Source: Spirochaetaceae bacterium (lineage in GTDB: Bacteria; Spirochaetota; Spirochaetia; Treponematales; Rectinemataceae). Taken from it: 37,003 bases of DNA. The DNA lies in contig JAOABY010000016.1 of assembly GCA_026418115.1 (NCBI GenBank), positions 1-37,003 on the forward strand. The letters are read 5' to 3'. The notes below the pieces were generated by a model, which saw only the letters and a program-made list of their open reading frames with translations, did not search any database and was not told the DNA's origin. Made by a program: the position numbers and the translations under genes. Positions 1 to 37,003 of this stretch are shown here, piece after piece (within the stretch, counting starts at the first letter, position 1; every line of letters starts with the position of its first letter).

Positions 1-495
1 GCGATACATTACTCCCGTGTCGGGATCAGTGCGCACAGGGCTCGCAAGGGAATAGATTACCAGGTTGTACCGGAAACCGTGTTCGAGAGCAGCCTGGATG
101 GCGAGCTGTTTTGCTGCATGTGAAAAGGCATCTGTCGTGCCATATGTAATGGAGAGCCGGCCCTGCTCTCTTGCGAGACGATCGAATTCCTGGTTGAAAT
201 ACCATCCTGGTGTTCCCGGCTTGGTCGCCGTAGGCTCCTTTTCGAGCGAGAAACCAACCGTATCCGCACCATAGCCAAGCGATGCCGCGAGCCTGCTGGC
301 AAGGCCATAACCGGTAGAGCAGCCAATCACGAGCACCTTCAGATTTTCCGGCATGTGCCTGCCATTCTTCCCGTTATGGGTAAGCCGCTCGCGAAAGGCA
401 AGGACTCGAGCGGCCTGTGACCGTACTTCGGCCCGGCATCCCTCAGGATGCGCATTGAGACAGATATGATTGCGTACCATGGGTTTGAGGATCAT
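1..495 (-). CDS. fabV: Enoyl-[acyl carrier protein]/trans-2-enoyl-CoA reductase, FabV/TER type (5' part only)
   Basis: NADH-dependent enoyl reductase that catalyses the last reduction step of fatty-acid elongation, or reduces trans-2-enoyl-CoA in TER-type members. Only the first 165 codons are present; the gene runs off the left edge. The N-terminus begins MILKPMVRNHICLNAHPEGC, the hallmark FabV/TER opening. It is followed by the Rossmann segment VIGCSTGYGLASR and later by VIYSLASPVR, both typical of this family and unlike FabI. The ATG overlaps the fabZ stop codon as ATGA (492-495), so translation is probably coupled. It is the last visible gene of the fabH-fabF-fabZ operon, which supports a role in fatty-acid synthesis. 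The catalytic Tyr region lies outside the window. Confidence 0.93.
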   Translation of the reverse strand, partial: MILKPMVRNHICLNAHPEGCRAEVRSQAARVLAFRERLTHNGKNGRHMPENLKVLVIGCSTGYGLASRLAASLGYGADTVGFSLEKEPTATKPGTPGWYFNQEFDRLAREQGRLSITYGTTDAFSHAAKQLAIQAALEHGFRYNLVIYSLASPVRTDPDTGVMYR

Positions 496-911
496 TCGGG
501 AACTCCTGATGCGAGACCGATCCATTCCGCTTCGACAGCTACCTCGCCATTCACTGTGCCTACGCCTCGCTGATGACAGATTACGGAAGAAACGCGCACA
601 TTGACGATTTCCATGACGAGTGTGTCGCCCGGACGGACGGGCCGTTTGAATTTTGCTTCCTTGATCTTGGCAAACATCACCAGGCCCTTTGGCTGCACAC
701 CCATGACCTTTGCGCCAACACCTCCCGCCTGGGCGAGTGTTTCTACGAGAATCACGCCAGGGACTACAGGGTAGGCAGGAAAGTGCCCCTTGAAAAACCA
801 TTCATCTTCGCGATAGGTGCGTGTGGCAAGTATGCGATCGCCGTCTATGTTCACATCGTCCACGAACAGAAAGGGCGGCCTGTGAGGGATATAATCTTCA
901 GCATTCACCAT
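492..911 (-). CDS. fabZ: 3-hydroxyacyl-[acyl carrier protein] dehydratase
   Basis: Hot-dog-fold dehydratase that removes water from 3-hydroxyacyl-ACP during fatty-acid elongation in the cytoplasm. The 139-residue product has the usual FabZ length. It contains IPHRPPFLFVD near the N-terminus, the catalytic His in GHFP (about H43) and the acidic partner in PGVILVE (about E57). The ATG at 911 is preferred because it gives the standard MVNAEDYIPHRPPF start and has GAGG nine bases upstream; an in-frame TTG at 926 would add five residues that match nothing I recognise. It lies 129 bp behind fabF, and that gap holds a candidate internal promoter. Its stop overlaps the fabV start by four bases. Confidence 0.95.
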   Translation of the reverse strand: MVNAEDYIPHRPPFLFVDDVNIDGDRILATRTYREDEWFFKGHFPAYPVVPGVILVETLAQAGGVGAKVMGVQPKGLVMFAKIKEAKFKRPVRPGDTLVMEIVNVRVSSVICHQRGVGTVNGEVAVEAEWIGLASGVPE

Positions 912-958
912 CTCGGGAAACCTCAACGTCAGCAGTATGATTGCCTCAATCCAGACAG

Positions 959-987
959 ATTCTATTCCCGGGGCACGTGCTGTGCAA
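959..987 (-). promoter_or_regulatory. Candidate internal promoter for fabZ-fabV
   Basis: On the minus strand TTGCAC (982-987) and TAGAAT (959-964) are separated by exactly 17 bases in the gap between fabF and fabZ. The -10 box lies about 47 bases upstream of the fabZ ATG. This could let fabZ and fabV be expressed separately from fabH and fabF. It is a sequence match only. Confidence 0.4.
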
Positions 988-1040
988 CAGGTACAGACTG
1001 GGCTGGCAACAGGGAAGCATATCGAATGTTGTGCGATCCA

Positions 1041-2327
1041 TCATGACCTTGTGAATACCAGAATGCCATTGTGACCGCCAAACCCAAGGCTTGCCGACAT
1101 CGCTGCCTCGACCTGGCATTCAATGGCATGGTTGGGCACATAATCAAGGTCACAACCCTGTTCCGTGTCGGGATTGTCAAGGTGGATAGTCGGGGGGAGA
1201 ATGCCTGTCTCCAGTGCCTTGATGCAGGCAATGGCTTCGATTGCTCCTGCAGCTGCGATGCAGTGCCCTGTCATGCTCTTGGTGGAACTCACTCTGAGCC
1301 GGCCGGCATGTGGCCCAAACGCAGTCTTGAGCATGCGTGTTTCCATGGGATCATTGAGGGCGGTGCCTGTGCCGTGTGCATTGTAGTAGCCAATTGCCTC
1401 AGGGCTCAGCCCGCTGTCCTGGAGCGCAAGCTCGATTGCCCTGGCTCCGAAAATACCATCAGGATGAGGCGCAGTGAGGTGGTAGGCGTCACAGGTAGCG
1501 CCGTATCCAGCTAGCATGGCATGTACCCGTGCACCTCTCGCCAGCGCGGATTCGAGCCGCTCAAGCACAAGTACACCTGCTCCTTCACCCATTACAAAAC
1601 CATCGCGATCGCGGTCGAAGGGGCGCGAGGCGAGTTCAGGAGCTGTGTTGTAGGAGGTCGAGAGTGCCTTGAGTCTGCAGAAGCCGCCTACCGAAAATTC
1701 GGTAATAGCCGCTTCGGTACCGCCAGCGAGCACAATGTCCACCCTTCCGGATCTCAGAAGGTCGAGAGCTTGTCCTATTGCATCCGTGCCAGACGCACAT
1801 GCAGTAACCTGGGTAAAGGCAGGACCATGCAGGCCAAGTCTCATGGCTATGTTTGCGGCAGCTTCATTCGAGATCATCAGAGGAATGGTCATCGGAGGAA
1901 TCCTGTCCGGTCCCTGCTCAAGCATCTTTGCATGTGATTCCACATACACCTCGAAGCCGCCGATGCCATTTCCCATAACCACCGCAATGCGGCAAGGATC
2001 GATGCCCTGGACAGGTTCAGGCAGTGATGCCTCCTCAGACATTGCCGGAAATTCAGGCAGCCCTGCATCCTGCCATGCCTGCACTGCGGCAGCTACGGCA
2101 AATTGGGAGAAGAGGGCCATTTTTCGGGCTTCCTTTCGTTCCATCCAGAGGCCTGGATCAAAGTCCTTGACCTCTGCAGCTATCTTGCTCTCAACCCGGG
2201 AGGGATCGAAGCGCGTGATGGGGCCGATACCGCTCTTTCCTGCAACAAGAGCATTCCAGAATGTGTCAATGGAATTACCTACAGGGCTTATGACGCCCAT
2301 GCCGGTGACTGCTACCTTTGTGTTCAT
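1041..2327 (-). CDS. fabF: Beta-ketoacyl-[acyl carrier protein] synthase II
   Basis: Condensing enzyme that extends acyl-ACP with malonyl-ACP in type II fatty-acid synthesis. The 428-residue product shows the full KAS II signature: active-site Cys in VTACASGTDA (about C177) and the two catalytic His residues in NAHGTGT (about H318) and KSMTGH (about H355), followed by the C-terminal GFGGHNG loop. The ATG at 2327 is chosen over the in-frame GTG at 2336 because it gives the standard N-terminus MNTKVAVTGMG and has AGGGAG eight to nine bases upstream. It follows fabH by 27 bp in the same operon. It is slightly longer than the usual 410 or so residues, with extra sequence around residues 92-112. 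Confidence 0.96.
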   Translation of the reverse strand: MNTKVAVTGMGVISPVGNSIDTFWNALVAGKSGIGPITRFDPSRVESKIAAEVKDFDPGLWMERKEARKMALFSQFAVAAAVQAWQDAGLPEFPAMSEEASLPEPVQGIDPCRIAVVMGNGIGGFEVYVESHAKMLEQGPDRIPPMTIPLMISNEAAANIAMRLGLHGPAFTQVTACASGTDAIGQALDLLRSGRVDIVLAGGTEAAITEFSVGGFCRLKALSTSYNTAPELASRPFDRDRDGFVMGEGAGVLVLERLESALARGARVHAMLAGYGATCDAYHLTAPHPDGIFGARAIELALQDSGLSPEAIGYYNAHGTGTALNDPMETRMLKTAFGPHAGRLRVSSTKSMTGHCIAAAGAIEAIACIKALETGILPPTIHLDNPDTEQGCDLDYVPNHAIECQVEAAMSASLGFGGHNGILVFTRS

Positions 2328-2354
2328 ATGCTGCACTCCCTGTTTGAATGTTGA

Positions 2355-3332
2355 TTACCAGCGTACGACCGCCGCGCCATAGGTAAGCCCCGCACCAAAG
2401 CCTACCAACATGACGAGATCACCAGGCTTGAGGAGGCCTTTCTGGTCCATCTCCGCAAGTGCCAGAGGAATGCTGGCTGCCGAGGTGTTGGCATATTCTT
2501 CGATATTCAGATAGATCTTGTCCTGTGGAATATTGAAGCGTTTCGCTGCAGCCTGCACGATTCTGGCATTGGCCTGATGAGGCACAATCCACGCGAAATC
2601 CTCAAGACGGTACACAGTCTTGTGCATGAGCCGCTCGATCATTACCGTGATGGATTTTACGGCAAAATCGTAGACCTTCCGTCCATTCATGGAGATTACA
2701 GGTACCACTGGTTGTGCCCGTTCGAAAGTCCTGTCTCGCTCTGCCTGCACCAGGTAGAGATCTCGGGCTCCGCCACCGTCTGCACCAAGCAGGAACGACA
2801 GACAGCCGCGTCCCGCTTCATCGATGCGGGAAATCACCGCAGCTGCTGCACCATCGCCAAAAAGCACACAGGTTCCGCGATCATTCCAGTCTACGATACG
2901 GCTCAATGCTTCTGCCCCAATGACGAGCGCATGTCTGCCATGTGAAGTCTCCAGCATGCTGGACGCGGCATGCAGAGCATAAATGAAACCAGTGCATCCG
3001 GCGACAATATCGTAGGCGGCGCAGCCATAGGCGCCGATTTTATCCTGGACGATGCAGGCGGTCGCGGGGAATCCGAAATAATCGGGAGTTGCCGTAGCAA
3101 CCACTATGAGATCGAGATCATGAGGGCCTATCTTTGCTTTTGCCATGGCAGTCTTGGCGGCTTCCGCAGCCATATCGCTGGTCAGGATGCCATCAGGGGC
3201 AAAATGGCGTGCTCCGATGCCTGTATGCGACCTGATCCAGTCGTCGGTGGTGTCCACTCTGGCTGCGAGATCTTCGTTGGTGATTCGCTGCGGGGGGATT
3301 GAGGCGCCAAGGGCTCGAATTACGACTGACAT
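2355..3332 (-). CDS. fabH: Beta-ketoacyl-[acyl carrier protein] synthase III
   Basis: Initiating condensing enzyme that joins acetyl-CoA (or another short acyl-CoA) to malonyl-ACP. The 325-residue product carries the Cys-His-Asn triad: C113 in VAGCTGF, H252 in VPHQAN and N282 in YANTS. It has the family start (VIRALGASIPPQRITNEDL) and the C-terminal GFGAGLTYGAAVVRW. An AGAGGAGAG ribosome-binding site precedes the ATG. It is the first gene of the fab operon, placed behind the ftsH terminator, so the region just upstream should hold the operon's main promoter. Many bacteria control this operon in response to acyl-ACP or malonyl-CoA; which regulator acts here is not visible. Confidence 0.97.
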   Translation of the reverse strand: MSVVIRALGASIPPQRITNEDLAARVDTTDDWIRSHTGIGARHFAPDGILTSDMAAEAAKTAMAKAKIGPHDLDLIVVATATPDYFGFPATACIVQDKIGAYGCAAYDIVAGCTGFIYALHAASSMLETSHGRHALVIGAEALSRIVDWNDRGTCVLFGDGAAAAVISRIDEAGRGCLSFLLGADGGGARDLYLVQAERDRTFERAQPVVPVISMNGRKVYDFAVKSITVMIERLMHKTVYRLEDFAWIVPHQANARIVQAAAKRFNIPQDKIYLNIEEYANTSAASIPLALAEMDQKGLLKPGDLVMLVGFGAGLTYGAAVVRW

Positions 3333-3380
3333 TACCGTACTCTCCTCTGCAAGAGATGGTAGCAGTCAAGCACAGCGAGA

Positions 3381-3420
3381 AAAAAGTGTCAAGATGACAC
3401 AAATAGTAAAAATGTCACTT
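3381..3420 (-). promoter_or_regulatory. Candidate operator/promoter region of the fabH operon
   Basis: A perfect inverted repeat GTGTCA-AGA-TGACAC spans 3386-3400, and a related half-site (ATGTCAC) lies at 3412-3418. Read toward fabH, the palindrome includes TTGACA, which would serve as a -35 box, but I see no convincing -10 at 16-18 bases. The arrangement looks like a repressor site over a promoter. I cannot assign it to a known regulator family; it does not resemble the FapR or FadR consensus. Confidence 0.4.
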
Positions 3421-3441
3421 TGGCTTCTGCGATTATACTGC

Positions 3442-3475
3442 AAGAAAAAGACCCCGACACCTGGCCGGGGTCTTT
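3442..3475 (-). terminator. Intrinsic terminator of ftsH
   Basis: A 10-bp perfect stem (3447-3456 pairing with 3466-3475, core GACCCCG/CGGGGTC) with a 9-nt loop is followed on the minus strand by a T-rich run. It sits 29 bp past the ftsH stop codon and separates ftsH from the fabH operon. Confidence 0.88.
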
Positions 3476-3503
3476 CCTACAGTAGCGTGGTGGAGATGAG
3501 CAA

Positions 3504-5522
3504 CTATTCTGTCGCAGCCTGTTCGCTGGAAGACATCGCGGAAGCTGCAGCAGCGGTACCAGACGAAGGGCTCGCTGTGCCTGCGCTGTCTTCATCAGAT
3601 TTCTGGCGCATGAGTTCGGCAAATTCGCCCTCATCAATCACCTCACGTTCAAGCAGTGTCGATGAGACCGTATCAAGCAGAGCTTTGTCCTTGAGGAGCA
3701 GGGAGGTGACATGCTCATAGCGCTCGTTGATAATTGAAGCAATTTCCTCATCAACGTATCGCTGCGTCTCTTCGCTGTATTCCTTGGCAAGGTAGGGGTC
3801 CATCACCGAGCTGCCAGCCATTCCTGAACTCCGCTTGGTCAGCGCAACGTTCTTGAACTTTTCAGACATACCGTAGTCGGTGATCATGCGCCTGGCAATA
3901 TCGGTTGCACGCGCAATGTCATTTGCTGCGCCGGTGGATATCGTGCCAAAGACGATCTCCTCTGCAGCCCGTCCGCCCAGCATGACATCAATCTGGCCGA
4001 GCAATTCTTCTCTGGTCACAAGATAGCGATCCTCAAGCGGCATCTGCAGCGTATAGCCCAGAGCGCCAAAACCTCGGGGAACGATGGATATCTTGCGGAC
4101 GGGATCAGCGCCGGGAGTGCGTGCAGCAACTATGGCATGACCTGTCTCGTGTACCGCAACGATACGTTTTTCGTGCGGGTTGATCATCCTGTTCTTTTTT
4201 TCCAGGCCGGCGATTACCTTTTCGATAGCGGCATGGAAATCGGCTTCTGTGACCTTCTTCCTGCCTGCGCGCACGGCAAGCAGGGCTGCCTCATTCACCA
4301 CATTGGCGAGATCGGCGCCAACAAAACCGGGAGTGCTGCGTGCGATCTTGGAAAGATCGACCGAGGAATCCATTTTGATGTTCTTGGTATGAATTTTAAG
4401 GATGGCTTCACGGCCGTGCATGTCGGGACGATCCACCAGCACCTGTCGGTCAAAACGGCCAGGCCGCAGCAGGGCCGGATCGAGCACATCAGGGCGGTTC
4501 GTGGCTGCAAGAAGAATCAGCCCGCTCGTAGAATCAAAGCCATCCATTTCGACCAGCAGCTGATTGAGTGTCTGCTCGCGCTCATCATTGCCACCCATGA
4601 TACCGCTCACTCTGGATTTGCCCAGGGCATCGATTTCATCAATGAAGATGATGCAGGGAGCCTTTTCTCTTGCCTGACGGAACAGATCGCGCACGCGTGC
4701 TGCGCCTACACCTACAAACATTTCGACGAAGTCGGCACCGCTCATCTTGAAGAATGGCACATGCGCTTCACCTGCGACAGCCCTGGCAAGCAGAGTCTTG
4801 CCCGTACCGGGAGGTCCGACCAGCAGGACTCCCTTTGGAATCTTGCCTCCAATTTCGGTGTACTTCTGTGGGTTTTTCAGAAAATCGACGACTTCGACCA
4901 GCTCTTCCTTGGCTTCATCGACACCTGCGACATCAGAGAATCTGGTCTTTATGTCTCCTTCCGCTACGATGGTTGCCTTGTTCTGGCCAAAGGCGAGCAC
5001 ATTGGAATTGGATCCCATGAAACGGTTCATGAGACCTCTCCAGAGCAGAAACATGATGCCGAATGGCAGTACCCAGTTGATGAGAATCGATATGACGGCG
5101 CTGCCTTCGCGGGGAGCAGCCGAATAGATGACACCCTTCTCATCCATCAGAGCAGTGAATTCAGGATCATTGACAGGAACCGTCTTGTACACTACGCCAG
5201 GCTTTGCGTTTGCGGGCAGCGGCAGAGCAGGCTCCTCGCCTCTGGCCTGTGTATAGCCAGTATAGTAGTTGATATCGATTTCCACCCGTCTGATTTCGCC
5301 GGAACGGATCTTCTCCTTGAAAGAAGAGTAGGGAATGACGGTATTGTCACTGCGGAACAGAAAATAGTTGAAAAACGATACCGCCATCAGGGCGACAAGT
5401 ATATAGCCTACTGAAAAGCGGAAACCCTGCGGCGGCCCAGGCGTCCGATCCTGATTATCGGTTCTCCTTGGTGTTTTTCCACCTTGCGTCGGGTTCCATG
5501 GATTCTTGTTTTTCTGAGGCAT
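3504..5522 (-). CDS. ftsH: ATP-dependent zinc metalloprotease FtsH
   Basis: Membrane-anchored AAA+ protease that degrades misfolded membrane proteins and some regulators. The 672-residue product has two transmembrane segments (about 38-56 and 144-163) flanking an external domain. The AAA module has Walker A GPPGTGKT (236-243), Walker B IIFIDEID (to about 298) and the second region of homology with Arg fingers in RPGRFDR. The zinc protease motif HETGH is at 458-462. The ATG at 5522 has GGAG six bases upstream; an in-frame TTG two codons earlier overlaps that spacer and is less likely. The N-terminal tail is basic and Asn/Pro-rich. It is transcribed alone, with its own terminator, and diverges from groES, so two protein-quality-control genes share one intergenic region. 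Confidence 0.97.
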
Positions 5523-5635
5523 TCTCAACTCCGTTCTCTTAATGCGACAGGCCTTGTAAGCCTGATTCGAATATACCCAAAACAGGCCCGAACGGCGAGA
5601 CAGGCCGCTGCATCTGAGAGACCTTGCGGTTTGCC

Positions 5636-5664
5636 TTGACCGGATGGCTTTGTTTTTTTATATT
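5636..5664 (+). promoter_or_regulatory. Promoter of groES (sigma-70 type)
   Basis: TTGACC (5636-5641) and TATATT (5659-5664) are separated by 17 bases and lie 57 bases upstream of the groES ATG. No CIRCE element (HrcA operator) is visible in the 200-bp region shared with ftsH, so heat control by HrcA is not supported here. Confidence 0.7.
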
Positions 5665-5721
5665 TCACAGCGGTTCTCTACTACCAAACTTCAGTACGCG
5701 TATGTTCAGGAGGAGATACCT

Positions 5722-5988
5722 ATGACCGTAAAACCCCTCGGGGACAGAATTCTCGTCAAGATCAAGGAAAGCGAAACCAAGACCGCTGGCGGCATCATCA
5801 TTCCGCAGACCGCCCAGGAGAAGACCCAGACTGGCATTGTCGTCGCCGTTGGTACCGACACTGATGTCATCAAGGTCAAAGTCGGCGATGAGATCATGTA
5901 TGACAAGTATGCAGGCACCCAGATCAAGATTGACGGTGTTGAGCATCTCATTGTGAAGATGTCAGATATTCTTGCGGTGCTCGAGTAA
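5722..5988 (+). CDS. groES: Co-chaperonin GroES (Hsp10)
   Basis: Heptameric lid of the GroEL folding chamber. The 88-residue product has the usual shape: N-terminal KPLGDRILVK, the mobile-loop region ETKTAGGIIIP and the C-terminal VKMSDILAVLE. The ATG at 5722 has a strong AGGAGGAG ribosome-binding site six bases upstream; in-frame extension to 5644 would translate the promoter and leader and is rejected. groEL does not follow. A terminator comes directly after, so groES is a single-gene unit, as in treponemes, where groES and groEL are unlinked. Confidence 0.97.
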   Translation: MTVKPLGDRILVKIKESETKTAGGIIIPQTAQEKTQTGIVVAVGTDTDVIKVKVGDEIMYDKYAGTQIKIDGVEHLIVKMSDILAVLE

Positions 5989-6019
5989 GGATAGGGCATT
6001 TTTCTCGTGCTTTGCATCG

Positions 6020-6050
6020 AGGCTGCAGCCGGTGGGTTGCAGCCTTTTTC
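6020..6050 (+). terminator. Intrinsic terminator of groES
   Basis: AGGCTGCA (6020-6027) pairs with TGCAGCCT (6038-6045) around a 10-nt loop and is followed by a run of T. It lies about 30 bp past the groES stop. Confidence 0.88.
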
Positions 6051-6134
6051 ATGCCTGCAGCATAGCATCACTGCCGGATTCTGAAGAAAACTCATTCTGC
6101 TCGAAGTGGCGACCGGTAAATATGGTCAGGAGCA

Positions 6135-6154
6135 AGCTCTCCACGGAGAGAGCT
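6135..6154. terminator. Hairpin between convergent groES and ptsN-like gene
   Basis: AGCTCTC (6135-6141) and GAGAGCT (6148-6154) form a 7-bp stem with a 6-nt loop, 43 bp past the end of the minus-strand ptsN-like gene. There is no T-run on either side, so it is at best a weak terminator or an mRNA 3' stabiliser. Confidence 0.3.
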
Positions 6155-6196
6155 CACTATGCATGCCATGTCTGTTGATGCCGTACCAGATTGATT

Positions 6197-6649
6197 TTAC
6201 GCAGCCGAGGTAAGAATCGAGATAACTTCTTCCGGGGTGCGAGCTGCAAGCAATGCCTCGCGTTTTTCTGCACTGCGGAACAGCAGGCCAACCTCGGCAA
6301 GGAACTGGAGGTGCGGGCCAGTCTTGTCGAGCGGAGAAATAGTCATTATGAAAATGCGACAACCCTGCCGGTCAAGAGCATCAAAGTCAACAGGTTCCCG
6401 CGCAATACCGATGCACGCGACCAGCTCACGCACAGCCCAGGTCTTGCCATGCGGAATGGCAATCCCATGTTTCATGCCTGTGCTCATCTGGCGCTCACGT
6501 TCGAATACGCTTCTGAGTGCTTCTTCGGTATCGCTGATTTTACCGCTCCTGGCCGCAAGGGCCACGAGTTCCTTGATGATTGCTTCTTTATTGGTGCCTT
6601 CCAGGTTGAGGGCGACAAGCTCAGGTGTCAGTATGCTCTTCAAATCCAT
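6197..6649 (-). CDS. ptsN: PTS EIIA-Ntr family regulatory phosphocarrier
   Basis: PTS fructose-type EIIA domain of the PtsN (nitrogen-PTS) group; in known cases it is phosphorylated by a PTS relay and regulates other proteins rather than transporting sugar. The 150-residue single-domain product holds the phospho-accepting His in GIAIPHGK (about H67), preceded by the STGMKHG segment typical of EIIA type 2. No sugar-specific EIIB or EIIC is nearby, which supports a regulatory role. The gene follows a dicarboxylate/amino-acid symporter by 89 bp. Two start modes are possible: AGGA lies seven bases before the ATG, but that same AGGA is inside a promoter-like TAGGAT. A second EIIA-Ntr domain occurs at 30046-30699. 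Confidence 0.88.
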   Translation of the reverse strand: MDLKSILTPELVALNLEGTNKEAIIKELVALAARSGKISDTEEALRSVFERERQMSTGMKHGIAIPHGKTWAVRELVACIGIAREPVDFDALDRQGCRIFIMTISPLDKTGPHLQFLAEVGLLFRSAEKREALLAARTPEEVISILTSAA

Positions 6650-6655
6650 TCTTGT

Positions 6656-6684
6656 ATCCTAAAGCCGCTGCAACGTGCCGTCAA
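6656..6684 (-). promoter_or_regulatory. Candidate promoter immediately upstream of the ptsN-like gene
   Basis: On the minus strand TTGACG (6679-6684), a 17-base spacer and TAGGAT (6656-6661) end only six bases before the ATG at 6649. If used, transcription would start at or beside the start codon and give a leaderless message. The -10 overlaps the AGGA that would otherwise be the ribosome-binding site of a longer transcript from the symporter gene. Confidence 0.5.
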
Positions 6685-6738
6685 GAGAGAGCCGGCCCAA
6701 GCGCGGAGGATAATTCTTGCTCACTATCAATCTATTAC

Positions 6739-7968
6739 CTATATGAATGTGCGCATCTTCCTCGGCACCGAACCTTGCGTTCGCTCGGATACCAGCGCTG
6801 CGGCATACATGGACCAGGCCACATCGAGTACGGTGGCTGCAAGCGACATGGGGAATGCCAGCGGCAGGAGGAACATGGCACCGGTCTCAAAACCCTTGCC
6901 CAGCATGAGGCACACGAGACCGAGGGCAAGAATTGGCGTACCGGGAAAGGTTGCTGACGCAAGCAGGACAGCGCAGGGCACGAGCGCCAGCAAGAGCGCA
7001 ATTTCTGTCACGGTCATCCCTGCGCGCGAGTACGAATGGAACATCGATACTACAGCCGCTCCAGTCACAAACGCAGTACCGATTCTCCCAAACTGAAAAT
7101 GCAAGGGGAACACGATACCGGCAGTTCGCTCTTCCGTGATGCCATCTTCCTTTGCATGGTGAAAGGCCGAGCCTGCTGCAAATCGCAGATCACCTGAGAC
7201 GAGTGCGGCTGCCAGAGGAGCTGCCATGGCATAGAGTAGAACATAGGGGTTTGTCCTGCCTCCCAGCATGCGATAGGCGAGAGGCAGAACCAGGCCAAGC
7301 ATGAATATTGCCGCAAGAGCCAGCATCCAGAGGAATGCTCCTGATCCGGGAGTGATGATGACTGTTCTCATCCTGAGCACGCTCGCCAGCACGAGGGGAA
7401 TCAGCACTATACCCAGGATCTCTGCAACGAAAGCGTTCAGGAAGGACGACGCCTTTGCGAGCACATCGAGCAGCGGGACGATTTGTCTTGCCATGACTGG
7501 ATCATGTGCCAGCGCCATACCCATTGCAAAAGTGAACAGCAGCACCGGCAGCAGCATGCTCTCTGATTTGACAAAGACAGAGAATATGCTGTTGGGGAAG
7601 ATATCCTTGAGCATGGACTGAGGATCAGGAACCTGCAGCATGTTCTGATCCGTAGGAAGCGAGAGAGGGAATGCCTGCGCAAGTCTCGAAGCCGCCATGC
7701 CGAGGGCGGTCGCTGCGACTAGTGCCAGCAAGTCAAGCAGGATCGTGCGTCCGGCTGTTTTCCAGAACGTGTGCGCTTCGCTCGCATGAAATACGGACGC
7801 AGCCAGATTGGTGACGAAGAGCAGCATGAGCGCATATCCGCCCACTCTGGTTGCAATGTCTGCCGCCAGGAATACCAGGTCAGGTCGCGAGCTGAACGAT
7901 GGTGGAAGGGCCAGGGCAAGCGCACCGCCCAGGAGTATGCCGGCGAGATATTTCAGCCACAGTTTCAT
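6739..7968 (-). CDS. Dicarboxylate/amino acid:cation symporter (SDF/DAACS family)
   Basis: Secondary transporter of the sodium:dicarboxylate symporter family, importing acidic amino acids or C4-dicarboxylates with Na+ or H+. The product of about 409 residues is strongly hydrophobic, with a first membrane span at WLKYLAGILLGGALALAL and further spans to the C-terminus. The SFQTSS-type hairpin serines and the NMDG motif of GltPh-type members are not clearly recognisable, so this is a divergent branch and substrate is not assigned. Two ATGs compete: 7968 (GAGAG five bases upstream) and 7983 (AAAAGG only one to two bases upstream); I favour 7968. It is upstream of ptsN in the same direction, and control by EIIA-Ntr is possible but inferred only from position. 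Confidence 0.8.
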   Translation of the reverse strand: MKLWLKYLAGILLGGALALALPPSFSSRPDLVFLAADIATRVGGYALMLLFVTNLAASVFHASEAHTFWKTAGRTILLDLLALVAATALGMAASRLAQAFPLSLPTDQNMLQVPDPQSMLKDIFPNSIFSVFVKSESMLLPVLLFTFAMGMALAHDPVMARQIVPLLDVLAKASSFLNAFVAEILGIVLIPLVLASVLRMRTVIITPGSGAFLWMLALAAIFMLGLVLPLAYRMLGGRTNPYVLLYAMAAPLAAALVSGDLRFAAGSAFHHAKEDGITEERTAGIVFPLHFQFGRIGTAFVTGAAVVSMFHSYSRAGMTVTEIALLLALVPCAVLLASATFPGTPILALGLVCLMLGKGFETGAMFLLPLAFPMSLAATVLDVAWSMYAAALVSERTQGSVPRKMRTFI

Positions 7969-8008
7969 TGCGGCTCTCAGCATACCTTTTGCGGCCTTCC
8001 AGGGTCAA

Positions 8009-8036
8009 TTGACAGATGGCCTCATTTTCCTATATT
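8009..8036 (+). promoter_or_regulatory. Promoter of tRNA-Arg(CCU)
   Basis: TTGACA (8009-8014) and TATATT (8031-8036) with a 16-base spacer end 14 bases before the tRNA. It is divergent from the symporter gene. Confidence 0.72.
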
Positions 8037-8050
8037 GTGTGACGTCGTCC

Positions 8051-8124
8051 GACCCAGTAGCTCAGCAGGATAGAGCGGCTGCCTCCTAAGCAGCAGGTCG
8101 CCCGTTCGAATCGGGCCTGGGCCA
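8051..8124 (+). tRNA. tRNA-Arg, anticodon CCU
   Basis: The 74-nt cloverleaf folds with D stem GCTC/GAGC, anticodon stem GCTGC/GCAGC with loop CTCCTAA (anticodon CCT, reads AGG), five-base variable region AGGTC and T stem GCCCG/CGGGC with loop TTCGAAT. The acceptor stem pairs GACCCAG with CTGGGCC except for an A2-C71 mismatch, where the expected base would be G2. CCA is not encoded. Low-use arginine tRNA genes are frequent integration sites, and the A+T-rich stretch that follows fits that. Confidence 0.93.
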
Positions 8125-8155
8125 TAGAGAATTACCTGTATTACTAAGCTTCATG

Positions 8156-8201
8156 GCTTGAAAATTTTCATTTTTCTGTCAAGAAAATTGAAAATACAAG
8201 C
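8156..8201. terminator. Large A+T-rich palindrome between tRNA-Arg(CCU) and the HEXXH gene
   Basis: Arms 8165-8177 and 8182-8194 pair over 13 bp with one mismatch around a 4-nt loop, and GCTTG (8156-8160) pairs with CAAGC (8197-8201) outside them. It lies between a plus-strand tRNA and the 3' end of a minus-strand gene (stop at 8226). T-rich arms on both strands make a bidirectional terminator the simplest reading. Confidence 0.55.
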
Positions 8202-8225
8202 TGTTATTCTTTGGGACACATTGTA

Positions 8226-8654
8226 CTATTCGTCATTCTGGTCAACTTTTCCAAGTTTGTTTGCCCATGATTCCGGGTATCCATCTTCGTATCCTGGTCC
8301 GCCCCATGCGCGCCCGTAACGAGAAATTAATACGCCACGCAAAGCTGAAGGAATTCCAACAGCTAGGAGATAGAGTGGCCCTAACATTCTGGACTGAATT
8401 GTATGGCCATATTCATGCCTGACTATTCTGCTATTCAAAAGTACAGGGTTATATCTTGAGTCGATGAAAATGAATTCGCCCAGAGAAACGCCAGGTACCT
8501 TAAAATTCTCTATCATAAGAATATGACTTTTATTGTATGTAGATATTCCATGTATTCTGGGCTTTAATACCAGAATCATGCCCAATGCCAGAATTGTTTG
8601 AGGCAATTCCCACACATAGCGCAGAATTTGAATAACGAATTCTTTGATTTTCAA
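8226..8654 (-). CDS. Small membrane protein with HEXXH (zinc metalloprotease-like) motif
   Basis: A 142-residue protein that I cannot place in a named family. A hydrophobic N-terminal helix (about 6-30) is followed by a soluble stretch, then RHEYGHTIQS with HEYGH at 80-84, a zinc-binding HEXXH core. A second hydrophobic segment follows (GPLYLLAVGIPSAL), then a Gly/Tyr-rich tail ending GYPESWANKLG whose Glu or Asp residues could supply a third ligand. HEXXH fits a metallopeptidase, but no activity is shown. The TTG start at 8654 is favoured because AGGAG lies six bases upstream and no in-frame ATG fits. It is A+T-rich compared with its neighbours and sits behind a tRNA gene, suggesting acquisition by transfer. 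Confidence 0.72.
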   Translation of the reverse strand: MKIKEFVIQILRYVWELPQTILALGMILVLKPRIHGISTYNKSHILMIENFKVPGVSLGEFIFIDSRYNPVLLNSRIVRHEYGHTIQSRMLGPLYLLAVGIPSALRGVLISRYGRAWGGPGYEDGYPESWANKLGKVDQNDE

Positions 8655-8937
8655 GGTCTTCTCCTGGAAATTTATAATTTTACCAATATTATTTAAACTT
8701 GATTAAATTCATAATATTCTTTTGCCATTCCAAGCACATCATATCCTACCATAAAGACCATGGCCCTGAAAGAATGGCAATCCTTTTTCTGGGAGCCGAT
8801 GGATTTGTAACCTGTGATGCGCTCTTCTGTCAGGAAGATGCTATACATAGGCCTTTTGTGTATTCCCCAGCCAGGAAGCCTGGGAATACAGCTACCTTGA
8901 CCCGCAAGCGAGAGTCAGCTAGCTTGAGGGGCACATC
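8655..8937 (+). other. A+T-rich intergenic region and leader of the MFS gene, with a hairpin
   Basis: No convincing gene is seen here. GTATTCCC (8860-8867) pairs with GGGAATAC (8882-8889), extended by AG/CT with one bulged C, giving a stable hairpin about 50 bp before the MFS start. No T-run follows, so it is not an intrinsic terminator. A TATACA box at 8842-8847 and a TTGACC just after the hairpin are promoter fragments without good partners. GAGGGG, seven bases before 8938, is the ribosome-binding site of the next gene. Confidence 0.4.
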
Positions 8938-10173
8938 ATGCATCCTTTTCAAAAGCTTTTCTCCGTATATAGGGGCCTGCCCAGACCTCTCTATGTGCTT
9001 TTTTTCGCCACAGTCATCAATTCGGCAGGCATGTTCGTCTTTCCCTTTCTTACCCTCTATCTGACCAGCAGGCTTGGGTTGAGCCAGAAAGAGACAGGTA
9101 CCTTTCTGATGCTGGTGAGCCTCGCCTACATTCCCTCGAACTATTTAGGCGGCAAGATTGCAGACCGGTTTGGGCGCAAGAGGCTCATGGTCATTTCGCA
9201 GATCATTTCTGGACTGCTGTACGTGCCCTGCGGATTCCCGGGAATTGGCAAAGCGGTACGATGGTTCATTCTGGCCAGTGTGATGTTTGATGGACTGACT
9301 GACCCCGCACGCTCAGCCATGATGACGGATCTTACCACTCCCGAGAATCGAAGGCCAGCGTTTTCGCTTGGCTATCTGGGCCATAATCTGGGCTTTGCGC
9401 TGGGGATGATCATTGCAGGTTTTCTGTTCGAGCATGCGCCATCCTGGATGTTCTGGGGAAACGCCATCGCAATTCTGCTTGCAGTGACGCTCGTTATCAT
9501 CAAGGTACCCGAAACCAGGCCTACTCATGAGCAGATCGAAGCCAGCTATGGCAGCGGAACAAGCGATGAGGCGCACCGAGGCAATCTTCTACAGGCGCTC
9601 CTCTCAAGGCCGTATCTCATCATTTTCACGCTGCTGACGGGCCTGTATGGCTTTGTGTATGCGCAGCATCGATTTGCACTCCCCTTGCAGGCAAAGGAGT
9701 TTTTCGGCGCGAATGGAGCGGTGGTCTATGGGACGCTCATGACTCTGAATGCTGCCATGGTCATCGTACTCTCCACTCCGATCATGACCTTGACGCAGCG
9801 CTGGAAACCCATCAATGCCGTTGCTTTCTCGGGGGTGTTATTTGCGCTCGGCTTCGGGCTGGTAGGATTGGTGCCGTCGGTATTCCTCATGTATCTCACC
9901 ACCGCACTCTGGACAATTGGCGAAATCGTCAATGCCACCAATGAAGGTACCTATGTGGCAAATCATACACCGATCTCTCACCGGGGGCGGTTCAATGCCG
10001 TACTGCCGCTTCTGGGAGGTCTGGGCTGGACTGTGAGTCCACAGGTTATTGGTGCATTCTCTGATCGGTTCGGGCTCAGAGCGGTATGGCCATTGCTGGG
10101 TTGTGTGGCACTGCTCGCAGCAGCTGGTATCTGGTACCTTGGGCTCCATGAATTGCGACATCAGAAACGGTGA
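8938..10173 (+). CDS. Major facilitator superfamily (MFS) transporter
   Basis: A 12-span secondary transporter, probably a drug/H+ antiporter-type exporter or a metabolite carrier. The 411-residue product has the usual MFS length and the motif A loop between spans 2 and 3, GGKIADRFGRKRLM (71-84). A central cytoplasmic loop (about 180-205, HEQIEASYGSGTSDEAHRG) separates the two halves. The second half includes GEIVNATNEGTYVANHTP, resembling MdtH/YqjV-like carriers, and substrate is unknown. GAGGGG seven bases before the ATG supports this start. It stands alone between two tRNA-Arg genes, with a hairpin after it. Confidence 0.85.
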   Translation: MHPFQKLFSVYRGLPRPLYVLFFATVINSAGMFVFPFLTLYLTSRLGLSQKETGTFLMLVSLAYIPSNYLGGKIADRFGRKRLMVISQIISGLLYVPCGFPGIGKAVRWFILASVMFDGLTDPARSAMMTDLTTPENRRPAFSLGYLGHNLGFALGMIIAGFLFEHAPSWMFWGNAIAILLAVTLVIIKVPETRPTHEQIEASYGSGTSDEAHRGNLLQALLSRPYLIIFTLLTGLYGFVYAQHRFALPLQAKEFFGANGAVVYGTLMTLNAAMVIVLSTPIMTLTQRWKPINAVAFSGVLFALGFGLVGLVPSVFLMYLTTALWTIGEIVNATNEGTYVANHTPISHRGRFNAVLPLLGGLGWTVSPQVIGAFSDRFGLRAVWPLLGCVALLAAAGIWYLGLHELRHQKR

Positions 10174-10192
10174 GGGGATCATGTGACCAATC

Positions 10193-10215
10193 CAGGAACT
10201 TTCGGAAATTTCCTG
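10193..10215 (+). terminator. Hairpin after the MFS gene
   Basis: CAGGAA (10193-10198) pairs with TTCCTG (10210-10215), and TTT with AAA inside them across one C/T mismatch, with a CGG loop. It starts 20 bp past the stop codon but lacks a T-run, so it is only a probable transcript end. Confidence 0.45.
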
Positions 10216-10230
10216 AAATAGAGCTCCAGA

Positions 10231-10259
10231 TTGACACAAGGCCGATGATACTGTACATT
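10231..10259 (+). promoter_or_regulatory. Promoter of tRNA-Arg(UCU)
   Basis: TTGACA (10231-10236), a 17-base spacer and TACATT (10254-10259) end 26 bases before the tRNA. Confidence 0.72.
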
Positions 10260-10285
10260 CCACCAGCAGCAGGCATCGAAGCCAC

Positions 10286-10359
10286 GGGATCATAGCTCAA
10301 CTGGATAGAGCAACTGCCTTCTAAGCAGTAGGTCGGGGGTTCGACTCCCTCTGGTCCCA
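10286..10359 (+). tRNA. tRNA-Arg, anticodon UCU
   Basis: The 74-nt cloverleaf has acceptor GGGATCA/TGGTCCC (one G-T pair), D stem GCTC/GAGC, anticodon stem ACTGC/GCAGT with loop CTTCTAA (anticodon TCT, reads AGA), variable AGGTC and T stem GGGGG/CCCTC with loop TTCGACT. CCA is not encoded. The A+T-rich stretch downstream, ending in a degenerate copy of this tRNA, indicates that the gene was used as an attachment site. Confidence 0.95.
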
Positions 10360-10397
10360 TTGATTATCAAGGGTTTTCCGTGATAGCCTTATTGCGG

Positions 10398-10419
10398 TGG
10401 ACCAAAAATGGACCAAAAA
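10398..10419. repeat. Perfect 11-bp tandem repeat beside tRNA-Arg(UCU)
   Basis: TGGACCAAAAA occurs twice head to tail (10398-10408 and 10409-10419), 38 bp beyond the tRNA. It may be a recombinase arm-binding site of the former element. Confidence 0.75.
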
Positions 10420-10494
10420 AAAATTATATAGTATGTCGCTGGCGCGTCTGATATGTAAAATTAGATAGGTAGCTTCCCGTCCCAGTGTTATGTG

Positions 10495-10629
10495 TTACTT
10501 ATTTGCAATCTTGCGCAGTTGCTCATAGTGGTCCAATGTAAAGTTGACGGCCACTGCTCTTTTGCTCTCTTTTACGGTACCTATAGTCCGTCTTTGTTGC
10601 TCAATGTCTGACTGACGCCACCATATCAC
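10495..10629 (-). CDS. Possible small or remnant ORF, unrecognised
   Basis: A 44-codon reading frame (GTG at 10629, stop at 10495) whose C-terminal half reads KRAVAVNFTLDHYEQLRKIA. This resembles the strand-helix start of small DNA-binding proteins or a C-terminal piece of one. There is no good ribosome-binding site. The frame stays open only about ten codons further upstream. It may be the end of an element gene cut off by deletion, or chance. Confidence 0.25.
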   Translation of the reverse strand: MIWWRQSDIEQQRRTIGTVKESKRAVAVNFTLDHYEQLRKIANK

Positions 10630-10676
10630 TGCTATCGGCACCGCGCAAGCGCTTCTTTAAATTTTTTTCTAATTTT

Positions 10677-10705
10677 TTGATTATTTGCTGCAAAAGCCCT
10701 ACAAT
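10677..10705 (+). promoter_or_regulatory. Promoter of the ribbon-helix-helix gene
   Basis: TTGATT (10677-10682), a 17-base spacer and TACAAT (10700-10705) lie 21 bases before the ATG at 10727. This suggests the gene is still expressed inside an otherwise decayed stretch. Confidence 0.6.
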
Positions 10706-10726
10706 AGGAACCAGGAGGAACCGTAA

Positions 10727-10939
10727 ATGGGAGAAACAAGGAGGACGAAGGTATCAATCAGGATACCGGATGAGCTTCTGAAAGAGCTTGAGTTGGAACG
10801 GCAGAGGACAGAGCCATATTCGGCGTTGTCTACATACATTAGCAATGTCCTTGCTCGCGCACTTCGCGCCGAGCAGAAAGCTAGAAGAACAGTCAGCGAT
10901 CCGGGGGAATCATTGCCCAATACCGAATCGGACCAATAA
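10727..10939 (+). CDS. Ribbon-helix-helix DNA-binding protein (CopG/Arc-like)
   Basis: A 70-residue protein whose N-terminal half fits the ribbon-helix-helix fold. The strand TKVSIRIPDELLKELE (about 7-22) is followed by helix A, a turn and helix B with the conserved hydrophobic pattern in YSALSTYISNVLARALRAEQ (about 29-48). Such proteins dimerise and bind operators; many are antitoxins or element copy/transfer regulators. AGGAGG eight bases before the ATG and a good promoter support expression. The C-terminal tail is polar and probably disordered, where a toxin-binding segment would be expected. No toxin gene follows, so it is either a solitary regulator or an antitoxin that has lost its partner. 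Confidence 0.75.
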   Translation: MGETRRTKVSIRIPDELLKELELERQRTEPYSALSTYISNVLARALRAEQKARRTVSDPGESLPNTESDQ

Positions 10940-11041
10940 GTCAAAAAAAAGTGATTGCGTTTCGCGTCATGGGGAACACAAAAGAATTACAAAAAGTTCA
11001 ATATAAAAAAGGTCATATCATTCCATTCAAGGAGCAGTCTT

Positions 11042-11299
11042 TTAAAAAGGATTATAGCAGCTATGCTGCTCGGAGCACTGCTTGCAGGCTGAGTGACGAC
11101 TAACCACATCAGAAAGCTGTAGCAGGGGTTGAGTGAGCCGCAAATCCGCAAGGTATTACAAGCGCTGCCGGACCGGAAAATAGTAAAGACAGATGGTGTT
11201 CACACCTATACTACCTACATTTGACATAAGAAGTTTTGAGCTAGACAGGATATTACGACGTTGTACATCTTAGTCTTTGATGGTAGGGTCGCTGGATGA
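11042..11299 (+). pseudogene. Dead lipoprotein gene (start codon, lipobox Cys and several codons lost)
   Basis: The frame reads a basic, hydrophobic signal peptide KRIIAAMLLGALLAG followed directly by TGA where the lipobox Cys should be. It continues VTTNHIRKL, a stop, then QGLSEPQIRKVLQALPDRK and VKTDGVHTYTTYI, another stop, and ends near LYILVFDGRVAG. This order matches small BamE/SmpA-like lipoproteins (LAGC at the lipobox, a helix with VRKVLG-type motif, then a DGRV strand); the assignment is by resemblance. AAGGAG is still present (11029-11034), but the codon at the proper distance is TTA, so the start is also gone. At least four in-frame stops occur without a frameshift, so the gene decayed by substitutions. 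Confidence 0.65.
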
Positions 11300-11324
11300 A
11301 GTATTAAGTTATGCGCCATTTAAT

Positions 11325-11347
11325 TGGACACAAGAATGGACCTAAAT
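11325..11347. repeat. Degenerate copy of the TGGACC tandem repeat
   Basis: TGGACACAAGA (11325-11335) and TGGACCTAAAT (11337-11347) stand one base apart, matching the spacing of the perfect pair at 10398-10419. They lie about 75 bp before the degenerate tRNA copy, which is why I read them as the other end of the former element. Confidence 0.4.
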
Positions 11348-11420
11348 TTTATAAAACTAGGTGTACACCGGAGGAATCCAGAGGAATGATAATCTTGATA
11401 CTGGCTGTTTTCGTGAAATC

Positions 11421-11488
11421 CCATTAAAGCTCAGGGGTGCTAAAAGGACTTGTAACTGCCTTCTAGACACTAGGTCAGTGGTTCAAAT
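11421..11488 (+). pseudogene. Degenerate tRNA-Arg(UCU) copy
   Basis: The segment 11454-11488 matches the anticodon arm to T loop of the intact tRNA-Arg(UCU) (10312-10346) at 28 of 35 positions without gaps, including an exact 12-base run AACTGCCTTCTA that carries the anticodon. AGCTCA of the D arm is also present at about 11428-11433. The anticodon and T stems no longer pair, so it is not a functional tRNA. It is best explained as the second attachment site or a duplicated tRNA end. Confidence 0.6.
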
Positions 11489-11490
11489 AT

Positions 11491-11729
11491 CAATTTTCAA
11501 TATAGAATTAGATATATAAATATAACTTTGTTTTATGGACTCCTTTCATTTTCTTTCTTATATAGGGCCAATAATATTCAGTTATTCTCTATCCTCTGCC
11601 ATACGATCCATGGCTGCATGTAAATGCAGCCACTGCTTTGCTATAAGACACGATCTTTCTATAGATATGCGAGTATCCAATTGAAGGCCAAATATCGATT
11701 TGCAACCCTGATTGCCTCTTTTTTCGCGC
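11491..11729 (+). other. Intergenic region before the ABC importer operon, with a perfect palindrome
   Basis: No gene is seen. TGGCTGCAT (11611-11619) and ATGCAGCCA (11624-11632) form a perfect 9-bp inverted repeat with a GTAA loop, about 100 bp upstream of the operon's promoter. It lacks a T-run, so it may be an operator for the sugar importer or a processed hairpin. The rest is A+T-rich. Confidence 0.4.
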
Positions 11730-11759
11730 TTGACTTCGCATGAATATGCCGGATACTTT
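11730..11759 (+). promoter_or_regulatory. Candidate promoter of the ABC importer operon
   Basis: TTGACT (11730-11735), an 18-base spacer and TACTTT (11754-11759) lie 46 bases before the binding-protein ATG. The match is moderate. Confidence 0.5.
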
Positions 11760-11805
11760 GAGTATACACATTTGGGAGAATATGAATGTGGAACAAGGAG
11801 GCATC

Positions 11806-13059
11806 ATGAACATGAAAAAAGGTATTGTCATTGCAATGCTGCTGATGCTCGCAGCTGGAAGCCTCGTGTGGGCGCAGACCATGACCATCACCTACTGGCA
11901 GTACTTCTACGAGTCGAAGGTCAAGCTCATGGATGAGCTTATCAAGATGTTCGAGCAGCAGAATCCGGGTATCAAGGTTGAGCAGGTAACCTTCCCCTAT
12001 GAAAGCTATAACCAGAAGGTTGCAGCTTCAATTCCTGCGGGAGAGGGCCCGGATATCATCAACCTGTTCTACGGCTGGCTGCCCATGTACGTAAAGGCAG
12101 GCTATCTCCAGGAGCTTCCGCCCAATGAATTCACCAAGGCATACTTCGAGAAGAACTACTACAAATTCGTAGCGGAATCGGTTGATTTCAACGGAAAGTA
12201 CTACGCAGCTCCAACGGCTGTCCGTACGCTCGCCCTGCTCTGGAATAAGAAGCTTTTCAGGGAGGCAGGGCTCGATCCCGAAAAACCGCCCAGGACGCTG
12301 GACGAACTCGCTGCCTATGCACGAAAGCTTTCGAAGTATGATGGTCAGGGCAATCTGGTGCAGGCAGGGCTGGCCATGCAGCCAACCGGCCAGGGGCATA
12401 ACTGGATTCGCGAAGTCCTCTTCCGTCAGTTCGGAAATGAGCCTTACAGTGCCGATTACAGAAAAGTGACCTATGCCGATGACAAGGGAATTGCCGCATT
12501 CCGCTGGTACACGGATCTGATTGTCAAGGACAAGGTAGGATACCCCAATTTTGCGACTGATGACGTCACTGCATTCCGCTCCGGCAAGGCTGCAATGAAC
12601 ATCGATGGCTCATTCCGCATCGCTACGCTCAATGCGATCAAGGATCTGGAATGGGGAGCGGCGGAACTGCCTTCGCATAACGGCGTCAAGTCAAACTATG
12701 CATCCTATTGGACACACGCCATCGTTGCCGGCGTCAGCGGCAAAAAGCTCGAAGCCTCCGTCAAGTTCCTGAAATTCATCACCTCTCCTGAGGTGCAGGA
12801 ACTCTGGCTCAAGAATGTGGGCGAGCTTCCCGCCAGCCCGGCTCTTGCTGCAAAATACAAGGATAATCCGGTGTATGCCCCGTTCTTCAACGGTCTGGCA
12901 TATGCGCATGCGAGCCAGTTCGTAGATGAGGCAGGGCAGAGGACCATTCTGGTCGATGCGGTGGACAAGGTCTGGCTGAAGAAGGTGGACCCGGCTGTTG
13001 CGCTCAGAGAGGCTGCTGCAGCTGAACAGAAACTGATCGACGATTTCTGGAAAAAGTAA
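11806..13059 (+). CDS. ABC transporter substrate-binding protein, carbohydrate type (SBP_bac_1)
   Basis: Periplasmic solute receptor that delivers substrate to the two permeases encoded next. The 417-residue precursor begins with a signal peptide MNMKKGIVIAMLLMLAAGSL, with likely cleavage after VWA (residue 23); there is no lipobox Cys. The mature part opens with MTITYWQYFYES and contains GEGPDIINLFYGWLP, the sequence pattern of family 1 extracellular binding proteins, which usually bind oligosaccharides, polyols or sugar phosphates. AAGGAGG stands four bases before this ATG; a second ATG two codons later is also possible. An in-frame extension to 11740 lacks a site and is rejected. It is the first gene of the operon, followed by a large stem-loop. 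The enzymes encoded downstream suggest a nitrogen-containing substrate, but that is inference. Confidence 0.9.
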   Translation: MNMKKGIVIAMLLMLAAGSLVWAQTMTITYWQYFYESKVKLMDELIKMFEQQNPGIKVEQVTFPYESYNQKVAASIPAGEGPDIINLFYGWLPMYVKAGYLQELPPNEFTKAYFEKNYYKFVAESVDFNGKYYAAPTAVRTLALLWNKKLFREAGLDPEKPPRTLDELAAYARKLSKYDGQGNLVQAGLAMQPTGQGHNWIREVLFRQFGNEPYSADYRKVTYADDKGIAAFRWYTDLIVKDKVGYPNFATDDVTAFRSGKAAMNIDGSFRIATLNAIKDLEWGAAELPSHNGVKSNYASYWTHAIVAGVSGKKLEASVKFLKFITSPEVQELWLKNVGELPASPALAAKYKDNPVYAPFFNGLAYAHASQFVDEAGQRTILVDAVDKVWLKKVDPAVALREAAAAEQKLIDDFWKK

Positions 13060-13067
13060 ACGAACAG

Positions 13068-13117
13068 CAGGGGAGGCGGCAGCGACATACGGCAGAGTGT
13101 GCCGTCTCTCCTGTTTC
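13068..13117 (+). terminator. Strong stem-loop between the binding protein and permease genes
   Basis: A 14-bp stem (13068-13081 with 13100-13113, two G-T pairs) with an 18-nt loop is followed by TTTCTT. It sits directly after the binding-protein stop and before the first permease. Such hairpins commonly act as partial terminators or 3' stabilisers that keep the binding protein in excess over the permeases. Confidence 0.65.
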
Positions 13118-13142
13118 TTGCTGAATGCAGAAAGGTTGTTGC

Positions 13143-14030
13143 ATGACACTCAAAGCAAGAAAAGCCTTCACCGCATATGCTTTTCTTCTCATTCCTCTGG
13201 TGTTCTTCCTCACGGTGCGATTCGGACCCATGCTGTACATGCTCGCAATGAGCTTTACCAACTGGAGTCTCATGCGCAAGGTGCCTGCATTTGTGGGTTT
13301 TTCCAACTACCTTAAAGTTCTGAACGATCCTGTCTTCCTGCAGTCGCTCGGCAATACGGCACGATACGCGATCTTCGGGGCACCGCTTGTCATTGTTGTC
13401 AGCTTTCTCATTGCGCTGATGCTTGATGCCATTCCGAGGGGCAAGAGCATCTTCCGGCTGATCTATGTATTGCCCTATATCACTCCCGTAGTGGCGGTAA
13501 GCTGGGTGTGGCGGTGGATGTATCAGCCTCCTCCGATAGGAGTCATCAATGGTGTGCTTGGCGCCTTGGGGCTCCCCGCAGGAGAATTCCTCAACAGCAC
13601 CACCCAGGCGCTGCCCTCGATTCTGGTGGTGAATGTATGGGTCGAACTCGGCTACTGTACGACGATTTTTCTTGCGGGCCTTCAGACCATACCGCGCGAG
13701 ATGATGGAAGCAGCGCAGATTGATGGAGCGAACGCAAGGCAGATCCTGCTGAAGATAACGATCCCGCTGCTGAATCCCGTGATTCTGTTCCTGACCGTTA
13801 TGGAAGGCATTCAGTTTCTCAGGATTTTCACCCAGGTTTACAATATGTCCATGCAGGCGATGGGCGGGCCGCTCAATTCCACCAAGTCTGCAGCACTGTA
13901 CATCTACCAGAAGGCTTTCATGTATTTCGAGATGGCGCAGGCAGCGGCTGCAAGCCTTATTCTGTTTGTCATCATCATGTCGATTACGCTGCTGCAATTG
14001 CGGTTTTTCGATAAGAACCTGAGTTACTGA
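13143..14030 (+). CDS. ABC transporter permease, MalF/UgpA-like
   Basis: First inner-membrane subunit of the importer. The 295-residue product has about six membrane spans, starting with AYAFLLIPLVFFLTVRFGPM. The cytoplasmic EAA loop that contacts the ATPase is clear at EAAQIDGANARQILLKITIP (about 203-222). The ATG at 13143 is favoured over 13125 because AAAGG lies seven bases before it. It is followed nine bases later by the second permease. No ATP-binding subunit is encoded in the window, so the pair probably uses a shared MsmK/UgpC-type ATPase encoded elsewhere, as is common for this subfamily. Confidence 0.93.
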   Translation: MTLKARKAFTAYAFLLIPLVFFLTVRFGPMLYMLAMSFTNWSLMRKVPAFVGFSNYLKVLNDPVFLQSLGNTARYAIFGAPLVIVVSFLIALMLDAIPRGKSIFRLIYVLPYITPVVAVSWVWRWMYQPPPIGVINGVLGALGLPAGEFLNSTTQALPSILVVNVWVELGYCTTIFLAGLQTIPREMMEAAQIDGANARQILLKITIPLLNPVILFLTVMEGIQFLRIFTQVYNMSMQAMGGPLNSTKSAALYIYQKAFMYFEMAQAAAASLILFVIIMSITLLQLRFFDKNLSY

Positions 14031-14039
14031 GGAGAGGTG

Positions 14040-14897
14040 ATGGAAAAGGTTCCTGTCAGACAACACGGTCATGCAAAGAGGAAGCTGCCTGTCACTATCC
14101 TGGCAGCCTATGTGATGCTTGGGTTGCTTTCTGTCATTATGATTTTCCCGTTTGTGTGGATGCTGCTCTCAAGCCTCAAGGATGCGACGCAGATCTTCAA
14201 GCTCAGGTTTCTGCCTGAAGCACCGACTCTCGACAATTACCGCTATATTCTTTCCAGCACCAGCAAGTTTCCCCAGTGGTTCAAGAACTCCGTGATCGTG
14301 GCTCTCTGCACCACGGCATCAGTCCTGTTCTTCGATTCACTGGTAGGATATGCATTGTCAAAATTCAGTTTCCCGGGCAAGAAACTGATATTCCTGCTCA
14401 TCGTCAGCACGCTCATGATCCCTACCGAGATGCTTGTCATCCCCTGGTATGCCATGGCCCGGGCAATGAAATGGGTCAATACCTACTGGGGCATCATGTT
14501 TCCTGGCATGATCAGTGCGTTTGGGGTCTTCCTGATGCGCCAGTTCATGCAGACCCTGCCCGATGATCTGATCGATGCTGCCCGGGTTGACGGAATGGGA
14601 GAATTGAGAATTTTCCTCACCATTGTGCTGCCTCTCGTGCGCCCCGCGCTTGCCACTCTGGCCATCTTCAATTTCATAGGCAACTGGAATGCCTTTCTGT
14701 GGCCGCTGATTGCTGCATCCAAGCCAAAAATGTTCACGCTGCCGGTCGGTCTGGCGAATTTTTCGGGAGAGGCGGGGAGTGACTGGCATTACATCATGAC
14801 GGGTGCGGCGGTTGCCATGGCTCCGCTCATTCTCGTGTTCCTGCTGTTTCAGAAGCAGATCGTACGCGGCATTGCCATGACCGGCCTCAAAGGCTGA
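14040..14897 (+). CDS. ABC transporter permease, MalG/UgpE-like
   Basis: Second inner-membrane subunit of the importer. The 285-residue product has a basic N-terminus, a first span at ILAAYVMLGLLSVIMIFPFV, the MalG-type segment FVWMLLSSLKD and the EAA loop DAARVDGMGELRIFLTIVLP (about 178-197). It ends KQIVRGIAMTGLKG, the usual C-terminus of this group (IVxGLTxGAVKG). An AGGAG site five bases before the ATG supports this start rather than the GTG directly upstream. It follows the first permease by nine bases and precedes the amidohydrolase gene by 22 bases, so the five genes from 11806 to 17414 look co-transcribed. Confidence 0.93.
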   Translation: MEKVPVRQHGHAKRKLPVTILAAYVMLGLLSVIMIFPFVWMLLSSLKDATQIFKLRFLPEAPTLDNYRYILSSTSKFPQWFKNSVIVALCTTASVLFFDSLVGYALSKFSFPGKKLIFLLIVSTLMIPTEMLVIPWYAMARAMKWVNTYWGIMFPGMISAFGVFLMRQFMQTLPDDLIDAARVDGMGELRIFLTIVLPLVRPALATLAIFNFIGNWNAFLWPLIAASKPKMFTLPVGLANFSGEAGSDWHYIMTGAAVAMAPLILVFLLFQKQIVRGIAMTGLKG

Positions 14898-14919
14898 GAA
14901 CCAGGCAGAAGGATGCGCT

Positions 14920-15936
14920 ATGAGAGTGATTGATTCCCATGTCCATTTTCCAGTACGCAAGATCATCGACGACGGAATAATTGAAAATGAGAGTGAAACC
15001 GGCATTGGCTATACGTCAGGCAGCATGCCGGAATCTGAAGGCAAGGAAGCCGGAAATACTGCACAGTCGGCAGGACGGAAAGAGAAACCCATCTCCCGCA
15101 TCCAGAGACGTGCCGCTGAGTGGTTGCAGCAGGAAAAAAGGCGCTGGGAAGCTTCCTGGCAGTTCCCTGCTCCAGAGTCGATCCCAAGAGAGCTTGCTGA
15201 ACAGAAATGGGCAGGAGAACTTGAGAAATACGACTATCTCAAAGCGGTTGTCTTTGTTACTACAGGATCAAACGCCTATGCCGGGGAGCTGGTGGCAAGG
15301 CATAAGGGCTCGCTGTTTGCCTATGCGCACCATGATCCGCTGCTGCCCGATGCAGCCGATCGGCTGGAAGTCGCGCTCAGAGATTATCATCTGTCTGGAT
15401 ACAAGCTTCTGGGGCCCGCCATCGATGTAGCGCTTTCAGATCGCCGATTCGATCCGCTGTGGGAACTCTGTCTGCAGTACGAAGTGCCAGTGCTTATACA
15501 TTTCGGCATCATGGGGGCTGCCGGAGGTATTGCATCCCATGTCAACATGAATCCATTCATCCTGCATGATGTGGCCAAGCGATTTCCTGGCGTGGCATTC
15601 ATCGTGCCCCATTTCGGCACAGGCTATGTCTTCGAGCTTCTCAATCTCTGCTGGGCGTGCCCCAATGTCTTTGTTGATACCTCGGGCTCGAATCAGTGGA
15701 TGCGATGGATGCCTTACGATGTCAGCCTCGAAATGCTGTTCCGCAGGTTCCGGGAAACCATTGGCGCTTCGCGTATCGTGTTCGGCACCGATTCCTCGTG
15801 GTTCCCGCGGGGCTTTACCGATGCCTACCTCAAGGCACAGATACGTGCGATGACCGATGTAGGCTATACCGAACATGAGCGCGATGCCGTGCTCTATCGG
15901 AATATCGCCTGGCTGCTGAAGATTGAAGAACCTTGA
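14920..15936 (+). CDS. Amidohydrolase family 2 (ACMSD-like metal-dependent hydrolase/decarboxylase)
   Basis: TIM-barrel metal enzyme of the amidohydrolase superfamily, family 2; members hydrolyse lactones or amides or decarboxylate aromatic acids. The 338-residue product opens with MRVIDSHVHFP, the HxH metal-binding pair (residues 7 and 9). Later motifs are VLIHFG (about 190), IVPHFGTG with a further His (about 228), and FGTDSSWFPRG near 286 with the conserved Asp. A charged, low-complexity insert (about 24-85) follows the first strand, longer than usual for the family. AAGGA seven bases before the ATG fits. It lies between the ABC permeases and an argininosuccinate-lyase-like gene, so it probably acts on the imported compound or a product of it. 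Confidence 0.82.
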   Translation: MRVIDSHVHFPVRKIIDDGIIENESETGIGYTSGSMPESEGKEAGNTAQSAGRKEKPISRIQRRAAEWLQQEKRRWEASWQFPAPESIPRELAEQKWAGELEKYDYLKAVVFVTTGSNAYAGELVARHKGSLFAYAHHDPLLPDAADRLEVALRDYHLSGYKLLGPAIDVALSDRRFDPLWELCLQYEVPVLIHFGIMGAAGGIASHVNMNPFILHDVAKRFPGVAFIVPHFGTGYVFELLNLCWACPNVFVDTSGSNQWMRWMPYDVSLEMLFRRFRETIGASRIVFGTDSSWFPRGFTDAYLKAQIRAMTDVGYTEHERDAVLYRNIAWLLKIEEP

Positions 15937-15953
15937 AGCCAAGGAGTGCAGTC

Positions 15954-17414
15954 ATGTCTTCAAAGACATTTGCGCCTGCCTATGTCCAGAGCGTGCTGGC
16001 TCCAGCCTATCAAAACTGGAGCCGTTTCTTTCTGCCTCACTTGCTGCGCATTCAGAAGGCTCATCTCTGCATGCTGGTGGAAACCCGCATCATTCCAGAA
16101 GCTATCGGCCGGCAGCTGCATGACAGACTCGACTGGCTGGCGGTCAACTGGCAGCCACCGGAAGAATATCCTGCGCAGCTTGGGGTCGAGGACCTGTATT
16201 TCCTTATTGAGCGGGAGCTTTCCGCATGGGAAGGAGAAGAGGTGGCAGCATGGCTGCATACTGCCCGCAGCAGGAACGACATGGACACTACGGCATTCCG
16301 CATGGCGCTCCGCGAAGCGCTGCTCTCATTCTATGGCCAGCTTCTCGAGCTCTGCACCGGCATTGCGCGCCGGGCAAGCCTGGGAAGAGATGAGCTCACG
16401 GTACTCTATACGCACGGTCAGCCTGCCAATCCTTCTACCACTGAGCACTATCTCACTGCGTGGCTTGTGGATCTTGTGGATGATCTAGGAGCCTTGCGCG
16501 AGGCTGCTGCATGTGTTGACAGCTCCACCATGGGTGCCTGTGCCATTACGGGTACCGGCTTTCCCATAGACCGTCAGAGGGTAGCAGAGCTTCTCGGTTT
16601 TGCCACACTCGATCTCCACACGTACCGGGCAATTGCAGGATCGCACTGGCTCGTTGCTCCTGCCCAGGCTCTTCAGCGCCTCATGATCGATATCGGACGT
16701 TTTGTCGCCGATCTGCTGCACAAGGCATCAGTAGAGGTTGGGCTCTATACCTTTGACGATAACCTGGTACAGATTTCTTCCATCATGCCCCAGAAGCGCA
16801 ATCCGGTCATTCTCGAACATCTGCGCATCCAGGCGGGACAGGTGGCGGGCACATGCAATGCGATCATCGCGTCGTTCATGAATGTTCCATACCAGGATGT
16901 CAATGAGAATGCTGACGCGCCTGTTGCCCGGTTGCTCGACATCATGCCGCTTGCATCTTCTGTACTGGACTTGCTGGAAACAGCGCTTGAAGGCATGCGG
17001 GGCAATACGGGTCGTGCAAGGGAAATATGTCGGCTTTTCGGTGTGACTACCACGGAGCTGGCCGATACGCTCGTCCGTAAGGAGCACGTCGGTTTCAGGG
17101 CTGCACATGGCGTGAGTGCCGCATATGCGCTCTCAGGTGGCGATATCGAGGCGCTTCGCAGAGCCTGGCGGGATTGCAGTGGTACCGAGTTGCAGTGGCA
17201 GGATGAAGACATACGCACAGTCCTCGATCCGGATCATTTTGTGCAGGTACGGGCAACACCGGGAGGCCCGGCACCCGAAGGCATGGCACCAGTACATGCA
17301 ATGCTGACAGAGAGCATGCACCAGGCCAGGCAATGGCTCACATCCAGGCAGGTGCAGCTTGCCAGAGCAGATGAGGAGCTGGAAAAGGCCTGGAGGGCGC
17401 TGGGCAGGCAGTAG
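15954..17414 (+). CDS. Argininosuccinate lyase-like enzyme (fumarase/aspartase superfamily)
   Basis: Beta-elimination lyase of the superfamily that includes argininosuccinate lyase, adenylosuccinate lyase, fumarase and aspartase, which release fumarate or a related product. The 486-residue product has the signature loop SSIMPQKRNPVILEHLR (about 277-293) with the catalytic Ser region, the substrate-binding TARSRNDMDTTAF (about 102-114) and TRGQPA-like THGQPANPSTTEHYL (about 154-168). These match argininosuccinate lyase more than its relatives. No other arginine-biosynthesis gene is nearby, and the setting in an importer-amidohydrolase operon points to catabolism of an imported N-substituted compound, not arginine synthesis. 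AAGGAG seven bases before the ATG at 15954 fixes the start. Confidence 0.82.
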   Translation: MSSKTFAPAYVQSVLAPAYQNWSRFFLPHLLRIQKAHLCMLVETRIIPEAIGRQLHDRLDWLAVNWQPPEEYPAQLGVEDLYFLIERELSAWEGEEVAAWLHTARSRNDMDTTAFRMALREALLSFYGQLLELCTGIARRASLGRDELTVLYTHGQPANPSTTEHYLTAWLVDLVDDLGALREAAACVDSSTMGACAITGTGFPIDRQRVAELLGFATLDLHTYRAIAGSHWLVAPAQALQRLMIDIGRFVADLLHKASVEVGLYTFDDNLVQISSIMPQKRNPVILEHLRIQAGQVAGTCNAIIASFMNVPYQDVNENADAPVARLLDIMPLASSVLDLLETALEGMRGNTGRAREICRLFGVTTTELADTLVRKEHVGFRAAHGVSAAYALSGGDIEALRRAWRDCSGTELQWQDEDIRTVLDPDHFVQVRATPGGPAPEGMAPVHAMLTESMHQARQWLTSRQVQLARADEELEKAWRALGRQ

Positions 17415-17437
17415 CATGCCCCAGCGGTGTTCTTCTC

Positions 17438-17466
17438 TTGACAATACCAGAGCTTTGTACTAGAAA
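17438..17466 (+). promoter_or_regulatory. Candidate promoter of the nucleobase permease gene
   Basis: TTGACA (17438-17443), a 17-base spacer and TAGAAA (17461-17466) lie 24 bp past the lyase stop codon and about 80 bases before the permease. The -35 is perfect; the -10 is weak. It would let the permease be made separately from the importer operon. Confidence 0.45.
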
Positions 17467-17544
17467 AGCCCAGCCCCGCCCAATCCCGCGGCGGCAGCAG
17501 AGTACCTTGCCAGGAACCGCGATTCTTCATAGCTGGAGGCGATC

Positions 17545-18792
17545 ATGCCAGAGCGCAGACTCACAGGGAAGCATGTGGTGCTGGGAATACAGCATACCTT
17601 TGTCATGTTCGGTGCCACGGTGCTTGTGCCCATGCTGACCGGCCTGGATATCGGCGTGACGCTGTTCACTGCTGGCATAGGCACGCTCCTGTTCCATGTG
17701 ATGACTGGAGGCAAGGTACCGGTCTTTCTTGGAAGTTCGTTTGCCTTTATCCCCGGTATCATTGCAGTGGGAGCGAATGAAGGGCTTCCGTATGCGCTGG
17801 GTGGCATCGCGGTGGCAGGTCTGCTGTATGTAGTCGTTGCCGCAGTATTCAGATTCATCTCTGTAGAACATCTCCATAGACTCCTGCCGCCGCATGTGAC
17901 GGGTCCCATGATCATCCTGATCGGTCTGATTCTGGCGCCGGTAGCCGTGCAGAATGCGAATGGTACGAATTCGCCGGCCATTACAGCTGTCATCGGCACC
18001 AATGGATGCTGGGGTATTGCTTTGTTTACCTTTGCCGTCGGCATTGTTGTCAAGACGCTCTTTCCACGGCTGGGATGGAAATTCGTCGCCTGTCTGCCTG
18101 TGCTCATCTCGCTCGTAGCTGGGTATGCGCTTTCGATGGTGCTCGGTATCGTGGATTTCAGTGCGGTCAAATCGGCAGCATGGATCGGCATACCGAAGTT
18201 TTCGCTGCCGCGTTTCTCCTGGTCTGCAATCACCATCATGGTGCCTATTGCGCTGGTGACGATGGTAGAGCATTTCGGGGATATTCTTGCCATCGGCAAT
18301 GTGGTGGGCAAGGATTTCATGGCGGATCCCGGTATCCATCGCACCCTTGCTGGAGATGGGCTTGCAACTTCGCTGGCTGCTCTGATCGGTGGGCCGGCCA
18401 ACACTACCTATTCAGAAAATACCGGAGCTGTGGCGCTGACTGGGATTTCCGATCCTGTAATCATGCGTATTGCTGCACTGTGTGCAATCATCCTCTCGCT
18501 GGTACCCAAGTTCACCGCTGTGATCGGGACGATTCCGGGGCCGGTCATCGGAGGCGTGTCCATCATGCTGTTCGGCATGATTTCATCGATCGGCATCAAG
18601 AATATGATTGATGCGCAGGTAAATCTCTCCGATCCCAAAGTGCTGATCATCACGGCAGCCATGCTGGTGCTGGGGCTGGGCGGAGCGAGTTTTACGATTG
18701 GGCCCGTCCATCTCTCGGGATTGGGTCTTGCTGCCCTGTTTGGGGTACTGCTCAACCTCGTGCTCGGTCCTGACCAGCCTTCAGCCAAGTAA
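17545..18792 (+). CDS. uraA: Nucleobase:cation symporter-2 family permease, uracil permease-like
   Basis: Inner-membrane permease of the NCS2 family, importing uracil or a purine base with H+ or Na+. The 415-residue product has the early family segment IQHTFVMFGATVLVP, the FLGSSFAFI substrate-site strand (about 62-70) and the signature ANTTYSENTGAVALTGIS (about 286-303), whose Glu is the uracil-binding residue in UraA. This pattern fits uracil permeases better than xanthine/urate ones. GGAGG five bases before the ATG supports the start. It is in the same direction as the importer operon, 130 bp behind the lyase, with its own candidate promoter. Its last 12 bases overlap the 3' end of the minus-strand HD-GYP gene. 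Confidence 0.88.
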   Translation: MPERRLTGKHVVLGIQHTFVMFGATVLVPMLTGLDIGVTLFTAGIGTLLFHVMTGGKVPVFLGSSFAFIPGIIAVGANEGLPYALGGIAVAGLLYVVVAAVFRFISVEHLHRLLPPHVTGPMIILIGLILAPVAVQNANGTNSPAITAVIGTNGCWGIALFTFAVGIVVKTLFPRLGWKFVACLPVLISLVAGYALSMVLGIVDFSAVKSAAWIGIPKFSLPRFSWSAITIMVPIALVTMVEHFGDILAIGNVVGKDFMADPGIHRTLAGDGLATSLAALIGGPANTTYSENTGAVALTGISDPVIMRIAALCAIILSLVPKFTAVIGTIPGPVIGGVSIMLFGMISSIGIKNMIDAQVNLSDPKVLIITAAMLVLGLGGASFTIGPVHLSGLGLAALFGVLLNLVLGPDQPSAK

Positions 18793-21177
18793 GGGCAGAA
18801 AATCGCTCAGAAAGCGCCGTGCCAGCTCTGGATCGAAATGTGTGCCGGCCATGGAACGTATTTGCTCTACAGCCTGCTCCTTTGTCAGCGCTCTCCGATA
18901 GGGCCTGTCGGAGGTGAGGGCATCATAGACGTCAATTATGGCAAAATAGCGTGCAGCCAGTGGGATTTCTTCACCTTTGAGCCCATAGGGATAGCCTGAA
19001 CCATCGTATCGCTCGTGGTGGTAGACCGGGATATCCATGCAGTCAGAGAGCAGAGGTATTCCCGAGAGCATGTCCTTCGCTATCAGAGGATGTTGTTTCA
19101 TGATGGCCATTTCTTCCTCGGAAAGAAGACCCGGTTTGTTGAGCACGCTGTCCGGGATCCCGATCTTGCCGATGTCGTGCAGGAGGGCTCCGTATCTGAG
19201 TTTCCTGAGTGTATCAGGCGCATCGATATAGCGGGCAATGAAATTGATGAACAGATTTGTAACCCTGAGCGTATGGCCGCGGGTAAGCGTGTCCCTGAAT
19301 TCAAGCGCACTGGAAAGCCCTGCTATGATGGATTCATTTGCTTCCATCAGTTTTTCCGTCATCTTTTCGGCATGCTGAATGGCATTGCGGGTTTCCATCG
19401 TTGCGCCGATCTGATAGGCTGCAGCCTCTGCAAACTGCAGCCAGGTACTGTCTTCGTTCACTGCCTTTCTGAAGAACAGCTCGAGTACGGCAACTGGTTC
19501 TTCATCAACGAGCACAGGGATGCAGCACTGGGAAACAAAGCCTTCCTCGGTGACCAGTTTCCTGAAGCCATCGGTGAGCGAGCTATCGACGAGCAGAGGT
19601 ACCACAATGGTACGTCGTTCAAGCAGCGCAGTACCCACGAATTTCTGTCCTGGCGCAATTCTGGCCCCCTGAATCAGATCGGTGAAGAACCCCTCGTGGA
19701 AAGTGCATGCCATGTACCCATCTTTTTCAACCAGGTAGAGCGAGACTGCATCTGCATGCAGAAGCTGCCGTATGGGCGGGAGAATCCTGGCAAGCTGCAG
19801 TTCCGCTCGCTGATCTCCGGCAACCGTACTCTTGAGAATATCGATAACCGACATGCGCCTGATGATGAGATCTTCCTTGTCCATGGCGCGCATCGAAGAA
19901 GCGCGCTGCTCCAGTCTCTCGAGTGTCTCGGCTAGCAGCATGTCAATGCCAGGAAGAACATCGTGTTGCCACTTCAGCATGCAGGTACAGACGACACTCT
20001 CATCCATATCGAGCATATAGTGCTGAATATCAGGGTCAGTTTCAGCCTCGAAGGCATCGCCGATCCAGAGCTCACCGGAGACATGGCTGCTGCCTGACAG
20101 GTGGAAACCGATACGCTGGACCGGAAAAAGGCTCTTCAGCACAGGCTGTGATTCCTGCAGCATCTGCTCCAGAGTTCTGGCACGTTCCAGTATGGGGAGC
20201 ATCATTGCATCGATTTCGAGACGAATCTGATGGAGTTTCCGGTCAGTTCGATCCAGGCTGATCATCACATATTGCGCCTTGCCCTGCAGGTCTCTGCCGA
20301 GTGCTACAATCCGTCTCTGCTCGTAATAGGGCTGCGCATTGCCGTGCCTGACAATCGACTCACAGACATGCATGCCTGTTGCCGATGCTTCTCTGAGGGC
20401 ATGACGAAGGTGCTCTTCATCCATGCAGCCATGTGTGTCTGTCAGCATGGTGCTGAGAATTGCAGGCTTGGTGCGGTCAATCAGTTTTACATATGCATTG
20501 TTGGCCTCTTCAATAATGCCTTGATTGTCCAGCAGGACAAGTGGCACGGGAATGGCATCTGCCGCCTTCTTGATGAGAATCAATCTGGCAAGCTCTTCAC
20601 TTGACTCGAACAGCAGAGAAACCAGTGCGAAGAGCAGGGGAAAAAGCACCAGATAGGTCAGAGCCAATAATGGTATGGCAGCTTTCCACTGCTGATGTGG
20701 CAGCGCAAACTGGGAGAGAAGCACGCCGACGTGGATGGTCAGGCCAAGCAGCCAGTATCTAAAGAATCTGCCAGCCTTATCGTAGCTTTTAGGAAAGAGG
20801 TGTTTGAGTTGCCAGGCAGCTGCTGCACATCCATACGCTACAGCGATTGACAGCACACCTGCTGGCCAGCCTTCACCCCCCAGGATAACCCGAAAGGCCA
20901 TTGTCATGACGAGCGACACCGCTCCTGCAACGGGACCTGTGAAAAATGTCCCAAGACCTACAAGAATGGTTCTGGTATCGTAGAAAATGCCTGGAGCGTA
21001 TCTGAAGGGGGTCATCATGGCCAGGACTGCCCCGGATCCCCAATACAGCCCGTACAGCAGCTCTTCCGCCAGATTTGCGGAAGTGAAGCGATGGCGAATG
21101 ATGAGAAAGACTGCTCCCAACGCAATGAGAAGGTTAATATTGCCCAGCAGAGAGAGCACAACCTGTAAGGCTTGCAA
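18781..21177 (-). CDS. HD-GYP cyclic-di-GMP phosphodiesterase with 5TM sensor, PAS-like and GAF domains
   Basis: Membrane signalling protein predicted to hydrolyse cyclic di-GMP. The 798-residue product opens with about five to six spans of the 5TMR-LYT type (1-205), with the hallmark GTFFTGPVAGAVSLVMTMAF (about 76-95). A PAS-like region follows (about 215-330), then a GAF-like domain (about 450-600) and a C-terminal HD-GYP domain (about 605-795). The HD pair is in LLHDIGKIGIPD (H667, D668) and GYP in YDGSGYP (728-730), with VYDALTSDRPYR; all catalytic signatures are intact. The start is TTG at 21177 with AAGGAG about eight bases upstream; no in-frame ATG fits. Its 3' end overlaps uraA by 12 bp. 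Confidence 0.9.
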   Translation of the reverse strand: MQALQVVLSLLGNINLLIALGAVFLIIRHRFTSANLAEELLYGLYWGSGAVLAMMTPFRYAPGIFYDTRTILVGLGTFFTGPVAGAVSLVMTMAFRVILGGEGWPAGVLSIAVAYGCAAAAWQLKHLFPKSYDKAGRFFRYWLLGLTIHVGVLLSQFALPHQQWKAAIPLLALTYLVLFPLLFALVSLLFESSEELARLILIKKAADAIPVPLVLLDNQGIIEEANNAYVKLIDRTKPAILSTMLTDTHGCMDEEHLRHALREASATGMHVCESIVRHGNAQPYYEQRRIVALGRDLQGKAQYVMISLDRTDRKLHQIRLEIDAMMLPILERARTLEQMLQESQPVLKSLFPVQRIGFHLSGSSHVSGELWIGDAFEAETDPDIQHYMLDMDESVVCTCMLKWQHDVLPGIDMLLAETLERLEQRASSMRAMDKEDLIIRRMSVIDILKSTVAGDQRAELQLARILPPIRQLLHADAVSLYLVEKDGYMACTFHEGFFTDLIQGARIAPGQKFVGTALLERRTIVVPLLVDSSLTDGFRKLVTEEGFVSQCCIPVLVDEEPVAVLELFFRKAVNEDSTWLQFAEAAAYQIGATMETRNAIQHAEKMTEKLMEANESIIAGLSSALEFRDTLTRGHTLRVTNLFINFIARYIDAPDTLRKLRYGALLHDIGKIGIPDSVLNKPGLLSEEEMAIMKQHPLIAKDMLSGIPLLSDCMDIPVYHHERYDGSGYPYGLKGEEIPLAARYFAIIDVYDALTSDRPYRRALTKEQAVEQIRSMAGTHFDPELARRFLSDFLPLLG

Positions 21178-21197
21178 TATGGAGCTCCTTTCTACTT

Positions 21198-21226
21198 TTA
21201 GTAACGTAAAAATAAGGATCTTGCAA
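21198..21226 (-). promoter_or_regulatory. Candidate promoter of the HD-GYP gene
   Basis: On the minus strand TTGCAA (21221-21226), a 17-base spacer and TACTAA (21198-21203) lie 20 bases before the TTG start. Just upstream, an inverted repeat (CATGCAT at 21245-21251, ATGCATG at 21258-21264) spans the symporter stop codon. Confidence 0.5.
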
Positions 21227-21255
21227 GAGGCCAGTCAGTTAATCCATGCATTCAT

Positions 21256-22929
21256 TTATGCATGCTCTTTCCCCGCATCATATGTTTGCTGGCAGCGCTC
21301 AGGCAGCAGGGCTGATCCTTGTGCAGCAAGAAACAGTCCCATCGCCAGTATTGCGACTGCATGATACCAGACCCAGACAGGAATACCGGCAAACCTGCTC
21401 ACTGGTTTGCCGAAATTCCAGAAATCAGTGCCAATAAAGAAGAATGTCCCCAGCACGAGCCAGTAACGCGGATTGATCGGGCAGGTGTCTGTTTTGGAGA
21501 GAGGGTGTCTTCGTCTGTGTTGCAATGCGGCACCGATGGCGAGTATACCTCCGGTCACTGCGAGAATGAGCAGAATCGCCGGTACAGGGGTATGCAGCAT
21601 ACCCACACCGAGGGCAAAGACAAGCCCGGAACCTGCCAGCATGGCTGCCATTGCCGACTTGCTCCCGACATGAGGCACATAGAGAGCAGCCAGCATTACG
21701 GGAGCGAGAGATGCATACCCCAGAAAAGAAGCAGAGGTAAGAAAACCAAGGAGGGTGGTGGGAGGTCGCAGAGAGACCAGCCAGCCAGTCATCACCAGTG
21801 CGCTGGCTCCCAGCCTGTACCAGGCGGTAAGTGAACGCTGTGCTCGTAGAGGACCGGCTTGCTCTGATTCCAAAGACTTGTCACCTGTCCGACTCTGGAA
21901 AAGTTCAATAAGCAGCGAAGTGGAAGAGAGAATCTGGCTATCAAGGGTCGACATGAGCGCAGCCAGCGCGGCAAGCGAGAATGCAGGCCCGGCGAGACCG
22001 CCATATCGTGCCATCAGAATCGTAAAAATTCCGTCGGTCTGGCGGCCAGCGAGACCGGGTTCGAGCAGAATCCCTGCAACACCAACCGACGTCATCGCAA
22101 AGAAAATTACCAGAGAGACAAAGGGATATGCAGCCATGACCCGCAGAATGGACCGATCATCACGTGCCGCAAAGAAACGCTGTGTAAGATGAGGGAACAT
22201 TGGATCAGCAAAGAACCAGAGCAGGTAATAACCGGCAAGATCCAGGACAGAACTGCTGTTCCTCCCTTCTCGTGAAAGAGCATGCTGGAAAACTTCGGTT
22301 CCTGCCGATGCAGGCAATGCTGCAGCGGCTCTGAAGACAATCAGTGCTGCAGTACATCCCAGGGCAAGCATTACCAGCAGTTGCAGAATATCCGAATTGG
22401 TGACGGACCGCATGCCTCCCTTCAGGATATAGAGAAGCACCACAGCCATGACAATTGCAGAACCTGTCCATGGATGCAGACCAAGCGATGTGGAGAGAAG
22501 CGCCCCTGCAGTTCCTGCCTGCGTGGCGATATAGGGCAGCGTATAGATAAGTAGCAGAATAGAAAACAGAGCTCCTGCGGCAGGGCTTCCAAAACGATCG
22601 CGTATTGCATCTCCAGGACTTATCCATCCATGTCTGGCAGCAAGCCTGCGGAGTGGAATGCCAAACAGCGGAAAAGACAGAGCCATGAATGCAGTCCCGA
22701 AAGCCATGACAGGGAAGTATGCCCAGCCAATCCGATAGCTGGCTCCACTCACGCCGAAAATGGTAAAAGCGGAAAGATTGCTCGCCAGCATGGTGCATGC
22801 GAGTCTGAAACCGGAAATGCTGCGTGATTCTAGCGCAAACGAAACATGATCGGATGGAGCCCTGGTGAGAAGAGCAAATGCAAGATTTGATGCCAGAAAG
22901 AGTATGATGGCAATACCCGCGAGACCCAT
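21256..22929 (-). CDS. Sodium:solute symporter family (SSS) transporter
   Basis: Na+-coupled importer of the SSS family; substrates include amino acids, sugars, carboxylates and pantothenate, and none can be assigned here. The 557-residue product is highly hydrophobic with about 13 spans. It shows family features: SRSISGFRLACTMLASNLSAFTIFG near the N-terminus, then WAYFPVMAFG, LYILKGGMRSVTNSDILQ in the core and FADPMFPHLTQRFFAARD (about 235-252). The ATG at 22929 has AAGGAGAGG just before it and starts directly at the first span; the frame stays open to 23241, but the extra 104 residues are polar and overlap the divergent promoter, so they are rejected. The gene precedes the HD-GYP gene by 78 bp. 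Confidence 0.87.
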   Translation of the reverse strand: MGLAGIAIILFLASNLAFALLTRAPSDHVSFALESRSISGFRLACTMLASNLSAFTIFGVSGASYRIGWAYFPVMAFGTAFMALSFPLFGIPLRRLAARHGWISPGDAIRDRFGSPAAGALFSILLLIYTLPYIATQAGTAGALLSTSLGLHPWTGSAIVMAVVLLYILKGGMRSVTNSDILQLLVMLALGCTAALIVFRAAAALPASAGTEVFQHALSREGRNSSSVLDLAGYYLLWFFADPMFPHLTQRFFAARDDRSILRVMAAYPFVSLVIFFAMTSVGVAGILLEPGLAGRQTDGIFTILMARYGGLAGPAFSLAALAALMSTLDSQILSSTSLLIELFQSRTGDKSLESEQAGPLRAQRSLTAWYRLGASALVMTGWLVSLRPPTTLLGFLTSASFLGYASLAPVMLAALYVPHVGSKSAMAAMLAGSGLVFALGVGMLHTPVPAILLILAVTGGILAIGAALQHRRRHPLSKTDTCPINPRYWLVLGTFFFIGTDFWNFGKPVSRFAGIPVWVWYHAVAILAMGLFLAAQGSALLPERCQQTYDAGKEHA

Positions 22930-23095
22930 GGTCCTCTCCTTCCTACCGGAGACATTCCGGAACTTGGGAAGGGACCTGGATGGCGCACTGCAAGGGTGTA
23001 TGCAATCGAAATGCGCCTGCAGCGGGAAGCGCCTTACCCGCGCATAATCCCATGTGTCGCGCTTGGGGAGGAAATATGCCACAGTTGCATGCTGA

Positions 23096-23124
23096 TTGCA
23101 AGACCGACCTGTTTTCGCTATTAT
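23096..23124 (+). promoter_or_regulatory. Promoter of the yhhQ-type gene, probably leaderless
   Basis: TTGCAA (23096-23101), a 17-base spacer and TATTAT (23119-23124) end seven bases before the ATG at 23132. Transcription would therefore begin at or next to the A of the start codon. No ribosome-binding site is present between them. Confidence 0.65.
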
Positions 23125-23131
23125 CCGCGCC

Positions 23132-23818
23132 ATGAATGACGTGTCGCTCAGACGGAAAATCGAGGGCGCTACGCCTGCCTTCATCTTTCTTGCAGTACTG
23201 TATGGAGCTCTGCTCATCATCTCGAACATCACCGTAGTCAAACTGGTGAAAGTAGGGCCATTTCTCCTTACGGCAGCGTTCTTTACCTATCCGGCGGTCT
23301 ATGTCATCAGCGACATCATGACCGAAATCTATGGCTACAGACTCTCAATGAAAGCAATCTGGGCCAATTTCACCGCCCAGGCTCTCGTGGCGGGAGTTCT
23401 CGCCTTTACAAGAATGCTTCCCGGGCAGGATCCTCAGATTGCAGCAGCAATGGATGTGCTATTTGCATCTACCTGGAGGATTGTAGTTGGCTCTCTGGCT
23501 GCCTACTGGATTGGCGATTACATGAATTCTGTCATCATGTCCAGGATGAAGGTGGTACAGAAGGGCAAATGGTTCTTCATCAGGGCGATGGCATCGAGCC
23601 TGCCAGCGCATTTCGTCGACACGGTACTCTTCAACGTTGTTGCGTTTGCGGGCGTATGGAGCTCTGGGGATATTGTGCGCAATGCTCTTTCGGAGTCATC
23701 ACTGGCCAGTGTCTATGAGCTGGTACTCTTTCCGCTGACCTATGTCATAGTCAGGGCGTGGAAGCGGCTTGAGGGGATCGATGTCTATGATGAAGGCGTC
23801 CGCTATGTGCCCTTCTGA
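23132..23818 (+). CDS. yhhQ: Queuosine precursor transporter (YhhQ/VUT family)
   Basis: Inner-membrane carrier of the YhhQ family, which imports queuosine precursors (preQ0/preQ1) for tRNA modification. The 228-residue product has about six spans with family motifs: YGALLIISNITVVKLVKV, FTYPAVYVISDIMTEIYGY (about 52-70) with its conserved acidic residues, and RAMASSLPAHFVDTVLFNVVAF (about 153-174). The ATG at 23132 is favoured over an upstream in-frame TTG at 23096 because that TTG is part of the promoter. No preQ1 riboswitch is visible, and there is no room for a leader. The 3' end overlaps the minus-strand gene at 23803 by 16 bp. Confidence 0.88.
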   Translation: MNDVSLRRKIEGATPAFIFLAVLYGALLIISNITVVKLVKVGPFLLTAAFFTYPAVYVISDIMTEIYGYRLSMKAIWANFTAQALVAGVLAFTRMLPGQDPQIAAAMDVLFASTWRIVVGSLAAYWIGDYMNSVIMSRMKVVQKGKWFFIRAMASSLPAHFVDTVLFNVVAFAGVWSSGDIVRNALSESSLASVYELVLFPLTYVIVRAWKRLEGIDVYDEGVRYVPF

Positions 23819-25905
23819 GATGGTTCCGCGGCAGCAAGTGTTCTGAATTCCTTTTCAAGCCAATCCTCGTTCTGGTCACGAAGATCCTCAAGGTGCTGCC
23901 GGAGGTGTTCAGTACGGTCTGCAAGCGGTGCAGCAGCGAGTCCTCCAGAGGCGAGGGATGCTTCGGCTTCCGAGGCCTGGAGTGCTGCAAGATCGAGAGA
24001 AAGGCGCCGCAGTTGGGCAAGATTGGCATCAAGTTTGGCCCGTAATGCTTCGCGGCGCTCCTGCAGCATCTGGCATGAGGATTCCTGGGCTTCGATTTCG
24101 GCGATATTTCTGTCGAGCTCCTGTGCGAGATCTCCTTCTGCACGCTGTCTTCTTGCAAGCAGAGCCTCCTTGTCGCGTGCCAGCGCGGCGAGCGGTATTT
24201 CTGCCACAATGCGGTCCAGTTCGTTGAGTGTGCCGGCGATGAGGAGAATCTGCTGCAGGCAGGCATCTGCTGCCTTCCTGGTCTCTTCTGCATCGTCAGG
24301 TGCCATCTGTGTGTAACGTGCAACAAAGGCGCGCGCATCAGCCTCTGCCTTGCGGTACAGTGGAGCATAGCTTCCCAGCTTCTTGTCGATGTTCCTGTCC
24401 GCCTCGAGAGATGTACCTTCGGGTCGAAGCCCTTCAGGTCCCAGGGAGGCAAAGAAAGAGCGAAGACGGGAAGGCATTGAGACAACATGTTTGATGCTTC
24501 TTGCAGCGAGGTTTATGCCGAGTATTGCAGAAGGAATGAAGAGTACCGGCTCAAAGCTCTCCGACAGAAAAGAGATGATTGAAAAAATCGCTGTAACGAT
24601 ACCGAATCCGAAGAACCTGCCAATGAAGCGATGCCTTTCCCTATTGATCTCTTTGTATTCTTTCAGCTGCTGTTCGTTCAGGGAGGCGATTCTTGCAGCT
24701 TCTTTTGCAATCCGCTGTGCCTGCAGGGTACTCGCAAATCTGCGAAGCAGGCCCAGCAACCAGAAGAGAGCGACGAAAAATGCAAATGGCACATCAGCGC
24801 CGGAAGCCGAATTGATATAGAACAGCAGCGCATTGACACCAAGAAAGCTGATGAGCGAAGGCAGGATGGATTCCTTTTTCCTGCGAGCATCCCGTGCCAG
24901 CTCCTGCAGATACAGCATCCCAGGGTCATTCGCGGTATCGGAAGTCGCTCGGGATCTGTCTCTTTTTCTCGCCGGATGGATGGATTCCTGCTCCTGATCA
25001 GGCCGGGACTGGGCGTGGTTTGACGCATGCCGAACAGCCCTGGTGCGAACGCTCTGTTCGATTTCCGATACGATGGCGTGAATCACCTGCTCAAGCTGCA
25101 TGCCGGCTGCTTCCCATGAGGGCTGCTCCATATTTGAGGAGCGAAGTATTCCCTTGGCAGCCAGATCCCTGATTGCTTCTCTGCCTGCATCACCTAGTCC
25201 TGCAACAAGCGCTGCAGCCTCCGGAATCGAGAGTCTCCGGCCGGCTTCCCTTATCCCCTCAAGAATGGTCTGGCGTGCCTGCTCACGCAGACCGGCAGCA
25301 TCTGTAGGGGCGGTGGCAAAGAGAGAAGACGATCCTGAAGTCTTTTTTGAGGTGTTGCCCTTATCCTGACCGCCAGCCACTGAGCCTTCCTGATCAACGA
25401 CTATGAAAGCAGGCAGCACATTGCCGCCCATGGAAGGAATCTGGACTGGCCGAACTGTGAGATCTGTATGCTGCGCAGCAGACCATGCGGCACCCGATAT
25501 ACAAATGCTGCCGCAGGGAGCATGGCGCTGAAGCTGTTCTGCTATATCGAGAGCACCGCCCAGTGCCGTATTTCCTGAAAGCATGACGTCTCCAATGTGG
25601 ATGCCTATGCTCACCGAGGGTAGCATCTGGTGGGAATCGGCCTTGCTCTGCTGGTTGGCAGCAATGGAGTGCTGAAGTCTGAGGGCAGTCTGAAGAGCCT
25701 TGCTGGCAGTCGGGAAAACAGCAATGGCCTCTTCAGGCGACGAATGTACCATGATTCCGTCTTCCGAAGCTGCGATTGAGGCGACCAGCTCGCGGAATGC
25801 AGCAAGCTGTGTGAGAGCGTGCTCGGCTCCCAGCTCCATCATGGACCTGGTATCAGCAGGAGCAGCATGCAGTATTGCTGCAAGGCGCATGGCAGTATCT
25901 GGCAT
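23803..25905 (-). CDS. Degenerate class III cyclase domain fused to a four-span membrane region and coiled coil
   Basis: I recognise the parts but not the whole. Residues 1-180 resemble a class III nucleotidyl cyclase: AIAVFPTASKALQTALRLQ, then VSIGIHIGDVMLSG and GGALDIAEQLQRHAPCGSIC. The metal-binding and catalytic positions are changed: no Asp at the first strand, PEE where GDG is expected, and ALDIAEQL in place of the VNxAxRL segment. A helical stretch (about 205-255) and a charged linker follow, then a two-span segment (about 345-390), a second two-span segment (about 428-470) and a long charged coiled coil (about 485-690). A regulatory pseudo-cyclase is a reasonable guess. It lies in the same frame as the exonuclease gene upstream, 12 codons past its TGA. 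Start is uncertain: ATG 25905 or TTG 25914, neither with a clear ribosome-binding site. Confidence 0.75.
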   Translation of the reverse strand: MPDTAMRLAAILHAAPADTRSMMELGAEHALTQLAAFRELVASIAASEDGIMVHSSPEEAIAVFPTASKALQTALRLQHSIAANQQSKADSHQMLPSVSIGIHIGDVMLSGNTALGGALDIAEQLQRHAPCGSICISGAAWSAAQHTDLTVRPVQIPSMGGNVLPAFIVVDQEGSVAGGQDKGNTSKKTSGSSSLFATAPTDAAGLREQARQTILEGIREAGRRLSIPEAAALVAGLGDAGREAIRDLAAKGILRSSNMEQPSWEAAGMQLEQVIHAIVSEIEQSVRTRAVRHASNHAQSRPDQEQESIHPARKRDRSRATSDTANDPGMLYLQELARDARRKKESILPSLISFLGVNALLFYINSASGADVPFAFFVALFWLLGLLRRFASTLQAQRIAKEAARIASLNEQQLKEYKEINRERHRFIGRFFGFGIVTAIFSIISFLSESFEPVLFIPSAILGINLAARSIKHVVSMPSRLRSFFASLGPEGLRPEGTSLEADRNIDKKLGSYAPLYRKAEADARAFVARYTQMAPDDAEETRKAADACLQQILLIAGTLNELDRIVAEIPLAALARDKEALLARRQRAEGDLAQELDRNIAEIEAQESSCQMLQERREALRAKLDANLAQLRRLSLDLAALQASEAEASLASGGLAAAPLADRTEHLRQHLEDLRDQNEDWLEKEFRTLAAAEPSQKGT

Positions 25906-25938
25906 CGAGCCCAAGCCTACAACCAGCAGTCGCAGCGG

Positions 25939-27876
25939 TCAAGTAATTTCAAAGACGGCATTGAGGTCCGGGACTGAAATGCTCCTCACCACAAGGCGGA
26001 CCCGCTGATCTGGCGTGAGTCTGCGCGAGGTGCGCACGCTGCATTCATAGCCGAATTCTGGAATCAGCAACTGGGCGGAATCGGCACCGGCATCCAGAAC
26101 TATTGCCTGGCCACTCCAGTCCCTGTGGGTGGCAAGGAATACCATTGTCCAGTGAGCCCTCGAATCCCGCTCGGCCTGACGGTTGCGTGAAGCTGCGAGA
26201 TTTGCCTGATACAGACGCTCTGCCACTGCATCCTGGCTGAGCAGCTCTGCCATATCGTGATTCCTCTGAGGAGAGCTGTGCAGTCGTTCTCTGACGAGCA
26301 TGGCATGAATCTGATAGTGGGCCAGAAGATCCTGATAGCGCCTGAGCGGGCTCGTGACCTGAGAATAGAAAGACAGCCCAAGTCCTGCATGTGCCGAACA
26401 GGTGCTGCTCACAAGGCTTGCCCGCATGACCCGGCGCCGACAGAAATTCTCGGCAGGGCTTTCGGAGGGTCCCATGCCGCAGCCTGCCTGTTCGGCCGAT
26501 ACTGGCTGATCCTGACTCGTATAGGGGAATGGTATGCCTCGTTCAAAGGCCCATCGTGCACATGCTTCACCAGCGAGAATCATCATCTCCTGCACTATGC
26601 GGGCTGAACGTGTGGAGGGGACCTGAAGGAACCGGATTATTCCATTCTCAACGCGGATTGCGGTTTCCGGCAGATCGATATCGACAGCACCATTCCGGCG
26701 ACGGAACGCAGCTCTGATTGCTGCAGCATGGGCGAGTGCTGTCATGAGTACATCTCCTGCGTCCAGCAGTCTATCCGCTTCCTCGTAGGAGAGACGTCGG
26801 ACAGCGATTCTGCTTGGCACTACCGTAAATTGAGCAATTCTACCCGATTCGTCTATCTCCATGCCGAATGAGAGGGCAGGCGTAGTCTCCTGCAAACCCA
26901 GACCAAGGCTATCGACCACAGGTGCAGGCAGCATGGGAATAATGCCCTCTGGCAGATAGAGTGTGGAGCCGCGCTCCATGGCCTGGCGGTCCAGTGGCGA
27001 ATCAGGGGCGATGAAGGCCGCCGGGTCTGCGATATGAACCCATATCCTTGTGCCTTCGATTGATACTGCATCATCCGGATCATGCGACCATGCATTGTCA
27101 ATGGCATATGCATCCAGATGGGTGAGGTCAACCCGCTGGATCTCGAGATCGGGCCGCTCAGCAAGAGGGCCTTCAATTTCAGGTATGGACAGCATGCAGC
27201 CGTTTCGCTCGGGCCAGGGATTGGTGGTGATATCCCACAGGCCTGTCTGCAGCAGTGCCTGGTGCACAGCTTCCGGCAGTACCTTCAAGCCAAGATCCCG
27301 GGCAAGCTGACAATCAGCGATCTGTCCTCTGACATAGCGCGAGAGCTCATCAGAAAAGGGCTGGAATTTCTGCTCCTCGCGAATTGACGTGGACTCACGG
27401 GCACGCAGAGCAGCCTTGAAGGCCCTGATGAACTCCTCTCTGGCCTCTGCAGCTGCTCTTTTCCTGTCTGCCTTTTCTCTGATTCTGCTGATTTCCTCGG
27501 TACTCCGGATACGAATGCCGGCATCGACCATTTCCACTTCCGGCACATTCTGCAGCAGGCGCCAGGCGGCGAGTATGTGGTCCGGACTGTCCGACCCCCA
27601 GGCAAGACTTGCAAGTTCCTTCCAGGTAATGAGATCGAGACCTTCGGGATACTCTGATTGCAGCAGCGAGATGGCTTCCGCAAGCAGCGCTGGATCAATG
27701 TCGGCAGTAGCTGATGCGAAGCTCTGCATGGGTCCTTCATGGATCAGCGCGACATCCTTGGCGCGAACCTTTCTTTCGTCGCCATCGAGCGTAGTTATGA
27801 TAAACCTGTCAGCATCGGTACCGGTTATCAGGGCTGGCCGATTGCGGTACAGGACGAGAGATCGGAGACGGATCAT
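25939..27876 (-). CDS. RNase II/R family 3'-5' exoribonuclease (RNB domain)
   Basis: Processive RNA exonuclease of the RNB family, acting in RNA turnover. The 645-residue product has the catalytic Asp cluster AYAIDNAWSHDPDDAVSIEG, with D260, D266, D268 and D269 at the spacing of RNase II. The later YSQVTSPLRRYQDLLAHYQ (about 525-543) holds the conserved arginine-rich element. The N-terminal region (1-240) lacks clear cold-shock domains and is closer to the plastid/cyanobacterial RNase II-like group, so I give no gene symbol. The ATG at 27876 has no ribosome-binding site, but a -10 box ends six bases before it, so the message is probably leaderless. It heads an operon with the pseudo-cyclase gene. 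Confidence 0.88.
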   Translation of the reverse strand: MIRLRSLVLYRNRPALITGTDADRFIITTLDGDERKVRAKDVALIHEGPMQSFASATADIDPALLAEAISLLQSEYPEGLDLITWKELASLAWGSDSPDHILAAWRLLQNVPEVEMVDAGIRIRSTEEISRIREKADRKRAAAEAREEFIRAFKAALRARESTSIREEQKFQPFSDELSRYVRGQIADCQLARDLGLKVLPEAVHQALLQTGLWDITTNPWPERNGCMLSIPEIEGPLAERPDLEIQRVDLTHLDAYAIDNAWSHDPDDAVSIEGTRIWVHIADPAAFIAPDSPLDRQAMERGSTLYLPEGIIPMLPAPVVDSLGLGLQETTPALSFGMEIDESGRIAQFTVVPSRIAVRRLSYEEADRLLDAGDVLMTALAHAAAIRAAFRRRNGAVDIDLPETAIRVENGIIRFLQVPSTRSARIVQEMMILAGEACARWAFERGIPFPYTSQDQPVSAEQAGCGMGPSESPAENFCRRRVMRASLVSSTCSAHAGLGLSFYSQVTSPLRRYQDLLAHYQIHAMLVRERLHSSPQRNHDMAELLSQDAVAERLYQANLAASRNRQAERDSRAHWTMVFLATHRDWSGQAIVLDAGADSAQLLIPEFGYECSVRTSRRLTPDQRVRLVVRSISVPDLNAVFEIT

Positions 27877-27882
27877 GGCTCA

Positions 27883-27911
27883 TTTATAGAATGGATGCAC
27901 ACCAGCGGCAA
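27883..27911 (-). promoter_or_regulatory. Promoter of the RNase II/R-type gene, probably leaderless
   Basis: On the minus strand TTGCCG (27906-27911), a 17-base spacer and TATAAA (27883-27888) end six bases before the ATG at 27876. There is no ribosome-binding site in the six-base gap. Confidence 0.62.
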
Positions 27912-28029
27912 GGGTGGCCATTATATGCCTCTCAAAGCGAAACATGCGTGCGCAACTCTCCTGCTGTGGACTGCCTGCACACAGACAGACCAGCGGTCCA
28001 GGCCTCTTTCATAACTGTCTGATTCAGGA

Positions 28030-28035
28030 TATAAT
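28030..28035 (+). promoter_or_regulatory. Candidate -10 box for the small membrane protein gene
   Basis: A perfect TATAAT lies 44 bases before the ATG at 28080. The hexamer 17 bases upstream (TTTCAT) is a poor -35, so the promoter is only partly supported. Confidence 0.35.
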
Positions 28036-28079
28036 CACACCCCGTAACAATCCGACATTGTCATGAAAAGGAGATTCTG

Positions 28080-28337
28080 ATGACTGCATTGCTCGTCGGT
28101 ATCGGATGCATTCTTGTGGCTGTGCTCATGGTGCTTCCCGGCGTGCTGGGGTGGTGGAATGATGTGCTCGCCTTCCTCCGCGGTTCGCTCCCTGTCCTTG
28201 CCCTTCTGATCGGCGCACTCGCGGTCGCCATCGGCATCGCAGACATCAAGGACAAGATCGAAGAGAAGAAAGAAGAAGAGCGCGAAAAGCAGGAAAAAGA
28301 AAAGAACGGTGATACAGAGGAAGAAAGCAAGGAATGA
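28080..28337 (+). CDS. Small membrane protein with charged C-terminal tail
   Basis: An 85-residue protein of unknown function. Two hydrophobic segments (about 3-24 and 33-56) are joined by a short loop GWWNDVLAFLRGS. A strongly charged tail then alternates Glu and Lys (DIKDKIEEKKEEEREKQEK) and would form a single charged helix on one side of the membrane. AAGGAG six bases before the ATG is a strong ribosome-binding site, which supports a real gene despite the short length. It precedes rplM by 99 bp and is divergent from the exonuclease gene. I do not recognise a named family. Confidence 0.7.
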   Translation: MTALLVGIGCILVAVLMVLPGVLGWWNDVLAFLRGSLPVLALLIGALAVAIGIADIKDKIEEKKEEEREKQEKEKNGDTEEESKE

Positions 28338-28359
28338 GCGGCATTCCCATCACGGATGC

Positions 28360-28420
28360 TTGACAGATTTCGTGATCTGTGGGAATATGCGTGCGCATTT
28401 TTCGCATACTCCACTATAAG
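28360..28420 (+). promoter_or_regulatory. Promoter/leader region of rplM-rpsI with overlapping inverted repeats
   Basis: TTGACA (28360-28365) overlaps a perfect palindrome ACAGAT-N6-ATCTGT (28363-28380). A second stem, TATGCG (28386-28391) with CGCATA (28403-28408) closed by GTGG/CCAC, shares two bases with the first. Two -10 options exist: GAATAT at 28383-28388 and TATAAG at 28415-28420. Ribosomal protein operons often carry autoregulatory leaders, but whether these repeats act as RNA or DNA elements is not decided here. Confidence 0.4.
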
Positions 28421-28436
28421 GTGAAGGTATACATAG

Positions 28437-28865
28437 ATGAAGACCGTATTTGTGACACCTGCCTCTGCAGAGCGCACGTGGTACGTTATCGACGCTGCAG
28501 GCAAACCGCTTGGTCGAGTAGCAGCCAGAGTTGCCAGCATTCTCCGCGGCAAGCATAAGCCAACGTACGAACCCAGCCAGGAAACCGGCGATTACGTGAT
28601 CGTCCTCAATGCCGACAAGGTAATTGTGACTGGCAGAAAGCGCCAGAACAAGATGTACTACTACCACACCGGTTTCCCGGGCGGCATCAAAGACTTCACG
28701 TTCAATGAGCTGATGGGCAGAAACCCTGTTCGCCCGCTCGAAATTGCGATCCGCGGCATGCTTCCCAAAGGGCCACTTGGTCGCAAGCTGTACAAGAACG
28801 CGAAGGTATATGCGGGTTCCGAGCATCCGCACGCAGCCCAGCAGCCCATCGCGATCGATCTCTGA
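28437..28865 (+). CDS. rplM: 50S ribosomal protein L13
   Basis: Early-assembly protein of the large ribosomal subunit. The 142-residue product has the usual length and motifs: [19 protein letters not shown] near the N-terminus, [18 protein letters not shown], and the conserved [12 protein letters not shown] and [13 protein letters not shown]. It is followed 17 bp later by rpsI, the standard L13-S9 pair. The leader before it holds inverted repeats that may control the operon. Confidence 0.98.
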
Positions 28866-28882
28866 TCAGGAAGGTGTAGAAG

Positions 28883-29281
28883 ATGGTCAAGAACATCAAT
28901 CTCGGAATCGGAACCGGTCGCAGAAAATGCGCCGTTGCACGCGTATTTCTCCGTGAGGGCACTGGCAAGGTGATTATCAACCAGAAAGAGCTGCAGGAGT
29001 ATTTCGTCCTTGAGAATCTCGTAGCTCAGGTCAGGAAGCCCCTCCAGGTCACTGACAGCGAGAACAAATTCGATGCCTTCATCACGGTGGTCGGAGGAGG
29101 ACCCGCAGGCCAGGCAGGCGCATGCACGCATGGTCTTGCTCGCGCGCTTGCACAGGTTGATCCCGCCAATCATGCTGCGCTGAAGGCCAATGGGCTTCTT
29201 ACCCGCGATCCGCGCATGGTCGAGCGCAAGAAATACGGCCAGCGTGGCGCACGCCGGAGATTCCAGTTCTCGAAACGCTGA
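28883..29281 (+). CDS. rpsI: 30S ribosomal protein S9
   Basis: Small-subunit protein whose C-terminal tail reaches the ribosomal P site. The 132-residue product contains GTGRRKCAVARVFLREGTGK (about 8-27), VVGGGPAGQAGACTHGLARAL and the basic C-terminus ERKKYGQRGARRRFQFSKR, which ends in the conserved Lys-Arg. An AGGAAGG site precedes the ATG. The start of recX lies only three bases after its stop codon, with no terminator between. Confidence 0.98.
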   Translation: MVKNINLGIGTGRRKCAVARVFLREGTGKVIINQKELQEYFVLENLVAQVRKPLQVTDSENKFDAFITVVGGGPAGQAGACTHGLARALAQVDPANHAALKANGLLTRDPRMVERKKYGQRGARRRFQFSKR

Positions 29282-29284
29282 TAC

Positions 29285-29959
29285 ATGTCCTGGCGGATTG
29301 CATCAGTGGAATCCAGGGCCTCCGAGACGCTTGCAATGGCGCTCTCCGGAGGCCTTGTCTTTGTGTTCGACAGTACCGACTGCAGCCTCAATGATCCGCC
29401 CCTCTCATTTCAGACCCTTGCCTGCCAGCTGCAACCAGGTGCCATCCTCGATGAGAGTGCCTTTGCAATGCTGCAGAAACTTGATGCCTTGCATCAGGCA
29501 CGCCAGACGGCGCTGGCTCTCATTGCAAGAATGGAACAGGGCTCACGCCAGCTCCATGACAAGCTTCTTGCACGAGGAATTGAACCGCAGGCAGCACATG
29601 CAGCCGTAGCGTGGGCCTTGCGCAAAGGCTTTCTCGATGATGTTCGCTATGCACGGATGGTGCTGCGTGATCGATGCATTCGCAAGGGGCAGGGCGTCCG
29701 GGCTGCTGCAAACGTAATTCATCAGCGCACCGGCCTTCTGGAATCACCAAGAAACATCCTCCAGCAGGCGCTCGCTTCTTTCGATGATGAGATGTGGTAT
29801 GAAGCCTGCCGTGCCTCTGAAGCAAGACTCAAGAAAAAGCTGGCGCAGAAACACGCTCAGGAAACAGTCGGTCAGACGTACAGGCAGCTTCTTGTACACT
29901 GGCTGCGTGATCAGGGCTTCCCCCCATATGCCATCTCGCGATATAGTGAAAACAACTGA
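29285..29959 (+). CDS. recX: RecX family regulator of RecA
   Basis: Small helical protein that binds RecA filaments and limits their activity. The 224-residue product holds the RecX repeats: ALALIARMEQGSRQLHDKL (about 78-96) with the Arg/Ser-x-x-Glu/Gln-Leu pattern, and AVAWALRKGFLDDVRYARM (about 110-128), which matches the family's L-x-x-x-G-F/Y-L-D/N-D-x-x-Y/F-A. The N-terminal 60 residues are poorly conserved. It begins three bases after rpsI, so it is probably translated from the ribosomal-protein message; recA is not in the window. Linking recX to a growth-regulated operon is unusual. Confidence 0.85.
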   Translation: MSWRIASVESRASETLAMALSGGLVFVFDSTDCSLNDPPLSFQTLACQLQPGAILDESAFAMLQKLDALHQARQTALALIARMEQGSRQLHDKLLARGIEPQAAHAAVAWALRKGFLDDVRYARMVLRDRCIRKGQGVRAAANVIHQRTGLLESPRNILQQALASFDDEMWYEACRASEARLKKKLAQKHAQETVGQTYRQLLVHWLRDQGFPPYAISRYSENN

Positions 29960-29981
29960 ACGTTTTTCTTGTATGCAATAC

Positions 29982-30011
29982 TTGACAGACCTTACAAAGC
30001 AATTCAATAAT
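29982..30011 (+). promoter_or_regulatory. Promoter of the HTH-EIIA fusion gene
   Basis: TTGACA (29982-29987), an 18-base spacer and AATAAT (30006-30011) lie 34 bases before the ATG at 30046. The -35 is perfect and the -10 has five of six bases. Confidence 0.6.
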
Positions 30012-30045
30012 ATGTCATGAAATTCAAGTCGGAGGGATGCACCGC

Positions 30046-30699
30046 ATGGATGACGATATCCTTACCATAGAAGAAGTAGCCAGATATCTGCGAGTCTCCG
30101 AACGCACTGTATATGACTGGGCGCAGAAAGGGGAGATCCCTTCAGGGAAGATAGGCACCGTCTGGCGCTTCAAGAAGAGCGAAATTGAACGGTGGGTCAA
30201 TGAACGCTTGTCATCCAATAGACCGATGGCACTCATCGGCAGTGTGAAGATTCAGAATATCATCTCGCCCGACCGGATTGTATTTCTGAATTATCCGACC
30301 AAGCGTGATGCCCTGATTGCGCTGGCCGAAAATCTTGCCACTGCTCCACAGATCAGGAACAAACAGGAACTGGTATCGGAAATCCTCAGGCGTGAAGAAC
30401 TCATGAGCACTGCAATAGGGAAGGGTATCGCCATACCCCACGTGCGCCTGAATTCCGTTACCGACCTTGTCGTATCCATCGGCATTTCCAGATGTGATAT
30501 CACCGATTTCCAGTCTCTCGACGATGTGCCTGTCCGGCTGCTCTTCATGATTGCCGCGGCGTACAACCAGCATGCATACTATCTGCAGACCCTGTCCTTC
30601 TTCTCGGCCAGGCTCAAGGTGACCGAGCTTCGTGATGGTCTGCTTGCCTGCAAGACGCCGCAGGAAGCATACAACCTGCTGGTGAGGCAGGACGAATAG
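30046..30699 (+). CDS. Excisionase-type HTH fused to a PTS EIIA-Ntr domain
   Basis: Two-domain protein of 217 residues. Residues 4-53 are a MerR/excisionase-type winged helix: LTIEEVARYLRVSERTVYDW, then GKIGTVWRFKKSEIERW. Residues 66-215 form an EIIA type 2 domain with the phospho-accepting His in GKGIAIPHVR (H132), like PtsN. The likely function is a DNA-binding regulator whose activity depends on phosphorylation, or a phospho-sensor placed at DNA. Such PtsN proteins with an N-terminal HTH are known in treponemes. The ATG at 30046 is preferred, with GGAGG ten bases upstream; the ATG at 30037 abuts the Shine-Dalgarno. A terminator follows. The second, single-domain EIIA at 6197-6649 is a natural partner or competitor. 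Confidence 0.88.
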   Translation: MDDDILTIEEVARYLRVSERTVYDWAQKGEIPSGKIGTVWRFKKSEIERWVNERLSSNRPMALIGSVKIQNIISPDRIVFLNYPTKRDALIALAENLATAPQIRNKQELVSEILRREELMSTAIGKGIAIPHVRLNSVTDLVVSIGISRCDITDFQSLDDVPVRLLFMIAAAYNQHAYYLQTLSFFSARLKVTELRDGLLACKTPQEAYNLLVRQDE

Positions 30700-30704
30700 C
30701 TGGC

Positions 30705-30728
30705 AAGGCACCTGTGAAGGCACCTGCG
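30705..30728 (+). repeat. 12-bp tandem duplication
   Basis: AAGGCACCTGTG (30705-30716) is followed directly by AAGGCACCTGCG (30717-30728). The second copy can pair with the descending arm of the terminator that follows, so it may extend that stem. Confidence 0.6.
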
Positions 30729-30739
30729 GGGATCGCACG

Positions 30740-30763
30740 AGCACTTCCTGCGGGTGCTTTTTT
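30740..30763 (+). terminator. Intrinsic terminator of the HTH-EIIA gene
   Basis: AGCAC (30740-30744) pairs with GTGCT (30754-30758) before a run of six T. A longer alternative stem uses GCACCTGC (30720-30727) with GCGGGTGC (30750-30757). The smc start lies 28 bp beyond. Confidence 0.65.
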
Positions 30764-30790
30764 CATTCCATGAGGTGAAAGGATGCGCCA

Positions 30791-33757
30791 GTGTACCTGA
30801 AATCGCTTGAAATATTCGGATTCAAGTCCTTTGCGGATCGTACACGCATAGAGTTTGCCAAGGGCATTACAACCCTGCTCGGTCCCAACGGGTGCGGCAA
30901 GTCCAACATAGTTGACGCCATCAAGTGGGTCGTTGGGGAGCAGTCTGCAAAAAGCCTTCGTGCGGAGAGCATGGAGGACATCATCTTCAATGGCACAGAA
31001 ACGAGGAAACCCCTTTCTGTCGCCGAAGTGGCGCTCACCATTGCCAATGATGAAGGTGATTTGCCGCTCGACATGCCGGAAATCGAGGTGAAACGTCGAC
31101 TCTACCGATCAGGCGAGAGCGAATACTACATAAACGGCAGACAGGTCAAGCTCAAGGAAGTTCGTGAGCTGTTCTGGGATACCGGTATTGGCAAGTCAGC
31201 CTATTCGGTGATGGAGCAGGGCCGCATTGATCAGGTGCTCTCCTCACGCCCCGAAGACAGGCGCTATCTCTTTGAAGAGGCTGCCGGCATCACCAGGCAC
31301 AGAGCAAGGGCACGGGAAGCGGAGCTCAAGCTTTCCAGAACCGAAGAGAACATGCGTCAGATCGAAAGCGTGCTCAACGAGGTTCGGAAATCCTATGAGA
31401 CACTGAAAGCACAGGCTCAGAAAACGAATGAATACCGTGCTCTCAAGGAAGCGATATTCGAGACCGACCGAGATCTCTACCTTGTGAGGCTCAGACAGTT
31501 CATCCGCGACCGCGACCGCAGAAAGTCTGAATTTGAGCTGAAAAAGCATGAGCGTGACCAGCTCATGCAGCGCATCGAGCAGATGAGCAGTGCCATGTCC
31601 CAGGGGCTCGATGTGGTCAACGAGCTCGAATCAAAGCTCGTGGAGATGCAGAAACTGCTGTATGGTCTGGCCGTGGAGAAGAATGGCAAGGAAAAACAGC
31701 GATCCCTCTTTCTGGAAAGAAGGCGCGAACTTGAGGCAAAGATCGCCCAGCTTGAGGGGCGCGATCGCGCCATCGCAGGCAAAATAGAAGCGCTGCAGGA
31801 AGAGGAAGGAGAGAAGGAAGCCGAACACGCAGGCTACCGTACGAGGCTCAGGGAAATAGAATCAAATATCAAGTCGTTCGAGGATGGGATCAACGCAGCC
31901 TCACTCGCGGTAAAAGCCAATGAAGAGACAGCCAGGCGCAACCGCCAGGAAATTCGCGAAATACAATCAGCTACCGACGAGCTTCGAGCCAGGCTCGATG
32001 GCATTACCGAGCGCATCGCTGAACTGGTGGACAGGAGGCTGAGAGAATCCGAAACTCAGATCGCATCCCGCGGCGAACTGGAACATCGCATGCGTGCGCT
32101 TGCAGGCGAAATAGCTGCTGCGGCTGCAGCCAGAGGTGCAGCACTCGAGGATATCGCCAGAACTCTCCATGCGCTGGCTCCCTCTGATGCCGCCGCGCGC
32201 CTTGGCGCCCTGGCGGAAGCGCTCCAGGATCTCGCGAAGCGCTCCTCCGAACTCGGACTCGTTATCCGGGACTATCTTGCCACCGCTCCGACGTTTTTTG
32301 CCGAACTCGTAGCTCCCGAAGGCGTCATGACGCAGAAACGTCGCATAGATGCTGCAATCGAGGAGAATCTGGCAAAGTCGGCAGCACTGGAAAGCCAGAA
32401 CCAGGCCCTGCTGGGCAAAAATGCGGATCTTGCAGAGAAGATAGAAACCTATCGGGCGACGCTGGAACAGGCGCGCATGGAGAAGTCGAAAATCCAGGCG
32501 CAGATGGATGCTTCTCTCGATGCTCTCACGGTGCTCAGGCGGGAAATAGCGGGACAGGAAGCCTATCGCCGGGAAATTGCCGCAGAACTCGAGGGGGAGA
32601 GAAAACGCCTTGCGCAGCTCGCTGAGGAAATTGACGCGCTCGAATCGGAAATTGCGGAAATCGAGCGCAGAGGACGGGCACTGTCCTCACAGATGTCCCA
32701 GATCGAGGCTGATATCGAGCAGAGGAACTCCGATCTGGCAGAGCGTCGAAAGGAATCTTCCGAACTTGAGACAAAGCTCGCTTCTCTGCAGAGTGAAATC
32801 GAATCTCTTCATCTGCAGATGGTGCAGCATGAAACCGAAATTCGGAACATAAAAGATACTTTTGCTGATCTCTATTCGCGGGATCTGCTCTCCTTCGAAC
32901 AGCGGATGTATGAGATACGTGAGCCGCTTTCCGAAATCAGAGAGCGCCTGAACCAGCAGAAGGGCAAGCTGGCTGCGCTTGGGTCCGTCAACCTCATGGC
33001 GCCTGAAGAGTTTGAGGAAGTGAAACAGCGCTATGAGTTTCTCTCGAGCCAGTTCGAGGATCTCGTGAAGGCCAAAGCGGACCTGGTGAGAATCACTGAT
33101 GAGATCCGTACCGAGAGCGCTCAGCTGTTCGTGACGACCTACAACCGCATCAAGAAGAATTTCCACAATATGTTCCGCAGGCTGTTCGGGGGTGGCAGGG
33201 CGGAGCTCAGGCTCATGGACCCGGATCATGTTCTCGAGACAGGCATTGAAATCTATGCACAGCCTCCCGGGAAAAAGCTGGAGAATATCTCTCTGCTCTC
33301 AGGAGGTGAAAAGACACTCACTGCAATCGCCCTGCTGTTCGCCACCTATCTGGTGAAACCATCCCCCTTCTGTTTCCTTGATGAAATAGATGCAGCACTC
33401 GATGAGGCCAACGTCATCCGCTTTGTGAATCTGCTCAGGGAATTCGGCACGACAAGCCAGTTCATCGTCATTACCCACAACAAGAAAACCGTGTCAGGTG
33501 CAGATACCATGCTCGGTGTCACCATGGAAGAATCTGGTGTCACCAAGACCGTCACCATCAAGGTCCAGCACCTTGAGAACGGGGTCACCAGGCCGGTGTA
33601 CGAGCCCGATGGCAGCTTTGTTGAGGAAGAAGTCGACTTTGAGGATGGACGACAGCTCAAGACTTCCACATGGTCTGTGTTTGGCGGCCAGTCTGCAGCA
33701 GGTATACAGCATGGAGCCGGTACGGATGATGGCGCAGCAGGAGGAAGAGCAGAATGA
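30791..33757 (+). CDS. smc: Chromosome segregation ATPase SMC, with a reduced central region
   Basis: Condensin-type ATPase that folds and separates the chromosome. The 988-residue product has an N-terminal head with Walker A GPNGCGKS (31-38), long coiled coils, and a C-terminal head with LSGGEK (836-841) and Walker B FLDEID (to 867). At the centre, where most SMC proteins have a hinge of about 120 residues with conserved glycines, there is an Ala-rich helical stretch and a short non-canonical segment (about 435-540). A 60-residue acidic, then Gly-rich tail follows the head. Typical SMC has about 1150-1200 residues; spirochaete SMC proteins are known to be shorter. GTG at 30791 is the start, with AAAGGA eight bases upstream. 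Its stop overlaps the next ATG by four bases. Confidence 0.93.
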   Translation: MYLKSLEIFGFKSFADRTRIEFAKGITTLLGPNGCGKSNIVDAIKWVVGEQSAKSLRAESMEDIIFNGTETRKPLSVAEVALTIANDEGDLPLDMPEIEVKRRLYRSGESEYYINGRQVKLKEVRELFWDTGIGKSAYSVMEQGRIDQVLSSRPEDRRYLFEEAAGITRHRARAREAELKLSRTEENMRQIESVLNEVRKSYETLKAQAQKTNEYRALKEAIFETDRDLYLVRLRQFIRDRDRRKSEFELKKHERDQLMQRIEQMSSAMSQGLDVVNELESKLVEMQKLLYGLAVEKNGKEKQRSLFLERRRELEAKIAQLEGRDRAIAGKIEALQEEEGEKEAEHAGYRTRLREIESNIKSFEDGINAASLAVKANEETARRNRQEIREIQSATDELRARLDGITERIAELVDRRLRESETQIASRGELEHRMRALAGEIAAAAAARGAALEDIARTLHALAPSDAAARLGALAEALQDLAKRSSELGLVIRDYLATAPTFFAELVAPEGVMTQKRRIDAAIEENLAKSAALESQNQALLGKNADLAEKIETYRATLEQARMEKSKIQAQMDASLDALTVLRREIAGQEAYRREIAAELEGERKRLAQLAEEIDALESEIAEIERRGRALSSQMSQIEADIEQRNSDLAERRKESSELETKLASLQSEIESLHLQMVQHETEIRNIKDTFADLYSRDLLSFEQRMYEIREPLSEIRERLNQQKGKLAALGSVNLMAPEEFEEVKQRYEFLSSQFEDLVKAKADLVRITDEIRTESAQLFVTTYNRIKKNFHNMFRRLFGGGRAELRLMDPDHVLETGIEIYAQPPGKKLENISLLSGGEKTLTAIALLFATYLVKPSPFCFLDEIDAALDEANVIRFVNLLREFGTTSQFIVITHNKKTVSGADTMLGVTMEESGVTKTVTIKVQHLENGVTRPVYEPDGSFVEEEVDFEDGRQLKTSTWSVFGGQSAAGIQHGAGTDDGAAGGRAE

Positions 33758-34983
33758 ATGCTTTGCTGGCTGAGCGCTGGTACTACGAAGAACCTTCAAG
33801 AACAGAAGGTACTGCCCGAATCGAGGAAATCCGTGGGGATGTCGGAGAGGGTCTTCTTGTCAGGCTGGATCGGACTCTCTTCTATCCAGAGGGAGGAGGA
33901 CAGCCCTGCGACTCTGGTGAAATTGAGGGCTGCAGAGTAGTCGATGTACAGGAGATCGAAGGCTTCGTCTGGCACAGGCTCGATGATGATAGCGGCAGGT
34001 GTGCCGGATTCAGGGCGGGAGATGTCGTACAATTGCGTATAGATGGATGGCGGAGGCGAGATCACACGCAGCAGCATACGGGCCAGCATCTGCTTTCGGC
34101 AGTTCTCGAGCAGGAGCACGGCATTCATACGCTGTCCTTTCACCTCGGCACCACCTACAGTACCATTGATATCAGTGCTCCAGCATTTGATGAGGAGCTT
34201 GCAGGCACTGTCGCTGCGGAAGTGGAGGCGATGATTCGCACGCCCGTACCGGTAATTGTGCATTATTGCCCTCCGGAGGACGTCAATTCCTTCAGGCTGA
34301 GGAAGAAGCCGCCTGTCGATGAGTCAGTGATCCGCATTGTCGAAATTGGTGGATATGACTGGTCTCCCTGTGGAGGTACCCATCTCGTATCCACTGGAGA
34401 CCTAAGGCTTCTCGAACTGCTTTCCTGGGAACGGTACAAAGGTAATACCCGGCTGTATTTCGTGGCTGGGGACAGGGCTGTTGCCATGCTGCATGCCATT
34501 CATGACACCGCACAGAAGGCTGCAGCTGCTTTCGGTACAGGGCTTGCCGATCTTGGAGAGCGTGCTGCGTCGATCGCTGCCCGCATTGCGGAACAGGATC
34601 GCAGAATACGCAGGCTCGTGCAGGAGCGTGCGGTAATGGAAGCAAGCATGATGCATGCTGCACAGCCTGAGGGAGTGCTGGTGTTCGACCAGGCTGACAG
34701 AAGTTCCGAGGAAGCAGCCGAAACGGCAAAGGCTGCCGCAGCCCTTGGAAGAGTTGCGCTCGTACAATGCCGGTCTGAACATGCTGTCATTGTCCAGCAG
34801 CCGCAACAGGCTGCTCCATCAGCACAACTGGGTGTGCTGCTCAAGCCTGTGCTTGCGTCCTGCAATGGCAAGGGAGGAGGAGGGCCTGCCTTCTTCAGGG
34901 CTTCCTTTTCCTCTGATGAGGACATGACTGCCTTCATCCAGCATGCTCTCACCTTGCTGGACTCTGGATCATCACAGCACTGA
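33754..34983 (+). CDS. AlaX-type alanyl-tRNA editing protein with DHHA1-like C-terminus
   Basis: Free-standing homologue of the alanyl-tRNA synthetase editing domain, expected to remove serine or glycine wrongly attached to tRNA-Ala. The 409-residue product has the second/third-domain start FYPEGGGQPCDSG (about 43-55), the zinc site HTGQH (H108 and H112) and CGGTH (C206, H210), so all four ligands are present. A helical part (about 235-300) leads to a DHHA1-like C-terminus with NGKGGGGPAFFRASF (about 369-383). The length fits the long AlaX class. Its ATG overlaps the smc stop (ATGA at 33754-33757), suggesting translational coupling. It converges on the TK-like gene with a 5-bp gap. Confidence 0.9.
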   Translation: MNALLAERWYYEEPSRTEGTARIEEIRGDVGEGLLVRLDRTLFYPEGGGQPCDSGEIEGCRVVDVQEIEGFVWHRLDDDSGRCAGFRAGDVVQLRIDGWRRRDHTQQHTGQHLLSAVLEQEHGIHTLSFHLGTTYSTIDISAPAFDEELAGTVAAEVEAMIRTPVPVIVHYCPPEDVNSFRLRKKPPVDESVIRIVEIGGYDWSPCGGTHLVSTGDLRLLELLSWERYKGNTRLYFVAGDRAVAMLHAIHDTAQKAAAAFGTGLADLGERAASIAARIAEQDRRIRRLVQERAVMEASMMHAAQPEGVLVFDQADRSSEEAAETAKAAAALGRVALVQCRSEHAVIVQQPQQAAPSAQLGVLLKPVLASCNGKGGGGPAFFRASFSSDEDMTAFIQHALTLLDSGSSQH

Positions 34984-34988
34984 TCACC

Positions 34989-36107
34989 TCATGAGAGGGC
35001 GATGGGACGCCTGTTATCCGCCAGCCTCTGTTCCAGGTACTGTCTGTCCAGACCAAGCTCCTGCACGATAAATCTCACCTGCTCTTCGGACAGCAGGTTC
35101 TGTTCTGCATAGAGGTATACCAGGGCTCTCTCGGCTATGCAGGGTACTCTGAGGGAATTCATCTGTACTTCGCCATCTTCTCCATCGCTGCAGCGTGATG
35201 ACAGCGAAGCATACAGCCTTGAGGTTTCGATTGCTCCTGCCATGGCGCCCAGTTCCGCGAGAAGGGGGGCAATATTGCCTCTTGCTGCAAGTTCACCAAG
35301 GGGCTTGAGCGTGAAGAAGGTATATTCCTTGCCAGGCAGGTAGTGGTGCCTGTCACAGCGGGTGCAGTAATTGGGCTCCTTGCCGTCGAGTTTCATTCTG
35401 TCCCCGCCGATGATGATGAGGGGATCAAAATAGAGAGCAGGGCATTCCAATCCTTCCACGAGGTAGTATCGATAGGTATACAGGGAATCTTCCAGACATT
35501 CAGGATGCTCGCAGTATGCCGTGAGAGGGATGATGTCGGTAGCCGTCTCCAGGAGCAAGCGTGCAGTCTGATTGAATATTTCACGTCGGAAATTCAGCAC
35601 CAGCGTAGGGCATATGAAGCACAGGCCTCGCTGCTCCGCCTCGTCCTTCATGAGGTATGCAATCCGTTCATCGAAAAATGCCGCTTCATCGATAATCCAC
35701 GTGCCTACGGAAGGATTTTCTGCGATCAGCATTTCGAGGCCAAATGAATCCCTCACCGCACCAATTCTGTCTCCGCACCGCTCATAGCCGCCACGGTAGG
35801 CCAGAGCATCATCAGGGTAGTCAGGGAAACGGGACTTGTCCAGTGTGGAGCGCACCACGAACACATCCCGGCGGTCCACCATGCCGGAAGCAGTCAGCTG
35901 TGCTGCCTTTCCGCGTTTTTTCAATGCGATCCTGCTGTCTCTCCATATTCGCGCCGAGAATTCGGTCTTGCCCGATCCCATGGGACCTATGACGAGGGTA
36001 CGTCGGCCGGCAGCGGAAAAATCATGGTGTGTTGCCACATGATGTATCGAGAGCAGAGGAAATCCGAGGCTTTTCAGAAACTGTCCTGTTTCATCGACTC
36101 TGTCCAT
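34989..36107 (-). CDS. Thymidine kinase-like P-loop protein with long N- and C-terminal extensions
   Basis: The core matches type II thymidine kinase: P-loop GPMGSGKTEFSARI (41-54), IIDEAAFFDE (138-147) in place of IDEAQFF with the catalytic Glu, and the lasso region IIIGGDRMKLDGKEPNYCTRC (about 231-251). Four Cys (199, 204, 248, 251) could bind structural zinc. At 372 residues it is nearly twice the usual 190-200: about 35 extra residues precede the P-loop, a longer insert lies around 60-130, and about 110 residues follow the zinc site. Thymidine salvage is plausible but the departures leave the substrate open. AAAGGA six bases before the ATG supports the start. It lies 33 bp behind the oligopeptide-binding gene and converges with alaX. 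Confidence 0.75.
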   Translation of the reverse strand: MDRVDETGQFLKSLGFPLLSIHHVATHHDFSAAGRRTLVIGPMGSGKTEFSARIWRDSRIALKKRGKAAQLTASGMVDRRDVFVVRSTLDKSRFPDYPDDALAYRGGYERCGDRIGAVRDSFGLEMLIAENPSVGTWIIDEAAFFDERIAYLMKDEAEQRGLCFICPTLVLNFRREIFNQTARLLLETATDIIPLTAYCEHPECLEDSLYTYRYYLVEGLECPALYFDPLIIIGGDRMKLDGKEPNYCTRCDRHHYLPGKEYTFFTLKPLGELAARGNIAPLLAELGAMAGAIETSRLYASLSSRCSDGEDGEVQMNSLRVPCIAERALVYLYAEQNLLSEEQVRFIVQELGLDRQYLEQRLADNRRPIALS

Positions 36108-36140
36108 CTGTTGTCCTTTCCGTATGCCCGATGCGCACCA

Positions 36141-37003
36141 TCATCGACGGGCTACGTTGGGGCTGATGCTGGGTGTTCCGAATCGCAGGTACTTGTAAGG
36201 ATGTATATCAAGCGCGTTCTGATACCATCCCAGAACATAGTCGGTATCGATCACGGAGGCAGCGAAATTGTGATAGATCGGAAGGCATGCGGCATTCTGC
36301 AGGAGATAGGTCTCTGCCTCTGCAAGCAGAGCCATTCTCCGGTCTCCCTCGGCGCCATAGGATTTTTCCAGAAGTTCCTGGTAGCGCTGATCTCTGAAGC
36401 CTGCCGAGTTCAAGGGTGAGTCAGGTGCCCACATTTGAAGGAAGGCCTCAGGATCGGCAAAATCACCAATCCAGGTTTCGTGCGCCAGTGTAAAGCCGCC
36501 TTGTTTGGCATCTCTGGTCAGAAAATCCATGTAGCGTTGCATCGACACTGGTTTCAGGCGCACTTCAATGCCGAGCTCACGAGACCATGCTTCCCTGAAT
36601 GCCTGTGCAAGGGTTCGAGGGCGTTCGAAGTCAGCATACACAATCTCCATGGGCGGCAGCCCCTTGCCTCCTGGATAGCCAGCTTCTTCAAGCAGCCTGA
36701 GCGCTTCCTTGCGATCGGCAGTTTCAATGCCTCGGGTTTTTGAATAACCTGGAAGCGGCAGTACCAGCGTGGTGGCAGGCAGGCGATAGATATCCCTGCT
36801 GCGAATATCCTGCCAGGGAAGCAGCAGTGCAAGTGCCCGTCTCACTCTGGCATCATTCCAGGGGGCTTCGCGGGCATTGAAGAACCAGTAATGAGTGGAA
36901 TAGGTGGGGAATACCTGAATAGCGCTTTCCAGCAGAATTCGATCATACTCTCCCGGGCCATTGAGCCAGTGCGCATGGCCGGTATTGAAGAGTGAGGTAG
37001 CCA
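36141..37003 (-). CDS. Oligopeptide ABC transporter substrate-binding protein (SBP_bac_5), 3' part
   Basis: C-terminal 287 residues of a periplasmic peptide-binding protein of the OppA/DppA family; the N-terminus lies beyond the right edge. The frame runs unbroken from 37003 to the TGA at 36141, reading YWFFNAREAPWNDARVRRAL, the family's typical NxxxxPF-x-D-x-x-VR-x-A motif. Later parts are EEAGYPGGKGLPPMEIVY and GDFADPEAFLQMWAP, followed by LLQNAACLPIYH, all in the right order. It is upstream of the TK-like gene in the same direction (33-bp gap). The other importer subunits are not in the window. A GTG at 36845 is internal and not the start. Confidence 0.88.
   Translation of the reverse strand, partial: ATSLFNTGHAHWLNGPGEYDRILLESAIQVFPTYSTHYWFFNAREAPWNDARVRRALALLLPWQDIRSRDIYRLPATTLVLPLPGYSKTRGIETADRKEALRLLEEAGYPGGKGLPPMEIVYADFERPRTLAQAFREAWSRELGIEVRLKPVSMQRYMDFLTRDAKQGGFTLAHETWIGDFADPEAFLQMWAPDSPLNSAGFRDQRYQELLEKSYGAEGDRRMALLAEAETYLLQNAACLPIYHNFAASVIDTDYVLGWYQNALDIHPYKYLRFGTPSISPNVARR

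Follow-up and report, generated by a model that had tools for sequence, protein, structure and literature searches.

Genetic organisation of the locus

The window considered here, i.e. the whole stretch of DNA that was analysed, comprises 37,003 nucleotides of a contig from a Spirochaetaceae bacterium. The gene under study is read on the minus strand, from an ATG at 25905 to a stop codon ending at 23803 (an alternative start, TTG at 25914, is possible), and codes for a protein of 700 aa, P0001. Its features are listed below, together with the exonuclease gene next to it.

23803..25905, minus strand: pseudo-cyclase/four-transmembrane (4TM)/coiled-coil protein P0001, 700 aa (open reading frame; homologues in 37 of 59 related genomes)
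25390..25893, minus strand: class III cyclase-fold domain, residues 5-172 (phmmer, 3mr7, E=2e-10; Foldseek, 4wp8, E=7.6e-11, TM 0.87)
25861..25863, minus strand: A15 in place of the first metal-binding Asp (ungapped alignment with intact relatives)
25744..25746, minus strand: H54 in place of the purine-selecting Lys (alignment with intact relatives)
25732..25734, minus strand: E58 in place of the second metal-binding Asp, the GD motif having become PE (alignment with intact relatives)
25534..25548, minus strand: D120-I-A-E-Q124 in place of N-I-A-A-R, which holds the ribose-orienting Asn and the transition-state Arg (alignment)
25126..25299, minus strand: three-helix, HTH-like GRR linker, residues 203-260, with the invariant RR of GRRxSxxEA (alignment; AlphaFold2 pLDDT 85)
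24724..24873, minus strand: first transmembrane hairpin, residues 345-394 (hydropathy; Pfam 2TM at 350-416)
24493..24630, minus strand: second transmembrane hairpin, residues 426-471 (hydropathy; AlphaFold2 helices 411-447 and 453-492)
23809..24408, minus strand: C-terminal helical/coiled-coil region, residues 500-699 (AlphaFold2 helices; conserved across the family)
25939..27876, minus strand: RNase II/R-type exonuclease with an RNB domain (Pfam RNB, E=7.6e-63; motifs; conserved pair)

The RNB gene lies 33 bp upstream of P0001 on the same strand, and its product, which has the active-site Asp cluster and the TSPLRRY motif, looks functional. The same arrangement, with both genes on one strand and about 30-100 bp apart, is found at most loci of two bacterial families (f1 and f4), where rplM-rpsI-recX-ptsN-smc lies on the far side of the pair. 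In the window this block (with a ptsN-like gene) extends beside the RNB gene from 28437 to 33757; it is conserved across the two families and makes a useful synteny anchor. The 3′ end of P0001 overlaps tail-to-tail (23803-23818) with a Vut_1 transporter gene on the plus strand (23096-23818).

A class III cyclase fold with a replaced active site

The earlier note on this DNA, made from its letters, had taken the N-terminal part of P0001 for a class III cyclase that keeps the fold while its metal-binding Asp residues and VNxAxR-type segment are replaced, and both parts of this reading are borne out. In a phmmer search of PDB sequences, residues 6-142 match the class III cyclase 3mr7 (E=2e-10), and a profile of the protein family described below finds the same entry at E=2.9e-44. 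The AlphaFold2 (AF2) model of P0001, built from 25 sequences (mean pLDDT 79.5), has a pLDDT of about 80-95 over most of the length of the N-domain. All 50 matches listed by Foldseek for this model are class III cyclases, the best of them being 4wp8 (E=7.6e-11, target TM 0.87, 20% sequence identity). The domain thus has the cyclase homology domain fold that marks the class III fold family. No match to Pfam Guanylate_cyc (PF00211) was obtained for P0001 at E<=1, which is consistent with a degenerate domain.

Comparison with intact relatives, i.e. those carrying the five signature cyclase residues D15, K54, D58, N117 and R121, gives the replacements D15 to A15, K54 to H54, D58 to E58, D110 to T113, N117 to D120 and R121 to Q124 (the alignment is ungapped there; the first number of each pair refers to the intact relatives and the second to P0001). 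All five signature residues are therefore replaced, and P0001 has neither the two metal-binding aspartates of class III enzymes (A15, E58), nor their substrate-selecting Lys/Asp pair (H54, T113), nor the Asn/Arg of the NxxxR motif (D120, Q124). The change of D58 to Glu retains an acidic group, so some residual metal binding is conceivable. In the intact members, the five residues and D110 are invariant or nearly so; we take this set, with the roles assigned to its residues, to be that typical of adenylyl-type class III enzymes, and the intact members would, judging from these residues, be active enzymes. The N-domain resembles the Ma1120/3mr7-type class III cyclases (4wp8, 3mr7; PF00211) in fold over about 170 residues, but differs from them in the loss of the five signature residues and of the PF00211 match, and in the position of the head, N-terminal to the four spans and the tail.

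Linker, membrane spans and tail

Two further claims of the earlier note, that the four spans form two hairpins and that about 200 C-terminal residues form a coiled coil, also hold, the second with an addition. Hydropathy places the spans at residues 345-366, 366-394, about 426-446 and about 450-471, each hairpin being flanked by Lys/Arg on its cytosolic side, and on these two grounds both ends of the protein should be cytosolic. The first pair matches Pfam 2TM (PF13239) over residues 350-416 (E=5.9e-8; 33.1 bits vs a gathering threshold of 24.8), and the second gives no separate Pfam match. Unlike other proteins with the 2TM domain, P0001 has two hairpins in succession between a cyclase fold and a long tail. 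In the AF2 model the C-terminal region of about 200 residues is helical (500-534, 536-569, 572-588, 592-652 and 658-699), and judged from these helices the tail is predicted to combine coiled coil with helices that fold back.

The linker of about 60 residues occurs once per genome and gave a single weak match outside the family (E=5e-5). Both the RR and the Glu of its GRRxSxxEA motif are invariant and persist also in members that have lost the active site, and the linker could be the real interaction site. A profile search with residues 203-260 returned weak GntR/S25-like matches; with Foldseek the same region gave E>1 throughout, many of the matches being winged helices.

An apparently undescribed family in spirochaetes

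The homologues of P0001 in 37 of the 59 related genomes, most of the genomes examined being metagenome-assembled (MAGs), indicate that the protein is more than a product of chance. Their common order is a cyclase, the GRR linker, two 2TM hairpins and a long helical tail, and P0001 shares both this order and, according to alignments and profiles, homology over its entire length. Among 25 aligned members, Pfam Guanylate_cyc is found in 19 and 2TM in 23. A profile made from the alignment of intact members and run against named genomes retrieved spirochaete contigs with the full architecture, including Gracilinema caldarium and Treponema MAGs. Phylum-wide, a profile of the transmembrane (TM) and tail regions found the family in 21 of 345 genomes at a strict cut-off, and all but one of the matches with a full-length open frame bear a cyclase head. 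As the earlier note had supposed, no named family has this domain order in Pfam, NCBIfam, PADLOC or PHROGs, which match component parts only; the NCBIfam search of P0001 itself gave nothing useful. The open-licence literature searched on pseudo-cyclases, on class III cyclases of spirochaetes and on links between cyclases and RNases likewise contained nothing on the family. P0001 is thus a degenerate orthologue within an apparently undescribed spirochaete family whose members mostly have all five residues.

Intact orthologues in Treponematales and wider spirochaetes (L041/L086 of the Gracilinema type, L047, L013, L022) have the same domain order as P0001, and those of the two families nearest by synteny also have the RNB neighbour. 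They differ from P0001 in that D15, K54, D58, N117 and R121 are intact and the cyclase is their most conserved part. The assignment of the genomes to Treponematales is drawn from named relatives. The description of P0001 as an unusual protein therefore needs qualification: the order is real, but the architecture itself belongs to a conserved family, the typical member of which is intact.

Two other readings were considered and rejected. A phage origin finds no counterpart among the PHROGs families or in tblastn matches to phages. As for a Pycsar defence system, intact family members match PycC of PADLOC weakly (E about 1e-9), as is expected for any class III cyclase; P0001 has no PADLOC match, no Pycsar-type effector was found when ten genes of the window were scanned against Pfam, and the synteny is conserved and not that of a mobile defence island.

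Stepwise loss of catalysis in one clade

Intact DKDNR (the residues at positions 15, 54, 58, 117 and 121) is found in 43 family members. In a tree built from the TM and tail regions only, which is therefore independent of the active-site trait, the proteins without the active-site Arg form one clade (SH-aLRT 100), with the exception of L084; a reduced tree of the same regions recovers the clade with UFBoot 100 and SH-aLRT 100. When distant intact members are added, the degenerate clade nests inside the family of intact ones, a placement from which we infer that the intact state is the older one. Four neighbouring genera have lost part of the catalytic set, and the signatures are graded: DKDNA in g12, DKDDL in g14, DQDTS in g6, ERDDI in g13, and EEGDE or AHEDQ in g1, the genus of P0001. 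With D110 included, the six positions read A, H, E, T, D and Q in P0001 and mostly E, E, G, G, D and E in the rest of its genus. L084 is a separate case of Arg loss (DKDVN, Asn and Arg both gone). The oddity of P0001 is thus a clade-specific loss of catalysis in a family that typically carries an intact cyclase.

The identity of the N-domain compared with that of the tail follows this series, being 82.5% vs 54.1% among intact relatives of the same family, 31.9% vs 49.7% in the partly degenerate genera and 59.8% vs 58.3% in g1. In four species of g1, dN/dS is 0.08-0.16 for the dead domain and 0.08-0.20 for the tail, as simple Nei-Gojobori counts in which dS approaches saturation where the pairs are more distant and which exclude P0001 itself as too distant (about 36% identity). 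By this estimate, purifying selection continues to act on the dead cyclase domain within the genus. Taken together, the change in head identity and the low dN/dS indicate that the constraint fell from very strong to ordinary without vanishing.

The gene is an open frame in five g1 genomes, one of them (G003) cut by the contig end, and new invariant positions have appeared in the genus, examples being H13, Glu at position 120, C132 and, in all five, Asp at the position of the catalytic Asn. In three other genomes of the genus (G001, G004 and G008) the gene is cleanly absent from the syntenic place and the RNB gene is retained, and in G005 the contig ends at the gene's place. G002 has a broken copy (L146:4411-5585) with a frameshift and about 0.9 kb missing; its head and tail lie in different frames and the linker/TM region is gone, although an assembly fault could also produce this. 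This patchy presence suggests that the gene is useful to some members of the genus only.

A small set of cyclic-nucleotide genes

The genomes of the degenerate clade carry 1-3 PF00211 domains each, compared with 8-29 in intact relatives of the same family and 7-14 in the intact genomes of other families tested. For the cNMP-binding domain PF00027, the corresponding numbers are 0-4, 13-26 and 11-17. Genome size alone does not explain the low counts, since two genomes of 2.7 Mb (G018 and G051) have 8 and 11 cyclases and an intact family protein. The host of P0001 has one canonical, apparently intact CHASE2-type cyclase and one in which the Lys and Asn are altered. In the latter (L175:4037-5476, contig C22) these residues have become T and A, respectively, and both Asp and the Arg are kept.

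A second, independent loss is seen in G046 (a 99% complete genome from the same taxonomic order), where a head-less member of 508 aa (L174:7056-8582) consists of the four spans and the tail (310 bits), with neither cyclase nor linker; this genome has only 3 class III cyclases. The genome of L084 has 7. The three cases (main clade, G046 and L084) point one way; being one main event and two weaker ones, they are too few for statistical proof.

What P0001 may be for

The data are probably best explained if P0001 is a pseudo-enzyme that has retained its membrane scaffold and has persisted beyond the contraction of cAMP signalling. The common ancestor would have made cAMP, the head being its cAMP output, and selection on catalysis would have ceased once most of the cyclic-nucleotide network had disappeared from the lineage. 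The membrane-anchored coiled-coil part would have gone on serving as an oligomeric scaffold or as a platform that binds partners; the dead cyclase fold would now be its head for dimerisation or docking, and several members of the genus would later have lost the gene altogether. Selection on the dead protein in several relatives suggests that the part made up of membrane spans and coiled coil has a function in its own right. Catalytically dead bacterial class III cyclases seem to be scarcely described, and none was found in the open-licence papers searched. At one locus fixed by synteny, the family presents intact, partly dead and fully dead enzymes as a natural series, to which a head-less version can be added; it is therefore a clean system both for asking what membrane cyclases do besides making cAMP and for following how a second-messenger network is dismantled.

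A scaffold is not indispensable, however: with the gene deleted in three g1 genomes and broken in one, its job can be dispensed with and P0001 could be slowly decaying. In its plain form, decay would mean that no function is maintained, catalysis having been lost first and frameshift and deletion following as seen in G002 and in G001, G004 and G008. That the N-domain is less conserved in the degenerate clade fits this too, but the open frames in five g1 species, the dN/dS of about 0.08-0.20 in both halves and the predicted N-domain fold, with its pLDDT of about 80-95 along most of the domain, make it rather unlikely.

We consider it a speculative and similarly doubtful extension that the four spans and the tail are primarily a structural membrane platform throughout the family, for example tethering the RNase II-like exonuclease or other partners. 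The head would then be an optional cAMP output, switched off by point mutation in the P0001 clade and L084 or by deletion in G046.

The nucleotide-sensing role that the earlier note had put beside a scaffold fares worse than the scaffold, which is the best reading. Here the emptied pocket would bind a nucleotide or small ligand and signal via the membrane helices to the tail, as the retained fold and length and the new genus-invariant positions would allow. Degenerate GGDEF/EAL receptors keep a signalling-enzyme fold after catalytic loss and bind ligands; they are an analogy from an unrelated enzyme class, and binding is demonstrated only for them. In P0001 the metal, base and ribose-phosphate residues are all replaced, and what the heads of its genus keep from the intact family is mainly glycines and the hydrophobic core, which makes sensing improbable.

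An equally weak case can be made for a role in RNA turnover, which the exonuclease neighbour had suggested, with P0001 tethering or regulating a co-transcribed RNase II-like enzyme. The conservation of the pair in f1 and f4 and the seemingly functional exonuclease speak for it. However, the RNB gene stays where the P0001-type gene is deleted (G001, G004, G008), lies 2.5-3.8 kb from the family gene in two loci (L046, L040) and was not found adjacent in the distant relatives with flanking sequence (f5, f8, f9 and f12). RNB and P0001 are a conserved operon-like pair, and the pairing does not show that they act by a common mechanism.

Class III cyclases function as dimers, and the host keeps two other cyclases that a degenerate domain might complete or control as a heterodimer. 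To supply a half-site, however, a domain must carry the two Asp or else the Lys, Asn and Arg; the P0001 head has neither set, which makes it a most implausible partner, and half-site complementation was rejected on the residues.

A minor observation concerns the naming of one record. L098 (G326), a sulfidic cave MAG deposited as Borreliella garinii, appears to be part of a 3.4 Mb genome with a 4TM cyclase, and its species name is probably wrong.
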